Origin: Streptomyces sp. LUP30
GTDB taxonomy: Bacteria > Actinomycetota > Actinomycetes > Streptomycetales > Streptomycetaceae
DNA length: 64,000 nt
Direction of reading: 5' to 3'
Assembly: GCF_001746365.1 (NCBI RefSeq)
Contig: NZ_MJAJ01000002.1
Location: 280,312 to 344,311 of the forward strand
Shown: in pieces, positions 1 to 64,000 of the stretch
How the letters are laid out: every line of letters starts with the position of its first letter
Position numbering within the stretch: the first letter of the stretch is position 1
Notes under the pieces: model-generated
What the model was told of the DNA's origin: nothing
Databases searched by the model: none
The model's input: the letters and a program-made list of their open reading frames with translations, nothing else
Translations under genes and position numbers: made by a program

Positions 1-1
1 C

Positions 2-754
2 CCGGTCGTGGACGCCCTCACACAGCTCGCCGAGCGCACCGGCCCGGCCGCGATCCTGCTGCCGTCCGGGCCGGACGGCAAGGAGATCGCCGCACGGGTC
101 GCGCTGCGGCTCGGCTCCGGACTCATCACCGATGCCGTCGATGTCACCGCGGGACCCGGCGGGCCGGTCACCGAGCAGTCGGCGTTCGCCGCGACGTACC
201 AGGTCACCGCGCACGTCACCCAGGGCGTGCCGGTGATCACGGTCAAGCCGAACGCCACCGCCCCCGAGGCCGCCCCCGCCGAACCCGTCACAGAGAAACA
301 GGACGTCACCTTCGGGCCGCCCTCGCAGGCCGTCCGGGTCCTGTCCCGCACACCGCGGGAACGCGGCGACCGGCCCGAGCTGGCCGAGGCCGACATCGTG
401 GTGTCCGGCGGTCGCGGAGTGAACGGCGCCGAGAACTTCGCCCTCATCGAGCGGGTCGCGGACGCGCTCGGTGCGGCCGTCGGGGCGTCCCGCGCGGCCG
501 TGGACGCGGGCTGGTACCCGCACAGCCACCAGGTCGGCCAGACAGGCACCCAGGTCTCCCCCCAGCTCTACCTCGCCGCCGGCATCTCCGGCGCGATCCA
601 GCACCGGGCGGGCATGCAGACGTCCAAGACCATCGTCGCCGTCAACAAGGACGCCGACGCACCGATCTTCGAGCTCGCCGACCACGGCGTTGTCGGGGAC
701 CTGTTCGCGGTGCTGCCGCAGTTGGCGGACGAGATCGAGCGGCGCCGGAGCTGA
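2..754 (+). CDS. etfA: Electron transfer flavoprotein alpha subunit, 5' partial
   Basis: The reading frame is open from the window edge, so the true start lies upstream; a GTG at position 8 is only an internal codon. What is present is the C-terminal part of an ETF alpha chain, which with ETF beta carries electrons from acyl-CoA dehydrogenases to the respiratory chain. The FAD-binding domain is clear: VVSGGRGV near residue 136, then [29 protein letters not shown] and [12 protein letters not shown], all in the family order. About 250 residues of a usual 320 are visible. An acyl-CoA dehydrogenase lies 5 kb away (6057-7214), a plausible electron donor. The gene ends 98 bases before the next start, with a promoter-like AT-rich stretch between. 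Confidence 0.93.
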
Positions 755-780
755 TCTTTCACGGCCCGGCCTTCCCTTCA

Positions 781-850
781 GCCGACCATACAACTAAAAT
801 CGCTAACTGATTGCATCCATTGATGCGTGCAGCCTTGACCCGAAGGAGTG
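781..850 (+). promoter_or_regulatory. Promoter/operator region before the amidohydrolase gene
   Basis: This short AT-rich gap in a GC-rich neighbourhood contains an inverted repeat GCATC-CATT-GATGC at 813-826 and the ribosome-binding site GAAGGAG just before the ATG at 853. The heptamer CGCTAAC at 801-807 also occurs, on the other strand, at 7257-7263 in front of the acyl-CoA dehydrogenase gene. A shared regulator is possible but rests on one heptamer. Confidence 0.4.
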
Positions 851-852
851 TC

Positions 853-1932
853 ATGACGAAGATCTGGGTCAACTCCGGGGACTCCCATGTGATGGAGCCC
901 GCCGACGTGTGGACCGCGCGGTTGTCCGCGCGGCTGGGCACACGGGCGCCGCGCAGCGAGCGCGGCGAGAAGTACGAGATGCTCTACATCGACGGCGAGC
1001 GCATCGACCGGCAGCTCGGCGACTTCATGGACGCGATGCGTCCGCCGGGCGCCTGGGACCTGAAGGTCCGGCTCAAGGACCTCGACCAGGAGGGCGTGTG
1101 GGGTCAACTGGCCTTCCCCTCCATGGGGTTCTGGCTCGTGTCGATCACCGACCGGGAGCTCGCCCGGGAGACGGTGCGGGCCTGGAACGACTGGGCCCAC
1201 GAGGAGATCCTCAGCAAGAACAAGCGCGTCATCACCACCGCGTGCGTCTCGACGGCCGACATCGACGACGCGGTCGCCGAGGTCGAGCGGGTGGCGGAGC
1301 TGGGCTTCAAGGCGGTCTTCCTGCCGTGTTCGACACGACCGGGCGAGGAGTACGCCCTGGACCGCTGGGAGCCGTTGTGGACCGCGGTCGAGCGGGCGGG
1401 ACTGGTGCTCGGCTTCCACATCGGCACCGGCGCGCAGAACGTCGTCTTCCGCGGACCCGGCGGCGCGGTCGTCAACTACATGGAGACCACGTACCCGGGC
1501 ATGCGCGTCGTGTCCCACATGGTCGCCGGCGGCGCGCTGGACCGCCACCCCGACCTGAGGATCCTCATCGCGGAGGGCGGCGCGGGCTGGATGCCGGCCA
1601 TCGGCGACCGGATGGACGAGGCCTACCGCCAGCACGGCATGTTCGTCCGGCCGAAGCTGAGCCGGCTGCCCAGCGAGATCATCAGGCAGCAGGTGTACGC
1701 CTCCTTCCAGCACGACAAGAGCTCGGTGGAGATCGTCGAGTCGACCGGCTACCGCAACGTGATGTGGGGCGACGACTACCCCCACCTGGAAGGCACTTAC
1801 GGCCACACCCAGTCCACGCTCCACGACCTGTTCGACGGCGTGCCGGACGACATCCGCGAGCGCGTCACACGCGGCACCTTCAACGAACTCTTCCGCCTGC
1901 CGGAGCAGACTCCCCAGGAGGCGGCCGTCTGA
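853..1932 (+). CDS. Amidohydrolase-2 family metal-dependent hydrolase
   Basis: A 359-residue TIM-barrel hydrolase of the amidohydrolase_2 (ACMSD/decarboxylase-like) type. The N-terminal metal-binding stretch reads SGDSHVMEP, a mid-chain His lies in GFHIGTG, a further His in VVSHMVAGG, and the C-terminal acidic ligand in MWGDDYPHLEG. The ATG at 853 is chosen because GAAGGAG precedes it at good spacing; an upstream in-frame ATG at 811 lacks one. The next gene starts 23 bases after the stop, so the genes are probably cotranscribed. Relatives act as decarboxylases or hydrolases of aromatic or cyclic acids. The substrate here is unknown, but the company of flavin and acyl-CoA enzymes suggests catabolism. 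Confidence 0.85.
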   Translation: MTKIWVNSGDSHVMEPADVWTARLSARLGTRAPRSERGEKYEMLYIDGERIDRQLGDFMDAMRPPGAWDLKVRLKDLDQEGVWGQLAFPSMGFWLVSITDRELARETVRAWNDWAHEEILSKNKRVITTACVSTADIDDAVAEVERVAELGFKAVFLPCSTRPGEEYALDRWEPLWTAVERAGLVLGFHIGTGAQNVVFRGPGGAVVNYMETTYPGMRVVSHMVAGGALDRHPDLRILIAEGGAGWMPAIGDRMDEAYRQHGMFVRPKLSRLPSEIIRQQVYASFQHDKSSVEIVESTGYRNVMWGDDYPHLEGTYGHTQSTLHDLFDGVPDDIRERVTRGTFNELFRLPEQTPQEAAV

Positions 1933-1955
1933 GCGGCGCCGGCGGAACCACTGCG

Positions 1956-4397
1956 GTGACCACTCCCCCGTACCCCTCGTATCCCGAAGACCTGGAACGG
2001 CCCGGACTCGTCAGGACCGGGCGGTCGACCTTCGTCCGGCCCATCCGGCCGGAGGACGCCGACCGCCTGGTCGCCTTCGTCGGCACCCTGTCCCGGGCCA
2101 CCCTGGCCTACCGCTCCCTCGGCCCGGTGGTCCGCGCCCGCGACGACGTCATCCGGCGCGGCGCCCACGTGGACTACCTCAACGAGCTGGCACTCGTCGC
2201 CCTGGCCGGTGACGAGATCGCCGGCCTGGTGCGCTACGTCCGCGACCCGGAGGAACCGGAACACGCCGAGGTCACGTTCACCATCCGGGACGACCACCAG
2301 AGCGAGGGATTCGGCAGGCTGCTCCTGGAGCACATCGCCGCCGCCGCGCGAGCACGGGGCATCCGGGTGCTGGAAGCCGACGTCCTCGCCGACAACGCCC
2401 GGATGATCAACGTGTTCCTGGGCTCCGGCTACCGGACACAAGCCGGTCCGCCCGGCCAGATCATCCATTTCGAGATCGCCGTCGACCCGCAGGCCCAGGC
2501 CGTGGCGCGGGCCGAGCGTCGCGAGCAGACGGCCGTACGGCGCTCGCTCAGACCCCTGCTCGAACCGCGCTCCGTCGCCGTCATCGGCGCCAACCGCGAC
2601 CCGCTGACGATCGGCCACGAGATCGTCGCCAACCTGCTGCGGGGCGGCTTCGCCGGCAGTGTCTTCCCCGTCAACCCGCGGGCCGCGGAGATCGCCGGGG
2701 CGCGGGCGTACGCAAGCGTGCGGGACCTGCCCGAGCCGCCGGACCTGGCGCTGGTGGCCGTGCGCGCCGAGGCCGTGCCCGGTGTCGTGAGGGAGTGCGC
2801 GGAGGTCGGGGTCAAAGCGGTGGTCGTCGTCTCGACGGGCTTCGGAGAGACCGGAGTCGAAGGACGAGCCGGCGAGCTGGAGCTGGCGCGTTTCGCCCGC
2901 GCCTCCGGAATGCGGCTGGTGGGCCCGAACTGCATGGGCGTGGTCAACACGACCCCCGCGGCGCGGCTGGCCGCGACCTTCTCGCCCGCCCTGCCGACGC
3001 CCGGCCGGGTGGCGATGTCCAGCCAGTCCGGGCCGCTCGGGCTGGCGGTGCTCGACTTCGCCCGGCGGCTGCGGCTCGGCTTCTCGGGCTTCGTGTCGGT
3101 GGGCCACGCCGTCGACGTCTCCACCGACGAACTGCTCCAGTGGTGGGAGGAGGACCCGGGGACGTCGGTGATCCTGCTGCACGTCGAGACCTTCGGCGAC
3201 CCGCGCCGGTTCGCCCGCGTCGCCCGCCGGGTCGCACCGCGCAAACCCATCGTCGCGGTTCATCCGGGCCACGCGGATTCGGCCGTGAGCTCGCTGTTCG
3301 CCCAGTCCGGTGTGATCCGTACCCGCAGCCTCCAAGAGCTGTTCGACGTCGCCCTGTTGCTCGCCCACCAGCCTCCCCCGCCCGGCGACCGGGTCGCCGT
3401 GATCACCAACGCGGGCGGCCCGGCGGCGCTGACGGTCGGCGCGTGCGCGGCGAGCGGCCTGTGCGTGCCCGCGCTCGGTGAGCGCACCCGGCAGACGCTC
3501 CGTCCGGCCCTCGCGCCCCACGCCGACGTCTCCAACCCGATCGACCTGACACCCACCGCCACCGCCGCCCACTACCGGCAGGCGCTGGACGCCGCCCTGG
3601 CGGACGACGGCATCGACGCGGCCGTCGTCCTGTTCATGCCACCGCTGGCGGACAAGCCCGACGAGGTGGCGTCGGCGATCCTGGACGCGGCCGCGGCCCG
3701 GCCCGACAAGCCCGTGCTGGCCAGCTTCCTGGGCGGTGCGGGCGTCGCCGACCTCCTGCACCGGGGCGACCTGGTGGTACCGACGTACACGTTCCCCGAG
3801 GCCGCTGCCACCTCGCTCGGACATGCGGCGGCCTACCAGACCTGGCGCAGCACCCCCGCGGGCGTCGTACCCGACCTCGCGGGAGTCGACGCCGAGCGGG
3901 CCCGCACGCTGATCGCCTCCTGTGCCCCAGGGCCGGTCCCGGCGACGGCCGCCGCCGAACTGCTCGCCTCGTACGGGATCCTCGTACGCGGGAGCGAACC
4001 GGGCCCCGGATCGGATGGTGGACCGGACGCGTTCCTCACCGTCCGTGCCGACCCCGTCTTCGGCCCGGTGGTCGCCTTCGGCCTCACCGGGGACTACGCC
4101 GACCTCATGGCGGACGTCGCCCACCGCGTCACCCCCCTCAGCGACCGCGACGCCCGGGAGATGGTCCGCTCGCTGCGGGCCGCCCCACTGCTGGACGGCC
4201 GGACCGGGGGCCCGGGAGTGGACCTCACGGCCCTGGAGGAGACCGTCCTGCGCATCTCGGCGATGGTCGAGGACCACCCCGAGATCGAGGCGCTGGAACT
4301 GCGCCCGGTACGGCTCCTGGCACCCGGGGACGGAGTGGACGTCGCGCACGCGACGATCCGGCTGGCCGACACCACAGCAGCGGGAGGTTCCTCGTGA
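1956..4397 (+). CDS. patA: PatA-like GNAT fused to a degenerate NDP-forming acyl-CoA synthetase
   Basis: An 813-residue fusion. An N-terminal GNAT domain (about residues 20-180; acetyl-CoA loop around DDHQSEGFGRLLLEH) is followed by a CoA-binding Rossmann domain (from about 195, VAVIGANRDP), a SucD-like flavodoxin domain (MSSQSGPLG near 352), a second such domain (VAVITNAGGP near 479) and a short C-terminal remnant of an ATP-grasp domain. The synthetase part looks catalytically dead. The usual SHTG phosphohistidine motif is replaced by FAQSG near residue 448, and the ATP-binding half of the ATP-grasp domain is missing between about 670 and 690. GNAT-first order with an inactive synthetase part matches, from memory, the Streptomyces lividans lysine acetyltransferase PatA, which acetylates acyl-CoA synthetases. 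It overlaps the next gene by 4 bases. The start is GTG; the ribosome-binding site is weak. Confidence 0.75.
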   Translation: MTTPPYPSYPEDLERPGLVRTGRSTFVRPIRPEDADRLVAFVGTLSRATLAYRSLGPVVRARDDVIRRGAHVDYLNELALVALAGDEIAGLVRYVRDPEEPEHAEVTFTIRDDHQSEGFGRLLLEHIAAAARARGIRVLEADVLADNARMINVFLGSGYRTQAGPPGQIIHFEIAVDPQAQAVARAERREQTAVRRSLRPLLEPRSVAVIGANRDPLTIGHEIVANLLRGGFAGSVFPVNPRAAEIAGARAYASVRDLPEPPDLALVAVRAEAVPGVVRECAEVGVKAVVVVSTGFGETGVEGRAGELELARFARASGMRLVGPNCMGVVNTTPAARLAATFSPALPTPGRVAMSSQSGPLGLAVLDFARRLRLGFSGFVSVGHAVDVSTDELLQWWEEDPGTSVILLHVETFGDPRRFARVARRVAPRKPIVAVHPGHADSAVSSLFAQSGVIRTRSLQELFDVALLLAHQPPPPGDRVAVITNAGGPAALTVGACAASGLCVPALGERTRQTLRPALAPHADVSNPIDLTPTATAAHYRQALDAALADDGIDAAVVLFMPPLADKPDEVASAILDAAAARPDKPVLASFLGGAGVADLLHRGDLVVPTYTFPEAAATSLGHAAAYQTWRSTPAGVVPDLAGVDAERARTLIASCAPGPVPATAAAELLASYGILVRGSEPGPGSDGGPDAFLTVRADPVFGPVVAFGLTGDYADLMADVAHRVTPLSDRDAREMVRSLRAAPLLDGRTGGPGVDLTALEETVLRISAMVEDHPEIEALELRPVRLLAPGDGVDVAHATIRLADTTAAGGSS

Positions 4398-5368
4398 AGG
4401 TGGGCATCTACTTCGACCTGCGCAACCCGCCGCCATGGCGGCAGAGTTGGTCGCGGGTGTACGGGTTCGCCCTGGAGATGTGCGAGGAGGCGGACCGCCT
4501 CGGCCTCGACTCGGTCTGGTTCTCCGAACACCACGGCTTCGAGGACGGCTATCTCCCCCAGCCGCTCACCATGGCAGCCGCGGCCGCCGCCCGCACCCGC
4601 CGCGTCCGCCTGGGCACCGCGGTCATCCCCGCACCGCTGCACGCGGCCCCCGAGATCGCCGAACAGGCCGCGCTCGTGGACATCATCAGCGACGGCCGTC
4701 TGGACCTCGGGCTCGGCACCGGCTACCGGGTGCCCGAGTACCGGCTGTACGACGCCGATCTCTCCAGGCGCTACACCACCACCGATCGGCGGGTACGGGA
4801 GATCCGCGGCCTGTGGGCCGAATCCCTGGTCACCCCGGGCCCGGTCCAGGATCCGCTCCCGATCTGGCTCGGCTACCAGGGCCCGCAGGGCGCCCGCCGG
4901 GCCGGCCGACTCGGCACAGGGCTGCTGTCGCTCGACCCGGCCCTGCTGACGCCGTACCGGGAAGGGCTCGCCGAGAGCGGGTACGACGTGGCGGCGGGCC
5001 GGATGCAGGGCTCGTTCACCACGTTCGTCACCGAGGACCCCGACGGCGACTGGCCGGTGGTGCGCAGGCACCTGGCGTACCAGTGGGACAGCTACCGCCG
5101 GTACATGGTGGAGGGCACCGACCAGCCGCTCCCCCGCCCCATCGACCCCGAGAAGTGGCGGGAGACGGGACTGAGCGCGACCGGGGTGGGTCGGTTCCTG
5201 TACGGCACCCCGCAGGACGTCGCCGGTGCCGTCAAGGCGTACGTGGCAGGGTTGCCGGTGGAGGGCGTGTTCCTGTGGGCCTCGCTGGCCGGGATGCCCG
5301 AGGACATGGTGGCCCGGCAGGTTCAGCTCATCGCCGGGAAGCTGCGCCCGCTGCTCGCCGATGTCTGA
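4394..5368 (+). CDS. LLM-class flavin-dependent oxidoreductase
   Basis: A 324-residue luciferase-like (F420 or FMN dependent) monooxygenase. It begins MKVGIYFDLRNPPPW and has the family stretches DSVWFSEHHGFEDGY (residues ~38-52), VRLGTAVIPAPLHAAPEIAEQ and DLGLGTGYRVPEY. The GTG start overlaps the stop of the patA-like gene in GTGA, indicating translational coupling. The C-terminal GTPQDVAGAVKAYV segment is the usual cofactor-side helix region. The coenzyme cannot be told from sequence alone. Its place between the GNAT fusion and a thioesterase suggests oxidation of a substrate that enters an acyl-CoA route. Confidence 0.88.
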   Translation: MKVGIYFDLRNPPPWRQSWSRVYGFALEMCEEADRLGLDSVWFSEHHGFEDGYLPQPLTMAAAAAARTRRVRLGTAVIPAPLHAAPEIAEQAALVDIISDGRLDLGLGTGYRVPEYRLYDADLSRRYTTTDRRVREIRGLWAESLVTPGPVQDPLPIWLGYQGPQGARRAGRLGTGLLSLDPALLTPYREGLAESGYDVAAGRMQGSFTTFVTEDPDGDWPVVRRHLAYQWDSYRRYMVEGTDQPLPRPIDPEKWRETGLSATGVGRFLYGTPQDVAGAVKAYVAGLPVEGVFLWASLAGMPEDMVARQVQLIAGKLRPLLADV

Positions 5369-5400
5369 CACCTCGATCTCCGACACCCGAAGTACCCGAA

Positions 5401-5428
5401 GTCTGAGCCCTCATGTCTGAGCCCTCAT
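5401..5428. repeat. 14-bp perfect tandem duplication
   Basis: GTCTGAGCCCTCAT occurs at 5401-5414 and again at 5415-5428, in the spacer between the monooxygenase and thioesterase genes. The flanks also contain diverged GTCTGACAC-type units. It adds extra ATG codons upstream of the thioesterase but none with a good ribosome-binding site. Confidence 0.85.
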
Positions 5429-5478
5429 GTCCGAACCCCCTGTCTGACACTCCGACGCACGACAAGAGGAGTCACACC

Positions 5479-5994
5479 ATGTCCACCACGCCACCGACCG
5501 GGCCTTGGCCGGGGGCCGACTTCCATGAGCCGCCCCGGACCCCCGGCGGGGTGGCCCTCTGCGGGGCGTGCCGCGCCGCCGGTTCCTGCCGGCTGGGAGT
5601 GGAGAAGGAGCGGCTGGACGAGGACGGGTCGGCGCGGTTCGAGCTGTCCTGCCCGCGAGACCAGGAGGGCGGGCCCGAAGTGGCGCACGGCGGCTGGACC
5701 GCGGCCGTGCTGGACGACTGCCTCGGCCATCTGCCGTTGCTGCACCGGGTGTTGAGCGTGACGGCGGAACTGACCGTGAGCTTCGTGAAGCCGGTGCCGG
5801 TACAGCGGCCGCTGGAGGTCCGGGCCTGGGTGGAGAAGCGGGAGGGCAGGCGCTGGTACATCGCCGGCGAGATGGTGCTGCTGCCGACGCGGGCGGTGCT
5901 GGCCCGGGTCTCGGGGATCTGGGTGACCCGGGACCGGGGCCACTTCGCACGGCACCAGGAGTGGCTGGCCGGTCAGGACGGCGAGGCGCGGTAG
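5479..5994 (+). CDS. PaaI-family hotdog thioesterase
   Basis: A 171-residue hotdog-fold protein of the PaaI/acyl-CoA thioesterase type. The helix region EVAHGGWTAAVLDDCLGHL contains the GG-x(6)-D active-site pattern, followed by strands TAELTVSFVKPVPVQRPLEV. Two cysteines (CGACRAAGSC) lie near the N-terminus. The ATG at 5479 is preceded by AAGAGGAG at 5464-5471, better supported than an ATG at 5413 inside the tandem repeat. It presumably hydrolyses a pathway acyl-CoA; last gene of the forward catabolic set, convergent with the acyl-CoA dehydrogenase. Confidence 0.82.
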   Translation: MSTTPPTGPWPGADFHEPPRTPGGVALCGACRAAGSCRLGVEKERLDEDGSARFELSCPRDQEGGPEVAHGGWTAAVLDDCLGHLPLLHRVLSVTAELTVSFVKPVPVQRPLEVRAWVEKREGRRWYIAGEMVLLPTRAVLARVSGIWVTRDRGHFARHQEWLAGQDGEAR

Positions 5995-6029
5995 GAACAG
6001 CCGGCAGGCCGGGGCGGCGGGACCAGCAG

Positions 6030-6044
6030 GACCTGAACCAGGTC
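6030..6044. terminator. Small hairpin between convergent genes
   Basis: GACCTG-AAC-CAGGTC forms a 6-bp stem in the 62-base gap between the convergent thioesterase and acyl-CoA dehydrogenase genes. There is no T run, so this is only a weak terminator candidate. Confidence 0.3.
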
Positions 6045-6056
6045 GGGCGGCGGGGC

Positions 6057-7214
6057 TCAGTACGACCTGAGCCCCATGCTGCGCGCTATGCCGTTGCGCT
6101 GGATCTGACTCGTGCCCCCGGAGATCGTGGCCACGATCGACTCCCGGTACCGGAAGCTCATCACGCTCTCCGTCGAGAAACCGTGCCCCGCGCAGACCTG
6201 CATCCCGAGCCGGGCGGCCGCCACGTACGTCTCCGATCCCTTCAGCTTCGCCATCGACCCTTCCCGCGTGCAGGGCTTGCCCTGGGCGAGCAGCCAGGCC
6301 GCCCGGTGAGCGAGCAGCCGGGCGGAGTCGATCTCGGTCTGCAGGTCGGCCATGGCGTGCGCGAGGGCCTGGAAGTTGCCGATCGGCCGGCCGAAGGCAT
6401 GCCGGTTGCGGGCGTAGTCGAGCATCTCGTCGAGCGTGGCCTGCGCGGCGCCGAGATAGCCCCCGCTGATGATCACCTTCTCCAGCTCGATGTTGGAGAG
6501 CATCACCTTCCAGCCCTCGTCACGCGGGCCGACGAGGTTCTCCTTCGGCACCAGGACGTCGTTGAAGAAGACCTCGTTGGTGCCGAGGATGTGCCGGGCC
6601 AGGGTCGGGGTCCGGCGGACCTCGACGCCCTCGGTCGCGGGATCGACGAGCAGCAGGCTGATGCCGCCGTGCTTGGGCTCGCGGGGCCCGGTCCGCACGT
6701 ACGTGGCGATGGTCGTGTCCGGCAGGCCGCCGCCCGTGCACCAGGCCTTCTGGCCGCGGACGAGGAAGTCGTCCCCGTGGTCCTCGGCGGTGGTCCGCAG
6801 CGCCGCGGCGTCGGACCCGCTGTCCGGCTCGCTGAGGCCGACGGCGAGCCGGTGGCGGCCCGTCATCACCTGCTCGCGGATGAAGTCGCGCTGTGCCTCG
6901 CTGCCCCAGCGGAACACCGTGATGCCGGGGATGAGCACCCCGATGTAGCACATGGCCACGTCGAAGCTGGCCCGCCCGAGCTCCTCGGCGATGAGGACGA
7001 GCTCCAGCGGTCCGCCACCGTCACCGCCCTCGTCCTCGGCGAACGGGAGCGAGAACCACCCCAGCTCGGCCATACCTCGAAACAGCTCGGGCGGTACGAC
7101 GCCCTCCTCGTCCCACTGCTTGGCCTTCTCGGCCGGGCACACGTCGGCGACGAACTTCTGAGCCGTCGCACGCAACAGCTCCTGCTCATCGGTCAGCCCG
7201 AAGTCCACGGCCAC
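6057..7214 (-). CDS. Acyl-CoA dehydrogenase family protein
   Basis: A 385-residue flavoprotein with the three ACAD parts in order: N-terminal helical domain (MAVDFGLTDEQELLRATAQK), middle beta domain (LSEPDSGSDAAAL at ~residues 126-138; KAWCTGGG) and C-terminal helical domain (RHAFGRPIGNFQALAHAMAD; GGTSQIQRNGIARSMG). It introduces an alpha-beta double bond into an acyl-CoA and passes electrons to ETF, whose alpha subunit is encoded at the window start. The usual YEGTSE(I/V)Q glutamate is replaced by a glycine (ISGGTSQIQ), as in several actinobacterial steroid or branched-acyl ACADs that use another base. The promoter region 7215-7265 is unusually AT-rich. Confidence 0.9.
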   Translation of the reverse strand: MAVDFGLTDEQELLRATAQKFVADVCPAEKAKQWDEEGVVPPELFRGMAELGWFSLPFAEDEGGDGGGPLELVLIAEELGRASFDVAMCYIGVLIPGITVFRWGSEAQRDFIREQVMTGRHRLAVGLSEPDSGSDAAALRTTAEDHGDDFLVRGQKAWCTGGGLPDTTIATYVRTGPREPKHGGISLLLVDPATEGVEVRRTPTLARHILGTNEVFFNDVLVPKENLVGPRDEGWKVMLSNIELEKVIISGGYLGAAQATLDEMLDYARNRHAFGRPIGNFQALAHAMADLQTEIDSARLLAHRAAWLLAQGKPCTREGSMAKLKGSETYVAAARLGMQVCAGHGFSTESVMSFRYRESIVATISGGTSQIQRNGIARSMGLRSY

Positions 7215-7535
7215 TCCTCGCCATTACTAGGCTATTCATCTATCTAATTGTTCTATGTTAGCGGATACAGGGCAGTGGCGGTACTGCCTCACTGCGTGCG
7301 GGGGTGTCGGCGGCGGTGACCGTCGCCACGCGTGACGCCCGGAGCGGCCCGGATGCCGGTGATCAGCGGCACGGCGAAGGTCGGCAGGACGCCGAGGGCC
7401 GCCGACGGGCAAGAAGATCACTGCGAAGGGGGTCGCGCGCCGCACCGGGCATGTGGACGGTTCGGCGGCGGGCAAGGCGTCCGGCACGGTCGCCCGTCAG
7501 GACGTCCGCGGCGAGTCTGCCGGGGCCGGATGCCG
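7215..7535. other. Gap with the acyl-CoA dehydrogenase promoter
   Basis: From 7226 to 7265 the sequence is AT-rich and carries CGCTAAC (reverse strand 7257-7263) and short TATCTAA/TTAGATAG-like segments, consistent with the reverse-strand promoter of the acyl-CoA dehydrogenase gene. The rest, up to the 3' end of the MFS gene at 7536, shows no gene I can support. Confidence 0.45.
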
Positions 7536-9035
7536 TCAGCCCACCGACTCCGGTACGGCTGATTCCGCCGGGGCACGCCTCGGAGGGCCGGTGGTGACCA
7601 TCAGACCCGCCACCAGGCCGGCCAGCAGCATGATGCCGGCGGCCCACCAGATGGCCACCGTGTAGCCGTGCACGGTGCCCTCGGCCGCGACCTGGGCCCG
7701 GCGCGCGGGGCCGGTCAGATGGGCAGAGAGGTAGGCGGCGCTGCTGGTGGTGGCGATCGTGTTGAGCAGCGCCGTACCGATGGACCCACCCACCTGCTGT
7801 GAGGTGTTGACGGTGGCAGAGGTGACGCCCGCGTCCTGCGGAGCAACCCCGGCGGTGGCCGTGGCGAAGACCGGCATGAAGGTCAGGCCCATGCCGAGGC
7901 CCATCAGCAGCAGCGCGGGCAGGATCTCGCCGGTGTAGGAGGAGTGGACGGTCATTTGGGTGAGGATCACCATGCCGCCCGAGGCGAGGAGCATGCCGGG
8001 GACCATCAGCATGCGCGGCGCCACGCGGTTCATCAGCCGGGCGGAGATCTGGGTGGAGCCGATGATGATCGCCACGGTGAGCGGGAGGAAGGCGAGGCCC
8101 GTCTTCACGGGGGAATAGCCGAGGATGACCTGGAGGTAGTAGGTCATGAACAGGAACAGGCCGAACATCCCGATGATGGCCAGGCCCATGGTCAGGAAGC
8201 AGCCCGCGCGGTTGCGGTCCTTGATGATGTGCAAGGGCAGCAGCGGCACCCGCGCCTTCGTCTGCCACCACACGAAGACGGTGAGCAGGACGATCCCGCC
8301 CGCGAAGAGCCCCAGCACCAGGGGGTCGGTCCAGCCGCGCGGCTGGGCCTCGCTGAAGCCGTAGACGATCGCCACCAGGCCGCCGCAGCCCAGCACCGCG
8401 CCGGGCACGTCGAGCCGGACGTCCGCGTGGCCGGGGCGGTCGTGGAGCAGTACGAGGCCGCCGACCACGGCGATGACGGCGATGGGCACGTTGACGTACA
8501 GGCACCAGCGCCAGTCGAGGTACTCGGTGAGCAGACCGCCGACGATGAAGCCGATCGCGGCGCCGCTGCCGGCGAGTGCGCCGTAGATCCCGAAGGCTTT
8601 GCCGCGCTCCTTGGGGTCGGTGAACGTCGTGGTCAGGAGGCTGAGCGCGGAGGGGGCGAGTACGGCCGCGAAGGCGCCCTGAAGGGCGCGGGCGCCGAAC
8701 AGCATGCCCGATCCGGTGGCCGCCCCACCGAGCGCGGAGGCCGCCGCGAAGCCGACCAGACCGATCACGAAGGTGCGTTTGCGGCCCACCAGGTCGGCGA
8801 TACGGCCGCCGAGCAGCAGAAGCCCGCCGAAGGCCAGGGTGTAGGCGGTGATCACCCACTGACGGTCGCCGTCGGAGATGCCCAGGTCCTCCTGCGCGGA
8901 GGGCAGCGCGATGTTCACGATCGTCGCGTCCAGGACGACCATGAGCTGGGCGAGGGCGATGATCACCAGGCCCCACCAGCGGCGGGGGTCGGGTGCGGTG
9001 TCGGCGGAAGATTCACCTGTCCGGGTGACACTCAT
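7536..9035 (-). CDS. DHA2-type MFS drug exporter (14 TM)
   Basis: A 499-residue transporter of the EmrB/QacA group. TM1 contains LMVVLDATIVNIALPSA (the DHA2 motif LDxTIVNVALP), then QWVITAYTLAFGG, GGRIADLVGRKR (motif A) and GSGAAIGFIVGG (motif C), with further helices to the end. Some 14 hydrophobic segments fit a proton-driven multidrug efflux pump. The ATG at 9035 starts MSVTRTGE; an in-frame ATG at 9065 with AAGGA upstream would add ten residues and is a real alternative. The CGNR regulator gene just upstream (9104-9583) runs in the same direction and probably shares its transcript. Confidence 0.88.
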   Translation of the reverse strand: MSVTRTGESSADTAPDPRRWWGLVIIALAQLMVVLDATIVNIALPSAQEDLGISDGDRQWVITAYTLAFGGLLLLGGRIADLVGRKRTFVIGLVGFAAASALGGAATGSGMLFGARALQGAFAAVLAPSALSLLTTTFTDPKERGKAFGIYGALAGSGAAIGFIVGGLLTEYLDWRWCLYVNVPIAVIAVVGGLVLLHDRPGHADVRLDVPGAVLGCGGLVAIVYGFSEAQPRGWTDPLVLGLFAGGIVLLTVFVWWQTKARVPLLPLHIIKDRNRAGCFLTMGLAIIGMFGLFLFMTYYLQVILGYSPVKTGLAFLPLTVAIIIGSTQISARLMNRVAPRMLMVPGMLLASGGMVILTQMTVHSSYTGEILPALLLMGLGMGLTFMPVFATATAGVAPQDAGVTSATVNTSQQVGGSIGTALLNTIATTSSAAYLSAHLTGPARRAQVAAEGTVHGYTVAIWWAAGIMLLAGLVAGLMVTTGPPRRAPAESAVPESVG

Positions 9036-9103
9036 TCCGACAGAACACCATGAATCGCCCGGCATCGCATCCTTAGGCCGATCGGCGGCGCTTGGGGGGC
9101 GCG

Positions 9104-9583
9104 TCAGCGGGTGCGTTCGTAGTGGCGGCGCGCTTTTTCGCGGTTGCCGCACACCGCCATCGAGCACCAGCGGGCACGGTTGGCACGGCTGCGGTCGAGC
9201 AGGAACAACTGGCACGCGCCGTTGGCGCAGGGGCGCAGCCGGCCGGGCATGTGCTTCTCGGTGGCGGCCCAGGCGAGAACCACCTCGACGGCCAGCCGGG
9301 CGTGCGGCGGAGCCTCGACCGTCCACTGAAGGCCTTCCGAAGTGATCTCCGGAATCTGATGGACCCCTTCGAGCAGCGGGCTCAGCCCGGCGGGCGAGCG
9401 TTCTCCGCGCACTACGTCCCGCAGGATGTCCCGCGTCTCGCGCAGCAGCGCCAGTTCCGCGAGGCTGCCTTCGCCGCCGTGCTCCCGCGCCCAGCGTCTG
9501 CCTCCGGCAGGGTCGCCGAGCGCGTCCTGTTCCTCGCCGTCGACCAGTGGCCGGCTGTTGAGCAGGTCCAGCAGCGTGTCCAT
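9104..9583 (-). CDS. CGNR zinc-finger (ABATE-domain) transcription factor
   Basis: A 159-residue protein with an N-terminal ABATE ligand-binding-like domain and a C-terminal CGNR zinc finger (CANGACQLFLLDRSRANR, then CSMAVCGNREKARRHYER). Such proteins are presumed stress- or ligand-responsive DNA-binding regulators. The ATG at 9583 is preferred over the GTG at 9592 because AGAAGGGAG lies 8 bases before the ATG but touches the GTG. It is transcribed divergently from an alpha/beta hydrolase gene, and two copies of an inverted-repeat element lie between them (9599-9685), suggesting that it controls itself, the MFS pump and the hydrolase. Confidence 0.87.
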   Translation of the reverse strand: MDTLLDLLNSRPLVDGEEQDALGDPAGGRRWAREHGGEGSLAELALLRETRDILRDVVRGERSPAGLSPLLEGVHQIPEITSEGLQWTVEAPPHARLAVEVVLAWAATEKHMPGRLRPCANGACQLFLLDRSRANRARWCSMAVCGNREKARRHYERTR

Positions 9584-9598
9584 CGAGGTCACTCCCTT

Positions 9599-9685
9599 CT
9601 AACCGGATTACGTCGTTTGACAGGTTAGCCCACCCCGTGCTTGCATGACGAGGAACTAACCAGATCAATGACTTGAAAGGGTTAG
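9599..9685. promoter_or_regulatory. Duplicated CTAACC-N18-GGTTAG operator in a divergent promoter
   Basis: Two 30-base elements, each CTAACC, 18 bases, GGTTAG, lie at 9599-9628 and 9656-9685. The interiors are also partly conserved (GAT after the left arm, TTGA before the right arm). TTGACA at 9617-9622 inside the first element could be the -35 box of the forward promoter. The second element ends just before the hydrolase ATG. The layout fits binding sites for the adjacent CGNR regulator. Confidence 0.65.
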
Positions 9686-9687
9686 AC

Positions 9688-10581
9688 ATGAGCTCGGTGC
9701 ACCACCGGACCGCCACCGTCGACGGCCACGAGACCTTCTACCGTGAAGCCGGCCCCGCCGACGCCCCCGCGATCGTCCTGCTGCACGGCTACCCGACCAG
9801 CTCGTTCATGTTCCGCGAGCTCATCCCGCTGCTCGCCGACGACTACCACGTCATAGCGCCGGACCACCTCGGCTTCGGCCACTCCGACGCCCCCCTCGTG
9901 GGAGAGTTCACCTACACCTTCGACGCCCTCGCCGAACTCACCTCCGGACTGCTCGACCACCTGGGCCTGGACCGCTACGCCCTCTACGTCCAGGACTACG
10001 GCGCCCCCATCGGCTGGCGCCTCGCGCTCCAGCACCCCGAACGGATCTCCGCCCTCGTCACCCAGAACGGCAACGGCTACGAGGACGGCTTCGTCGAGTC
10101 GTTCTGGACCGATGTCTGGGCGTACGGGGCGAATCCCGGTCCCGACACCGAACCCGCCGTCCGCGCCGCGCTGAGCGTCGACGCCATCCGCTGGCAGTAC
10201 GTTCACGGCGTGCCCGATCCGAGCCTGGTCAGCCCGGACACCTGGGAGCACGACTTCGCTCTCGTCTCCCGCGAGGGCAACGACGAGGTCCAGTTGGCGC
10301 TGTTCCGCGACTACCAGAACAATCGCCCGCTCTACCCCCTGCTGCACGAATTCCTGCGCACCAGCGAGGTCCCCGTGCTCGCCGTCTGGGGCCGCAACGA
10401 CGAAATCTTCGGCCCGGCCGGCGCGCGAGCCTTCGCCCGCGACGCCAAGGACGCGGAAGTGCACCTGATCAACGGCGGCCACTTCCTGCTGGAGAGCCAC
10501 CTGGACGTCGTCGCGGGGTACCTGCGCGGCTTCCTCGGGCGGGTGCTGGGGGGAGGCGCTACGCCCGCACCGAGCGTCTGA
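9688..10581 (+). CDS. Alpha/beta hydrolase with Asp nucleophile (epoxide hydrolase/dehalogenase-like)
   Basis: A 297-residue alpha/beta hydrolase. The oxyanion motif HGYP is at residues 33-36, and the nucleophile elbow VQDYGAPIG places Asp103 where epoxide hydrolases and haloalkane dehalogenases have their nucleophilic Asp. The catalytic His lies in NGGHFLLE near residue 267. The ATG at 9688 follows GAAAGG by 7 bases. It shares a divergent promoter with a CGNR regulator and an efflux pump, so a role in removing a toxic epoxide or halide is plausible. The substrate is not predictable from sequence. Confidence 0.87.
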   Translation: MSSVHHRTATVDGHETFYREAGPADAPAIVLLHGYPTSSFMFRELIPLLADDYHVIAPDHLGFGHSDAPLVGEFTYTFDALAELTSGLLDHLGLDRYALYVQDYGAPIGWRLALQHPERISALVTQNGNGYEDGFVESFWTDVWAYGANPGPDTEPAVRAALSVDAIRWQYVHGVPDPSLVSPDTWEHDFALVSREGNDEVQLALFRDYQNNRPLYPLLHEFLRTSEVPVLAVWGRNDEIFGPAGARAFARDAKDAEVHLINGGHFLLESHLDVVAGYLRGFLGRVLGGGATPAPSV

Positions 10582-10723
10582 ACCGGTACGCCCCGTGTCA
10601 TGCTCCACGAGCGCGAAGTCGATCTCGTCGAGGTCGAGTTGCCCGCAGTCGTCCATGACCTGGGCGACGTCGCCGGGCACCCGGGCAAGGCACCCGGGAG
10701 GCCCGACGGAGGGAGCGCGACGG

Positions 10724-11238
10724 TCAGTAGCCACAGTCGGTGACCCACTTGTGGGAGGAGATGCGGTCGTTCCGCGGCGACGCGTGCGCGCACACCGACC
10801 CCGGCATCACCCTGTGGGCCGCCCACCTGTCGTATATCCCGTGCGCGCCCCCGTGCGGTCCGCGGTGCGGCCTTCGTCCTCCAGGTGAGTCATGGCGTAG
10901 CCGCGCTCGTCAGGGTGACGGCCCAGGCGCGCCATCACCCACGCGGTCCTGGCGTCCATCCCCTCACCGAAGTCGGCGGCCAGGCGCCGCGCGTGCCACG
11001 TCGTGCGCGGGGCGAGTGCCCAACGCACCAGCGGGAAGCGGACCCGGCCGGTACCGGCAGCCGTCCTGCCTGCTCCGCCGGTCGAGCCCTCAGGATCGCG
11101 GTCATGGGTGTTCGGGTCGGCCACGACCGCGAGTCTGGCGTCGGGCACACCTTCCTGGAGGCCACCGGGCCGGAGATCACCGGGATAGGCGTAGGCGGCG
11201 GCGACGTTGACGACAGCCCGACCGTCGGCGGCTTCACG
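10724..11238 (-). pseudogene. Unidentified reverse-strand coding remnant, probably frameshifted
   Basis: From 11238 down to 10807 one reverse frame reads like a real protein (SREAADGRAVVNVAAAYAY ... LVRWALAPRTTWHARRLAA ... RTAWVMARLGRHPDE). It has no credible start: it runs into the 3' end of the nuclease gene, and a GTG at 11148 lacks a usable ribosome-binding site. Near 10810 the protein-like reading jumps by one frame and continues as GIYDRWAAHRVMPGS ... ISSHKWVTDCGY, ending with TGA at 10724-10726. Another open frame (starting GTG at 10734) overlaps that stop but runs into the hydrolase gene. I do not recognise the family. It looks like a decayed gene or gene pair. Confidence 0.35.
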
Positions 11239-11962
11239 AGAGAGCCGTCGGCCTACGAGGCGGAGGGACGGCGCGGAGCAGCTCCCACAGCGGGCGTGAG
11301 CCGGATGCCCAGATTCCGAGCGTCTGGCGGTCGACGACGTGGAGACGCTGCTGCTCGGCGAAGTTCACGGCGGGTGCGGTGACCCGGCCGTTGGTCACGA
11401 TGACCGCCACGTCGGCACCGTGGACCTGACGGGCGGTGCCGTTGAGGACCTGGAGGTCCGGCGTGCCCACGGCGGAGCCGGCGAGACCGTTGCGCCGGTG
11501 TTTGCACTGGATCACCCAGCGCCGCCCGTAGGGGTCCGTGGCTTTCACGTCGGCGCCCAGGTCGCCGCCACCACCCACACGGGTCGCGTCCCGGCAGCCG
11601 TCGCGACGCAGCAGGTCGCGCACCGCGTCTTCGAACTGCGTGTGATGGAGGGCGTCCAGCTGGGACAGGCCGTAACGCAGGCCCTGCGTGCGGACCGCTG
11701 CCCACCGCGCCTCCTGCTGCCTGTGGTACAGCCGGCCGCCGCCGGCCAACGCCGCGAGCGCGCCGACGACGGCCAGGATCCACCAGTGAGCCAGCAGCCA
11801 GTTCACCACGGTCACCACGAGGGCGGCCGCGAAGAGGGCGGCCACCACGATGCCGATCAGACGGTCATCCGCGCGCTGCCGCCCCCTGCCCGGCCTGCGG
11901 GTGCGCCGCCGCGCGGACGCACGCCTGGTCGCCGTCCGGCGCTTGCCCGTGTGGGGGCTCAC
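11234..11962 (-). CDS. Membrane-anchored Mrr-like restriction endonuclease domain protein
   Basis: A 242-residue protein: basic N-terminus, two hydrophobic helices (about residues 32-75, with VVAALFAAALVVTVVNWLL and HWWILAVVGALAAL), then an Mrr-type PD-(D/E)xK nuclease domain. Visible motifs are FEDAVRDLLRRDGC, GGDLGADVKA (catalytic Asp), WVIQCKHRR (QxK) and VIVTNGRVTAPAVNFA. Mrr domains cleave modified or foreign DNA; here the enzyme would be tethered to the membrane with the nuclease in the cytoplasm. The GTG start at 11962 overlaps the stop of a small membrane-protein gene in GTGA, so the two are coupled. No methylase partner is nearby, which fits a type IV (modification-dependent) enzyme. 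Confidence 0.78.
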   Translation of the reverse strand: MSPHTGKRRTATRRASARRRTRRPGRGRQRADDRLIGIVVAALFAAALVVTVVNWLLAHWWILAVVGALAALAGGGRLYHRQQEARWAAVRTQGLRYGLSQLDALHHTQFEDAVRDLLRRDGCRDATRVGGGGDLGADVKATDPYGRRWVIQCKHRRNGLAGSAVGTPDLQVLNGTARQVHGADVAVIVTNGRVTAPAVNFAEQQRLHVVDRQTLGIWASGSRPLWELLRAVPPPRRPTALS

Positions 11963-12198
11963 CGGCTGGCCTGCGTGACGCCGCTCGCGAGCTGCCCCAG
12001 GACGTTCAAGATCCCCTGACCCGCCCTGGTGGGTGCGATCAGGACCCCCAGCGCCAAGACGATGACGACCGTCAGCTTCTCGTCGAAACGGCTGCGGGCC
12101 TCCGTACGCCGCCGCAGCCGCCAGACCACGATGACTGCGAGCAGCACCGCCACATTGATGGTCAGCAACCGTCCAGACCTCCCCCACCGACCGGCCAC
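11959..12198 (-). CDS. Small two-helix membrane protein coupled to the Mrr-like nuclease
   Basis: A 79-residue protein with two hydrophobic stretches (TINVAVLLAVIVVW near residues 14-27 and LTVVIVLALGVLIAP near 43-57) separated by a basic loop WRLRRRTEARSRFDEK. Its stop overlaps the GTG start of the nuclease gene, indicating translational coupling and perhaps a membrane complex. The start is GTG at 12198. I recognise no family. Confidence 0.6.
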   Translation of the reverse strand: MAGRWGRSGRLLTINVAVLLAVIVVWRLRRRTEARSRFDEKLTVVIVLALGVLIAPTRAGQGILNVLGQLASGVTQASR

Positions 12199-12344
12199 CA
12201 GTACACGGCAACGGCACTTCGCCGCCCCAGCACTCTTGTGTAGCCGGACCCCGGTGATGTGGGAGATGGGTTGCCGACGAATGGCACAAAGCCATCGGAC
12301 CTGGCCGAATACCGCGTGACCTACTCCCAGCCAGCGATGTGCAC

Positions 12345-12430
12345 GGGGGTGACGAGGTCACGGCGTCGATCAGCTCGGACACCGGCTCGATCAGATAGAC
12401 GAGGCACAGCAGGAAGGCGATCAGGGTGGA
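12345..12430 (-). pseudogene. Membrane-protein fragment
   Basis: The reverse strand reads STLIAFLLCLVYLIEPVSEL followed by IDAVTSS, a clear membrane helix with natural composition, but it has no start codon upstream and no sensible continuation. It is probably the end of a lost membrane protein next to the tRNA. Confidence 0.3.
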
Positions 12431-12553
12431 CGGCGGGTGCCGGCAGTGGCTCGCCTGGTCGAGCCGACCCCGTGTGTCTCGCCGAGCGCAACGTGGCTGC
12501 TCGGGCGTTCAGCCTCAGGCCGGATCCCGTGAGGATCGTCCAGGGAACGCGAA

Positions 12554-12582
12554 AGGGCCCGGATCGTGTGGATCCGGGCCCT
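12554..12582 (-). terminator. Rho-independent terminator of the initiator tRNA
   Basis: A perfect 12-bp inverted repeat, AGGGCCCGGATC / GATCCGGGCCCT, with a 5-base loop lies just downstream of the tRNA on the reverse strand and is followed there by TTTCGC. Confidence 0.8.
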
Positions 12583-12591
12583 CTTCGACAG

Positions 12592-12665
12592 TAGCGGGGA
12601 CAGGATTTGAACCTGCGACCTCTGGGTTATGAGCCCAGCGAGCTACCGAGCTGCTCCACCCCGCG
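12592..12665 (-). tRNA. Initiator tRNA-Met (CAT)
   Basis: The reverse strand folds as a full cloverleaf of 74 bases. The acceptor 5' strand is CGCGGGG, with the first base unpaired against T72, a mark of bacterial initiator tRNAs. The D-arm GAGCAGCTCGGTAGCTC is followed by an anticodon stem with GGG/CCC pairs and the loop CTCATAA (anticodon CAT), then the T-arm GCAGG-TTCAAAT-CCTGT. No CCA is encoded. The three G-C pairs at the base of the anticodon stem also mark an initiator. A strong terminator follows. Confidence 0.96.
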
Positions 12666-12769
12666 TCGTTGTCCCCTACCGTACGCCATCCCAGCAGGCG
12701 CCGAAGACCACTTTTCGGCGCAGGGCTCCGCGCGGCGAAGCCGACGTCGGTCGCGTACTCGCACCGGCC

Positions 12770-12898
12770 GATCCGGCCCGGGCCGCGGAGCGGGCAGCCG
12801 CGACCGGCGTGGACCTCCTGATCGAGCCGATCAACGGCCCTGACGCGCCCGGATACTTCCTGAGCACCCAGACGCAGGCGCACGCCATGGCGCACGCC
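12770..12898 (+). pseudogene. Hydroxypyruvate isomerase-like fragment
   Basis: One forward frame reads AAERAAATGVDLLIEPING then PDAPGYFLSTQTQAHAMA, the conserved centre of hydroxypyruvate isomerase-type TIM barrels (family pattern LLIEPINxRDxPGYFL). Sequence on both sides is unrelated and there is no start, so about 43 residues of a normal 260 remain. The fragment lies immediately behind the tRNA. Confidence 0.6.
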
Positions 12899-13028
12899 GG
12901 CACCACCACCGTGGCGGCGACGGACGGACCGCACCACGGCGGTGACGAACATCTCCATCCCCGTATGACGCCGCGGTGCGTTTCGCAGCCGTGGTGCCCC
13001 ACCTGGCAGCACGGGTTCCGCCGCCTGC

Positions 13029-13682
13029 TCACCCTTGTCTACGGCGGCGCCCCGTTCCGTATCGGGACGGGGAAGGCGTCAGCGGTCGCACGGCCGGCCG
13101 TGTGAGGGCTTCCGGTCCCGCGAAGGCGTAGAGCGCCGTGCCGAACACCGCGAGGCACAGTGCCGTCCAGGTCGCCGCGGGGGCGCCGGTCGGCAGCAAC
13201 ATCCAGGTCGCCGCCCTCGCGGGCACACCGGTCGCCGAGGGCGGAGCGAGGAACGCGAACGCGAGCCAGGTGAAGGGGAACGCCCAGGCGTACCGTCCGC
13301 CCGCGACCGCCGCGCCGAGAGCGGCCAGCCCCGCCAGTCCCGCGCAGTCCCTGGCGACGAACGCGGCGGTGGCCAGGTCCTGGCCCACCGCCTGCACGGT
13401 CAGGAACACGGCGCCGACGATCGCGCCGCCGAGCAGCACATGCGCCGCCCTGCGCGGCCCCCAGCGGATCGCGGCGGTGCGGTCCAGGTCGAGATCCTGC
13501 CCGCCGAGTCCGATCGAGAGGGCCATGGCGCCCGCGGTGAGAACGACCGCGGGCAGTTGCGACCCACCGGGCGCGGCGCTGCCGTCCCCAGTGAGCGCCC
13601 ACACGCCCGCCGCGCTGATCAGCACCGTGGCGAGCGATGCGGGCACCTGGCGCGAGTATGCGTACAGCATCAGCCATCTCAT
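13029..13682 (-). CDS. Polytopic membrane protein of unknown function
   Basis: A 217-residue protein with about six hydrophobic helices, among them VPASLATVLISAAGVWAL, LPAVVLTAGAMALSIGL, VLLGGAIVGAVFLTVQAVG and AGLAGLAALGAAVAGG, and a basic tail. Its ATG at 13682 overlaps the stop of the upstream gene (ATGA), so the two form a coupled pair. Size and helix pattern recall ABC-2-type permease subunits, but no motif proves this and no ATPase gene is adjacent. Confidence 0.6.
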   Translation of the reverse strand: MRWLMLYAYSRQVPASLATVLISAAGVWALTGDGSAAPGGSQLPAVVLTAGAMALSIGLGGQDLDLDRTAAIRWGPRRAAHVLLGGAIVGAVFLTVQAVGQDLATAAFVARDCAGLAGLAALGAAVAGGRYAWAFPFTWLAFAFLAPPSATGVPARAATWMLLPTGAPAATWTALCLAVFGTALYAFAGPEALTRPAVRPLTPSPSRYGTGRRRRQG

Positions 13683-14104
13683 CGCGAAGGACCGCCTTTG
13701 AGCACCTCGAACGCGTCGCCCTCGCAGGAGAGGGCGGCGGCGCGCATCGCGTTGATGCGCGCGAGCTGTTGCGCCCGTGGCAACGCCATGAGCTCCTTCC
13801 ACACCGGGCGGACCCTGGCGACGACGGCGCGGTTCAACGCCGCCGACCCGGTGCCGGGCAGCGGTTCGAGATCCCCCAGCACCCAGCCCAGCGCGACGGT
13901 CTGCGCGAATTGGTCGCCGCCGAACGTGCTCCAGCCGACGGGACTGCATCCCGGCACCATGCCCTGGGCGACCAGAGCCTTGGTCACCTCCTCGCCCTTC
14001 GCGGCGGCGAACATGTCGTCGTCGAAGTCGAAGAGCACGGTCGTGCGGGACCACCGTGGCGTGGCGCCGTCCGGCAGCACGGCGGCGTTCTCGCGGACCG
14101 TCAC
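13679..14104 (-). CDS. Hypothetical protein coupled to the membrane protein
   Basis: A 141-residue soluble protein with no family I recognise. Features seen are an acidic VLFDFDDDMF segment, WSTFGGDQFAQTVALGW, and a C-terminal helix PRAQQLARINAMRAAALS. The start is GTG at 14104 with no clear ribosome-binding site; an in-frame stop lies a little upstream, so the gene may be 5'-shortened. It overlaps the membrane-protein gene by ATGA. The pair stands divergent from an XRE regulator. Confidence 0.5.
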   Translation of the reverse strand: MTVRENAAVLPDGATPRWSRTTVLFDFDDDMFAAAKGEEVTKALVAQGMVPGCSPVGWSTFGGDQFAQTVALGWVLGDLEPLPGTGSAALNRAVVARVRPVWKELMALPRAQQLARINAMRAAALSCEGDAFEVLKGGPSR

Positions 14105-14276
14105 CGGTGCGGACGAGCTGATGGTGCGTCAGGAGACTTGTCCCGGTGGCGGAGCCGTACCTCGAGAAGGCAGCAGACCGTCACGGCCTGCGCGCTCGGC
14201 GGTGGCAGCGCCGTGGACACGGGCGCAAGGCGCCCGCTCCTCACGCCGCGTCCGCGTCGGACAGGCTCGTCAGCCA

Positions 14277-14291
14277 GGGACAACCTGTCCC
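14277..14291. promoter_or_regulatory. GGGAC-AACCT-GTCCC palindrome upstream of an MmyB-type regulator
   Basis: A perfect inverted repeat, GGGAC, 5 bases, GTCCC (extended by CA/TG inside), about 75 bases before the regulator start at 14364. It resembles the GGGGAC...GTCCCC palindrome found in front of the other MmyB regulators in this window. Confidence 0.5.
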
Positions 14292-14363
14292 CGGTTAGAA
14301 CTACCCTTCATCCGGTTCCCGGTTCGCGCCAAGATTGCCTTGTCGAACAAAGGAGGCCGGACG

Positions 14364-15185
14364 ATGGACCGGGCGTTGCTGGCAGATTTTCTCCGAGCGC
14401 GTCGTGAGACGTTGCAGCCGGAGGATGTCGGGCTCCCCCGCGGGCAGCGGCGCCGCACCGGCGGGCTGCGGCGAGAGGAGGTGGCGGCGCTGGCCGAGAT
14501 GTCGGCCGACTACTACAGCCGAATCGAACAGCAGCGAGGTCCGGCGCCGTCGGAGCGGATGCTCGTCGCGCTCGCCCGGGCGCTGCGCCTCAACCAGAGC
14601 GAGCGCGACCACCTCTTCGTCCTGGGCGGGATCCCGGCGCCGCGGCGGATCCTGCGGGACGACTACATCGGTCCCACGATGATGCGGATCGTCGCCGGCC
14701 TCTCGGACGTGCCGGCGATCGTGCTGTCACGGCTCGGCGAGGCGTTGCTGCAGACGCCACCGGCGGTCGCCCTGCTCGGTGACTACACCCGATACTCGGG
14801 CATGTCCCGTTACCTGGTCTATCGCTGGTTCACCGGTGACGCGCGGGTCCGTGGCCTGTATCCCGTCGAGGACCATCCGATACGGGGCAGGGTCTTCGCC
14901 GCGGAGATCCGGGACGCGTACACGGCGGATCCCACCGGGAAGGCCGGCGAGATCGTCGCGGCGCTGCTGGAGGTCAGTGCCGAGTTCGCGAACATCTGGC
15001 GGTTGCACGAGGTGGGAGTGACCCATCATCACGACCTCAAGCGCTACCTGCACCCCGAGTTGGGGGAGCTGGAGCTGTACGCCGAGATGCTGTTGGATCC
15101 GGAGCAGTTTCAGACGCTGCTGGTCTTCACCGCCGTGCCCGGTTCCCCGAGCCACGGCAAGCTTCGGCTCCTGACCGCCGTCTAG
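14364..15185 (+). CDS. XRE/MmyB-type helix-turn-helix regulator
   Basis: A 273-residue regulator: an N-terminal XRE HTH (residues ~5-75; GLRREEVAALAEMSADYYSR is the family signature) and a C-terminal MmyB-like ligand-binding domain (about 105-265) ending TAVPGSPSHGKLRLL. The ATG follows AGGAGG at 7 bases. Proteins of this type usually repress an adjacent oxidoreductase gene, and a zinc-less quinone oxidoreductase follows 111 bases downstream on the same strand. It is one of four MmyB-type paralogues in the window and lacks the WN(P/R)LAAAL motif seen in the other three. Confidence 0.9.
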   Translation: MDRALLADFLRARRETLQPEDVGLPRGQRRRTGGLRREEVAALAEMSADYYSRIEQQRGPAPSERMLVALARALRLNQSERDHLFVLGGIPAPRRILRDDYIGPTMMRIVAGLSDVPAIVLSRLGEALLQTPPAVALLGDYTRYSGMSRYLVYRWFTGDARVRGLYPVEDHPIRGRVFAAEIRDAYTADPTGKAGEIVAALLEVSAEFANIWRLHEVGVTHHHDLKRYLHPELGELELYAEMLLDPEQFQTLLVFTAVPGSPSHGKLRLLTAV

Positions 15186-15296
15186 CGGCCGTCGTCCCTC
15201 ACACCTGAAGGCATTGTCTCGAAGCCGAGGCATGCCGGGTCCCACGATGATTCAAATTCGAAGCATCTTCTCCGTCACGAAAGGGTGGTATTCGCC

Positions 15297-16238
15297 ATGA
15301 AAGCAGTGCGTTTCCATGAGTACGGCACTCCGGACGTCTTGCGTTACGAGGACGTGGAACAACCGGTCCCCGCGGCCGGGGAGGTCCGGATCCGCGTGGC
15401 CGCGACGTCGTTCAACCCGGTCGACGGCAACATCCGCGCGGGCTTCATGCAGGGCCCCATCCCGGTGACCCTGCCGCACACACCCGGCATCGACGTCGCG
15501 GGCACGGTCGACGCACTGGGTCAGGGCGCGGACAAGGTCAGGGCGGGTGACCAGGTTGTCGGCTTCCTGCCGATGACCGCCCCCGGCGCGGCGGCGGAGT
15601 ACGTGCTCGCACCGGCCGACCTGCTGACGGCGGCACCCGCGAGCATCCCGCTGACCGATGCGGGCGGGCTGCCGCTGGTCGGGCTCACCGCCTGGCAGGC
15701 CCTCTTCGACCACGCCGAACTGACCGCCGGCCAGCGGGTGCTGATCAACGGTGCGGGCGGCGCGGTCGGCGGTTACGCCGTCCAACTGGCCAAGCACGCC
15801 GGCGCACACGTGATCGCCACGGCCGGGCCGCGCAGCGGCGAACGCGTCAGGAGGGCGGGCGCCGACGAGGTGTTCGGCCACGGGGTCCCCGAACTGTCCG
15901 CGCTGGTCGACGTCGTGCTCAACCTCGCGCCCGTCGACCCGATGCAACTGGCCGCGCTGACGTCGGTGGTCCGCGATGGCGGCATCGTGGTGAACACGAC
16001 GGTGTGGATGCCTGCGCCCACCGACGAGGAACGCGGCGTGCGCGGCGTCGACCTCTTCGTCAACAGCGACGCCGCGCAGCTGGCGAGACTGGTGACGCTG
16101 GTCGACTCCGGAGCGCTGCACGTCGACATCGCTCGACGGGTGCCGCTGGCCGAGCTGCCGGCGCTGCACGCGGAGGCCGCAGAAGGCGCGCTCTCCGGCA
16201 AGGTCCTCGTCCTTCCCCCCGCCGCCTCCCTCACCTAG
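15297..16238 (+). CDS. NADP-dependent quinone oxidoreductase-like MDR protein
   Basis: A 313-residue medium-chain reductase. The N-terminus MKAVRFHEYGTPDVLRYEDV, the Rossmann nucleotide loop NGAGGAVGGYAVQLAK (near residue 150) and the absence of zinc-ligand cysteines place it with quinone oxidoreductases/zeta-crystallins. The ATG at 15297 is preceded by GAAAGGGTGG. It probably reduces quinones or enals with NADPH. The upstream XRE regulator is the likely controller; this regulator plus oxidoreductase pairing recurs in broken form at 28.0-29.0 kb. Confidence 0.9.
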   Translation: MKAVRFHEYGTPDVLRYEDVEQPVPAAGEVRIRVAATSFNPVDGNIRAGFMQGPIPVTLPHTPGIDVAGTVDALGQGADKVRAGDQVVGFLPMTAPGAAAEYVLAPADLLTAAPASIPLTDAGGLPLVGLTAWQALFDHAELTAGQRVLINGAGGAVGGYAVQLAKHAGAHVIATAGPRSGERVRRAGADEVFGHGVPELSALVDVVLNLAPVDPMQLAALTSVVRDGGIVVNTTVWMPAPTDEERGVRGVDLFVNSDAAQLARLVTLVDSGALHVDIARRVPLAELPALHAEAAEGALSGKVLVLPPAASLT

Positions 16239-16479
16239 GCGACCTCTCCGGCACGGCGATCGCGTCGCGCCCTCCCCACGAGCAGTCGAGCCGTCGCGGG
16301 GGCTGCACTCTGCCGGGTCTCGCAGAGCGCGGCCCCAGGACCCACTTTGGCGGTGGCGACGACGCCGGGACGGAGGCCGCGACGACGGAGGCGGTGACCA
16401 GGCCTGTTGCGGGCGTCCGGGGTCTGCCTGGTAGCGCTCGGGACGACGACGGGAACGGTCGGGCGGCTAGCATCTGCGC

Positions 16480-17469
16480 ATGCTCTTACGTCGCAGTCAT
16501 GACAACTTGGCCGCCCTGCCGCGCGATCCCCGAGCCGACCAGTATCCGATGCCGACCGTGCCGTACGGCTGGTACGCGGTGCTGCGCAGCCGTGAACTGC
16601 GACCGGGCAAGGTGGTCAGCCTGCACTACTTCGGGCGGGCTCTCATCGCCTTCCGGGGCGGCGACGGCCGGGCAGCCGTACGGGACGCGCACTGCCCGCA
16701 CTACGGCGCGCATCTCGGGGCGGGCGGGAAGGTCGTGGACGGCACGGTGGAGTGCCCCTTCCACGGGTGGCGGTTCGGCGTCGACGGGCGGTGCGTGAAA
16801 GCCCCGTTCGCGGTGCGCACACCCAATGTGTCCCTCGCCGGGTTCCCCGTCCGCGAGCACAGCGGGCTCGTCTTCGTGTACGCCGGGCCGGGCGAGCCGT
16901 CGTGGGAGGTTCCGGAGATCCCCGAGACGGGAGCGAAGGAGTACGCCGCACCCATCGACGACACGTGCCGGGCACGCGTCCACATCCAGGAAATGCGCGA
17001 GAACATCGTCGACGAGTCCCACTTCCACTTCATCCACGGCCAGAGCGAACCCCCTGTCCAGGACTGGCGGGCGGACGGTCCGTTCGCCGAGGCCCGTGGC
17101 CGGATCTCCCGCCGCGTCCTCGGCCGGGTCATCGACAACACCTTCGACGCGTTCATGTACGGGCCCGGCGTCATGGTGGTGCGTACCCACGGCCCCGTCC
17201 TGTCGGTGACCGCCATCGCCCTCAGCACGCCCGTCGACGACAGCATCAGCGAACTGCGGATGCTCTACTACATCCGCAAACCGGCCCGGCTGCCGTTCCT
17301 GACGCCCCTGGCCAAACTCGTCTTCCGCATGGAGGCTTTGGGCGAGGTGCGCGAAGAGGTCGGGATCTGGGACCACAAGGTCCACCGGGCCCGCCCCGTC
17401 CTGCTTCCGCACGAGAAGGGCATCAAGGCGCTGCGCCGCTGGTACGCGCAGTTCTATCCGGCCGACTGA
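16480..17469 (+). CDS. Rieske [2Fe-2S] non-heme iron oxygenase, terminal component
   Basis: A 329-residue oxygenase subunit resembling KshA/VanA-type monooxygenases. The Rieske cluster ligands are Cys72 and His74 (CPHYGAHL), Cys92 and His95 (CPFHGW). The mononuclear iron ligands fit D178, H181 and H186 in NIVDESHFHFIH. Length and the C-terminal region match oxygenases that act on steroid-like or aromatic substrates without a small beta subunit. The needed reductase is not adjacent. The ATG start has no strong ribosome-binding site, and the gene is flanked by a plain upstream gap and a 410-base gap downstream. Confidence 0.87.
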   Translation: MLLRRSHDNLAALPRDPRADQYPMPTVPYGWYAVLRSRELRPGKVVSLHYFGRALIAFRGGDGRAAVRDAHCPHYGAHLGAGGKVVDGTVECPFHGWRFGVDGRCVKAPFAVRTPNVSLAGFPVREHSGLVFVYAGPGEPSWEVPEIPETGAKEYAAPIDDTCRARVHIQEMRENIVDESHFHFIHGQSEPPVQDWRADGPFAEARGRISRRVLGRVIDNTFDAFMYGPGVMVVRTHGPVLSVTAIALSTPVDDSISELRMLYYIRKPARLPFLTPLAKLVFRMEALGEVREEVGIWDHKVHRARPVLLPHEKGIKALRRWYAQFYPAD

Positions 17470-17879
17470 CGGATCGCTCGATCGATCGATCGGCCAGGGG
17501 TGACGCGCCGAGCACGCGACCGGACGGGCCGCCTCCTCGCTCCGTCCGTCGGTGCAGCGGCCCGCACGGCATGCTTCATCCGGGTCACCGGTCCGTGCCG
17601 CCGTCGCCCCCCCGGACGCGTCGTCCTCCCGCTGTGACAGAGGCGGCGCCAGACCGGCGACCAGCGGACGGTGGCCCGGACACAGCCCGACCTGGTTCAC
17701 GTCCCTGTGATCTCCCAGGCGGCCATGCAGCTCACGCATCGCAGGTCAGGAACCGCCCCGGCCATATCGACGTGCACGTACGGGGAGCGCCCTGGATGCC
17801 GTGCGAATCGGGACGGGGTCGCAACGGTCGACGGACGGATGTGAGCACGGACCACATGGATGCACACGAGGACGACGTA
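17470..17879. other. Gap between Rieske oxygenase and HTH membrane protein
   Basis: A run of GATC units (CTCGATCGATCGATCGG, about 17477-17493) follows the oxygenase stop. No gene is supported in the rest; the last 40 bases carry the start region of the next gene. Confidence 0.4.
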
Positions 17880-19256
17880 ATGGAGTTCGCGCTCCTGCTG
17901 ACGCGTCTGAAGAAGCGCACGAACCACAGCTACGCGGCGCTGGCTCGCCCTCTGGGCATGACTGCCTCCACGGTGCATCGCTACTGCACCGGTGAGGCGG
18001 TCCCCCCGGACTTCACCGGGATCGCGCAGTTCGCCGCGCTGTGCCGAGCCACCCCCGAGGAACGCGCCGAGCTGCACCGCCGGTGGATCCTGGCAGCCGC
18101 GGCACGGCAACGCCTCCGGCCATCCCGTGCCCGGCGGGCTCAGACGCCCGGCGGCGCCCCTGGCTGCGCGGCGGCGGTGGCATACTCGCGCCCCAGCGGT
18201 CCGGCGGACGACGCACCCGAACCGATGCCGCCGTCCACCCCGCGCCCGGGGCCGGCGTCGCCGAGCGAAGCGAGCCCGCGCCTCGAGCAGCGCCGACGAC
18301 GGCCCGGGCGAGCTGTGGCACTGGCGGCGTCGCTCGCCGTCGCCCTCGGCGGCCTCACCGGGTCCGCGGCCGGCCCTCCTGCCGACGGTGCCGAGCCGTC
18401 GGCTTCCGCCCGCGTCACCATGCCGGACACCTCCGCACCGGTCCCGCACAGCGACGGCGACAGGCAGGAGAGCCGAGCGACCGCCGATGCGGTCCCACCG
18501 TCGGCTTCCGCCCGCATCACCACGACCGAACCCTCCGCGCCGGCCACGCACAGCGCCGACGGCGCGCAGGAGAACGAACGGGACGCTGGTACGACCCCGA
18601 TGTCGCCCCCGCTCACCTGGACCGCCGACTCCCACGTCTGGGGGGAACTCGGGTGTGACCACGACTACGTCATCGCCAAGCCACCTCAGCAGGTCCCGCC
18701 ACCGCCGCTCCCGGCCGACGCCGGGCCGTGGGCCGCGTCCCAGGGCGCCGTGCACGGGCGTGACACCAATGTGCGGATCACGGTGCAGGGACGCGGCTTC
18801 GCCGCCGCCTTCCTGGAGGCACTGCATGTGCGTGTGGTCAACCGGGCCGTCCCTGCCGGCCGGCCCGGGGACATCGCCTACTCCATGGCCGACGGTTGCG
18901 GCGCCACCCTTCAGCCCCGCTACTTCGCCGTCGACCTCGACGCGCGCAGACCCCTGCCCCGTGTCATGCCGGCCGGCCGCCCCGACTCACCCAGCTTCGC
19001 GGTTGACTTCCCCTACCGCGTGTCCCTGCAGAAGCCGGAGGTTCTGCTGGTCTTCGCAGGCACCGAGTCGTGCACCTGCGACTGGTACCTCGAACTCGAC
19101 TGGTCCTCGCAGGGCCGAAGCGGCACGGTGCGCATCGACGACCACGGCCGCCCGTTTCGTACGACCAGCATCAAGGGACTGCCTCACTACTGGTTCCGCA
19201 GACCCGCCGGCTGGGTCCCCATGACCACTGCCGACGGCGACGCGGAGACGGGCTGA
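17880..19256 (+). CDS. One-component HTH regulator with TM helix and extracytoplasmic domain
   Basis: A 458-residue protein. An N-terminal XRE-like HTH (YAALARPLGMTASTVHRYC, residues ~18-36) is followed by a Pro/Arg-rich linker, one membrane helix (AVALAASLAVALGGLTGSA, ~residues 142-160), a tandem-repeat linker of Ser/Ala/Pro/Thr, and a C-terminal domain of about 210 residues with cysteines (WGELGCDHDY, MADGCGAT, ESCTCDWYLELDW). The DNA-binding part faces the cytoplasm and the C-terminal part the outside, so it may sense an external signal. GAGGA lies 7 bases before the ATG at 17880; a GTG at 17841 is an alternative. The same architecture is common but uncharacterised in Streptomyces. Confidence 0.75.
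   Translation: MEFALLLTRLKKRTNHSYAALARPLGMTASTVHRYCTGEAVPPDFTGIAQFAALCRATPEERAELHRRWILAAAARQRLRPSRARRAQTPGGAPGCAAAVAYSRPSGPADDAPEPMPPSTPRPGPASPSEASPRLEQRRRRPGRAVALAASLAVALGGLTGSAAGPPADGAEPSASARVTMPDTSAPVPHSDGDRQESRATADAVPPSASARITTTEPSAPATHSADGAQENERDAGTTPMSPPLTWTADSHVWGELGCDHDYVIAKPPQQVPPPPLPADAGPWAASQGAVHGRDTNVRITVQGRGFAAAFLEALHVRVVNRAVPAGRPGDIAYSMADGCGATLQPRYFAVDLDARRPLPRVMPAGRPDSPSFAVDFPYRVSLQKPEVLLVFAGTESCTCDWYLELDWSSQGRSGTVRIDDHGRPFRTTSIKGLPHYWFRRPAGWVPMTTADGDAETG
18396..18576 (+). repeat. Two-unit ~100-bp tandem repeat inside the HTH-TM gene
   Basis: Units starting at 18396 and 18498 share an exact CCGTCGGCTTCCGCCCG and continue with weaker similarity. They encode PSASARVTMPDTSAPVPHS and PSASARITTTEPSAPATHS in the flexible linker outside the membrane helix. 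Confidence 0.75.
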
Positions 19257-19262
19257 CGAGCG

Positions 19263-19293
19263 GTGTCGGCCGCGCCCGATGACCGGCCGACAC
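19263..19293. terminator. Hairpin after the HTH-TM gene
   Basis: GTGTCGGCCG and CGGCCGACAC form a 10-bp stem with an 11-base loop just behind the stop codon; no T run follows. Confidence 0.5.
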
Positions 19294-19605
19294 GGCGCGC
19301 GTGGTCCACGCGTCCCGGAACGGCATCCCAGGGACTCCTGTTTCCCCAGGTCAACAGGGGTGGGATGGTCCCGCCGTCCCGGCTTCGGCGGCGACTGTTG
19401 GCGGGGGTGTCCGGTCTCCTGGAGTCTGTGGACGTCGCACCGGCCGAGGCGGCACGACCGCCGGGCCGGCAGGACGGAACAACCACCCTGCGCCTGTTCA
19501 CCGGGACACCTTTGTGCCCGGACCGTGTTCGGCGTCTCGCACCACGCGCCGTCCCGCGACGCAGGGATTCACCCGCGTTCGGATTTCAGAGAAGGAAGTC
19601 ACCAC

Positions 19606-20220
19606 ATGAACACCAGCACTCCCGCACGCCGTCGTCCGGGCCGCCGCGTGGCCGTCGCCGCCGGCCTCGTCCTGGTTCTCGGGCTCGGTGCGGCGGCGCA
19701 GGCCTCAGCCGCCGAACCGCGGACCGTCAACGCCGGTGCCGGGGCCTCGTCCCCGTCCGTCGCGCTCTCGGACTCCGACGCGTCGCTCTCCGGCCGGCAG
19801 ATGATCCGGGTGCTCAAGTCCCTGCTGCCCAGGGGCGGGAAGATCTCCGACCAGCAGAGCCAGGAAGGCTACGGCGCGCTGGTCTGGGACGACGGCCGTG
19901 GAAAGAGCATGATCGGGGTGAATGCCCAGGACGACATGGGCGACGTCCTCGAAGGACGTATGGGCTGCGACGGCCAGTACATCGAGTGCCAGGCCGTGAC
20001 CCTGGCCGACGGCACCCAGGTGAAGCGGGCCAAGCGGGCGTCGGAGAAGGGCGGCTCCGCCGTAGTGTGGCTGGTCGACACCCTCCACCCCGACGGCCGC
20101 CGGGTCATCGTCCAGGAAGTGAACTCCTACGCCGAGGGCGGCCCCGTGACGCGACCGCAGCCCCCGCTCACGCTCGACCGCCTGCAGGCCATCGCCCTCG
20201 ACTCCCGGTGGGCCGGCTGA
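19606..20220 (+). CDS. Small secreted protein of unknown function
   Basis: A 204-residue protein with a Sec signal peptide (RRRPGRRVAVAAGLVLVLGL then GAAAQASAAEP; cleavage probably after ASA). The mature part has a single pair of cysteines (MGCDGQYIECQAV) and no family I recognise. GAAGGAAG lies 7 bases before the ATG. It follows the HTH-TM gene by about 350 bases on the same strand, so the two may form a sensor/secreted-protein pair. The gap before it (19294-19605) shows no gene. Confidence 0.65.
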   Translation: MNTSTPARRRPGRRVAVAAGLVLVLGLGAAAQASAAEPRTVNAGAGASSPSVALSDSDASLSGRQMIRVLKSLLPRGGKISDQQSQEGYGALVWDDGRGKSMIGVNAQDDMGDVLEGRMGCDGQYIECQAVTLADGTQVKRAKRASEKGGSAVVWLVDTLHPDGRRVIVQEVNSYAEGGPVTRPQPPLTLDRLQAIALDSRWAG

Positions 20221-20683
20221 CCGAATCGCTGTTCGGCCGAGAAGCTCGCACGAGGTCATCGGATGAACGAAGGACGACGCACCGCATGCGGCAGCTCCGC
20301 GAGATCCACCGTGCGCCGGTCCGCCGGGTGTCGTCCGGACGTCGAGGAGCCTTCGACCGAAGCCCCACCGTGCGAGGTCCGGTCCGGGCGGGCCTTGGGC
20401 CACTTCACCGCGGTTTCGGGCGGTCGGAGTAGTCCTCGGCGGTACAACCGTGCGGTCGGCCGGGTGTCCGGCCGACCGCACGCCGGGGTTCCGCAGCCGT
20501 CAGGATGTTGACGACGGGCGGGAACGGATCGCATCGGCACCAGCTGCCATCGCTGGTCGGGGCCACTGCCCGGCACCCGCTGTTGAAGCTGGAGTCCGGG
20601 GTCGAGGAGCAGCCGTCGACGTCGAACGCCGTACCGCCTGCTGCGCGACTGCCGCCGCGGCGTGCGCGGTCGCGATGGCTTCC
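20221..20683. other. Convergent gap with a strong hairpin and a Cys-rich reading stretch
   Basis: Between convergent genes. A 14-bp perfect stem with a 4-base loop (arms 20450-20463 and 20468-20481) is a likely bidirectional terminator. The reverse strand between about 20690 and 20500 reads in two successive frames as EEAIATAHAAAAVAQQAV and then FDVDGCSSTPDSSFNSGC with further Cys residues. It has no start and a frame change, so I do not call it a gene. Confidence 0.4.
20450..20481. terminator. Strong bidirectional hairpin terminator
   Basis: GTGCGGTCGGCCGG / CCGGCCGACCGCAC, a perfect 14-bp stem with loop GTGT, midway between the convergent genes ending at 20220 and 20684. Confidence 0.7.
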
Positions 20684-21574
20684 TCAAGGGCTCTCTACGC
20701 TCAGGCGGCCGACTGCCCACGGTAGGAGCTCCTTGGCCAACGCAAGGCTGAACGGCCTGACCAAGGAGCACAGTTCGGCGCAGGCCGTAGGGCCGAGCGT
20801 GAGGTAGGGGAGGGCGGCCAGCCTGTCGGTGGTGTGCTCGATCTCCGCCCTGCGCCGCGCACCGTCCTCGGACAACGCCAAGTGCGGCCCGTCGTCGAGC
20901 CATCCACGCTCACGCAGGTTCTGCACGGCCTCGCCCCACTGCTGTGCAGTCCATGCCCGCGAGTCGCGCAGCACCCCTGCGTCGACGTCGCCTGCGGCGG
21001 CGTGCGTGACGAGAGCTTCGATCCCGCTCAGTCCGGCGGTCAGCAGTGCCGCCACGTGACCGTCGCCACGGAACTCCCTCAGTAGAGTCTGCGCGTGCCA
21101 GAGCACGAGGTGGGGTTCGCTCGGCCACGGCAGCGCGGCGTGCGCGGCGAAGAGGGGGCGGCCCTGCGGGTGACTGACCATCACTTCAGCCGCGGTACGG
21201 GCGAGTTCCGCCGCGCGGACCATCTCCGGTGAGGAGACGATCTCCGCGCCGAGGATGCGGCGGAGCGTGGCGTCGATCCCTGTGAGCCGGGCAGCGGCGA
21301 ACCGCTGCGGCGCGGCGACGTCCCACGCCGAGGGTATCGCCCGGCGCACCAATTGCGGATTGAAATTGTAGAACGTGGCGATCACCACGTCCGCCGAAAC
21401 GGCGCCGAGCGCGGCCGAGCGGGACGCGAAGTACCCCGTCCTGGCGTCCACGCCCAACTCGGCGTACTGGGCGGCGGCTTCGGGCGAGAAGTAGACCGCC
21501 CCGTGGTAGGGCTCGACGGTTCTCCAGGTCTCGCGCGCGAGGGCGAGGCTGTCGCGGTCCGTGTCATGCGTCAT
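20684..21574 (-). CDS. SCO6745-like protein
   Basis: A 296-residue actinobacterial protein of the uncharacterised SCO6745-like group. Seen are an N-terminal helical domain (TWRTVEPYHGAVYFSPEAAA, then VIATFYNFNPQLVRRAIPSA), a central helical part, and a C-terminal winged-helix-like segment (NLRERGWLDDGPHLALSEDG) typical of the group. Biochemical role unknown. The start at 21574 is GTG or ATG-adjacent; an operator-like palindrome lies about 80 bases upstream. Confidence 0.7.
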   Translation of the reverse strand: MTHDTDRDSLALARETWRTVEPYHGAVYFSPEAAAQYAELGVDARTGYFASRSAALGAVSADVVIATFYNFNPQLVRRAIPSAWDVAAPQRFAAARLTGIDATLRRILGAEIVSSPEMVRAAELARTAAEVMVSHPQGRPLFAAHAALPWPSEPHLVLWHAQTLLREFRGDGHVAALLTAGLSGIEALVTHAAAGDVDAGVLRDSRAWTAQQWGEAVQNLRERGWLDDGPHLALSEDGARRRAEIEHTTDRLAALPYLTLGPTACAELCSLVRPFSLALAKELLPWAVGRLSVESP

Positions 21575-21648
21575 GAGCGGCTCTCCGTCCTGTGGCGGAT
21601 GAATCGACAGTGTTCATCGATCACATGACGGTGCGTCAGGCGCATAGT

Positions 21649-21668
21649 CGTACCGTCCAGTCGGTACG
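21649..21668. promoter_or_regulatory. CGTACCG-N6-CGGTACG operator-like palindrome
   Basis: A perfect 7-bp inverted repeat with 6-base spacer (CGTACCG TCCAGT CGGTACG), followed by a further GTACCG half. It lies in the 325-base gap 21575-21899 upstream of the SCO6745-like gene. The spacing is typical for TetR or similar dimers. The rest of the gap shows no supportable gene. Confidence 0.5.
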
Positions 21669-21899
21669 GTACCGGAGAGCGGCTGCGACGACTACGGCCC
21701 CGCAGCCCACTCTCCGCGCCGGTCCGCATGATCACGCCGCCCCACTCTCCTGGAAGACCGCCCCGGCAGTGGTGCACGTCATGGTCGATGCCTGCGTCAT
21801 CCGCAAGGTTCACGCAGACCACGCAGCACTGGCGCGTGCCCGTCATGGCGGCGCCGGGGATCCCCTGCAAGCAGCCGATCGGCCGGACGTCACCCAGTG

Positions 21900-22691
21900 C
21901 TAGAACGCGGAGTTGGCGAACCAGTGAGTCAGCAGGTCCTTGTCCCCGTCTTGCGTGAAGGCCGCCGCATTGTGGTGCAGTCGGCCGTAGACGAGCAGCA
22001 GCAGATCGGCCGCGATTCCATGAACGGTCGCGTCGGCGGTTTCGGCAGCACCGGCGTTCGCGTCGAGCCCGAAGCCGTCGGGCCGCAGACGCACGAGCCA
22101 GCTTCCCTCACCGTCGGTCGCGTCGAAGCGGATCGTCTGGTCGGGGCCGCGCAGCTTGGCGACGTCGGGGGCGAAGGAAGTGGCGAAGGGCAGATTGACG
22201 AGGAACTCGTCGATCCCGTCGACCGCCAGTGCCCGGTCGACGGTGGCCCGGCGGCCCAGGGCCAGTTCGGCGTCGACCCGGTGCAACAGGGTCTCGAAGA
22301 GCATCCGGCGCGCCCAGAAGCGGGCGTGCTGATCCACGCCCCATGCCCACATGGGCAGGTCCGGGTCCGTGGCCGCGAAGGCCTGCGCGGCCACGGTCGC
22401 ACTGTCGGCCAGCCAGTCGGGGTAATCTTCCTGCCGCTCCGGGAGCCGCAGGTCCACGTCCCGCCGGCGCGGCGGCTCCTGGATGCGCGCGTGCAGAAGC
22501 CCTGAGAACCAGCGCTGGACGCTGCCGGTGTGCTTGACCAGGTCCGCCAGCGTCCAACCGGGGCAGCTCGGCACGGCGGCCGTCAGATCGGCATCCTTGA
22601 GGGCGGCGACGAATCGGGCGGTCTCCGCCGCGACCGCGGCACGGTGGTCGACCGGAGCGGGTTCATATGCGGAGTGGTCCGACGAGTTCAT
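21900..22691 (-). CDS. Maleylpyruvate isomerase-family mycothiol-dependent enzyme
   Basis: A 263-residue DinB/MDMPI fold protein. CPGWTLADLVKHTGSVQRW (residues ~43-61) carries the first metal His, and ARRMLFETLLHRVDAEL the second Glu/His group. The C-terminal part (DATVHGIAADLLLLVYGR) is the MDMPI C-terminal domain. Such proteins are mycothiol-dependent isomerases or transferases in actinobacteria; the substrate is unknown. AAAGGA lies 7 bases before the ATG. Confidence 0.85.
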   Translation of the reverse strand: MNSSDHSAYEPAPVDHRAAVAAETARFVAALKDADLTAAVPSCPGWTLADLVKHTGSVQRWFSGLLHARIQEPPRRRDVDLRLPERQEDYPDWLADSATVAAQAFAATDPDLPMWAWGVDQHARFWARRMLFETLLHRVDAELALGRRATVDRALAVDGIDEFLVNLPFATSFAPDVAKLRGPDQTIRFDATDGEGSWLVRLRPDGFGLDANAGAAETADATVHGIAADLLLLVYGRLHHNAAAFTQDGDKDLLTHWFANSAF

Positions 22692-23072
22692 CGTGGGGTC
22701 CTTTCTCTGGGGGACGGCTTGGGGTGACGGTACGGGGTGGCGGCGGGGCGGACGCGGTCGGGCGGTCGGCTTGTCGCGCCGCGGCAGGCACTCAGCGGCA
22801 GGCTGACCTGGCCGCCTCCGACCTCGCGCCCCTCGATGACGGAGGGATCATCGGACTTCGACAACCAAGAGCAGGGCTGGCGAGACTGGGACCTGTGACG
22901 ATGCGGACCGGCTGCCGCTCGCTCAGCTCTGCGCCCGCCACCCCCGCACTGCCTGGTGCGGTGAGCCCGTGGGATCCCACTGGACCCGGGAGCGCCGGTG
23001 AGCCGGCCTGCGCCTGCTCCCGGGATCCGGCCCGCGCACCTCCGGCGACACCGCCAAGCGCCCGGTGGAGCG
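22692..23072. other. Gap without recognisable gene
   Basis: Contains the promoter of the MDMPI gene at its left edge. I see no gene, structured repeat or RNA in the remainder. Confidence 0.4.
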
Positions 23073-23927
23073 TCAGCGCGCCGCGAGGTTTGCGAGCAGC
23101 TGGGCGGCGGGCTTCGGGTGGACGAGCCAGCGCAGGTGACTCCCCTCGAGTGTCCGGACGTCGAAGGGGTTGTCGGGTGTGAGCGCGTCGGCCTCGCGGA
23201 TCATGCGGTCCTGCACGGCGAGCGGAAGGCTGGCATCGGCGGCCAAGCGCACATAGGTCTTGGGAATCCGGCCCCAGGTCGTGGCCTGTGCCCGGTCGGC
23301 GGACGTACCGGCGTCGAGGTTCTCGTCGGGCTGGAAGGTGTTCAGGAAGGTCCGGAACTCGTCATCGGTCAGATCGGCGGCGAACGCTCGCTTGAACGCC
23401 GCGAGGGCCGCCGGCTCGGCGGTGCGGAAGTTGGTCCGGAGCAGACCGAGTTCGGTCGGGTTTCCGACGAGCGTGGCAGCGAAGGCTCCCGCGTCGACGT
23501 CCGCCATCTCCGGCTGGGCGTAGTAGCCGCTCACGTCCAGATCGACGGGGCACCAGGCGGAGACGTAAACGATCCGGTCGATCAGCTCGGGCCGGGCGTT
23601 GGCGACGGCCGTGGCCGTGATGCCGCCCCTGCTGTGAGCGACGAGGATGCTTGGCCCGTTCCTCTTGGCCCGCTCGAGGACTTCGATCACGCGGGCGGCG
23701 TTGTCGGCGAGCGTGACCCCCTTGATGCTTCCCGGTTCTGCGGCGAGTGCCTCGAGAAGCTGGGGAGCCTGGTAGGCCGCGGGGAAGGTCGCCTCGAATC
23801 CGTGCCCCGGAAGGTCGACCGCGGCCGAGCGGTGCCCGAGCAAGGCGAGCTCGGCCTGCAGCGGCGCGAACGAGAACGAGTTCGCGAAGGCCCCGTGAAC
23901 AAGAACGAATGTCGGCAGATTCTGCAT
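23073..23927 (-). CDS. Alpha/beta hydrolase (esterase EstC/salicylate esterase-like)
   Basis: A 284-residue hydrolase. LVHGAFANSFSF near the N-terminus is the oxyanion region, and ILVAHSRGGITATAVA holds the nucleophilic Ser (HSRGG) near residue 98. IVYVSAWCPVDLD and the C-terminal GSHLRWLVHPKPAAQLL with the catalytic His follow. The pattern of a short lid and VSAW/VYVSA is typical of the plant MES/EstC-like group. It stands alone, with gaps of about 240 bases on its 5' side and 380 on its 3' side. Confidence 0.85.
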   Translation of the reverse strand: MQNLPTFVLVHGAFANSFSFAPLQAELALLGHRSAAVDLPGHGFEATFPAAYQAPQLLEALAAEPGSIKGVTLADNAARVIEVLERAKRNGPSILVAHSRGGITATAVANARPELIDRIVYVSAWCPVDLDVSGYYAQPEMADVDAGAFAATLVGNPTELGLLRTNFRTAEPAALAAFKRAFAADLTDDEFRTFLNTFQPDENLDAGTSADRAQATTWGRIPKTYVRLAADASLPLAVQDRMIREADALTPDNPFDVRTLEGSHLRWLVHPKPAAQLLANLAAR

Positions 23928-24167
23928 GCCTCAGCCTCCAACAGAACGATCTTCAGGACAAGATCAAGGGTTCGGGAGGGCTGCGATCCTTCTGGCTGTG
24001 GCTTCGACAGTGGTGCTGAGCCGTGTTCGGCTCGTGTCTCGCAGGGCACCTGCGTGGGGAAGCGGGGGTGGTGTCCGGCGAGAGCCTGTGGGCCGACGTG
24101 CTTCCCGCCGGGTCCGTCGACACAGCATCTGAGCGCGGCGCGACGGGCCGAGTCGCGTGCTGTGGGG

Positions 24168-24518
24168 TCACAGGCTGTGGGCGATGGGATGCAGCGGTTC
24201 GTAGAGCGGAAGTTCGGCGCCGCTGGGGAGCCGGATGGCGGTCAGTCTGCCCCACCGTTGTTCGCTGACCGGGCGGGTGATCTCAACGCCCTTGGCGCGG
24301 AACTCGCCGAGCTGGGAATCAAGGTCGTCGCACATCAGGTAGAACTCGTGCTGAGGCGGGCCATCGGTCGGGTGCACGGCGATTTCGGCCGGGGGCAGCT
24401 TGAAGATGAGCCAGCCGCCGCCCGCCTCGACGCCGGGAAAGTCAAGGACGTCACGGATGAAGGCGCGGTCCGCCTCGGCGTCCTGGCTGTAGAGGATGAC
24501 ATGCGCGCCGCTGATCAT
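24168..24518 (-). CDS. VOC-superfamily (glyoxalase/bleomycin-resistance-like) protein
   Basis: A 116-residue paired beta-alpha-beta-beta-beta protein. It begins MISGAHVILYSQDAEADRAF and has IAVHPTDG, HEFYLMCDDLD and SGAELPLYEPLHP as metal-site regions (His/Glu ligands). Length and order fit a dimeric VOC protein. GGAG lies just before the ATG at 24518. Possible roles are thiol-transfer or antibiotic sequestration; sequence does not decide. Confidence 0.82.
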   Translation of the reverse strand: MISGAHVILYSQDAEADRAFIRDVLDFPGVEAGGGWLIFKLPPAEIAVHPTDGPPQHEFYLMCDDLDSQLGEFRAKGVEITRPVSEQRWGRLTAIRLPSGAELPLYEPLHPIAHSL

Positions 24519-25103
24519 GGCTGGCTCCGGTCGTTCGACGTCATGGCGGTCGTGTCCCCGGCATCCTGACACGCCAAGGTCGCGAAGACCTTCGACCGGG
24601 TTCGATGACACGGCGGCCGATTGGAATGTCGACGGACACCAGTGGCCCTGGGTTCGGATCCTTCGGCAGTCGGCAGGCGGCAAGGCGTCGACAACCGGCT
24701 ACGGGTGCGAGCCGTCGCGGCACCCGGGAGCGGGTCTTCACCGCTCTGCGGTCCTCGGCGTCCCTGCGCACTCCGCTCCCTCCCCCGTACCGCTGACTGC
24801 CTTCCCTCCCCCGTACCGCTCACGGCCTTCGGAATCGCGTCGTGCCGGGCCTCAGCCGCCGCTCGCTTCCCGGACGTGTCCGTCCGCTGCATCGGTCGAT
24901 GCCAGTGGTGGCAGGCAGGATGACGGGCATGACAACGCCTGCAGCTGTGATCACGGATGCCGCCGTGTACGGAGCACGGGTCCCGACAGTGACTGCGGTC
25001 CACCGAGCTCACCGTGGTGGCGCACCGCGCACGGGGCAGAATGCCGCACGCCGGCATTACCCCCCGGAATGAGACGGGGGGGCCGCTACCCGGGAATTTA
25101 TTT
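24519..25103. other. Gap with a short direct repeat
   Basis: CCCTCCCCCGTACCGCT occurs at 24778-24794 and 24804-24820. A forward frame near 24930-25000 reads MTTPAAVITDAAVYGARVPT, which looks like a gene start but loses protein character after about 30 codons, perhaps a truncated gene. Nothing else is supported. Confidence 0.35.
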
Positions 25104-25126
25104 CCAGGGGACGATTCCTTCCCCCC
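25104..25126. promoter_or_regulatory. GGGGAC-type operator before the dienelactone hydrolase-like gene
   Basis: The core GGGGACGATTCCTTCCCC (25107-25124), preceded by CCA and followed by CC, closely matches the perfect palindrome at 27904-27921 and the reverse-strand site at 30885-30903, both in front of MmyB-type regulators. It lies about 90 bases before the start at 25215. Confidence 0.55.
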
Positions 25127-25214
25127 ATAGCGAGTGGACATCATCTCGACACCGGCGAATCATGGTGTGCGGACCGCCGATTGGCGGATCGCGGCCGACA
25201 AAGGGACAGGCGCC

Positions 25215-26129
25215 ATGGTCGAGACTGTTTCATTCAGGAACAAGGCCGTAGAGATCGCGGGACACCTCCACCTTCCGGACAATTTCGACGAGGATAAAAA
25301 ATACCCGGCCCTTGTCGGAATTCATCCGGCCGGCGGTGTGAAGGAACAGACCATCGGCGAGTACGCGAAGCGGCTGGCTTCCGAGGGCTTCGTCACCGTG
25401 GTCTACGACTCCTCCTGTCAGGGAGAGAGCGGCGGCGAACCGCGCCTTCTGGAGGACCCGACGGCCCGAGTGGAGGACGCCCGCTGCGCGGCGGACTTCC
25501 TCGCCACTCGCCCGTACGTGGACACCGAGCGGATGGGCGTCTTCGGCATCTGCGCCGGTGGCGGTTACGCGATCGGCGTGGCGCAGACCGAACGCCGTTT
25601 CAAGGCGGTCGCCACCGTCAGCGCGGCTCCGATGGGCGAAGGTTCCAGGGGCTTCCTGGGGCATCTGTCTCCGGTGTCCGAGCAGATCAAGACCCTGGAG
25701 ACGGTCGCTCAACAGCGCACAGCGGAGGCGAGGGGAGCAGAGCCCGTCTACGCCCCGTTCGTCCCGGAAACGCTGGAGGAGATCGACGACAACACGCCGG
25801 ACCTTCTCCGCGAGGGATACGACTACTACCGGACCCCACGTGGTCAGCATCCCCGTTCGAAGGGCCGTTTCCTGCTGACCAGCATGGACAAGATGTACGC
25901 GTTCTCGGCGTTCGATCAAATTCCGGAACTGCTGACCCAGCCGCTGCTCCTCATCGCGGGGAGCAAGGCGGACACAAAGGTGTTCAGCGACCAGGCTTAC
26001 GAGCTTTCCAAGGGCCCGAAGGAACTGTTCGTCGTCGACGGCGCGACTCACATCGCCATGTACGACGTTCCCGAGTACATGGATCAGGCGCTCACCAAGA
26101 TGGTGAAGTTCTTCGCCGTCCTTCAGTAG
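25215..26129 (+). CDS. Alpha/beta hydrolase, dienelactone hydrolase/YcjY-like
   Basis: A 304-residue hydrolase beginning MVETVSFRNKAVEIAGHLHL. YPALVGIHPAGGVKEQT is the oxyanion loop, DSSCQGESGG follows, and GVFGICAGGGYAIG carries a nucleophilic Cys in place of Ser (GICAGG), as in dienelactone hydrolases. The catalytic His is in VDGATHIAMYD near the C-terminus. AAGGGA precedes the ATG. The gene has a GGGGAC-type operator and a CCGCC-GATT-GGCGG repeat (25174-25187) in its leader. The neighbouring MmyB regulators are likely controllers. Confidence 0.83.
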   Translation: MVETVSFRNKAVEIAGHLHLPDNFDEDKKYPALVGIHPAGGVKEQTIGEYAKRLASEGFVTVVYDSSCQGESGGEPRLLEDPTARVEDARCAADFLATRPYVDTERMGVFGICAGGGYAIGVAQTERRFKAVATVSAAPMGEGSRGFLGHLSPVSEQIKTLETVAQQRTAEARGAEPVYAPFVPETLEEIDDNTPDLLREGYDYYRTPRGQHPRSKGRFLLTSMDKMYAFSAFDQIPELLTQPLLLIAGSKADTKVFSDQAYELSKGPKELFVVDGATHIAMYDVPEYMDQALTKMVKFFAVLQ

Positions 26130-26184
26130 CAGGCTCCCCAAGGAAAACGCCCGGAGAGCCGAGCCCGCCGTAGAAATCATTCGA

Positions 26185-26625
26185 GAAGCACGTTTGCGAT
26201 CGCCTCCGGCGCCCCCGCATACATGGGTACCGCCTCCGGGGCCTTCCACACGTTCGCCGAGGCCAGCAGCAGGCGGTGGTTCTCCCGGGCCCGGGTGGAC
26301 AAGCTCGCCGCGGGTTTCCCCAACTCCGGCGCCAAGAACGGCGACGAGTCGTCCGTCCTGGGCTACTTCGCCACGATGGCCGCCCAGCACGGCATGCACG
26401 GGCTCAGCCTGGGCCGCAGCCGGGTTGGGACTCCACCACGGGCAGCGAGGACGGCATCAACCGGTTGCGCTTTTTTTCCTGGGCGCCGGCGCACAGAGCC
26501 CGACCGACGCCGGCCCGGAGGCGGACCACAAGTCGGACATCGCCACCGCGGAGACCTGGGCGTCCGCGTCGCACGTCAGGCCGCGATCTTGCGCGCCGGT
26601 CGGACCGCCCTCGCCGCCTGATCCC
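26185..26625 (+). pseudogene. Flavodoxin/WrbA-like NAD(P)H oxidoreductase, frameshifted and 5'-truncated
   Basis: Three successive frames give one recognisable protein: FAIASGAPAYMGTASGAFHT ... KLAAGFPNSGAKNGDESSVL, then WDSTTGSEDGINRLRFF, then FLGAGAQSPTDAGPEADH and TAETW. This is the middle and end of a WrbA-type flavoprotein (family: GTPTYMG, FTNSxxxxG, DINRLGxFLGAxAQSP). One frame change falls near 26415, the other at a run of seven T (about 26468-26474). The N-terminal flavin-binding part is missing. Confidence 0.72.
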
Positions 26626-26676
26626 CGAGCCCACTCCCCCCTCCACCCATCACCCACCCCCCGCAAGGAGTACGTC

Positions 26677-27069
26677 ATGTCCGATTCCCCGAGCCTCGCC
26701 CTCATCCGCAGGCTGTACGAGTCCGGGATGGCCCCCGAAGTCACCGGTGAGGTCATGGCGCCGGACCTCATCTGGGACATCACCCCCGGCTTCCCGAACA
26801 GCGGTGTCTACCACGGGTGGGACGACGCGGCCAAGAACTTCTTCGGCGGGACGATGCCGAACTACGACTCCTTCGGCGCGGTGCCCGAGGAGTTCTACGC
26901 CGACGACGAAGGCCACGTCTTCGTGTTCGGCCACTACCACGCCGAGACGAAGACCGGGAACAAGGCCGACGTCCGGTTCATCCACCTGTGGACCGTCCGC
27001 GACGGCAAGGCCGTGAGCATGCGGCAGGCCGCCGACAGCCACATCCTCCAGGAAGCCCTCAAGGGCTGA
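26677..27069 (+). CDS. SnoaL-like (NTF2-fold) protein
   Basis: A 130-residue NTF2-fold protein of the ketosteroid isomerase/SnoaL type. VMAPDLIWDITPGFPNSGVY and FGGTMPNYDSFGAVPEEFYA form the cone core, and FGHYHAETKTGNKADVRFIH and WTVRDGKAVSMRQAADSH the beta sheet. AAGGAG stands 6 bases before the ATG. Only 24 bases separate it from the DJ-1-like gene, so the two are probably cotranscribed. Function is not predictable beyond a small-molecule-binding pocket. Confidence 0.82.
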   Translation: MSDSPSLALIRRLYESGMAPEVTGEVMAPDLIWDITPGFPNSGVYHGWDDAAKNFFGGTMPNYDSFGAVPEEFYADDEGHVFVFGHYHAETKTGNKADVRFIHLWTVRDGKAVSMRQAADSHILQEALKG

Positions 27070-27093
27070 CACCCTCACCAGGAGACGACAACC

Positions 27094-27792
27094 ATGGCGA
27101 AGATCCTCTTCGTGATCACCGCGTCCGACCACTGGACGCTGGCCGACGGCACCCGCCAACCGGCCGGCTTCTGGGCCGAGGAAGCGATCGGCCCCTACCA
27201 GGTCTTCAAGGAGGCCGGATACGAGATCGCGGCGGCGACGCCGGCCGGTGTGCCGCCGACCGCGGACGCGCTCAGCCTCACCGCGGACTTCAACGGCGGC
27301 GAGGAAGGCGCCGAGCGCATGCGGACAGCCCTGCGCGAGGCCACCGAACTGGCGCACCCGATGCGCATCGAGGACGTGAACATCGACGACTACGTGGCCG
27401 TCTTCTACCCCGGCGGCTGGGGCCCGATGGAGGACCTGCCCGAGGACGCCGCCTCCGGCAAGCTGCTGACCGAGTGGCTCGCCACCGGCAGGCCGGTCTC
27501 CCTGGTGTGCCACGGCCCCGCGGCCCTGCTGGCGACGATCGGCCCGGACGGAACATCCCCGTTCCACGGTTACCGCCTCACCGGCCTGTCGAACGCCGAG
27601 GAGAAGCTGAACGGTCTCGCCGACCGCGCGAAGTGGCTGCTCCAGGACCGCCTCATGGGCGAACTCGGGGCGGACTACCGCGAGGCCGACCCGTTCACCC
27701 CGCACGTCCAGGTCGACCGCACCCTGTACACCGGTCAGAACCCGGTCTCGGCCGTCGCCCTCGCCCAGGAACTGGTCAAGGCACTGAGCTGA
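27094..27792 (+). CDS. DJ-1/PfpI-family protein, glyoxalase III-like
   Basis: A 232-residue class I glutamine amidotransferase-like protein. The nucleophile elbow SLVCHGPAALL gives Cys139-His140, with a Glu in FWAEEAIGPY (29-30), the triad set of Hsp31/glyoxalase III relatives. FYPGGWGPMEDL is the oxyanion region. Length and the insertion after the elbow match Hsp31-like glyoxalases that convert methylglyoxal to lactate without cofactor. A detoxification role suits the neighbours. AGGAGA precedes the ATG. Confidence 0.85.
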   Translation: MAKILFVITASDHWTLADGTRQPAGFWAEEAIGPYQVFKEAGYEIAAATPAGVPPTADALSLTADFNGGEEGAERMRTALREATELAHPMRIEDVNIDDYVAVFYPGGWGPMEDLPEDAASGKLLTEWLATGRPVSLVCHGPAALLATIGPDGTSPFHGYRLTGLSNAEEKLNGLADRAKWLLQDRLMGELGADYREADPFTPHVQVDRTLYTGQNPVSAVALAQELVKALS

Positions 27793-27883
27793 CCACTCGG
27801 AAAGCGCCCGCCGGTGGCCCGGGCGTGCTCGCGCCCCGGGCCCTCTGTCCTGCCGCGGGCCTGACCGCCATCGAGGGGATCGT

Positions 27884-27921
27884 GTCCCCTGGCCGATCAG
27901 CCAGGGGACGGATCCGTCCCC
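27884..27921. promoter_or_regulatory. Overlapping palindromes in the promoter of an MmyB regulator
   Basis: GTCCCCTGGC-CGATCA-GCCAGGGGAC (27884-27909) overlaps a perfect 18-bp palindrome GGGGACGGATCCGTCCCC (27904-27921) about 36 bases before the ATG at 27958. Strong candidate autoregulatory sites. Confidence 0.65.
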
Positions 27922-27957
27922 CTCACAAGATGCGACGTTTGTGCCAGGCTGAAGGTC

Positions 27958-28827
27958 ATGAACCGCAACCCGCATCTGAACGAGCTGGGTGAGTTCCTCA
28001 AGGCCCGTCGAGCTGAGCTCACCCCCTCCGAGGTCGGCCTCCGCGGCGGGCCACGGAGGCGCGTGAAGGGACTGCGCCGTGAGGAAGTGGCACTCCTCGC
28101 CGCGATCAGCACCGAGTACTACACCCGGATCGAGCAGGGACGACTCCAGGCGTCAGCTCCCCTCCTCGACGAGATCGCCCAGGTGCTCCGTCTGAACGAC
28201 GCCCAGCGCACCTATCTCTTCGACCTCGCGGCGAAGGAGCGGGTGCGCCCGACCGCGTACCGCGAGCGCCAGCAGGTGGACCCGCAGCTGCAACGCATGC
28301 TGGACGACCTCAGCGCCTCCCCGGCCTTCGTCATCGGCCGGCGCACCGACATCCTGGGCTGGAACCGACTCGCCGCCGCCCTGTGGACCGATTTCGGGCG
28401 CTACCCCGAGCTGGAGCGGGTGTTCGTGCGGCTGCTGTTCACCGAACCCTGGATGCGTGAGCTGTACGCCGACTGGGAGGAGGTCACCCGGCTGGCCATC
28501 GCCCAGCTGCGCATGGAGAGCGCGCGCTACCCCGACGACCGGCCTCTCACCGCACTGGTCGAGGAACTCTCCGCCCGTGACCCGCAGTTCCGGCAGTGGT
28601 GGGCCGAACACGACGTCGCGATGCGGGGCAATGGCGTCAAGAAGCTGCGTCACCCTGTGGTGGGCGAGCTGACGCTCGACTGGAACACGCTCACCTGCGG
28701 TACGGATCCCGACCAGCACATCATCGTGTGGAACGCGGAACCCGGCACCCCCTCCCACGACGGGCTACGCCTGCTCGCTTCCTGGACCGCCGAGCAGAAA
28801 CCGTCGGCGTCCGACGCGGCTACCTGA
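27958..28827 (+). CDS. XRE/MmyB-type helix-turn-helix regulator
   Basis: A 289-residue regulator: XRE HTH (GLRREEVALLAAISTEYYTR, residues ~40-59) and MmyB-like ligand pocket (PAFVIGRRTDILGWNRLAAA; WWAEHDV; HPVVGELTLDW; NAEPGTPSHDGLRLLASW). GAAGG lies close before the ATG. Upstream it has two overlapping palindromes. Downstream, only a 13-codon stub of an oxidoreductase gene remains at 28946, probably its former target. It is closely related to the regulators at 29000-29872 and 29971-30849. Confidence 0.92.
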   Translation: MNRNPHLNELGEFLKARRAELTPSEVGLRGGPRRRVKGLRREEVALLAAISTEYYTRIEQGRLQASAPLLDEIAQVLRLNDAQRTYLFDLAAKERVRPTAYRERQQVDPQLQRMLDDLSASPAFVIGRRTDILGWNRLAAALWTDFGRYPELERVFVRLLFTEPWMRELYADWEEVTRLAIAQLRMESARYPDDRPLTALVEELSARDPQFRQWWAEHDVAMRGNGVKKLRHPVVGELTLDWNTLTCGTDPDQHIIVWNAEPGTPSHDGLRLLASWTAEQKPSASDAAT

Positions 28828-28945
28828 GCCTTCCCTCCCGTGCGCCCACAAGAGCTGACCAGGAACCTTCCCCTTTTCCGGGCGTACGCGAAACGGCATG
28901 GCCGGACACCTCAACGACCGCATGTCAGACAATGAGGTGCTTCGC

Positions 28946-28987
28946 ATGAAGGCTGTAGGTTTCACGGAATTCGGTGGGCCCACCTGA
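28946..28987 (+). pseudogene. Thirteen-codon stub of an MDR oxidoreductase gene
   Basis: ATG at 28946 opens MKAVGFTEFGGPT and then TGA. This is the exact N-terminus of a quinone oxidoreductase-type MDR protein (compare MKAVRFHEYGTPDVL at 15297), cut where the next gene's sequence begins. It follows an MmyB regulator in the same order as the intact pair at 14.4-16.2 kb. Confidence 0.6.
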
Positions 28988-28999
28988 CCTCCTGAGGCC

Positions 29000-29872
29000 T
29001 CAGGCTGCCGCGTCCTGTGCGGGCCGGTCCGAGTCCGCAGTCCATGACGCCAGGAACAGAAGCCCGTCGTGGGACGGGGCCCCGGGATCGGCGGTCGCGA
29101 TGACCAGTTTCTGTGTGGGATCGGCGGTGCAGGTCAGGGTGTCCCAGTCGAGGGTGAGGTCGCCGACGATCGGGTGGCGCAGCCTCTTGGTGCCCATCCA
29201 CAGGCCGTTCATCTGTCGGCCCGCCCACCACTGCCGGAAGTCGGCGTCGGCGACCGACAACGCGCCGACGAGTGCGGCCAGCTTCGGGTCGCCGGGGTAC
29301 CGGGCGGCCTCCAGCCGCAGATGGGTCACGCAGATGCGGGCGTTCGTCCTCCAGTCGAGGCAGAGCTCACGGAAGGCGGGGTCGGTGAACATCAGCCGCG
29401 CGTAGTTGCGCCTGTTCGCGGGGAGCTTGTCGAAGTCGGTGAGCAGAGCGGCTGCGAGAGGATTCCAGGCGAGGATGTCCAGGTGTCGGCCGAGGACGAG
29501 TGCGGGGGTCGTGGACAGTTCGTCCAGGATGCGTCTGAGCTGCTGATGGACCTTCCGCGCCGGCCGGCGACGCGGTTCGCACATGCCCTTTGCCGACAGC
29601 TCGAACAGGTGGGCGCGCTGGGCGTCGTCGAGGTGCAGGACGCGGGCCAGCGTGGCGAGCACCGTCCTCGGCACGGGGGTGCGCCCCTGTTCCATCCGCG
29701 CGTAGGCGCGGGCGCTGATCCCCACGAGGTGAGCGACCTCCTCACGGCGCAGCCCGGGCACTCGCCGGGGCGCCGCCCCGGACTCGGGCAGACCGACGGT
29801 CCTCGGGGTGAGCTGGGCCCGGCACACCTTGAGAAATTCTCCCAGTTCAGGCACATGGGCTTCGGTGTACAT
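29000..29872 (-). CDS. XRE/MmyB-type helix-turn-helix regulator
   Basis: A 290-residue paralogue of the neighbouring regulators. HTH segment GLRREEVAHLVGISARAYAR; pocket segments PALVLGRHLDILAWNPLAAA, QWWAGRQMN, HPIVGDLTLDWDTL and ADPGAPSHDGLLFLASW. It starts MYTEAHVPELGEFLKVCRAQ. Its 3' end abuts the oxidoreductase stub at 28946-28987, and it is tandem with another regulator gene (29971-30849) on the same strand with a 98-base spacer carrying a weaker GGGGAC-type site. Confidence 0.92.
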   Translation of the reverse strand: MYTEAHVPELGEFLKVCRAQLTPRTVGLPESGAAPRRVPGLRREEVAHLVGISARAYARMEQGRTPVPRTVLATLARVLHLDDAQRAHLFELSAKGMCEPRRRPARKVHQQLRRILDELSTTPALVLGRHLDILAWNPLAAALLTDFDKLPANRRNYARLMFTDPAFRELCLDWRTNARICVTHLRLEAARYPGDPKLAALVGALSVADADFRQWWAGRQMNGLWMGTKRLRHPIVGDLTLDWDTLTCTADPTQKLVIATADPGAPSHDGLLFLASWTADSDRPAQDAAA

Positions 29873-29907
29873 AGCAGCGAGTGTCGCAGTATCCAGTCGA
29901 AATGTGA

Positions 29908-29928
29908 GGGGGAGAGTTCTGTCCCAGG
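29908..29928. promoter_or_regulatory. Degenerate GGGGAC-type operator
   Basis: On the reverse strand the site reads CCTGGGACAGAACTCTCCCC, matching the other sites in arms (GGGAC...TCCCC) but not palindromic through its centre. It lies 36-56 bases before the regulator start at 29872. A further GGGGAC half-site stands at 29950-29955. Confidence 0.4.
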
Positions 29929-29970
29929 TCTGTCGCCTGTCGAATCGCAGGGGACGGGGAGACCTTCGTA

Positions 29971-30849
29971 TCAGCCGGTCTCGCCGGCCTGACAGATCGT
30001 GAGCCCGCCGGGCCGACCGGTGGCCCGCGAGGCGAGGGCGCTCAGTCCGTCGTACGACGGACTGCCTGGCTCCGCCGTCCAGACGACGAGTTCCTGATCG
30101 GGGTCGCCGCCGCAGATGAGGGTGTCACAGTCCAGGACGAGTTCGCCCACGACGGGATGGTGGAACCTCTTGACGCCCGCCCTGCGCGGCGGCGCGTGAC
30201 GGCCTCCCCACCATCGACCGAAGTCACTGTCCTCCACGGAGAGTTCCCCGACCATGCTGATCAGCTGCGGATCCTCGGGATGTTTGGCGGTCTCCACGCG
30301 CAGGTGGGACACGCAGTCACGGGCGACGGCCCGCCAGTCCGCGTAGAGCGTCCGCATGGAGGGATCGGTGAAGAGGATGCGGACGCAGTTCCGCCTGCCT
30401 TCCGGCACCTTCGCGAAATCGGTGAACAAGGCGGCGGCGAGCGGATTCCAGGCCAGGATGTCCATGCGGCGACCGATCACCACAGCGGGACTCACGGTGA
30501 GATCGTCGAGCAGGCGGAGCAGCTGTGGGTGCGCCTTCTGTGCGGCTGGTCGGCGGTGTCGTGCCCGCTGCCGGCCGGCCAGTTCGAACAGGTGGTCACG
30601 TTGGCGATCCGACAAGCGCAGGACATGGGCGAGAGCGGCCAGCACCGACGCGGACGGCTGGATGCGGCCCTGCTCCAGCCGTGTGTAGTAGTCGCTGCTG
30701 ACAGCGGCTAGCAGGGCGACCTCCTCTCTGCGCAGACCGGGCACACGCCGACCACCGGTGTCGGGCAGACCGACGGTTCGCGGGCTCAGCTCGGCCCTCC
30801 GCAGTTTGAGGAATTTTCCCAGCTCGTTCAGATGCGGCTCGCTGGTCAT
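29971..30849 (-). CDS. XRE/MmyB-type helix-turn-helix regulator
   Basis: A 292-residue regulator. The start MTSEPHLNELGKFLKLRRAE at 30849 is chosen because it aligns with the related proteins; an upstream extension would run through operator sequence. HTH GLRREEVALLAAVSSDYYTR; pocket PAVVIGRRMDILAWNPLAAA, HHPVVGELVLDCDTL and AEPGSPSYDGLSALAS. Upstream, on its own strand, lies a clear GGGGAC-type operator (30885-30903). It faces a broken hydrolase gene across the shared divergent region, a likely former target. Confidence 0.92.
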   Translation of the reverse strand: MTSEPHLNELGKFLKLRRAELSPRTVGLPDTGGRRVPGLRREEVALLAAVSSDYYTRLEQGRIQPSASVLAALAHVLRLSDRQRDHLFELAGRQRARHRRPAAQKAHPQLLRLLDDLTVSPAVVIGRRMDILAWNPLAAALFTDFAKVPEGRRNCVRILFTDPSMRTLYADWRAVARDCVSHLRVETAKHPEDPQLISMVGELSVEDSDFGRWWGGRHAPPRRAGVKRFHHPVVGELVLDCDTLICGGDPDQELVVWTAEPGSPSYDGLSALASRATGRPGGLTICQAGETG

Positions 30850-30884
30850 GCCAGCCAGTGTCACACCGCTCGGTCCGCACGAGG

Positions 30885-30923
30885 GGGGTAGGAATCCCTC
30901 CCCTGGATAAGGGATACCCAGGG
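30885..30923. promoter_or_regulatory. GGGGAC-type operator between a regulator and a broken hydrolase gene
   Basis: The reverse-strand core GGGGAGGGATTCCTACCCC (30885-30903) matches the sites at 25107 and 27904. Next to it CCCTGG (30901-30906) and CCAGGG (30918-30923) form a second inverted repeat, as at 27884. Confidence 0.55.
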
Positions 30924-31103
30924 CGGAATTCTCCCCTTTGCGGATTCCCGTGGAGGTGGCAGGGTCAATGGCGTGTTCGGCGATCAGAGGGCGGCGTACG
31001 GAGAGTATCCACCCGAACAAGCGGGACGGCCCGCCCCCGGGTCGGAATTGCTTTCACACGTCACCGATTTCGCGTATTTCCATTCCGCAGGCGGAGGAGA
31101 CGG

Positions 31104-31474
31104 GTGAGAACAGTGCGGACGGATGTCACCTTCGTCAGCAAGGGCCTGACGCCGACCGTCGGCAGGGTCGGCGCCGCCTGCCTCGGGCAGCCCGACCAGA
31201 TCGCCCGGTCGGACTCCTTCGCCGGCATCGATTTCCTCGCACCGCGCCCGCTGCTGATGATCGCGGGCAGCGGGGCCGTCACGGCCCACGCCGGCCGAAC
31301 GGCCGTCGAGCGCGCCGGGGCGCCGGCCGAGTTGTTCTGGATCGACGGTACGTCCCGCTTCGACCTGCACGGCGAGGACGAAGCGGACGAATACGCCTCC
31401 CCGCCCTGGCCGAGCTCATCTCGTTCTTCGGTGAGCACCTGCCCCGCCCCCCGGTTCAAGACCGAGCGGCCTGA
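31104..31474 (+). pseudogene. Alpha/beta hydrolase with internal deletion and frameshift
   Basis: GTG at 31104, after GGAGGAGA, begins VRTVRTDVTFVSKGLTP like the intact hydrolase type at 25215. The reading then jumps to the C-terminal third (SFAGIDFLAPRPLLMIAGSG ... ELFWIDGTSRFDLHGED). Near 31395 the frame changes and the end is completed as LPALAELISFFGEHLPRPP. The nucleophile domain is missing, so the product cannot work. Confidence 0.7.
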
Positions 31475-31502
31475 TCCCCCCACATGCTAGGAGCACCACC
31501 TC

Positions 31503-31835
31503 ATGTCCGAACGGAAGAAGTTCGCGCCGCCGGCGATCCAGGAGTTCGCCCCCAAGCTCGCGGAGGTGACCGACACGGTCCTGTTCGGCGACGTCTGGGA
31601 GCGGCCGGGTCTGTCTCCGCGCGACCGCAGCCTCGTCACCGTCACCGCTCTCGCCGCCTTGTACCGAACCGACCAGCTCGCCTTCCACCTCGGCAAGGCG
31701 CTGGAGAACGGCGTGACCAAGGACGAGCTGGTCGAGGCCATCACCCATCTGGCCTTCTACGCCGGATGGCCCAACGCCATGACCGCGATGACCCAGCTCA
31801 AGGAGATCGTGGAGAAGTCCGACCGGTCCGGCTGA
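31503..31835 (+). CDS. Carboxymuconolactone decarboxylase-family (AhpD-like) protein
   Basis: A 110-residue all-helical protein. WERPGLSPRDRSLVTVTALA and LAFHLGKALENGVTKDELVE are the CMD-family signature, and HLAFYAGWPNAMTAM holds the conserved His. No CxxC is present, so it is not a peroxiredoxin-reductase AhpD but the gamma-carboxymuconolactone decarboxylase-like subgroup, often found next to a cupin and an alcohol dehydrogenase, as here. The AGGAG ribosome-binding site is well placed. Confidence 0.88.
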   Translation: MSERKKFAPPAIQEFAPKLAEVTDTVLFGDVWERPGLSPRDRSLVTVTALAALYRTDQLAFHLGKALENGVTKDELVEAITHLAFYAGWPNAMTAMTQLKEIVEKSDRSG

Positions 31836-31866
31836 TACTCCTCCGCCCGCACACACCCCGCATTCC

Positions 31867-32052
31867 GGGGTCTCGGCGCATCCCGGCGACGTCATCCACA
31901 CACCGCCGGGTGAGGAGCACTGGCACGGTGCCTCGCCCGACCAGTTCATGGTCCATCTCGCGCTGTGGGAGACGGACGACACCACCTGGCTCGAACACGT
32001 CCCGGACGACGACTACAACGGCCCGCGCGTCCGTACGCGTACCCACCCCTGA
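31867..32052 (+). pseudogene. C-terminal cupin fragment
   Basis: The frame ending with TGA at 32050-32052 reads GVSAHPGDVIHTPPGEEHWH then GASPDQFMVHLALWETDD: the second cupin motif (PGxxHxxP, EEHWHG) and tail of a small cupin, directly after the CMD gene, where a cupin gene is usual. The first cupin motif and the start are absent. Confidence 0.65.
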
Positions 32053-32087
32053 CGCCACGACAGACCCAGAGGAACCGGGAAGCCATC

Positions 32088-33104
32088 ATGCGAGCAACCA
32101 TCATTCATGCGCCTGGGGACATCCGGGTGGAGAACGCCCCCGAGCCGAAGATCGTGGCGCCCACGGACGCGGTCATCCGCACCGTCGCCACCTGTGTGTG
32201 CGGCTCCGACCTGTGGAGCTACCGCGGCATCAATCCGGTCAACGAGCCGCAGCCGATCGGCCACGAGTACGTCGGCATCGTCGAAGAGGTCGGCAGCGGC
32301 GTCTCGGCTGTGAAGCCCGGTCAGTTCGTCATCGGCTCCTTCATCGCCTCCGACAACACCTGCCCGGTCTGCCGGGCCGGCTATCACACCTCCTGTCTGC
32401 ACCGGGACTTCCCCAACGGCTGCCAGGCCGAGTACGTCCGCATCCCCCTCGCCGACGGCACCCTGGTCGCCACCCCGGAACAGCCGGCCGAGGAGCTGAT
32501 CCCCAGCCTGCTGACGCTCTCCGACGTCATGGGCACCGGCTGGTACGCCGCCACGGCGGCCGAGGTCAGGCCAGGGTCGACGGCCGTGGTCGTCGGTGAC
32601 GGCGCGGTGGGCCTGTGCGGTGTCATCGCCGCCAAGGAGCTGGGGGCCGAGCGCATCATCGCGATGAGCCGGCACGAGTCCCGGCAGAAGCTGGCCCTGG
32701 AATTCGGAGCGACCGACATCGTCGCCGAACGCGGCGAGGAAGGCGTCGCACGCGTCAAGGAACTGACCGACGGCATCGGCGCCGAGTCCGTCCTCGAATG
32801 CGTAGGCACCCAGCAGTCCATGCACCAGGCCCTGCAGTCCACGCGTCCCGGCGGCAACGTCGGCTTCGTCGGCATGCCGCACGACGTGCAGATCGACGGC
32901 CAGGAGCTCTTCTTCTCCCACGTCGGCCTGCGCGGTGGTCCCGCCCCCGTGCGCGCCTATCTTCCCGACCTGATCGAGCGCGTCGTCGGCGGCCGCATCA
33001 ACCCGGGCAAGGTCTTCGACCTCACCCTGCCCCTGGACGAGGTCGCAGAAGGTTACAAGGCCATGGACGAGCGCCGCGCCATCAAGGCATTGCTCCGCCC
33101 GTGA
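32088..33104 (+). CDS. Zinc-dependent alcohol dehydrogenase-family protein
   Basis: A 338-residue MDR enzyme. Catalytic zinc ligands lie in TCVCGSDLW (Cys) and [10 protein letters not shown] (His-Glu), the structural-zinc loop in [14 protein letters not shown], and the nucleotide loop in [35 protein letters not shown]-type sequence after the loop fits NAD(P) binding. It follows the CMD gene and the cupin fragment, the usual order of a small dehydrogenase operon. The ATG at 32088 has GGGAAG upstream. Confidence 0.9.
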
Positions 33105-33217
33105 CCTGAAGCCCGAACGGTGGTGAGCGCCGGTCGACGGCTCCCACAACCCTCCGCCCCGTCGAGCGGCGGATCGGCCGCCCGCCCGTCACGGCCGCCG
33201 GACAGAACGGACCGACA

Positions 33218-33301
33218 TCGACGACCCGCGAGGCGATCGCCACCGTCGAGGCGTACTTCGAAGCCTTCGGCACGCGTGACAGGAAGCGCGTGCCCTCCTA
33301 G
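33218..33301 (+). pseudogene. SnoaL/NTF2-like N-terminal fragment
   Basis: In the 378-base gap 33105-33483 one frame reads STTREAIATVEAYFEAFGTR then DRKRVPS and TAG: the first helix of a SnoaL-like protein (pattern VxxYFxAxxxxD). ATC stands where an ATG would be expected. The rest of the gap holds nothing I recognise. Confidence 0.4.
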
Positions 33302-33483
33302 GACTCACCAGGACTCGCTCCGAATCACCCGTACCCACCTCGGTGACCCGCTCACCAGCACTCCTGGCCGACCACGAGTCCTCCGGGACCCTCCACCACA
33401 GCCGCGCCGCCTTACGCCTGGCCCCGCCTCAGGAGTTCGCGCCTCCACGCCCCGCCCGCCGCCTCCCCGACCGGAGAACACCG

Positions 33484-33855
33484 ATGACTACATGGACGAA
33501 CGACGAGCTCGACCGCATCGCCGCGGCCGACGAGTTGGAGATGGCGCCGCGCCGCGACGACGGCACGCTGCGGGGTCCGGTGCCGGTCTGGGTCGTCCGC
33601 GACGGCGACGAGCTGTACGTCCGTTCCTTCCGCGGCACGGACGGCGGCTGGTGGCGCACGGCCCGCGCCGGCCACGAGGGACACATCCGCTCCGGAGGCG
33701 TCGACAAGGACGTCACCTTCGTCCAGGTGGCGGACTCCGAGGTCGACGACCGCGTCGACACCGCGTACCGCACCAAGTACGGCCGCTTCGGCGACGCGTA
33801 CGTGGCCCCCTTGGTCGCGGCCCGCTCCACGACACTGCGACTCGTGCCCCGATGA
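33484..33855 (+). CDS. DUF2255-family protein
   Basis: A 123-residue protein beginning MTTWTNDELDRIAAADELEM, with VWVVRDGDELYVRSFRG, GWWRTARAGHEGHI and YRTKYGRFGDAYVAPLV, the recognisable DUF2255 pattern (FMN-binding split-barrel-like). Function unknown. GGAGAA stands before the ATG. It lies 67 bases before a cation/proton antiporter gene on the same strand. Confidence 0.85.
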   Translation: MTTWTNDELDRIAAADELEMAPRRDDGTLRGPVPVWVVRDGDELYVRSFRGTDGGWWRTARAGHEGHIRSGGVDKDVTFVQVADSEVDDRVDTAYRTKYGRFGDAYVAPLVAARSTTLRLVPR

Positions 33856-33922
33856 CCGACACGATCCCGCCGGCAGCCGCTGAACCACCACCGACAGCCG
33901 GTCCCGCACAGGAGTGAGCACC

Positions 33923-35509
33923 ATGCTCGGTCTCGAACTCGTCGTCGTCCTGGGTGCGGCCGTGCTGGTGGGCAACGTCCTGGGAGAGCGCTTCCACGTC
34001 GCGCCGCCTGTCGTTCTGCTCGTCGTGGGCGCACTCATCGGCCTCGTCCCGGCCGTCCGCCAGACCCAACTCCCCCCCGGCGTCGTGTTGTTGCTCTTCC
34101 TTCCCGTACTGCTCTACTGGGAGAGTCTGACCACCTCGATGCGGGAGATCCGGACCAACCTGCGCGGCATCGTCCTGCTCAGCACGGTCCTGGTCATCCT
34201 CACCGCGGGGGCTGTGGCGGTCGCCGGACACGCGCTCGGGCTGCCGTGGGGGCCGGCGTGGGCCCTGGGCGCGGCGGTGGCGCCCACCGACGCCACCGCC
34301 GTGAGTGCCCTCGCGGGCTCCCTGCCGCGCCGTCAGATCACCGTGCTGCGTGCGGAAAGCCTCGTCAACGACGGCACCGCACTGGTCGTCTACGGCCTGG
34401 CGGTCGGTATCACCGTCGGCGAGGAACACCTGGCACTGCCGCACGTCGGTGCGTTGTTCCTGCTGGCCTACGGCGGAGGGGCCGCGGTCGGAGTGGCGGT
34501 CGCCTGGGTCAACATGAACCTGCGGCGCCGACTGGACGACCCGCTGCTCGGCAACCTGGTCATGATCCTCGCTCCGTTCACGGCGTACCTGCTGGCCGAG
34601 TTGATCCACGCCTCAGGCGTCCTCGCGGTCGTCGTGAGCGGCCTGATCATGGCCCAGGTGGCGCCCAGCCTCATCCGCGCCGATCACCGTCGTCAGGCAC
34701 TGGCCTTCTGGCCGCTGGCCACCTTCATCATCAACGGCGCGCTGTTCGTCCTGGTCGGAGTGGAACTGCAGTACGCGCTGCGCCACCTGAGCCGATCCGA
34801 CCTCAGATCGGCCCTCATCGCGACAGGGGCCGTCAGCGTGGTCCTGGTCGCGGTCCGGTTCGCCTTCCTGTTCTCCTCCGCCCACCTGATCCGCGCGATC
34901 GACCGGCGCCCCGAGCAGCGCCTGCGGAGAATGAGCGACCGGGCACGAGTGGTCAGCGGGCTGGCGGGTTTCCGGGGCGCGGTGTCACTGGCCGTGGCAC
35001 TGTCCGTGCCGCAGAACCTCGACTCGGGCGAGCCGTTCCCCGGCCGCGCGTTCATCGTCTTCGTCACCTCCGGCGTCATCGTGGTGACCCTCGTCGTGCA
35101 GGGCCTGCTGCTGCCGGGCGTGGTGCGCTGGGCCCGGCTGCCCCGCGACACCTCCGTCGACGAGGAGCAGGTCCTCGCCGAGAGCAAGGCGACCGAGGAG
35201 GCCATCAAGGCGCTGCCGCAGCTCGCCGCCGAACAGGGGACCACTCCGAAGGTCGTGGAGTGGCTGCGCCAGGAGTACGAGGCCAACCTGGCGACCGTAC
35301 GGGCGAGGGGCGCGGGCGCCGACGACGATCCGGCCCTGCTCCACAACCGCCACTACACCGACCTACGCCTCGCCCTCATCGCCACAAAGCGCGCCACCGT
35401 CGTCCGCCTGAGGGACGAATCGCAGATCGACGACACCGTGCTCCGCCGTCTCCAGGCCGCCCTGGACAACGAAGAGGTCCGGCTGGCCGGAGGCGAGCAG
35501 GTGGAGTAG
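33923..35509 (+). CDS. CPA1-family Na+/H+ antiporter
   Basis: A 528-residue transporter with about 12 membrane helices and a cytoplasmic tail of ~130 residues. Family motifs: AVAPTDATAVSALAGSL in the core helix and LRAESLVNDGTALVVYGLA, with the ND ion-binding pair. FRGAVSLAVALSVPQ is a further conserved helix. It exchanges protons for Na+ or K+ across the cytoplasmic membrane. The tail (VDEEQVLAESKATEEAIKAL ... RRLQAALDNEEVRLAG) is helical and may regulate it. The ATG at 33923 follows ACAGGAG by 8 bases; a GTG at 33914 overlaps that site. Confidence 0.9.
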   Translation: MLGLELVVVLGAAVLVGNVLGERFHVAPPVVLLVVGALIGLVPAVRQTQLPPGVVLLLFLPVLLYWESLTTSMREIRTNLRGIVLLSTVLVILTAGAVAVAGHALGLPWGPAWALGAAVAPTDATAVSALAGSLPRRQITVLRAESLVNDGTALVVYGLAVGITVGEEHLALPHVGALFLLAYGGGAAVGVAVAWVNMNLRRRLDDPLLGNLVMILAPFTAYLLAELIHASGVLAVVVSGLIMAQVAPSLIRADHRRQALAFWPLATFIINGALFVLVGVELQYALRHLSRSDLRSALIATGAVSVVLVAVRFAFLFSSAHLIRAIDRRPEQRLRRMSDRARVVSGLAGFRGAVSLAVALSVPQNLDSGEPFPGRAFIVFVTSGVIVVTLVVQGLLLPGVVRWARLPRDTSVDEEQVLAESKATEEAIKALPQLAAEQGTTPKVVEWLRQEYEANLATVRARGAGADDDPALLHNRHYTDLRLALIATKRATVVRLRDESQIDDTVLRRLQAALDNEEVRLAGGEQVE

Positions 35510-35566
35510 GCCGCTTGCGCTCTGTGCACTGACGACGTGAGCCCCACGACAAGGAATCCCGCTGCC

Positions 35567-36526
35567 ATGTCCTCCAGCCTCATCGATGTTCACGCCCACC
35601 TGCTTCCCGACTTCTACGTCCGGCAGGCCACGGCGGCCGGCCACGCCCACCCCGACGGCATGGGCGGCTGGCCGTCATGGTCCGTGCAGGCCCATCTCGA
35701 TCTGATGGACCGCAACGGCATCGAGACCGCGATGCTCTCCATGTCCTCCCCCGGTGTGCACTTCGGCGACGACAAGGCGGCCCGCCTCCTTGCCCGGCGC
35801 GTCAACGAGCACACCGCCGAACTGACCCGGGACCACCCGGGCCGTTTCGGCAACCTCGCGTCACTTCCGCTGCCGGACGTCGACGGTGCGCTCGAGGAGA
35901 TCGCCTTCTCCTTCGACGAACTGGGCGCCGACGGCGTGACGTTGCTGACTCACACCCACGGGGTGTACCTGGGCGACCAGCGCCTCGACCCGGTCTTCGC
36001 GGAGCTCGACCGGCGGCGGGCGGTGGTCTTCCTGCACCCCACGTCCCCCGTGTGCTGGGAGCAGTCCGCTCTCGGCCGGCCGCGCCCGATGGTCGAGTAC
36101 ATCTTCGACACCGCCCGTACCGTCACGGACCTGGTGATGGCGGGCGTCCTGACGCGTCACCCGGACATGCGGGTGATCGTCCCGCACTGCGGCGGCGTGA
36201 TTCCCGTCCTGGCCGACCGCATCGACGAGTGCATGAGCCTGTTCCTGCATGCACGGCAGCCGCCCGGCCCCGACGCGGTGCGGCAACTCCGCGGTCTGTA
36301 CTACGACATGGCGGGCACGGCCTTCCCACGCCAGGTTCCCGCACTGCTGAGGCTCGTCGACCCGGACCGCGTGCTCTTCGGCAGCGACTACTGCTGGACT
36401 CCTGCACCGCTGGCCGACGCCCACATCGCGGCGATCGACGCGGCCGAACCACCGGCGCAGGACACGACATGGCGATCGCTCACGACGGCGAACGCCAAGC
36501 GCGTGTTTCCGCGGACAACGCGGTGA
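35567..36526 (+). CDS. ACMSD-like amidohydrolase
   Basis: A 319-residue amidohydrolase_2 TIM barrel: IDVHAHLLPDFY (HxH metal site), VVFLHPTSP, VIVPHCGGVIPVLADRI and VLFGSDYCWTPAP (acidic ligand) in the order of aminocarboxymuconate semialdehyde decarboxylase relatives. AAGGAA precedes the ATG at 35567. A decarboxylation or hydrolysis of an aromatic breakdown product is likely. It is not closely similar to the amidohydrolase at 853-1932. Confidence 0.88.
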   Translation: MSSSLIDVHAHLLPDFYVRQATAAGHAHPDGMGGWPSWSVQAHLDLMDRNGIETAMLSMSSPGVHFGDDKAARLLARRVNEHTAELTRDHPGRFGNLASLPLPDVDGALEEIAFSFDELGADGVTLLTHTHGVYLGDQRLDPVFAELDRRRAVVFLHPTSPVCWEQSALGRPRPMVEYIFDTARTVTDLVMAGVLTRHPDMRVIVPHCGGVIPVLADRIDECMSLFLHARQPPGPDAVRQLRGLYYDMAGTAFPRQVPALLRLVDPDRVLFGSDYCWTPAPLADAHIAAIDAAEPPAQDTTWRSLTTANAKRVFPRTTR

Positions 36527-36597
36527 ACCGCAGTACGCGGGCCCTCAACGCGATGACGCGAAGGAAAAGCGCCTCGCGACGACACCGGACGCGGCGG

Positions 36598-37676
<1,079 letters not shown>

Positions 37677-37767
37677 CCCGGCCTATCCGTTTCGCCTGGC
37701 TGTTGTCCTTCCCCTTCCCCTTCCCCTGGGAAGGGGCGCCAAGGCCTCCCTGCGAAGCCCACCCGGA

Positions 37768-38253
37768 TCACACCACTCCGGAGTCCGCACCACGCAGATC
37801 CTGCGGCGGCAAGGCATCAGGATTGAGCTCGGCAAGCACGCGGAGCAGCAAGGAATGAATCGCCGCCTGCTCGACGGGGGCGAGGACCGCGAGCGCCTCC
37901 GTGTCCAGTCGCTCCACCAGTTCCCGCGCCCGATCGGCGAGCTTCGCGCCGCTGTCGGTGATGGCCAGCTGCACGGTTCGCCGGTTCGAAGGATGCTCGC
38001 GGCGCACCATCAGGCCGCGGTCGACCAGCGCGTTGACGGCGGCACCCATGGACTGGGGAGTCAAGCCGGTCCGACGCGCGATCTCCGCCGCGGAGGTTCC
38101 CGGCGTCCAGCCGACGTGCTGCAACGCGTTGTGCTGCGCCGCCGTGAGGTCGAGCGAACGCAACGCTCTCTCGAGCCGCGCTCCCATCACATGGACCACC
38201 TGCCACGCCAGGTAGCCGACGCGCGTGGACGGATCTGCATGCGTACGGCTCAC
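37768..38253 (-). CDS. MarR-family transcriptional regulator
   Basis: A 161-residue winged-helix regulator: dimer helix VGYLAWQVVHVMGARLERAL, recognition region TSAAEIARRTGLTPQSMGAA, wing RREHPSNRRTVQLAITDSG. Start GTG at 38253. It is divergent from an ABC-2-like membrane protein, with a 41-bp palindrome between them that is its likely operator. A close paralogue stands just behind that membrane-protein gene (39530-39991). Confidence 0.9.
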   Translation of the reverse strand: MSRTHADPSTRVGYLAWQVVHVMGARLERALRSLDLTAAQHNALQHVGWTPGTSAAEIARRTGLTPQSMGAAVNALVDRGLMVRREHPSNRRTVQLAITDSGAKLADRARELVERLDTEALAVLAPVEQAAIHSLLLRVLAELNPDALPPQDLRGADSGVV

Positions 38254-38270
38254 GAGAGCACTCCGACAGT

Positions 38271-38311
38271 AAGGTACCTGATATTTCTATGATAGAACTA
38301 TAAGGCACCTT
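38271..38311. promoter_or_regulatory. 41-bp nested palindrome, probable MarR operator
   Basis: Centred on G38291: the inner TTCTAT-G-ATAGAA is perfect, and outer arms AAGGTACCT (38271-38279) and AGGCACCTT (38303-38311) match with one mispair. It fills the AT-rich divergent promoter between the MarR gene and the membrane-protein gene. Confidence 0.75.
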
Positions 38312-38338
38312 CCAGTAAGAGATGGAGAACCTTCTCCC

Positions 38339-39391
38339 ATGTCCACATCACCCACCGCTTCCGGCGAGGCACGCCCTGCGCCCCATCACCACGCGATGGA
38401 CGCCGCTCCAGCGCCGCAAGGTGCCACCGGAGCCAAGGGAGTTCTGCTACCGGTCGCGATCGTGCTGGTCATCGGCTCGATCTTCGTCAGCGTGTTCCTG
38501 GCCGCCTTCCACGCCCCCCGTCCGCACGACCTTCCGGTAGCCGTCGTAGGGACGTCCCAACGGCTCGAACAGGTCACCGGAGGGCTGGAGCTCGGGCTGT
38601 CGGGCGGCTTCGAGGTGAAGCGCTACGCCGACGAGAACACGGCCCGCCGCGCGCTTCAGGACCGCAAGGTGTACGCCGCCTATGTCACCGGGCCCGGGAA
38701 GTCCGCCACACTGCTGTACGCCGGAGCCAACGGCCCTTCGGTGACCGCTACGGTCACCGGCGCGTTCTCCGGTGTCGCCAAGGCGAACAACGACCGGCTG
38801 ACCGTGCGCGACCTCGTGCCGGCCTCGTCGGGCGACACCCGCGGAATGTCGGTGTTCTACGCCGGGTTCGGCGTCGTGCTGGCCGGATTCCTGTTCGGCA
38901 TGATGACCTACCAGATGGCTCCGCGACTGGAGTACCGGTGGAGGTTGGCCAGCCTGGCGTCCTTCAGCATCCTCGCCGGCGTCCTCGTGGCGGCGATGGC
39001 CGGAAGCCTCGGCTTCGCGGCACTCCCCGGGCCCTTCCTGGGCATCGCGGGGGTCATCGCCCTGATGGCCGCGGCCGTCGGCAGCGCGACCATGACGTTC
39101 ATGCGCGTCTTCGGCCGCGCCGGGATGTCACTGGCCGCCGTGGTCCTGCTGACCTTCGGCAACAGCACGAGCGGTGGCACGCTGCCCACCCCCTACCTGC
39201 CGGGCTGGCTGCATCCGCTCTCGGAGATCCTCCCGGTGGGAGTCGGCGTACGAGCCGTCCAGGGCTTGTCCCACTTCAACAACGACGGTCTCACCGCGGG
39301 CATCGTCGTCCTGGTGGCATGGATCCTCGTTGCCGCCGTGGTGCTCTTCTGCCTCGATGCCCGCGGACCTCGCCGCGCAGCCGTCGACTGA
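38339..39391 (+). CDS. ABC-2-like membrane protein (DUF3533/YhgE-like)
   Basis: A 350-residue protein. One N-terminal helix (VLLPVAIVLVIGSIFVSVFL, residues ~36-55) is followed by an extracytoplasmic domain of about 130 residues (DLPVAVVGTSQRLEQVTGGL, ARRALQDRKVYAAYV) and five C-terminal helices, with ending PYLPGWLHPLSEILPVGVGV. This is the layout of YhgE/Pip or ABC-2 permease-like exporters that work without an obvious ATPase. Flanking MarR paralogues suggest inducible export of a toxic compound. GGAG stands 11 bases before the ATG. Confidence 0.78.
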   Translation: MSTSPTASGEARPAPHHHAMDAAPAPQGATGAKGVLLPVAIVLVIGSIFVSVFLAAFHAPRPHDLPVAVVGTSQRLEQVTGGLELGLSGGFEVKRYADENTARRALQDRKVYAAYVTGPGKSATLLYAGANGPSVTATVTGAFSGVAKANNDRLTVRDLVPASSGDTRGMSVFYAGFGVVLAGFLFGMMTYQMAPRLEYRWRLASLASFSILAGVLVAAMAGSLGFAALPGPFLGIAGVIALMAAAVGSATMTFMRVFGRAGMSLAAVVLLTFGNSTSGGTLPTPYLPGWLHPLSEILPVGVGVRAVQGLSHFNNDGLTAGIVVLVAWILVAAVVLFCLDARGPRRAAVD

Positions 39392-39529
39392 CCCGGCTCC
39401 TGCCCTGCCCCGCAGCCAGGAACCATCCGTGGGGAACGTCAGTGATATTGGTCCATGACACGGGGACGCAGCTCAACTGCCCGGCAACACCGCCGCGAGC
39501 AGCGCACCTCGTTCTCGTAGACTGCGGCC

Positions 39530-39991
39530 GTGACCGACGCCGCGTTTCCCACCACCGGATACCTCGCCTGGCAGTTCTCCCAGATCATCGCCGGACGGCT
39601 GGAGCGGGCACTGCGCGCGGAAGACCTCACACTGGCGCAGCACAACGCTCTGCAGCAGGTCCTCTGGACGCCGGGTGTGTCCGCCGCCGAGATCGCGCGC
39701 CGCTCGGGTATCACGGCCCAGTCCATGGGAGCCGCAGTGGGTCAGCTCGTCGAGAGAGGACTACTACGGCGTGAGCCGCACCCGACCAGCCGCCGCAGCG
39801 TGCGCCTGTTCGCGACCACCGAGGGAGAGGCGACCGCCGCTCGTGCCGCTTCGATCGCCCGGCGGATCGAACAGGAGACGACCTCACCACTCTCCCCGGA
39901 CGACAAGGACAGCATTCACCGGCTGCTCTACCGTTTGGTCGAGGGCCTGAACCCCGATGCTCTCGCCATCGGCAGTCGCCCCTCGAACTAG
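39530..39991 (+). CDS. MarR-family transcriptional regulator, paralogue
   Basis: A 153-residue MarR protein strikingly similar to the one at 37768-38253 (TTGYLAWQFSQIIAGRLERA; SAAEIARRSGITAQSMGAAV; LNPDALAIG). Start GTG at 39530. The two copies flank the membrane-protein gene, suggesting duplication around it. The short gap 39392-39529 holds its promoter; no palindrome like that at 38271 is visible there. Confidence 0.88.
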   Translation: MTDAAFPTTGYLAWQFSQIIAGRLERALRAEDLTLAQHNALQQVLWTPGVSAAEIARRSGITAQSMGAAVGQLVERGLLRREPHPTSRRSVRLFATTEGEATAARAASIARRIEQETTSPLSPDDKDSIHRLLYRLVEGLNPDALAIGSRPSN

Positions 39992-40613
39992 CCCTGGAGC
40001 CCTGGTCGTCCAGCGATGCCGCTGTTGATGAACGAGCTCATCGTCGTACAGGGTCCACGGCCTTGACCTGATCCGCGTCCACGATGACCAGCCAGCGGCT
40101 CCACCACCGACGTCACGGCCGGCCCCACGGCGGCGGCCCCCGTGTCGTCAGTGGCCTGCGGCATGATGCACGGCACGTGACGACCTCGAGTCGGAACGCA
40201 CAAGGCTGGTGCAGTGGGACGGCGAGACAGAGCGGGATCTGGGTCTCAGCCGGACCGACTACCGCGTCCGGTACTGCGCCCGGAGGATGGACGAGGGGCA
40301 GAAACTCCCACCAGGGTGGCCGGGGAGCCCCAGGCAGCCAGCTACCTCCCGCAGTTCTGGCCTGCCCCTCCCGGCCCCGGACCGTGTGATCCGCCATACC
40401 TCCTGGACAGCCGGGCACCTGCACGACTGTGCGCGCGATCTGCGGACTGGACGGTTGGTGCTGGGGCAGTCGTCGGACCCGCAGCGCGAGAACAGCCGGA
40501 CGATCGCGGGACCGGTCGGGAATTCGACCCCGCGCGGCATGCAGCACCTGCTGCGCCGCCGACCACGGCAGCAGTGGGAAGGCGGCCGAGAGGACGTGTC
40601 TCCCGAACCGCGA
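39992..40613. other. Gap with an uncertain coding remnant
   Basis: A forward frame around 40175-40300 reads RDDLESERTRLVQWDGETER then DLGLSRTDYRVRYCARRMDE, which looks protein-like, but it has no start (an in-frame TGA precedes) and dissolves into proline/arginine-rich sequence. I recognise no family. No other feature is seen. Confidence 0.3.
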
Positions 40614-41033
40614 TCAGGTGCCCGTGATGAAGTCTTCCGGTCGTTCTTGCCGGAGGCGCATGGAGCGGTTGTTCAGTAGGTCGAGCGCCTCGGGAATACC
40701 GCCGCCGAACTCGTCACGAATGCTCTGCAGGGCCTGGATCCTGCGCCCCTCCAGGATCAGGTAATCGATCCGCGACCAGCGCAGGTCCGTGCCGTCGGTG
40801 GGTTGCTTGAGAGCATCGATCTCGGCTCGCAGCCGAGCAACTGCGGCGACGATCTCCTCGTCCGACGCGACACTCCTGAAGGCCTGTTCTTCGGGTCCCG
40901 GTTCCCGGCTCAGGATTCCAAGTTCTCGACAGAGCCACGCGCGCAGATCGCCGAGCTCGCGCCGAGTCGCGTCGCGCTGCGCGAGCGCCTCGTCCAACTC
41001 GGCTCGTAGTGGATCCGTCTCATCCTCAGGCAT
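40614..41033 (-). CDS. Hypothetical protein with coiled coil and L7/L12-like C-terminal segment
   Basis: A 139-residue acidic protein. Residues 5-35 form a coiled coil (RAELDEALAQRDATRRELGD). The C-terminal part LILEGRRIQALQSIRDEFGG then GIPEALDLLNN follows the pattern of the ribosomal L7/L12 C-terminal fold (KIxAIKxxRxxxGxGLxEAKDLV), seen in several small actinobacterial proteins. Its ATG overlaps the stop of an S1-domain remnant (ATGCCTGA), indicating former translational coupling. Function unknown. Confidence 0.65.
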   Translation of the reverse strand: MPEDETDPLRAELDEALAQRDATRRELGDLRAWLCRELGILSREPGPEEQAFRSVASDEEIVAAVARLRAEIDALKQPTDGTDLRWSRIDYLILEGRRIQALQSIRDEFGGGIPEALDLLNNRSMRLRQERPEDFITGT

Positions 41034-41196
41034 GTGGCTGGTTCTCTCTGCTGGAGGCAAGGGTCTGAACGCGTGACAGGACAATACGACGGCGCACGGG
41101 ATCGACATCGATGATCTTTACGGTGAGGATGTCACCGGGACTGGTGTACGCCAGCGAGCCGGATGATTCGCCCCAAGACGCCGTCGCGGTCCAGTG
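41026..41196 (-). pseudogene. S1-like RNA-binding domain fragment
   Basis: About 55 codons ending at 41026 read SLAYTSPGDILTVKIIDVDP then VRRRIVLSRVQ, the C-terminal half of an S1 domain (pattern GDxVxVKVIDID-RRRIxLSxxQ). Nothing upstream continues it. The stop overlaps the start of the L7/L12-like gene. Confidence 0.55.
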
Positions 41197-41291
41197 CAGG
41201 CAACCCGGCAGACGGTGTTGCCGCTGCGGGGGCTGCGTTCGGTCAGCCGGTGTGGCCGACCCGTAGGCCGGCCACACCGGCAGGCGTTGGG

Positions 41292-41533
41292 TCAGGGGCA
41301 GAGGCCCCGGTCCGAGTTGTAGTAGATGTCGATCGAACCGCTCCAGGTCATGCACCGGCCGGGCTCGGGGAGGTCCTTGTACACCGGGCCGGCGAAGGTC
41401 GTGTAGGAGCCGGCATCCCTGGCCGGGTTGCTGCTGGCCGGCCAGGTGTCCAGCGTGACCTCCATGAACACGCGGGCACCGGGCTTGTTGCGCACCGTCA
41501 CGGCGCACCACTTGCGGTCCTGTCACCGGTGTC
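41292..41533 (-). pseudogene. Secreted-protein C-terminal fragment
   Basis: The reverse frame reads DRKWCAVTVRNKPGARVFME ... FAGPVYKDLPEPGRCMTWSG SIDIYYNSDRGLCP, the type of Cys-containing small secreted protein frequent in Streptomyces. An in-frame stop replaces the expected signal peptide and N-terminus, so the gene is 5'-truncated. Confidence 0.45.
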
Positions 41534-41689
41534 ACGAGGGCAGTTACGTCTCCGGACCGGACCGCACCAGCGGTCCCGGCCTCCCATGGCTGGGCACTCC
41601 GGATGTCAAAAATGGACGAACCAGCCATAATGTCGTTCAAAGCGCTATACGCTCCCGCTGCACTCGCTCACCTCGACGAGGGAGACCCA

Positions 41690-41959
41690 TTGCGCGCACG
41701 ACTCATCGCCCCAGCCGTCGCTGTTGTTCTCACCAGCGTCATCTACGGTGCACCGGTCGCGTCGGCGGCCACACTGCCTGCCACCAACACCTCCCACCAC
41801 TGCATCCACCACACCACAGGCCTGTGCGGCTGGACGCATCACCAAAAGCCCAGAGACAAGTACGAGTCGGCCAAGTGCAAGGACGCCACGCTCTCGTACT
41901 CGAAGCACGCTCAGGGCACCTGCTCCTACCACCACGGCGTCAGGTATTGGTTCAAGTAA
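41690..41959 (+). CDS. Secreted DUF3761 protein
   Basis: An 89-residue protein with a Sec signal peptide (RARLIAPAVAVVLTSVIYGA, then PVASA cleavage) and a mature domain of the DUF3761 type: CKDATLSYSKHAQGTCSYHH then GV. TTG at 41690 is chosen as start because GAGGGAG lies 5 bases upstream and it begins right at the signal peptide; an ATG at 41603 would put 29 extra residues before it. Function of the domain is unknown. Confidence 0.75.
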   Translation: MRARLIAPAVAVVLTSVIYGAPVASAATLPATNTSHHCIHHTTGLCGWTHHQKPRDKYESAKCKDATLSYSKHAQGTCSYHHGVRYWFK

Positions 41960-42175
41960 GCGGCCACCACCTGACCTCTCCCTGAACCCCCGGGCCGAAA
42001 TCAAGAATGCGAGTTGGTTCCAACGTGACGGTCCGGCTCGTGCGACCACGCAATACCGGCGCCCGGGATCGACGTGCCGCAGTGGGAGGATCGGTGAATG
42101 GCTCACGACCGCGACGCCCAAGGTGATCGCACGGCATCCGGTGCTGCGTCACCGGGTAGGTCGCCCTCGCGACGC

Positions 42176-42553
42176 ATGAACTCGATGCCGGCCACGCGAA
42201 CTCAGAACCTGCGCGTACTCGAGGGCCGCTTCGTTCTTGAGCGGGTGTCCGACGCCCGCACGGTCGCTCCCGGACCCGATGTGCTCGCACTCGTACTCGG
42301 TCCGGACGGAGGCGCAGTGATGCGGCGCGACGACGGGGCCGAGGACGGGTGGGTGGCGCTGTGGAACGGCGACGACGCGCACGACCCTGAAGCGACGGGA
42401 ATGCTCAGCGCCATCGTCGCACCGCTCGCCGCGGGCGCACTTCCGGTATGGACCGCCGCAAGCTACGACGGAGATCTCGTGCTCGTCCCGGCCGGCCGAC
42501 TCGAGGAAGCCGCCGCCGTGCTTCGCCGGGCCGGCCATCAGGTGGCCCTATGA
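42176..42553 (+). CDS. ACT-domain-like protein
   Basis: A 125-residue protein. QNLRVLEGRFVLERVSDART opens the first ACT-like half, and SYDGDLVLVPAGRLEEAAAV then LRRAGHQVAL is the second. Such stand-alone double-ACT proteins are widespread in actinobacteria and probably bind amino acids. The ATG at 42176 has only a weak ribosome-binding site; ATG 42185 is possible. Confidence 0.65.
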   Translation: MNSMPATRTQNLRVLEGRFVLERVSDARTVAPGPDVLALVLGPDGGAVMRRDDGAEDGWVALWNGDDAHDPEATGMLSAIVAPLAAGALPVWTAASYDGDLVLVPAGRLEEAAAVLRRAGHQVAL

Positions 42554-42577
42554 CTCGGCCAAGGCAGGGGTAGCACC

Positions 42578-42685
42578 GGCCGCGTCGCCGCCCCGGACGA
42601 GGTCGCCGCACTGGTCGCCTTCCTCCTCAGCGACGAAGCCTCCTTCATCACCGGTGCGGCGCTGCCCGGGCGGGACCCGGGCGGC
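42578..42685 (+). pseudogene. Short-chain dehydrogenase C-terminal fragment
   Basis: One frame reads GRVAAPDEVAALVAFLLSDE then ASFITGAALPG, the unmistakable end of an SDR (GRxxxPeEvAxxvaFLxSdeAsfiTG). Only about 35 residues remain. Confidence 0.7.
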
Positions 42686-42688
42686 GGG

Positions 42689-43087
42689 TCACGTCCCCCG
42701 GGCCTGCCCCCACCGGTCTCCGAGTGCTCGGGTCACTTCGCCGTCGTACTGATCCGCATCGAAATGAAACGTCGGGGGGCGCACCTGATCAACGGGCACC
42801 CGCCAATCCGACCACTCGACAACGCCACCGTGCCGCTGCACGAACACTGACAGATGGCCGCAGCAGCCACCCGTGCACTCGGGCTCCCCCAGCACAACCC
42901 GACGCCCCTCGAAGGTCGCCCACAGCGGGCTGTGACCGTCGGCGGGCAACGCCTCCGCCGCAAGCGGCCCGCGGCCTCCCTCACCGACCGCCCCCGCCAC
43001 CACTTCCCGGCCGTCGACCCAGAACTGCAGTTGGGCAGCCCATCGAGGACCCGGCGGCAACACGATGACCTCAAGGCGATCGAACAC
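42689..43087 (-). CDS. Hypothetical protein
   Basis: A 132-residue soluble protein starting with GTG at 43087 (FDRLEVIVLPPGPRWAAQLQ). It has three neighbouring cysteines (GEPECTGGCCGHLSVFV) and a C-terminal acidic stretch (FHFDADQYDGEV). Composition and codon use are those of a real Streptomyces gene. I recognise no family. Confidence 0.6.
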   Translation of the reverse strand: MFDRLEVIVLPPGPRWAAQLQFWVDGREVVAGAVGEGGRGPLAAEALPADGHSPLWATFEGRRVVLGEPECTGGCCGHLSVFVQRHGGVVEWSDWRVPVDQVRPPTFHFDADQYDGEVTRALGDRWGQARGT

Positions 43088-43255
43088 ACGGCCACCCTAC
43101 GTGGGAGCCCAGAGTGGGTCATGACGACAGGCTCGAGGGACGGGGACGGTCAGCACCGCCACCACATGGAGTGTCAGCAGTGACCGCAGTCGTGCCCGAC
43201 AGTGAGGAGGTGGCCCGCGGCGCTGCGGGGCCACCTCGTCCGCCCGGCGCCGCCG

Positions 43256-44605
43256 TCACATGTCGGAGAACGGCACGGAGAACAACACCCTTTCGGGAAC
43301 CGCCGGTTGGGTCCACCCTCCGTCGGAGTTCGCGGCCCACTCGGTCTGCGACCACAGTTGCTGGGTGCTCCACCACAGCGACATGCCCTCGCTGTGCTGG
43401 GCCCAGCATGCGTTCGCCTGGACTTGTCCGCTGCAGGTGCGCGACGTGGCGACGCCGGTGTTGCTCATCTTCCACATGATGCCGTGCACCCCTGGCCCCC
43501 ACAGGGCGTCGGCGGCGTAGTACTTGTCGTGGTTCGCGAGCACCGCCTGCAACCCGGCCGCGTTGTTGGTCACGTAGCTCTTGGTCGGGTCGGCGTAGGC
43601 CTTCCCCCCGCTGGTGACGAGCGGCATGTCACTCTCGGGAGCGGCGAGGGCGTAGCGGAAGATCCGGGCGGGCTGGGCGTCACCGCCGGTGCTGCGCCAT
43701 TCGTTGGCGACGATGCTGTACGGGCTGGTGCTGCGGTCCATGGTGAGCCCGTCGAAGCACGGGTAGCCGGTGACGGAAGTGCCGCTGCACGCGCCGCCCA
43801 GGCTGTAGGAACCGACCGCGGGCATGATGTATTGGTATCCGCGCGCCGAGTAGCCCCCGCTGACCTGGCCGATCTCGTGGGAGTTCACGGTCGTTTGCAG
43901 GATGTGGGTGAAGTCGAAGACGAACAGCGCGTTGTCGCTGTCGTCGCCGCGGGACGCGGTGACCAGAAGCTTGTTGCCGTACCAGACCATGCCGCCGAGG
44001 TGTGAGCCCAGTTTGTCGAAGTCGTCGCCGCCCTTGGTGGGCACGACCAGCAGCACCCAACGGTACTTGAAGGCGCCGGGGGTGTTGGCGTCGATGAACG
44101 CCACCCGCGCCAGACCGTCGTCATCGGGGGTGGAGCTCGCGAGGTCGTTGTTGTTGGTCCACCCCGAGAGGATCACCTTGTTCGTGCCCCACAAGCCGTC
44201 GGCGTCGGCGTCGCCGGACGAGGTCAGTCCCTGGGGTACGAACTGTTGGGTGACGGCGTCCCCGGTGTCCCAGCAGTAGGCCGATGACGCCGAAGGGTTG
44301 ATCGGCCGCGCGGCCAGCTCGGTACTCGTGCATCCGGAACCGGAGCTGTTGAACATGGGGTGGTTGGCGGACTTGAGGACGGCGTCCACCCCGACATTGG
44401 GCAGATGGCTGTCCAGCTTGCTGATCGTCGTGGGGGACACACGATGCTGGGTCAGCTCCAGCTTGCTCATCGCTTCACTGGTCCCGTTCGTGAGCAGCGC
44501 CCCGGGTGTGGGCACCGGGGTCGCGGCTTGCGCCGGTGTTCCCCACGCCAGCACGGCCATGGCGGCCGCCGCCAGCGCTCCTGCGACCTTACGTCTCTTG
44601 CTCAT
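43256..44605 (-). CDS. Large secreted protein of unknown function
   Basis: A 449-residue protein with a classical signal peptide (KRRKVAGALAAAAMAVLAWG, then TPAQAA). The mature part is rich in Gly, Ser, Asn and Trp, with several Cys pairs (GSGCTSTELA, SAYCWDTG, GGACSGTSVTGYPCFDG, RTCSGQVQANACW) and repeated beta-strand-like segments (VVPTKGGDDFDKLGSHLGGM, NKLLVTASRGDDSDNALFVF). This fits a beta-propeller-like extracellular protein. GGGGAG precedes the ATG. No enzymatic motif is clear. Confidence 0.75.
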   Translation of the reverse strand: MSKRRKVAGALAAAAMAVLAWGTPAQAATPVPTPGALLTNGTSEAMSKLELTQHRVSPTTISKLDSHLPNVGVDAVLKSANHPMFNSSGSGCTSTELAARPINPSASSAYCWDTGDAVTQQFVPQGLTSSGDADADGLWGTNKVILSGWTNNNDLASSTPDDDGLARVAFIDANTPGAFKYRWVLLVVPTKGGDDFDKLGSHLGGMVWYGNKLLVTASRGDDSDNALFVFDFTHILQTTVNSHEIGQVSGGYSARGYQYIMPAVGSYSLGGACSGTSVTGYPCFDGLTMDRSTSPYSIVANEWRSTGGDAQPARIFRYALAAPESDMPLVTSGGKAYADPTKSYVTNNAAGLQAVLANHDKYYAADALWGPGVHGIMWKMSNTGVATSRTCSGQVQANACWAQHSEGMSLWWSTQQLWSQTEWAANSDGGWTQPAVPERVLFSVPFSDM

Positions 44606-44952
44606 CCCGCTCCCCGTTCGACAACAAATGAAACATCAGCCCGAATGCTGCCATGGCCTCGTGAAGTAGGTGGAGTTTCAACCGAATCGTTGAGGATCCA
44701 CCTCTCAGGCCGCGCAGGAGGTAGCCCCGTATACACCGTCGAGGAGAGGGGATTCGCGCCTGGGCCGGTGCGGCGGCGGCTCGATCAATGCGCGGGCGAG
44801 CACGCCCATGGAGGTAGTGGGTCGGCATGTTGACGCGGAGATGACAGCACTCGCCCGACCAAAGGGGCCGCGGGAACCGAGGTCGTCGTTCCCGAGCTCC
44901 ACCGGGGCTCATTGCCCGCTGACACAGTCACGGTCCGGTGCCGCCGGCCCGG
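44606..44952. other. Gap without recognisable gene
   Basis: The right of the gap adjoins the 3' end of the hydrolase/kinase fusion. The left part carries the AT-richer promoter of the secreted-protein gene. No gene, RNA or repeat is supported between. Confidence 0.4.
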
Positions 44953-46584
44953 TCAGCCGTATCGTTGCAGCAGTCCGTCCATGTACGCCTCCAGTCGGTC
45001 TCCCAGCAGGTCGGGCGTCAGGTCGTGCCGCCCCAGGTCGCGCCACGGGCCGGCGAGCTTCGTCGCATCGGGGCAGTAGTGCAGGGCGTCGAGCAGCCGC
45101 CAGTACAGGTGGTCGGCGCCGTCGGCGAGGTCGCGGCCGCCGTGTGCCTCGTACCGCTCTCGGAAGTCCAGCCCGTGCCTCGGCCCGTGCAGCAGCGCGA
45201 GCGCGGTCGAGCAGTGCGCCACGTCCAGGTCGGCGGGTCCGCACGAGGCCTCCACCCAGTCCACGACACCGGTGATCCGCAGACCCGGCCCGGCTCCGGT
45301 GAAGAGCACGTTTCCGGGGTGGAAGTCGCGGTGCAGAAAGCAGCCTTCGTACGACGGCGGATCGCGGCGGATCATGTCCACGGCCCGCTCCCCCAGGCGG
45401 CCCACCGGGGGCCGGATGTGCTCCGGGGAGGTCCACGCCTGGTACGTGCGCGGTCTGTCGTCCGGTACGACGCCGTGGATGCGGACGAGCTGGGCCGCGA
45501 GCAGGTCCAGGCGCCGGTCGAGGTCGTCCTCGTCCACGCGGACGCGGCCCGGCAGTGCGGACATCAACAGGGTGGGGTGGTCGCAGTGTTCGGCGGTTGC
45601 GTCCACGGCAACGAACTCGGGTGCCGGGACGCCTTCCTGCCCTTCGAGCAGGGTCAGGACGGACGCCTCGCGGGCCAGGAGCCCGGACCCTGCGTGGCGG
45701 AAGAACGGTTTCACGAGGGTCCGTTGCACCAGGTCCGAGCCGTCGTCGAGGGTCAGCCGGCGCATCTGGGAGCTCCAACCGCCGGACAGCAGCCGGGAGT
45801 CGGCGACGGACCGGTCGTTCCCGATGTGCTTGGCCACCCATGCACGCGTTGCCGTCCAGCCGCGGTCGTCGAGGCCGGTCAGCACCTCCTCCACGAACTT
45901 CCGCCGGTCTTCCGCGTGATCACGGAACCACGTTCCCAACTGGTGCTGCGCGTCCGGAAGGTCGAACCGTGAGTACTGGGCGCGCGCGGCCAGCGCGTCC
46001 TGTACGGCCTCGGTCACCGCGGCCGGGATCACCGTGTCAGTGCCCGGCACGGCGAGCACCGCCCGTCCCTCGTACGCCCTCAGTACCTCGAGCGCGGGCG
46101 TCTGCCGCCAGCTGCCGGGCTGCCGGATGGTCTCACTGAACCGGCCGTTCCCGTCCCCGAAGGGGACGTCCCACGCCTGGGCGGTGTACACGGCGGGGGC
46201 ACACAGGCCCAGGGCTGTCACTCGGTGCCCGTAGTGCCGGACGAGATCCGCCACCGTCTGCCCGCTCATGCTGAACCCCACCAGGACCAGCGGCCCGTCC
46301 GCCGGCGCGTACGCGTCGATCACCGCGACGGCCTGCTCGAACCGTCGCCGCAGGCTTGACTCGCTCAGTCTGCCGGTGCTGCCGCCGTGCCCGGAGAAGT
46401 CGAAGGCGATGCCGCGACAGCCGTGGGCCACGAACTCCCTTGCCAGCGGCAGCAATCGCTCCGTGCTGCTGGTGCCTGCGCCGTGCAGCACGACGGCGGT
46501 GACCCCGGACGGATCACCGCCGTACACACCGCTGAGCCGTTCACCGCCGTGGTCGTGCGTGAAGTCGAAGATCATGCCCTCCAT
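44953..46584 (-). CDS. Alpha/beta hydrolase fused to an APH-type kinase
   Basis: A 543-residue two-domain protein. Residues 1-240 are an alpha/beta hydrolase: HGAGTSS oxyanion loop at 34, GFSMSGQT with Ser105 as nucleophile, and His214 in LPDAQHQLG as probable catalytic His. Residues 245-543 are an aminoglycoside phosphotransferase/choline-kinase-like domain: Brenner motif HRDFHPGNVL (H418, D420) and the Mg2+-binding Asp442 in VVDWVE. Both active sites look complete. It could phosphorylate and hydrolyse an antibiotic or metabolite. It lies 92 bases downstream of the reverse-strand CHAT gene, probably in the same transcript. Confidence 0.85.
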   Translation of the reverse strand: MEGMIFDFTHDHGGERLSGVYGGDPSGVTAVVLHGAGTSSTERLLPLAREFVAHGCRGIAFDFSGHGGSTGRLSESSLRRRFEQAVAVIDAYAPADGPLVLVGFSMSGQTVADLVRHYGHRVTALGLCAPAVYTAQAWDVPFGDGNGRFSETIRQPGSWRQTPALEVLRAYEGRAVLAVPGTDTVIPAAVTEAVQDALAARAQYSRFDLPDAQHQLGTWFRDHAEDRRKFVEEVLTGLDDRGWTATRAWVAKHIGNDRSVADSRLLSGGWSSQMRRLTLDDGSDLVQRTLVKPFFRHAGSGLLAREASVLTLLEGQEGVPAPEFVAVDATAEHCDHPTLLMSALPGRVRVDEDDLDRRLDLLAAQLVRIHGVVPDDRPRTYQAWTSPEHIRPPVGRLGERAVDMIRRDPPSYEGCFLHRDFHPGNVLFTGAGPGLRITGVVDWVEASCGPADLDVAHCSTALALLHGPRHGLDFRERYEAHGGRDLADGADHLYWRLLDALHYCPDATKLAGPWRDLGRHDLTPDLLGDRLEAYMDGLLQRYG

Positions 46585-46676
46585 TCACCCACGTCACTCA
46601 CGCCGTGGCCTCCGTTCTCCGAAGGCGTCGTCGCAACCGCCCGGCCCCGGTCTCGGGTCACAGCGTGCGCGCGGCG

Positions 46677-48581
46677 TCAGCGGCCGAAGTGCACATGGGC
46701 TGCCCACAGGCCGGGGGACAGCGGATGCCGGGCCCGCACGGCGACCACCGCTGAATGCAGCGCCCGGGCCGACCCGGCGGCGTGCGGTGGCCTGGTGCCC
46801 GCCGCCGTCAACTGCGTGTAGAAGGCTTCGGCGATGCGTGTGCCGAGGGTTCCCTGAACCTTCCACAGGCTGCCGACGACGCTGCGATACCCGGCGGTCT
46901 GGAAGGCCGCGGTGATGTGCAGTGCCTCGTCGGCGAACCTCGGCGCGGTGTCGGTTGTCTCGCAGGCGGAGAGATAGGCCAGGTCCGCGTGCGGGATGTC
47001 GAGCCGGGACACGTCGGCCACCGTGAACGCCCGCTCCTGGTGGTCGTGGAGCAGCAGTCTGCTGTAGCCCCGGCCGCGCAGGTCGCTGACCCCGTGGCAG
47101 ACGAAGTGGGCGACGGAGCTGTGACGCATGGCCTCCGTCACCGCGACATGGGTGGCATCCGGCCCGTACAGGACGGTGGCATCGGGAACGAGGCGCTGCA
47201 GTGCCTCGCACTCCCCCTCGGCCGAGCGCAGGGCGGGTGCGCCCGGTGTCTCCGGAAGCCCGACGATCAGGGTCCGGTCTGCCGGACGTCCGTCCGCGGC
47301 AGGTTCGTCCGCGGGAGGTTCGTCCACGCCCGGCCCTTCGTCAGGGCCCGTCGCACGGCGTACGTACGCCAGCGCCCCGACGGTGGAGGTGTAGGAGGTC
47401 ACCGCGTGATCGAGGACGGACGGCCCGCGGCCGGTCTGGTCGTACCGCTCGGCCACGTGCAACGGGAGGAAGGCCATGATTCCCACCGGGCACCACCACA
47501 GCCTGGGCAGCGTTGTTCCCTCAGGCGGTGGAACGCCCAGGCCGCAGGCGTTCAGCACGGGAGAGGCGACCATGTCCCACAGGTCGCCGAGCACCTTGCC
47601 CAGGTCCTGCTGGGCCGTCTTGCGGCCGCCGTAGCTCGGCTCGCCGTAGATTCGCGTACAGGCCGACCGCAGCCGCACCACCAGGTCCAGCGCGCGGTCC
47701 CAAGAGAGTCCGCTCAGTTCGACGACGTCGACCGGTCGATCGCCTTCCGGATGCAGGACGAGCGCGTCGCTGCGGAAGGGGCCCGCGTAGACCGTGACGA
47801 CGGGTCCCTCGGCGGCTTGCCCACGCAGTTCGTCGAGCGTGGGCGGCAGCAGAAAGCGTGAGAAGTCGTCGTGGGACCGCCTGACACGGGTCAGGAGATC
47901 CGTCCAGTCGTCCGCGCGTTCCTTGCGGCGCCGGGCGTCGGCGCGGTCGGAGAGGGCGGGGCCGAGGCCGGGGGTGGGGCCGGTGGTCGCAGGCAGAAGG
48001 GCTTCCGCCGCCCGGGTCCGGGAGCGCAGCGCGATGAACTCCTCTGCGAGGCCCGGTTCGCGGTCCGCCAGCACGTCCAACGCAGTCCGGGTACCCACCA
48101 GTTCCGATTGGAGCAGCGCGCGAGACTGTTCCAGCAGTTCCAGGGCACGTCCGGGCCGTCCCGCGGCGGTGGCGGCCCCCGCCGCCTCCGCCGCCAGCCC
48201 GGCCACCGCGCCGAGACCGGACTCGCGGTCCTCTCGCAGGAGTTCTCGTGGCGCCATCCTCGGCAGCAGACCCACGGCCCGTTCGAAGGCGGCGAGGGCG
48301 TCCGTGTGGTTGCCGGCCAGCCCGGCCGCCCGGCCGGCCAGCCGCGCGGCCGCGATGCGGTCCTTCGCCCGCGCCTCATGACGTGCGGCGATGCGCTCGG
48401 TCAGCTCGTCATGGGCCTCTTCGAGTGCCGCGCGCCCTCGCTTCCGGTCGCGATGGGCGCCGCCGAGGGCGAAGAGCGCCTGCCCGAGCGTACGTACCGC
48501 CGCGGGCATCAAGGTGGATTCCGCGGGCAGCATCGTCACCGCTCCGCGGGCCAGATCGACCGCCTCCTCGAGGTGCGTCAC
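46677..48581 (-). CDS. CHAT-domain caspase-like protease with shortened TPR region
   Basis: A 634-residue protein counted from GTG 48581. The N-terminal ~180 residues are TPR helices (ALAAFERAVGLLPRMAPREL; RALELLEQSRALLQSELVGT). From about residue 240 the CHAT fold follows: LPRLWWCPVGIMAFLPLHVA, catalytic His496 in SVAHFVCHG, Cys540 in LAYLSACET, and GYRSVVGSLWKV. The sequence parallels the C-terminal third of the 1650-residue protein at 49656-54608. The frame stays open and TPR-like for 68 more codons upstream of 48581 but without start, so the gene seems N-terminally truncated. CHAT proteases are cysteine peptidases used in bacterial conflict and cell-death systems. Confidence 0.85.
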   Translation of the reverse strand: MTHLEEAVDLARGAVTMLPAESTLMPAAVRTLGQALFALGGAHRDRKRGRAALEEAHDELTERIAARHEARAKDRIAAARLAGRAAGLAGNHTDALAAFERAVGLLPRMAPRELLREDRESGLGAVAGLAAEAAGAATAAGRPGRALELLEQSRALLQSELVGTRTALDVLADREPGLAEEFIALRSRTRAAEALLPATTGPTPGLGPALSDRADARRRKERADDWTDLLTRVRRSHDDFSRFLLPPTLDELRGQAAEGPVVTVYAGPFRSDALVLHPEGDRPVDVVELSGLSWDRALDLVVRLRSACTRIYGEPSYGGRKTAQQDLGKVLGDLWDMVASPVLNACGLGVPPPEGTTLPRLWWCPVGIMAFLPLHVAERYDQTGRGPSVLDHAVTSYTSTVGALAYVRRATGPDEGPGVDEPPADEPAADGRPADRTLIVGLPETPGAPALRSAEGECEALQRLVPDATVLYGPDATHVAVTEAMRHSSVAHFVCHGVSDLRGRGYSRLLLHDHQERAFTVADVSRLDIPHADLAYLSACETTDTAPRFADEALHITAAFQTAGYRSVVGSLWKVQGTLGTRIAEAFYTQLTAAGTRPPHAAGSARALHSAVVAVRARHPLSPGLWAAHVHFGR

Positions 48582-48788
48582 GCTGCCCGGCCGTTCCGTC
48601 TCCTCCTCCGGTGCTGCCTCGCACAGGGACTGGGACAGGATGAGCAGGGCAGCGGCCCTGTCCGGGGTGTCCTCGTCCAGCGCGGCGACGGCCGACCGGC
48701 AGATGTCGACGGCCTCCCGTGTGGCCGCAGGATCCCGGCTGGTCCGAGCCGTCTCCAGCAGCAGGCGGGCGAGGTCGTACAGGTTGGG
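48582..48788 (-). pseudogene. TPR-coding extension without a start codon
   Basis: In frame with the CHAT gene, the reverse strand reads NLYDLARLLLETARTSRDPA then ATREAVDICRSAVAALDEDT and AAALLILSQSLCEAA, typical of the TPR units of the big paralogue. No ATG, GTG or TTG occurs in it, and beyond 48788 the similarity to TPR ends. It marks the broken 5' end of the reverse-strand CHAT gene. Confidence 0.5.
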
Positions 48789-48948
48789 GGTCGGGGGACG
48801 CGCTTGCCGCTGGCGGCATCGCGCGGTGAACGGCGGCGAGGTGCGGCTGGGCTCGCACGTCGGCTGGTTCGTCCTTCTGGTACCGGCCGGCTGCCACGAG
48901 GTTCACGTCACGGCCAGGGCCGGCTACGCGCTCACCGAGGAGGCGGCG

Positions 48949-49655
48949 ATGGGGATGCAACCCCATGCCGGCACGGACGGGTTCACCGTAGAACTTCCGG
49001 TCCCGGAGGTGTCCGAGCCGTCGGCGCCGCCCCCACCGGGGGCGGCGGGACAGCTCGGCCGCGGGGCGCAGGTCCCCGGCAGCCCGACGCAGATGCGCAT
49101 GGGCTTCGGTGTGGACGTCGTCGGGTACTCCGACCGGGACGTCGTGGGAAGGGCGGCGCTGCAGACGCGTCTGGACCAGCTCGTACGCGTGGTCCTCGGC
49201 GACATCGGCCTCGACCTGACGCGCCTCCATCACCAGCGCAGCGGGGACGGGATGAACATCGTCCTGCCGCTGGACACCGACATCACCCAGGCTCTCCCGG
49301 GGCTGGCCAACGCGATGGGGGCCCGGCTCCGCGAGGACAACGAGCGTCACGTCGACCGGATGCGGCTACGGATGGCCTGCGACGTCGGCACCTTCAGGGC
49401 GGGGGCCAACGGGTACGAAGGCGAGGCGGTCCTGAGCTTCTGCCGCCTGCTGGAAAGCCTCCCGCTGCGCGAGGCCCTCAAGCCCCACAGGAGGGCCGAA
49501 CTGGGCGTGTTGATCAGCCAGTTCCTCTATGGACAGGTCCTCTCCCCGGGCTGTCCCGGACTGAACCGGGAGGAGTTCACCCGGGTGACCGCGGTGGTGA
49601 AGCATTACCAGGCGGACGCCTGGCTGTACACGTCCCCCGGTGCCGGGAGCGTGGA

Positions 49656-49659
<4 letters not shown>
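48949..49659 (+). CDS. Small class III nucleotide cyclase-like protein
   Basis: A 236-residue protein. After a Pro-rich N-terminal tail of ~50 residues comes one cyclase-like fold: GFGVDVVGYSDRD gives metal-binding Asp56, and HHQRSGDGMNIVLP the second metal Asp100 in GDG. LRLRMACDVGTF and GYEGEAVLSFCRLLES correspond to the later cyclase strands and helix, but the usual transition-state Asn (VNxAaR) is replaced by Leu/Ser. LGVLISQFLYGQVL ends the fold. GAGGAGG lies 5 bases before ATG 48949. Its stop overlaps the ATG of the giant TPR-CHAT gene. It probably makes or senses a cyclic nucleotide that controls the protease. Confidence 0.72.
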
Positions 49660-54608
<4,949 letters not shown>

Positions 54609-54659
54609 CGACCTGAGCACCCACGGCGGGCTGACAGAGTCCTCTCAACGAGGCCAACG

Positions 54660-54948
54660 GGACGCAGTGGCCCGCCTATGCCTGGGCCCGGAACGTGCAG
54701 ACTGCGCTCGTGACGGCGCCGGCTGCGGCTGCGGCTGCGGCTGCGGCTGCGGCTGCGGCGTGAGGTTGCGGGCCAGCACCTGCAACGCTTCCATGACCTC
54801 GGCCAGCCGCCGGGGATACCATGCGGGCGCTGCCCGCAAGCCACGCGGCCCCGCCCGGAGGCTCGGGCAGGGCGTCCTCGCCGATCTTCATCAGGGCACG
54901 TCCCAGCAGGAACAGCACGACTCCGTTCACAACTTCTTCATCCGGCAC
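54660..54948 (-). pseudogene. Small hypothetical gene disrupted by a frameshift, with Pro-Gln tail
   Basis: The reverse strand reads PDEEVVNGVVLFLLGRALMK then IGEDALPEPPGGAAWLAGSA in one frame and, from about 54830, PRRLAEVMEALQVLARNLTP followed by Pro-Gln repeats in another. Each half looks like a normal protein; together they suggest one helical protein of about 90 residues broken by a small indel. The Pro-Gln tail is encoded by the hexamer repeat at 54721-54760. Confidence 0.4.
54721..54760. repeat. GGCTGC hexamer microsatellite
   Basis: Six tandem GGCTGC units plus GGCG. A slippage-prone tract; on the reverse strand it encodes Pro-Gln, Ala or Arg-Ser repeats depending on frame. Confidence 0.9.
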
Positions 54949-55099
54949 GACTTCACGGCGGTGGCCGGGGACACGACATCAGCCACCATCGGCGGCTCCG
55001 GCTACGACCCGCTGCGCACCCAGACCTGGAACCTCGCCGCACATCTGCACCACCAGGGCGCGGACGGGCCACTTTCTTGCCGTGGAAGAGCGGGCCGCC

Positions 55100-55135
55100 G
55101 ATCCGGTAGACGCTGACCCAGTAGCCCTTGGGCAT
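55100..55135 (-). pseudogene. DUF1330 gene stub
   Basis: ATG at 55135 opens MPKGYWVSVYR, the standard start of DUF1330 proteins (M-KGYWVxxYRxIxDPE), then turns into unrelated sequence after about 12 codons. A cut or rearrangement point lies here. Confidence 0.5.
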
Positions 55136-55174
55136 GGAACATCCGGTTCCGGTTGGGGAGGTGAGTGCTCTGAT

Positions 55175-56608
55175 CTACGGGTTGGTCTCGGACGAGCGTC
55201 GGCGGGCGAGAGCGAGGCTTGTCAGCGTCGTGATCGCCATGGCGCCGATGCCGACCAGCGCCGCGGTCGTGTAGGCGCTGTCGTCGGGGAAGAGGTGGCC
55301 GGGGCCGGTGCCCGCGGCGAGGATCAGGCCGCCGACGGCGCTGCCCAAGGAGTATCCGACGCTGCGGACGACGTAGTTGAAGCTCATGGCGCTCGACGTC
55401 TCGCTCTTGGGAGTGACGGCCAGGATGACGCCGGGCATCGCGGCCGAGAAGCCGCCGACGCCGAAGCCGAGCACGCCCATCGCCGCGAACAGTTCGGCCA
55501 GGTCCGACCGGGCCGCCGCGAACAGGGCGAACCCGCCGCCGACCACGACGGCGCTGCCGGCCAGGAGCATGGGGTCGGCGATCCGCGTCCGGACCCGCGG
55601 CGTGAGCTTGCCGGCGACGAACCCCAGGACCGAGAACGGGATGAGGACCAGCCCGGCGACGAAGGTAGTCAGCCCGAAGCCATAGCCGGCGCCGTGCGGC
55701 GTCTGCGCGTACCGGGTGATGAGCGTGAGCAGGAGGTACATGCCGATCCCGCCGACGAACATGGCGAGGTTCGCCCCGGCGACCGCCGGGTGCCGCACCG
55801 CCCGCACATCGACCAGGGGCATCGTGCTGCGCAGCTCGATGACGGCCCAGACGCAGAGCAGCACCACCGCGAAGACGGCGAGGCCCGCCGCCAGGGCGAG
55901 GTGCCGGCTCCACAGATTCCGTTCACCGGCGAGGAACAGCACCAGGAGCAGCGCAGCGGCCAGGACGACCGCGCCTGCCACGTCCACGTGGGCGGAGCGG
56001 CCTTCGGGCGCTTCGGGCATGGAGCGCCACGCGGTCAGCAGGGCGGCGGCGGTGACGACCAGACCGAGGCCGTACGCGGCCCGTACCCCGCCGAGCTCGG
56101 CGAGCAGTGCGGCCAGCGGGTAGCCGACGCCGGCCCCGATGATCGAGACCACCGAGATCAGGGCGATCACGGCCGCGCTGCGCTCCTCGGGGAGATGGTC
56201 CCGGGCCACGCCCATCATCAGCGCCGTCAGCCCGAGCCCCACGCCCTGGGCCGCCCTGCCGGCCAGCAGCCACGCGAACGGCAGCGGCAGCACGGTGAGC
56301 GCGCTGCCGGCGACGACGACCGCCAGCGTGGCGAGGACCGTGGCCCGCCGGTGCGGACCGGCTCCGAGCCGGCCCAGGACCGGCGTGGCGACGGCGCCGC
56401 TGAGCAGCGCGACGGTCAGCGTCCACTGCGCGCTGCCGAGCGAGACGTGGAACGAGGTCGCCACGCTGGTGATGAGCGGCGTCCCGAGGCTGGCGACCGC
56501 CGCCACGACCAGAGCGATGAACATCAGGGCGGGGACCAGCAGCCGCGCCTCGGCACGCGCCCCAGGAAACGCCTTCACCGTGGCCCCGCCGACCGGCTGC
56601 CCGGTCAC
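55175..56608 (-). CDS. MFS exporter (14 TM)
   Basis: A 477-residue transporter of the drug/proton antiporter group: TM1 LVPALMFIALVVAAVASLGT, motif-A-like loop LGRLGAGPHRRATV, motif-C-like IGAGVGYPLAALLAELGG, and about 14 helices in all. It begins with GTG at 56608, overlapping the stop of the MarR gene (GTGA), so regulator and pump form one coupled operon. Likely role: efflux of a compound sensed by the MarR protein. Confidence 0.88.
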   Translation of the reverse strand: MTGQPVGGATVKAFPGARAEARLLVPALMFIALVVAAVASLGTPLITSVATSFHVSLGSAQWTLTVALLSGAVATPVLGRLGAGPHRRATVLATLAVVVAGSALTVLPLPFAWLLAGRAAQGVGLGLTALMMGVARDHLPEERSAAVIALISVVSIIGAGVGYPLAALLAELGGVRAAYGLGLVVTAAALLTAWRSMPEAPEGRSAHVDVAGAVVLAAALLLVLFLAGERNLWSRHLALAAGLAVFAVVLLCVWAVIELRSTMPLVDVRAVRHPAVAGANLAMFVGGIGMYLLLTLITRYAQTPHGAGYGFGLTTFVAGLVLIPFSVLGFVAGKLTPRVRTRIADPMLLAGSAVVVGGGFALFAAARSDLAELFAAMGVLGFGVGGFSAAMPGVILAVTPKSETSSAMSFNYVVRSVGYSLGSAVGGLILAAGTGPGHLFPDDSAYTTAALVGIGAMAITTLTSLALARRRSSETNP

Positions 56609-57063
56609 TGCTTCGGCCCTTCGCGGTCCTGGCTTTCGAGCTCTGCCAGATGCTTCAGCGCGGGAAGGGCCGCCACCAGCGCCTCCACCTCGTCGCCGGT
56701 GAGCTCGCCGATCAACCGCTCGAACGCGTGGACGCCCGCTTGGCGCCGCGTCCGGACGTAGGAGGCGCCCGCCTCGGTCAGGCACACCAGTGTGACCCGC
56801 TTGTCGGACGCGTCACCCCGCCGCTCGACCAGGCCGGACGCCTCCATCACCCGGACCAGGGCGGTCATCGCGGGCTGGGTGACGCCCTCGACCGCGGCCA
56901 GATCGGTGATGCGCCGCGGGCCGGTCCGGTCCAGGGTGGCCAGGGTGGCGGCGGACGTCAGGCTCATGTCCCGGGGCAGGCGTCTCGCGGCCCTGGTCGC
57001 CAGGCCGTAGAGGGCTGCCCCGATGGCGGCGGACGCGCCAGGTGCGGTGTCTTGACGACTCAT
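56605..57063 (-). CDS. MarR-family transcriptional regulator
   Basis: A 152-residue winged-helix protein: LTSAATLATLDRTGPRRITD, recognition region LAAVEGVTQPAMTALVRVME, wing ERRGDASDKRVTLVCLTEAG. It is coupled to the MFS exporter gene by a 4-base overlap. The promoter region 57064-57105 is very AT-rich (TATTTATATTCATGG ... TTTATGTATATG) with a loose inverted symmetry, a probable autoregulatory operator. Confidence 0.9.
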   Translation of the reverse strand: MSRQDTAPGASAAIGAALYGLATRAARRLPRDMSLTSAATLATLDRTGPRRITDLAAVEGVTQPAMTALVRVMEASGLVERRGDASDKRVTLVCLTEAGASYVRTRRQAGVHAFERLIGELTGDEVEALVAALPALKHLAELESQDREGPKQ

Positions 57064-57144
57064 GCCAGAAGCATAGCGTATTTATATTCATGGTTTATGT
57101 ATATGGGTGGTCTGCGCGGGCGGCCTCGACCGCTGAGAGCCGGT

Positions 57145-57300
57145 GACGTCGCGGTGCGCTGCCGCATCGACTTCACGTACGCCCTCGGCCTGGAGCCGGC
57201 AGACCCCGGCCTTCCACCACAGCGTCCTGTCCGACTTCCGCGACCGGCTCGCCGACGGCTGCCGCGCGACCGGCTGTTGGGCTTCGCGCCGATCCGCAGG
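57145..57300 (+). pseudogene. IS1182-type transposase remnant
   Basis: Three frames in turn give FTYALGLEPADPG, FHHSVLSDFRDRLADG and DRLLGFAPIR, matching the IS1182-family transposase stretch (YALGLELTDPGFHHSVLSEF-RDRL). About 50 residues of some 500 remain and no terminal repeats are visible. Confidence 0.72.
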
Positions 57301-57312
57301 ACACGGTCTGGA

Positions 57313-57690
57313 CTAGGCGTCGAGGTAGTGGTAGTCACCGTCCGGGATCCTGATCACCAGGCCGCCGTTGCAGACCCTCCACTCGCTCATGCCGTCGACG
57401 TCATGGCTGACCAGAAACAGCCCCCGGGGTCTGTCGTCATACTCGTCATCCTGGTCGGAGGCCGGGATCCGGGCGATCTGACGCAGCCTCTCCTCGAACC
57501 AGGCGAGGGACACCGCGCGGATGTCACCCCCGTAGAAGACCCAGTTGACGGCGTTGTACTGCCGAGCGGGGAAGGCCCAGCCCCCGCTGTAGGTGCGCCT
57601 CGGATCGTCTGCTTCCACGATCTCCTTGATCTGGGCCAGCTGTCCGTCGTCACACTGCAGCCAGCCCCTGACCGCGACCATGGTTCCCAC
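57313..57690 (-). CDS. Hypothetical protein
   Basis: A 125-residue acidic protein beginning (GTG) MGTMVAVRGWLQCDDGQLAQ, with TYSGGWAFPARQYNAVNWVF, SLAWFEERLRQIARI and a C-terminal GGLVIRIPDGDYHYLDA. GAGGAG lies 8 bases before the GTG at 57690. The pattern recurs in Streptomyces as an uncharacterised protein, possibly an immunity or adaptor protein; I infer no function. Confidence 0.65.
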   Translation of the reverse strand: MGTMVAVRGWLQCDDGQLAQIKEIVEADDPRRTYSGGWAFPARQYNAVNWVFYGGDIRAVSLAWFEERLRQIARIPASDQDDEYDDRPRGLFLVSHDVDGMSEWRVCNGGLVIRIPDGDYHYLDA

Positions 57691-57891
57691 GGCGGTTGCT
57701 CCTCATTCATCTGGCGCGCTTCCCCGACGCACGATTCCTGTGCGCGTGCAGGCTAGGGGCGGCCTGCCGGGTCGCGCAAAGGGATTCCCGGGCGGATCAG
57801 CCGTCTCGGGTGAGAGCGCGCCACCCTCATTCAGTCGGCTCCCGCGGGGGTGGCCGGTCGTGTCGGGGAGGGAGCGGTCATCGTCGTCGGG

Positions 57892-58419
57892 TCAGGCGAG
57901 TACTGCGGCGACGGCCACGAGAGCCAAGCCGAACGCGAAGAAGGCGAGCGACATCTGGACGTGGCGGTGCTTGCTCCAGGCGATCTTGCTCATGACGACG
58001 AGCTGACGGCTGAGCACGGGGAGCAGGGCATCGGTGCGCCTCAGGGACTCCGCCAGGTCGGTCGCCTCACGGTGCATCAGGTGGCCGAAGTAGATGAAGT
58101 TCTCGGCGGCCTCGGCCTGGATGCCGGGGGCGCGAAGACGGGGGGCGACGACGAGCACCGCGAACACCGCCGCGATCAGGATGAGCGTGACGCCGGCCCA
58201 CAACAGGCAACGGGATGCCCAACCATGCGGGTCGGCGAAGACGTTGCCGCTCCCGGAGAGTGCGATGATCCCGGCCACGGCGGCCGATTCGAGAGTCAGC
58301 GCGAACGAGGCCTTGGCATCGACCCGGGCCGTCCAGTCCCCGACTGCCGCGTGAATCCGCCAGGCCGTCTCCACGGCCTTCTCCTCGGTCTCGGGGCTCT
58401 CTCCGCTCGATCGGGACAT
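57892..58419 (-). CDS. Pycsar-type transmembrane effector (DUF5706)
   Basis: A 175-residue protein of the Pycsar effector (PycTM, DUF5706) family. AWRIHAAVGDWTARVDAKAS opens the domain, then helices SFALTLESAAVAGIIALSG (~37-55), LLWAGVTLILIAAVFAVLVV (~70-90) and a C-terminal SLAFFAFGLALVAVAAVLA. ENFIYFGHLMHREATDLAES and LLPVLSRQLVVMSKIAWSKH are the conserved cytoplasmic segments. In Pycsar defence a cyclase-made cCMP or cUMP triggers such proteins to damage the membrane. No pyrimidine cyclase gene is adjacent; the nearest cyclase-like gene is at 48949-49659. ATG 58419 is favoured over upstream starts that add a Pro/Ser-rich extension. Confidence 0.82.
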   Translation of the reverse strand: MSRSSGESPETEEKAVETAWRIHAAVGDWTARVDAKASFALTLESAAVAGIIALSGSGNVFADPHGWASRCLLWAGVTLILIAAVFAVLVVAPRLRAPGIQAEAAENFIYFGHLMHREATDLAESLRRTDALLPVLSRQLVVMSKIAWSKHRHVQMSLAFFAFGLALVAVAAVLA

Positions 58420-59024
58420 CAGTTTTCCCGCCGGTGAGAAGCTCGGCAGATCATCGTCGGGTGCCCCCTCACGAACGTCGCCGGGCCCGGCCCGCGATGT
58501 CCGCAGCCCGGTCGGCGTGTCCCCATGTCGTGTGCTCCTGCAGGCATACCCACTTCCGGGCGGCTGGGAACTGCCCGGGCGATCATGCGCGGAGCCGGAC
58601 GAACCGGCGGCTCCTTCATCGCCGACAGGCCACTGACGCAAAGTCCAGGCGCTTCCGTCGTCCGCCATCGCCTCGAGGTTCGGCGACGGCCGGCTCACCG
58701 CCGATCAGTCGGCATCAGCAGCGCGATCCGACCCCACATCGCTTCGGTGATCAATAATGGCGGACCGTATCGTGGAGGTGATCGGTTGTCGTACTGGAAC
58801 TCCGAGGGAGGAGCGGAGTCAGTGTTCTCCGTCGTGGTCGGCATCTGCGAACAGGCGGCCGGGGTCGCCGTCGTGGACTTCGCTGCGGACGTGCGTGACG
58901 TCGGTGTCAGGCCGCCGTGCGCGGCCCGCCCTCGAGTTCACGAACGCCCCCGGGTCTCAGCTCTTCCTCCTCCCCGCCGTCCGGGCGCAGTGCGTCCCGT
59001 ACGCCGCTCAGGGCTGGCTCCGGC
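58420..59024. other. Gap between the Pycsar effector and the AraC gene
   Basis: No gene is convincingly supported. A forward stretch near 58815-58900 reads SVVVGICEQAAGVAVVDFAA but lacks a start and breaks up. The CGGTGATCAATAATGG segment near 58745-58760 is AT-richer and may be a promoter. Confidence 0.35.
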
Positions 59025-60035
59025 GTGATCGGAACGGTCTTCCAGAGCGACGACGTACCGAAGGAGCACCGGTTCGAATACTGGTGCGAGTTGATGCACC
59101 AGGCGATCGCCCCCAGCCACATGAGCAGCCGGTTCGCGGGAGACTTCTGGGCGCGGCAGCGGCTGTTGGAGCTGGGGCCGGTGCTGGCGTGGCCGACGTC
59201 GCACCTGCCGACGGGGTTCCGTCGTACCGAGAAGCTGGTGCGGCGGTCCGATCCGGAGATGTACCACCTGTCGCTGGTGCTCGGCGGCGGACTGGGCTTC
59301 GAGCATGTGGGGCGAGCCGAGGCATACGGTCCGCGCGATCTGTGGGTGAGCGACACGGCGCGGCCGTACGAAGTGCATGTGCCGGCCGGCCTCGGCCGTC
59401 AAGTGCTCACAGGGGTGGGCGTGGACTTTCCCAAGGCGTTGTTGCCACTCCCGGCCGCCCGTGTCCAACGGCTGCTGGGGCGGCGGCTGTCGGGGCGGGA
59501 AGGGGTGGGCGCCCTGCTGACGGGGTTCCTCACCGGGCTGGAACAGCAGGCCGACGTCCTTCAGCCGTCCGATGCACCCCGTCTCGGCAGCGTGCTGATC
59601 GACCTGCTGTCGGCCTGGTTCGCCCAGGTACTGGAGGCGGAGGATACGCTGACGCCGGAGACCCGCCGACAGGCTCTGACGACGCGCATCCGGGCGTTCA
59701 TCCGCCAGAACCTGCACGACCCGGAGCTGACCCCACCGGTGGTAGCCGCCGCGCACCACATCTCGCTGAGCTACCTCCACCAGCTCTTCCAAGAGGACGC
59801 CCGCGGCGAGACGGTCGCGGCTTGGATCCGCGCCCAGCGCCTCGAAGGCGCCCGCCGCGACCTTGCCGACCCCCACCTCAGCTCTACACCCGTCCATACC
59901 ATCGCGACCCGCTGGGGCATGGTCCGCGCCTCCGATTTCACACGTGCCTTCCGCGGCGCGTACGGCATGTCGCCCACGGAGTACCGGGTACGGGAACAGA
60001 CGGGGGCCGCGCCGCGGTCGGGGGAACCGGGGTAA
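59025..60035 (+). CDS. AraC-family transcriptional regulator
   Basis: A 336-residue regulator with an N-terminal AraC-binding-like domain (VFQSDDVPKEHRFEYWCELM, the cupin-like sensor of PF14525 type) and a C-terminal double HTH: RAFIRQNLHDPELTPPVVAA, HHISLSYLHQLFQEDARGET, then TIATRWGMVRASDFTRAFR and AYGMSPTEYR. The start GTG at 59025 gives the natural N-terminus of this subfamily; upstream reading is Pro/Ser-rich shadow. No clear target is adjacent. Confidence 0.87.
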   Translation: MIGTVFQSDDVPKEHRFEYWCELMHQAIAPSHMSSRFAGDFWARQRLLELGPVLAWPTSHLPTGFRRTEKLVRRSDPEMYHLSLVLGGGLGFEHVGRAEAYGPRDLWVSDTARPYEVHVPAGLGRQVLTGVGVDFPKALLPLPAARVQRLLGRRLSGREGVGALLTGFLTGLEQQADVLQPSDAPRLGSVLIDLLSAWFAQVLEAEDTLTPETRRQALTTRIRAFIRQNLHDPELTPPVVAAAHHISLSYLHQLFQEDARGETVAAWIRAQRLEGARRDLADPHLSSTPVHTIATRWGMVRASDFTRAFRGAYGMSPTEYRVREQTGAAPRSGEPG

Positions 60036-60139
60036 GCGCAGCGACAACGCATCCGGAGGCAGCGGGGGACAACCCGAGTTCGTCACCTGCCGGGATTCCG
60101 CCGAGCGGTCTCACCATCGGCGTCGGCGAGTACCGTGCG

Positions 60140-60175
60140 ATGCAGGACCAGATGCAGGACCAGATGCAGGACCAA
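60140..60175 (+). repeat. 12-bp triple repeat carrying ATG codons
   Basis: ATGCAGGACCAG at 60140 and 60152, then ATGCAGGACCAA at 60164. Each unit carries an ATG and an AGGA sequence, so repeat number would change the possible N-terminus (MQDQ units) without shifting the frame. Confidence 0.9.
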
Positions 60176-60736
60176 GGGGGGGAGCTGTTGCGACCAGCGT
60201 TGTTGGTGGACGTGGACGGACCACTGAATCCGTATGCCGCGAAGGCGCACCGACGACCTGAGGGCTATGCGACGCACCGACTGCTGACGCCTCGCTGGGA
60301 GGCCGCCGAGCGGCGTCGGCTGACTGCGTGGGGGCTGCCGAGAAAGCCGGTGAAACCGTTGCGCGTGTGGCTCAACGCCGATCACGGCCCGGCATTGCGT
60401 GCGCTTCCCTTCGACTTGGTGTGGGCAACGACGTGGGAGGAGGACGCCAACGCTTTCATCGCGCCGGTTCTGGGACTGCCCGAGCTGCCCTTCATTGCCT
60501 GGTCCACACCGCGGGCCGTACCCGGCGGCGGTGTGTTGTGGAAGACGCCGGAGATCGTCGCGTGGGCCAAGGGCCGGGCGTTCGCCTGGATCGACGACGA
60601 GATCACGGAGCCGGATCGCACCTGGGTGAAGGACCACCACGATGGTCCCGCCCTACTGCACCGGGTCGACCCTCGATGCGGCCTCGCCGCGGACGACTTC
60701 GCGGCGCTGACGACATGGGCGAACGGCCTGGACTGA
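60140..60736 (+). CDS. HAD-fold protein with repeated N-terminal start region
   Basis: Up to 198 residues. The HAD-like core is LLRPALLVDVDGPLNPYAAK (nucleophile-type DxDG), WLNADHGPALRALPFDLVWA and AFAWIDDEITEPDRTWV, matching the HAD domain seen near RNA-repair proteins in actinobacteria (HAD_SAK_2-like). Three in-frame ATG codons (60140, 60152, 60164) come from a 12-base tandem repeat. The core begins only at TTG 60188, which has the GGGGGGGAG ribosome-binding site 3-4 bases before it. The true start is therefore undecided, and the shorter form of 182 residues is plausible. Confidence 0.75.
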   Translation: MQDQMQDQMQDQGGELLRPALLVDVDGPLNPYAAKAHRRPEGYATHRLLTPRWEAAERRRLTAWGLPRKPVKPLRVWLNADHGPALRALPFDLVWATTWEEDANAFIAPVLGLPELPFIAWSTPRAVPGGGVLWKTPEIVAWAKGRAFAWIDDEITEPDRTWVKDHHDGPALLHRVDPRCGLAADDFAALTTWANGLD

Positions 60737-60929
60737 CTCCACGGCAAATCGAGGACCGCCACTACGCCGTTCCACGCGATCATTGCAGGCCGGCTCTTGT
60801 CTGACTCCGCGGGTGATTCATCAGACCAGGCGATGGCAAGGGGCGCAGATCGCTTCGATCGGCGCCCCGGGGTGCTCACGCGGCCCCTCCCCCGCATACG
60901 ACCACCACGCACGGCTCCTCTGCACGGGT

Positions 60930-60953
60930 GTACCGGCGTACCGGCGTACCGGC
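60930..60953. repeat. GTACCGGC triple tandem repeat
   Basis: Three perfect 8-base units in the 262-base gap between the HAD gene and the DUF4267 gene. The rest of the gap shows nothing else. Confidence 0.85.
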
Positions 60954-60998
60954 GCCCATCGCCAGCGCTTGTCATGCAGGCCCAGACGTAGCTTCTTC

Positions 60999-61424
60999 TC
61001 AGGCGGGCTGCGGGGCGGGCGTTGTCGGAGCGGCCGCGGCCTTGCGGGTTTCGCGCATGATCAGCAGGCCGTTGAGCACCATCAGTGTCGCGGTCAGGCA
61101 GTGGACGCCGAGCGCGGTCGCCGCGGAGCCGTGGTGGGCCAGCACCGTGGCCATGTCGCCGTACGCGGCCATGGCCTCCACCAGCAGCACCCAGCCCAGC
61201 GCACGGCGGTGGCCCGTCACCAGGAGGACGCCCAGGACCAGGGCCAAGACGACGTCGCGGATCCCCTTGACGATCAGGAAGCCGCCGCCGTCGCCGGATG
61301 GCCAGCTCGGCAGGCCGAAGCCCGGCGCCGTCGTCTCCGGGCTCAGGATGAACTCCGTCCCGAACCAGAGGATGAAGAGGATGAAGGCGGCGGCGAGGAC
61401 GGTGTTGAACTTCTTCAGCGACAT
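60999..61424 (-). CDS. DUF4267 membrane protein
   Basis: A 141-residue protein with four hydrophobic helices: VLAAAFILFILWFGTEFI, VVLALVLGVLLVTGH, ALGWVLLVEAMAAYGDM and GVHCLTATLMVLNGLLI. Pattern (SWPSGDGGGFLIVKGIRDVV between helices 1 and 2) is that of DUF4267, a small membrane family often beside TetR regulators and DUF1772 genes, as here. GAGAAGAA precedes the ATG. Confidence 0.82.
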   Translation of the reverse strand: MSLKKFNTVLAAAFILFILWFGTEFILSPETTAPGFGLPSWPSGDGGGFLIVKGIRDVVLALVLGVLLVTGHRRALGWVLLVEAMAAYGDMATVLAHHGSAATALGVHCLTATLMVLNGLLIMRETRKAAAAPTTPAPQPA

Positions 61425-61650
61425 TGTTCTTCTCTCCAGGAGTCTGCTTCAGCTTGGTGAGCTTCGTGGAGCCTGCCGAGTCACGGGGGGCCGGAGCAGG
61501 CCCGTTGACGCGACTGATCGAGGAGCGTGGTCTGCCGGGATCGCAGCTGTGAAATCCGCGACGACTGCGTCCCGGGTGCCGGGGCTTTCGGTGGCCCCGC
61601 TGACGTACGGGGAGCGGGGACTGTGCGCCTGCGCGGCGCCAGTCCGGGGC

Positions 61651-61868
61651 TCAGGTCAGGGCGGTGGCCGGCAGGGCGAAGGAGGCGATGTACCGGAACG
61701 GCACACGGCGCCCTGCGACCGGTCTCCGTGCGCGCGGCCGAGTTGGCCGCTGTTCTCGGGGAGCGCGTCGAGGATCGGGCCGATGACGAAGACGACGGAC
61801 AACTCCACCCCCACCCCCACCATCACGCCGACGTCCACGGTGGTGACGACCTTGCATGCGTTGACCAT
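61651..61868 (-). pseudogene. DUF1772/anthrone-oxygenase-like membrane protein, frameshifted
   Basis: From ATG 61868 the reverse strand reads MVNACKVVTTVDVGVMVGVG then VELSVVFVIGPILDALP in one frame, and ends in another frame as RRVPFRYIASFALPATALT. Both parts fit a DUF1772-type four-helix membrane protein, but a frame change near 61740 and loss of the C-terminal half break it. It diverges from the TetR gene across two palindromes, so it was probably its target. Confidence 0.6.
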
Positions 61869-61884
61869 GGCGCCCTCCCGGCTA

Positions 61885-61948
61885 CTAGCGTCGCTAGGTG
61901 CTGATGCAACGCTAGTACTACTGCCGCTTGATTGTCTAGCGATGCTAG
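61885..61948. promoter_or_regulatory. Two 13-bp palindromes in a divergent TetR promoter
   Basis: CTAGCGTCGCTAG (61885-61897) and CTAGCGATGCTAG (61936-61948) share arms CTAGC/GCTAG and lie 51 bases apart centre to centre, with a half-site GCTAG at 61911-61915. They lie between the broken DUF1772-like gene and the TetR gene; the second overlaps the TetR ribosome-binding site. Confidence 0.75.
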
Positions 61949-61957
61949 GATCGAATC

Positions 61958-62536
61958 ATGTCGGTACAAGAACGCAAGGCCCGCGAACGGGCGGAGCGCG
62001 AGCGCCTCATCGTGGCGACGGCCCGTGAACTCGCCGAGCACCAGGGGTGGGACGCCGTCACCACCCGCCGGCTCGCCGAGCGCATCGAATACAGCCAGCC
62101 CGTCCTCTACAGCCACTTCCGCGGCAAACGCGAGATCATCGGCGCCGTCGCCCTGGAGGGCGCCACCGAGCTGGCCGTCGCGGTGCGGGCCGCGGCCGCC
62201 ACCGCGGACGGTCCGCGCGCGCGGGTCGCCGCCCTGGCCCGCGGCTACCTGGACTTCGCCGAGCGCAACCCGGCGGTCTACGACGCCCTGTTCCAGCTCG
62301 ACGGCGGCCTGGCGTACGCGCAGGACGACACCCCGGAGCAACTGAAGGACGCCTTCGCCGCATTGCTGGAAAGCCTGGGCGAGGTCGCCGGGGACGGCGT
62401 CCACCCAGGGCTGTTCACCGAGGTGTTCTGGGCGGCTCTGCACGGGCTGGCGACCCTGACCCGGGCGGGACGGCTGCCACGGCAGGACGCCGAGTGGAGG
62501 GTGGAGTTGTTGGTGGACCGGCTCGCCATCGTCTGA
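61958..62536 (+). CDS. TetR-family transcriptional regulator
   Basis: A 192-residue regulator. Helix-turn-helix VTTRRLAERIEYSQPVLYSH (residues ~29-48) is followed by a TetR C-terminal ligand/dimer domain (ARVAALARGYLDFAERNPAV; GLFTEVFWAALHGLATLTRA, the TetR_C_33-like/WHG pattern). AGGA lies 7 bases before the ATG. Palindromes in its promoter show likely autoregulation and control of the divergent membrane-protein gene. Confidence 0.92.
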   Translation: MSVQERKARERAERERLIVATARELAEHQGWDAVTTRRLAERIEYSQPVLYSHFRGKREIIGAVALEGATELAVAVRAAAATADGPRARVAALARGYLDFAERNPAVYDALFQLDGGLAYAQDDTPEQLKDAFAALLESLGEVAGDGVHPGLFTEVFWAALHGLATLTRAGRLPRQDAEWRVELLVDRLAIV

Positions 62537-62897
62537 CGCGACACCCCGGCGGGCGCGCAGCCGACACCCGCGGTCGGCCTTCCTCGTCCTGAAGAGGTCG
62601 ACCGTCAGGTGTTCTTCTGGGTTGGACGTCGAGCGCTGACACACGATCAACCGCCCACTGTCGCGCGGCTGCGCTTTTCCCCCTGGCACAGCAGGACTTG
62701 GCGCAGTGCCCAGCCGTTCGCAACGCCATCGCCTCGCCCCCGGGCGGCTGTGCGGGCCTCGGCCGGGGGTGTGGTGGGAGCAGGATGGCATTCCGGATGA
62801 CCTCGGCGGACGTCCGGCCGCACGAGTCCTTGATCACCGTCTGGGCGTGCCGGCCGAGGGACAGGGGTAGGAGATGATGCAGGGAGGAGGAGGGCCG
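62537..62897. other. Gap without recognisable gene
   Basis: I see no supportable gene. The last 25 bases carry the strong Shine-Dalgarno AGGGAGGAGGAGGG of the next small gene. Confidence 0.4.
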
Positions 62898-63119
62898 ATG
62901 AGTGGACGTCAGGATCGTGAGTGGCCGGCGATGACGCCGGCGGACTTCGACCGGGAGGTCCCGCTGCGTCTCAACGTGGCGACAGGCCCCACCCCCGTGC
63001 CCGCCGAACCCGACGAGTACGGCACGCTCCCCCTCTTCGGTCATGAGCCGCCCGCCCGGCAACCGAACCGGCGCACCAGGCCTCGCACCGCCCTCGTGGT
63101 GCAGGACGAGCTGTTCTGA
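62898..63119 (+). CDS. Small hypothetical protein
   Basis: A 73-residue hydrophilic protein (MSGRQDREWPAMTPADFDRE, then VPLRLNVATGPTPVPAEPDE and a basic tail ending ALVVQDELF). A very strong ribosome-binding site stands before the ATG, supporting translation. Pro-rich and without recognised domain. Confidence 0.55.
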   Translation: MSGRQDREWPAMTPADFDREVPLRLNVATGPTPVPAEPDEYGTLPLFGHEPPARQPNRRTRPRTALVVQDELF

Positions 63120-63661
63120 CCAGACCAATCAGCGCCGGATCTCCGAACTGTGCGGCCACGCTGAAAGGTTGACCCCGATCAGAAGCGCGGGCGGATGCGG
63201 GACGGACTGTGGAGGCGATCGTGCGCCCTGACTCACCCCCTGCCCCGCCCCCACCTCCCGCGTACCCGACCGCACTACGCGCCCCTCTCAGTCCGCAGTC
63301 GCCCTCGCCCTCGCCCTCGCCCGAGCCAGCACATCAACGTTCAAGCGGCACAAGCGGCATCGGAGTCGGCAAGACTTCGCCTGTCCGGACATCACAGGCG
63401 CCATCACATGACCCCGTCGCCCTGGTAATACAGGCCGAACTACGCAAAAGGAGGCCGGGCATCACTCCTCGGTCTGCCGCGCCGACTCCCTTCGCTCCTC
63501 TCAGACTTGGGCGCGAACACGACGCCCGGCCGCCACGCGGAAGCACGTGCGTAAACCCCGGTGAAGAGGGTCGCCACGACTGCTAGTCTTCGGCGTCTTG
63601 TCGCACACTCGTGCGCACAGATCAAGCCACTCGTTGCATCAGCCCGTGGGGGGACTCTGCC
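63120..63661. other. Gap with Pro-Ser low-complexity stretch
   Basis: CCCTCG hexamer-like repeats lie near 63301-63322 and an AT-richer leader precedes the next gene (GGGGGGA before ATG 63662). An open forward frame here is Pro/Ser-rich without protein character, so I call no gene. Confidence 0.4.
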
Positions 63662-64000
63662 ATGACCCAGCCGACTCAGCCGCCGTCCGAGGGTAATCCG
63701 TTCGCCCAGCAGTCCACCGCCGCCGTCCCGCTTGCCGCCGACGGCAACCCTTACGCCCAGCAGCCCGGTGCCGCCGTTCCTCCCACGGCCCCATTCGCGC
63801 CCGCGGCCGTGCCGGCCCGCGGCAACGTGGCTCTGGGGCTGGTGGTCGCCGTCGTCGTGGCCCTGGTCACCGCCGGCGTCTACGGCGGGATCGTCGGCGC
63901 GACCGAGTACGAGATCGGCTACGCGGCCGTCGGCGTCGGCTTCCTCATCGGTTTCGCGGCGGGCAAGGTCGGTGGCACGAACCCGGTACTCCCCGTGCTG
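63662..64000 (+). CDS. Membrane protein with repeated N-terminus, 3' partial
   Basis: ATG 63662, after GTGGGGGGA, opens a frame that runs off the window end (113 codons seen). The N-terminal ~55 residues are Pro/Gln-rich with a repeated GNPFAQQSTAAVPL / GNPYAQQPGAAVPP unit. Two hydrophobic helices follow (ALGLVVAVVVALVTAGVYGG and GYAAVGVGFLIGFAAG). This pattern is common in Streptomyces membrane proteins with a cytoplasmic disordered N-terminus. Function unknown. Confidence 0.75.
   Translation, partial: MTQPTQPPSEGNPFAQQSTAAVPLAADGNPYAQQPGAAVPPTAPFAPAAVPARGNVALGLVVAVVVALVTAGVYGGIVGATEYEIGYAAVGVGFLIGFAAGKVGGTNPVLPVL

Follow-up and report, generated by a model that had tools for sequence, protein, structure and literature searches.

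The window analysed here, a stretch of 64,000 nucleotides from Streptomyces sp. LUP30, carries four genes for MmyB-type regulators (R1 to R4), three of which lie close together among the following genes and gene remnants:

14364..15185, + strand: R4, more distant MmyB-type regulator (PF17765, 8.7e-32)
25215..26129, + strand: alpha/beta hydrolase of the dienelactone-hydrolase type, likely target (PF01738, 6e-11)
26196..26606, + strand: flavodoxin-like gene remnant, N-terminal part gone (tblastn, 55% over residues 77-213 of the L132 protein)
26677..27069, + strand: SnoaL-like protein (PF12680)
27094..27792, + strand: DJ-1/PfpI family protein (PF01965)
27958..28827, + strand: R1, MmyB-type XRE regulator (PF17765, 3.7e-59; HTH_31)
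28946..28987, + strand: quinone-oxidoreductase-like gene, initial codons followed by a stop (read by eye; too short for tblastn)
29000..29872, - strand: R2, MmyB-type XRE regulator (PF17765, 9.2e-57)
29971..30849, - strand: R3, MmyB-type XRE regulator (PF17765, 1.7e-60)
31194..31456, + strand: second hydrolase gene remnant (tblastn, two pieces, 54% and 67%)
31503..31835, + strand: carboxymuconolactone-decarboxylase-type (CMD) protein, likely target (PF02627)
32088..33104, + strand: zinc alcohol dehydrogenase, possibly one unit with the CMD gene (PF00107, PF08240)

All four regulators share the domain content of the MmyB/MltR family (PF17765): the MLTR_LBD scores are 200 bits for R1, 192.2 for R2, 204.4 for R3 and 110.9 for R4, at a curated cut-off of 26.3, and HTH_31 (PF13560) is above its cut-off in each, which bears out their earlier description as four MmyB-type XRE regulators, with R4 the more distant one. 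Members of this family would bind a fatty-acid-like ligand; R1 to R4 were examined by sequence. R2 and R3 share 52-56% identity with R1, and the string GLRREE is invariant across 11 aligned paralogues. R3 is divergent from the hydrolase remnant, the CMD gene and the zinc alcohol dehydrogenase gene; R1 and R2 have a same-strand gene upstream. In relatives, the second hydrolase gene is intact and divergent from an R3-like gene, the quinone-oxidoreductase-like gene is intact behind R1 with an operator of its own, and, where the flavodoxin-like gene is intact, the operator precedes that gene.

Predicted operators and promoter elements, with scores from the matrices described below (the symmetric clade matrix unless stated), are as follows:

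14272..14296, + strand: R4 palindrome CCAGGGACAACCTGTCCCCGG, odd centre (general family matrix, 10.6 bits)
25104..25127, + strand: hydrolase operator CCAGGGGACGATTCCTTCCCCCCA (19.9 bits, rank 3; kept before the hydrolase orthologues of relatives)
27875..27889, no strand: palindrome-like stretch GGGGATCGTGTCCCC upstream of the R1 operator (read in the sequence; uncertain)
27901..27924, + strand: R1 operator (22.4 bits; footprint in R1 orthologues)
27942..27950, + strand: extended -10-like element TGCCAGGCT of R1 (column information from 51 aligned relatives)
29906..29929, - strand: R2 operator, on the gene strand ACCTGGGACAGAACTCTCCCCCTC (23.0 bits, the best of the window)
30883..30906, - strand: R3 operator, on the gene strand CCAGGGGAGGGATTCCTACCCCCC (18.4 bits)
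30916..30939, + strand: weaker second operator, positioned for the divergent promoter (7.0 bits; 9.7 one base on)

The R1 operator holds the perfect 18-bp palindrome GGGGACGGATCCGTCCCC, found at 27904-27921 exactly where the preliminary description had placed it, and the close version reported at 25107 differs from it by three mismatches. The R1 and hydrolase sites share the fuller form CCWGGGGA-N8-TCCCC. The stretch at 27875..27889 is listed as uncertain because it is not fully kept in close relatives. At canonical distance from the weaker operator at 30916..30939 stands TGGCAGGGT (30957-30965), and the relatives L134 and L156 show an arrangement similar to this pair of an R3 operator and a weaker divergent one.

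Four related sites in the window

Neither the perfection of the palindrome nor simple string similarity was retained as evidence. Perfect palindromes of at least 18 bp occurred 38 times in 40 second-order Markov windows, and a 22-bp one lies inside the R3 gene (30043-30064); allowing up to three mismatches to GGGGACGGATCCGTCCCC gave two matches in the window, a number reached by 7 of 100 shuffles and thus hardly beyond chance. A pattern built on three of the sites had no further exact match in the 9.18-Mb genome, and with two mismatches allowed it found 34 sites, near the 24 of its reversed control.

We count the observation as real because comparison with relatives singles out the four sites. 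A symmetric clade matrix was derived de novo from the upstream regions of relatives, with the strain's own genome left out of training and the hydrolase site at 25104 absent from every training promoter. The training set comprised 68 of 78 upstream regions, L143 and 10 near-duplicates having been dropped, and the motif reached a likelihood of 409, as opposed to 43-53 in six shuffled sets and 173-218 in six sets of random segments. With this matrix, the top four places of the 64-kb window were 29906, 27901, 25104 and 30883 (18.4-23.0 bits), after which scores fell from 18.4 to 9.7 bits for the next-best place; the best score across 40 random windows was 17.7 bits. The versions claimed at 30885 and 29908 fail as strings, with more than three mismatches, and are recovered by the matrix among these four. 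An asymmetric matrix gave the regulator sites ranks 1-3 (33.4, 31.1 and 18.5 bits) and the hydrolase site rank 5 (13.7 bits), an unrelated place at 38314 (14.2 bits) coming before it; the best of 40 controls reached 19.7, above both the hydrolase site and the R3 site (18.5). When the R1 orthologues and four syntenic R2/R3 relatives were removed and the matrix retrained, the named sites no longer came first: 29906 took rank 4, 27901 rank 28 and 14277 rank 46, and this reduced matrix was dominated by another subclade.

Among the relatives, a site of at least 12 bits stood upstream of the locus's own regulator in 64 of 79 loci, 50 such sites being centred at -43 to -46, and was missing at that threshold in the other 15. 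A strict pattern gave 34 exact matches in 294 other genomes of the genus, versus 6 for its reversed control; seven of the 34 non-own matches had no locus, and, of the 27 read, 22 had an MmyB-like gene or a regulon marker string within 1.5 kb. The identical operator type recurs at the identical position before relatives in other genomes, although these loci share descent and the counts are not independent events. The matrix search upstream of such regulators elsewhere, suggested at the outset as a way to refute the idea, did not refute it. Taken together, sequence comparison supports one predicted operator type at 25104, 27901, 29906 and 30883, before three MmyB-type regulators and one likely target, rather than the four regulators and five sites first proposed. 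Matrices made for the individual paralogues did not separate cleanly when used to assign target sites to R1, R2 or R3, the R2 matrix consisting of one site; cross-binding among R1-R3 is plausible, and the proposed cross-regulation may or may not occur.

Promoter layout and the motif of the wider family

The start codon of R1, R2 and R3 lies at +46 from the operator centre; among 51 aligned relatives, 49 have it between +45 and +47, within a filter of 40-50 bp (17 of the 68 regions were left out for a score below 10 bits or a distance outside that range). In relatives, the centre of the operator, which adjoins the -35, lies about 45 bp ahead of the start codon, and an extended -10, TGnnAnnnT, follows that centre by 33 bp; the -10-like hexamer of R1 also starts 33 bp past the operator centre, and these promoters are apparently leaderless. 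Across the 51 relatives, columns T+30, G+31, A+34 and T+38 carry 0.70-1.34 bits, and columns +16 to +29 carry 0.02-0.30, with one at 0.43. All four -10 letters were present at 35 of 89 other sites versus 28 of 20,000 random positions, after removal of four duplicates and of strands whose -10 place holds a second operator (>7 bits). They were also present at 19 of 73 sites with no MmyB gene behind, an upper value because the CMD rows lie partly in a weaker second operator: where two operators stand about 33 bp apart, notably before CMD, the second one has a core, TGGAATTCT, that is already a match to TGnnAnnnT, and by eye three of the four CMD rows are still inside such an operator, L134 6097 being the sole clear case. 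The -10-like element 33 bp past the centre is thus found in regulator promoters and some target promoters. The hydrolase site at 25104 has one of the four letters of this +30 spacing, and in relatives the full spacing was found in 0 of 18 promoters of the first hydrolase type, 0 of 4 MFS promoters and 0 of 10 quinone oxidoreductase promoters (two of the last with three letters). Because several target classes are without the full -10 spacing, a single activation geometry fails to cover all targets.

Elsewhere in the MmyB family, this promoter position is taken by different palindromes (agCCTGgcaCTGnCAGtgcCAGGct). A first HTH pattern for family loci missed 31 of 123, and a second yielded 114 upstream regions, or 108 without near-duplicates, among them L013 despite its spurious anchor. 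The general family operator is CCTGG N11 CCAGG with an odd centre, which lies 43 or 44 bp before the start in 29 of 76 cases. An exact search with this consensus in genera outside the training set led directly upstream of an MmyB-like gene, 142-150 nt before its GLRREE codons, at six of seven places read; one of nine places had no locus and was left unread. R1-R3 follow the general layout, with the centre some 43-46 bp ahead of the start and a fixed distance to an nAnnnT element, but have GGGA..TCCC arms in a clade that favours even-width palindromes, and the general matrix misses their operators, its best scores upstream of R1, R2 and R3 being -2.5, 1.1 and -1.8 bits and lying elsewhere. As judged from sequence, the preliminary description's shared family operator is in part upheld: one type occurs at four sites, and it belongs to a subclade, the general family motif differing in arms and centre. 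The site at 14277, taken there for a weaker version, is excluded from the set as a palindrome of a different type; it is absent from the 18 matches listed for either clade matrix, has CCACGGACAACTTGTCCGTGG as its counterpart in the relative L263, and is a predicted operator of another type, R4's own.

The regulators as probable binders, and rival explanations

We read the four sites, with a probability of roughly 0.77, as operators of an MmyB-type (XRE plus MLTR_LBD) subclade whose ligand-controlled dimers bind their own promoters, probably activate from beside the -35 and serve a local regulon that is small and detoxification-like. Sequence comparison shows the operators and how they are conserved, where they stand (about 45 bp ahead of an apparently leaderless start and beside the -35) and the -10-like element at 33 bp; the palindromes are very probably landing sites of these regulators, the MmyB proteins themselves being the presumed binders. 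Each dimer would most likely recognise a 22-24 bp palindrome with the core GGGA-N8-TCCC in its own promoter and in nearby target promoters. Binding, with a lipophilic molecule as the ligand of the PAS-like domain, may switch transcription on from beside the -35 in the manner of lambda cI, and the regulon (hydrolases, flavodoxin, CMD, dehydrogenases, SnoaL, MFS) would handle reactive small molecules. In class II activation, as by lambda cI at PRM, an XRE-type dimer sits beside the -35 at a fixed distance; the R1-R3 operators do likewise, but with transcription presumed to begin at the start codon their centre falls near -45.

In published work on MmyB, regulators of the family adjoin oxidoreductase genes, as here, are tied to antibiotic genes and are described as divergent from a putative target, often an SDR/MDR dehydrogenase; MmyB has pseudo-palindromic B-boxes, and the site of an XRE dimer should have two-fold symmetry (PMC3406030). 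A large-scale catalogue of palindromes upstream of XRE genes, which rests on the same principle as the present operators, distinguishes 223 motif clusters, with 9 of 10 tested pairs bound (PMC12565409). The partial texts that we searched yielded no MmyB-type operator sequence beyond mention of the B-boxes, and a Streptomyces anthocyanicus plasmid checked for them gave nothing useful.

A possible though doubtful alternative is that the same operators serve ligand-released autorepressors, with a dimer beside the -35 blocking RNA polymerase and the pair of R3 and divergent operators shutting both promoters. Autorepression is common among XRE-type regulators, and the activator-like spacing is not kept in several target classes. 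MsrR of Corynebacterium glutamicum, another XRE protein, has its site next to an mfs gene, in the region between divergent genes, and represses both itself and a divergent gene, but it is a repressor of 240 residues that senses through thiols (PMC7532634). Activation is favoured by the near-fixed distance of the relatives' operators upstream of a -35/-10 pair whose spacer is hardly conserved, by a -35 and a -10 that look weak by eye, and by the description of MmyB as switching on its genes (PMC3406030).

That the sites belong to some other regulator is very improbable. The R1 site does contain the GGGAC and GTCCC arms of a DosR/DevR-type box. In that box the arms are 4 bp apart, however, against 6 bp in R1, and the C of GGGAC shows no conservation across the clade (0.02 bits in column -4), so this identity was rejected; moreover, the sites precede MmyB genes, the palindromes of other subclades occupy the same position, and exact matches to the family motif in other genera led to MmyB-like genes. 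Still less probable is a functionless likeness of promoters copied along with paralogous genes and as yet little diverged: the identity of R2 and R3 to R1 and the shared history of orthologous promoters would fit, but conservation is concentrated in the operator, a TCACA stretch, the -10 and the start, with low columns between +16 and +29, and the hydrolase promoter, no copy of a regulator gene, keeps its site in relatives. We consider RNA hairpins or terminators least probable of all; a perfect inverted repeat is able to fold, yet the palindromes lie upstream of the apparent promoter, and hence outside the regulator transcript, and no long T-run follows them in the sequence, so the terminator reading was dropped.

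Meaning for the regulator family

PF17765 matches number from 1 to 46 per genome among 31 genomes of the genus, and for this large, poorly mapped family the recurrence of the same layout in other actinomycetes helps to predict targets: matrix and promoter layout together allow target prediction genome by genome, the operators can serve directly as DNA probes when binding and ligands are tested, and the paralogue-operator pairs offer material for building switches in Streptomyces. The odds are about even that the whole MmyB/MltR family shares one blueprint: a dimer operator abuts the -35 and keeps a fixed distance to a leaderless start, and drift between subclades affects its arms and the spacing at its centre (21 bp odd versus 22 bp even). 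If so, the numerous paralogues within one Streptomyces would amount to a natural collection of activator-operator pairs, partly insulated from one another, and their targets and specificity rules would be readable from sequence.

Four MmyB-type regulators and neighbouring gene remnants

The source genome measures 9.18 Mb, its close relatives are Streptomyces, and the window lies on one contig. Four MmyB-type regulators are encoded, three neighbouring (R1, R2, R3) and one more distant (R4), all of which show an XRE-type helix-turn-helix (HTH) and an MLTR_LBD domain in a domain search. The surroundings of R1-R3 hold a dienelactone-hydrolase-type enzyme and SnoaL-like, DJ-1/PfpI, carboxymuconolactone-decarboxylase-type (CMD) and zinc alcohol dehydrogenase genes. 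From three gene remnants, each intact and operator-bearing in relatives, the local regulon seems to have eroded in LUP30. The number of MmyB-type genes differs widely within the genus, with 46 PF17765 hits in one genome (G011) and 1 in another (G008).

Regulators and gene remnants of the window
14364-15185, forward strand: R4, XRE-type HTH and MLTR_LBD, 37% identity to R1
26196-26606: remnant of a flavodoxin-like gene
27958-28827, forward strand: R1, XRE-type HTH and MLTR_LBD
28946-28987: remnant of a quinone oxidoreductase gene
29000-29872, reverse strand: R2, XRE-type HTH and MLTR_LBD, 52% identity to R1
29971-30849, reverse strand: R3, XRE-type HTH and MLTR_LBD, 56% identity to R1
31194-31456: remnant of a second hydrolase gene

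A probable operator motif among relatives of R1-R3

The preliminary description had proposed one palindrome at five sites, before four MmyB-type paralogues and an alpha/beta hydrolase. The perfect palindrome it named is present at 27904-27921. Its perfection as such means little, because 40 Markov windows held 38 perfect palindromes of at least 18 bp, and because a perfect 22-bp palindrome (CAGTCCGTCGTACGACGGACTG, 30043-30064) lies within the 3′ part of the R3 gene. As strings, the five sites are only weakly alike; the decisive test is conservation in relatives, not string likeness.

We gathered 79 loci encoding relatives of R1-R3 and looked for palindromes upstream of these genes with no motif given beforehand, leaving the window's own genome out of training. 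The best palindrome model was cngGGGAnagATctnTCCCcng (tCCtGGGAnaaAtCncTCCCCCtcaCa when symmetry was not forced), with a likelihood of 409 versus 43-53 for six shuffled and 173-218 for six random-segment sets. A matrix search, as had been suggested, places the three regulator sites and the hydrolase site on top in its symmetric version: 29906 (R2, 23.0), 27901 (R1, 22.4), 25104 (hydrolase, 19.9) and 30883 (R3, 18.4), followed by 9.7, with 40 random windows averaging a maximum of 11.9 and reaching 17.7. With the asymmetric matrix the regulator sites score 33.4, 31.1 and 18.5, and the hydrolase site comes fifth at 13.7, below an unrelated position at 38314 (14.2), on a scale where random windows reach 19.7. 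Because training included orthologues, the ranking of the regulator sites shows a footprint and should not be taken as an independent prediction; the hydrolase site is absent from every training promoter. Training without R1 orthologues and four syntenic R2/R3 relatives let another subclade dominate the model, and the sites did not rank first.

The pattern CCWGGGGANNNNTYNNTMCCCC, modelled on the R1, R3 and hydrolase sites, has no further exact match in its own genome, where two mismatches give 34 matches versus 24 for the reversed control, which is near noise. Across 294 other genus genomes, 34 exact matches occur in 15 genomes, versus 6 for the reversed pattern; some of these genomes probably belong to the same species as some among the 79 loci. 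Reading 27 of the 34 for gene context, we found seven at 155-159 nt upstream of the GLRREE codons of an MmyB-like gene, and 12 with such a gene within 1.5 kb. Counting also hydrolase, flavodoxin, CMD, dehydrogenase, oxidoreductase or MFS marker strings, 22 had such a gene or a marker string and five had neither within the 1.5 kb searched; the strings are short and two loci overlap.

Promoter layout and probable mode of action

Fifty-one relatives were aligned on the operator centre, with start-codon distance filtered to 40-50 bp. Information peaks at the operator (-12 to +10), at the start codon and, between the two, at TCACA (+11 to +15), where the -35 hexamer would be, and at T+30, G+31, A+34 and T+38, which read as an extended -10. 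Of the 51 relatives, 49 have their start at +45 to +47 within this filter, which gives a leader little space; R1, R2 and R3 start at +46, with a -10-like hexamer at +33 to +38. Outside the regulators' own promoters, and excluding strands with a second operator at the -10 place, all four -10 letters occur at 35 of 89 distinct sites and at 19 of the 73 whose best strand points to a gene other than an MmyB gene, versus 28 of 20,000 random positions.

Our main reading, to which we give a probability of roughly 0.77, is that the sites are operators of an MmyB-type subclade, whose dimers probably activate from beside the -35. In PMC3406030, MltR is the structural prototype, a dimer with recognition helices spanning about 10 bp and a fatty acid held in its PAS-like domain, and MmyB is described as switching its genes on and recognising pseudo-palindromic B-boxes. 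An operator ending at the -35, at a near-fixed distance in relatives and before weak-looking promoters, fits an activator that touches polymerase. The main rival is repression, above all at the first hydrolase, whose site lacks activator-like -10 spacing: among relatives, no full -10 match precedes this hydrolase type (0/18), quinone oxidoreductase (0/10) or MFS genes (0/4), and one of eight SDR genes has it. Clean full matches precede flavodoxin (7/11), second-hydrolase-type (14/20) and SnoaL-like genes (3/3); CMD genes match in 4/9, three of the four overlapping a weaker second operator by eye.

Divergent regulator/target pairs often carry an operator pair spaced by about 32-34 bp (positions -76 to -78 hold 22 sites), and in L134 and L156, two such loci, each operator is correctly spaced from one of the two promoters. 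In the window, 30883-30906 would serve R3, and the weaker 30916-30939 would serve the divergent unit. That a single matrix covers all four sites makes cross-binding among R1, R2 and R3 plausible; attempts to assign target sites to R1, R2 or R3 gave no clear assignment. From their family names, we infer that the targets handle reactive or lipophilic small molecules.

Probable operators across the MmyB family

R4 does not belong to the shared set in which it had been placed, as its palindrome is of its own type. Its close relatives L261 and L263 carry CCACGGACAACTCGTCCCC and CCACGGACAACTTGTCCGTGG at the operator place; this type was not seen there in close relative L262, nor by eye in any of 20 homologues at 54-61% identity, and another palindrome stands before the homologues L269, L272 and L283. 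Behind R4 comes a quinone-oxidoreductase-like gene (together 14364-16211; 36-39% to oxidoreductases behind R1 in relatives), making a comparable regulator-enzyme pair with a different operator. In the subclade of L164, L169, L174-L182 and L184, a tandem pair of palindromes (roughly TCCCCGGACA..TGTCCTGGGACA) separates the regulator from the divergent hydrolase and appears to be a third type of operator.

DNA upstream of MmyB genes was also drawn from 30 further genomes of the genus. Among 108 regions, with those of the window's own genome included, a dyad count ranked CCTGG N11 CCAGG first and CCAGG N11 CCTGG third (6 regions each versus 0-0.05 expected). From the 95 other-genome regions, random and anchored starts gave the same motif, agCCTGgcaCTGnCAGtgcCAGGct, with a likelihood of 476 versus 45-59 for six shuffled sets, the sole controls, a value inflated because many regions come from one conserved orthologue group. 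Its sites most commonly centre 43 or 44 bp upstream of the start codon (29/76). Regions upstream of R1-R3 score poorly with this matrix and their clade prefers even-centred palindromes; the subclades therefore differ in their arms and by about 1 bp in spacing. An independent search for CCTGGNNCTGNCAGNNCCAGG in 61 genomes, 51 from other genera, found it at nine places in eight genomes, versus one place for the reversed control. Of eight places read, the one in the window's own genome and six of the seven from other genera are followed, 140-150 nt on, by the GLRREE codons of putative MmyB-like genes; the seventh is not. At locus L287 an exact family-type palindrome has no MmyB-like gene directly 3′; CACACT and an ATG follow at about canonical distance, and a target gene downstream is possible.

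Different MmyB subclades have distinct palindromes in matching positions ahead of their respective genes, and from this we infer that the MmyB proteins themselves bind these operators. The literature searched, including PMC3406030, PMC12565409, PMC10717218 and PMC7532634, gave no operator for the family beyond the naming of B-boxes; related motifs may stand in the supplement of the 2025 XRE palindrome catalogue (PMC12565409). There is perhaps an even chance that the whole MmyB/MltR family follows one promoter blueprint, with arms and centre spacing drifting between subclades, and the layout of operator and promoter would then be a family-wide rule open to testing.
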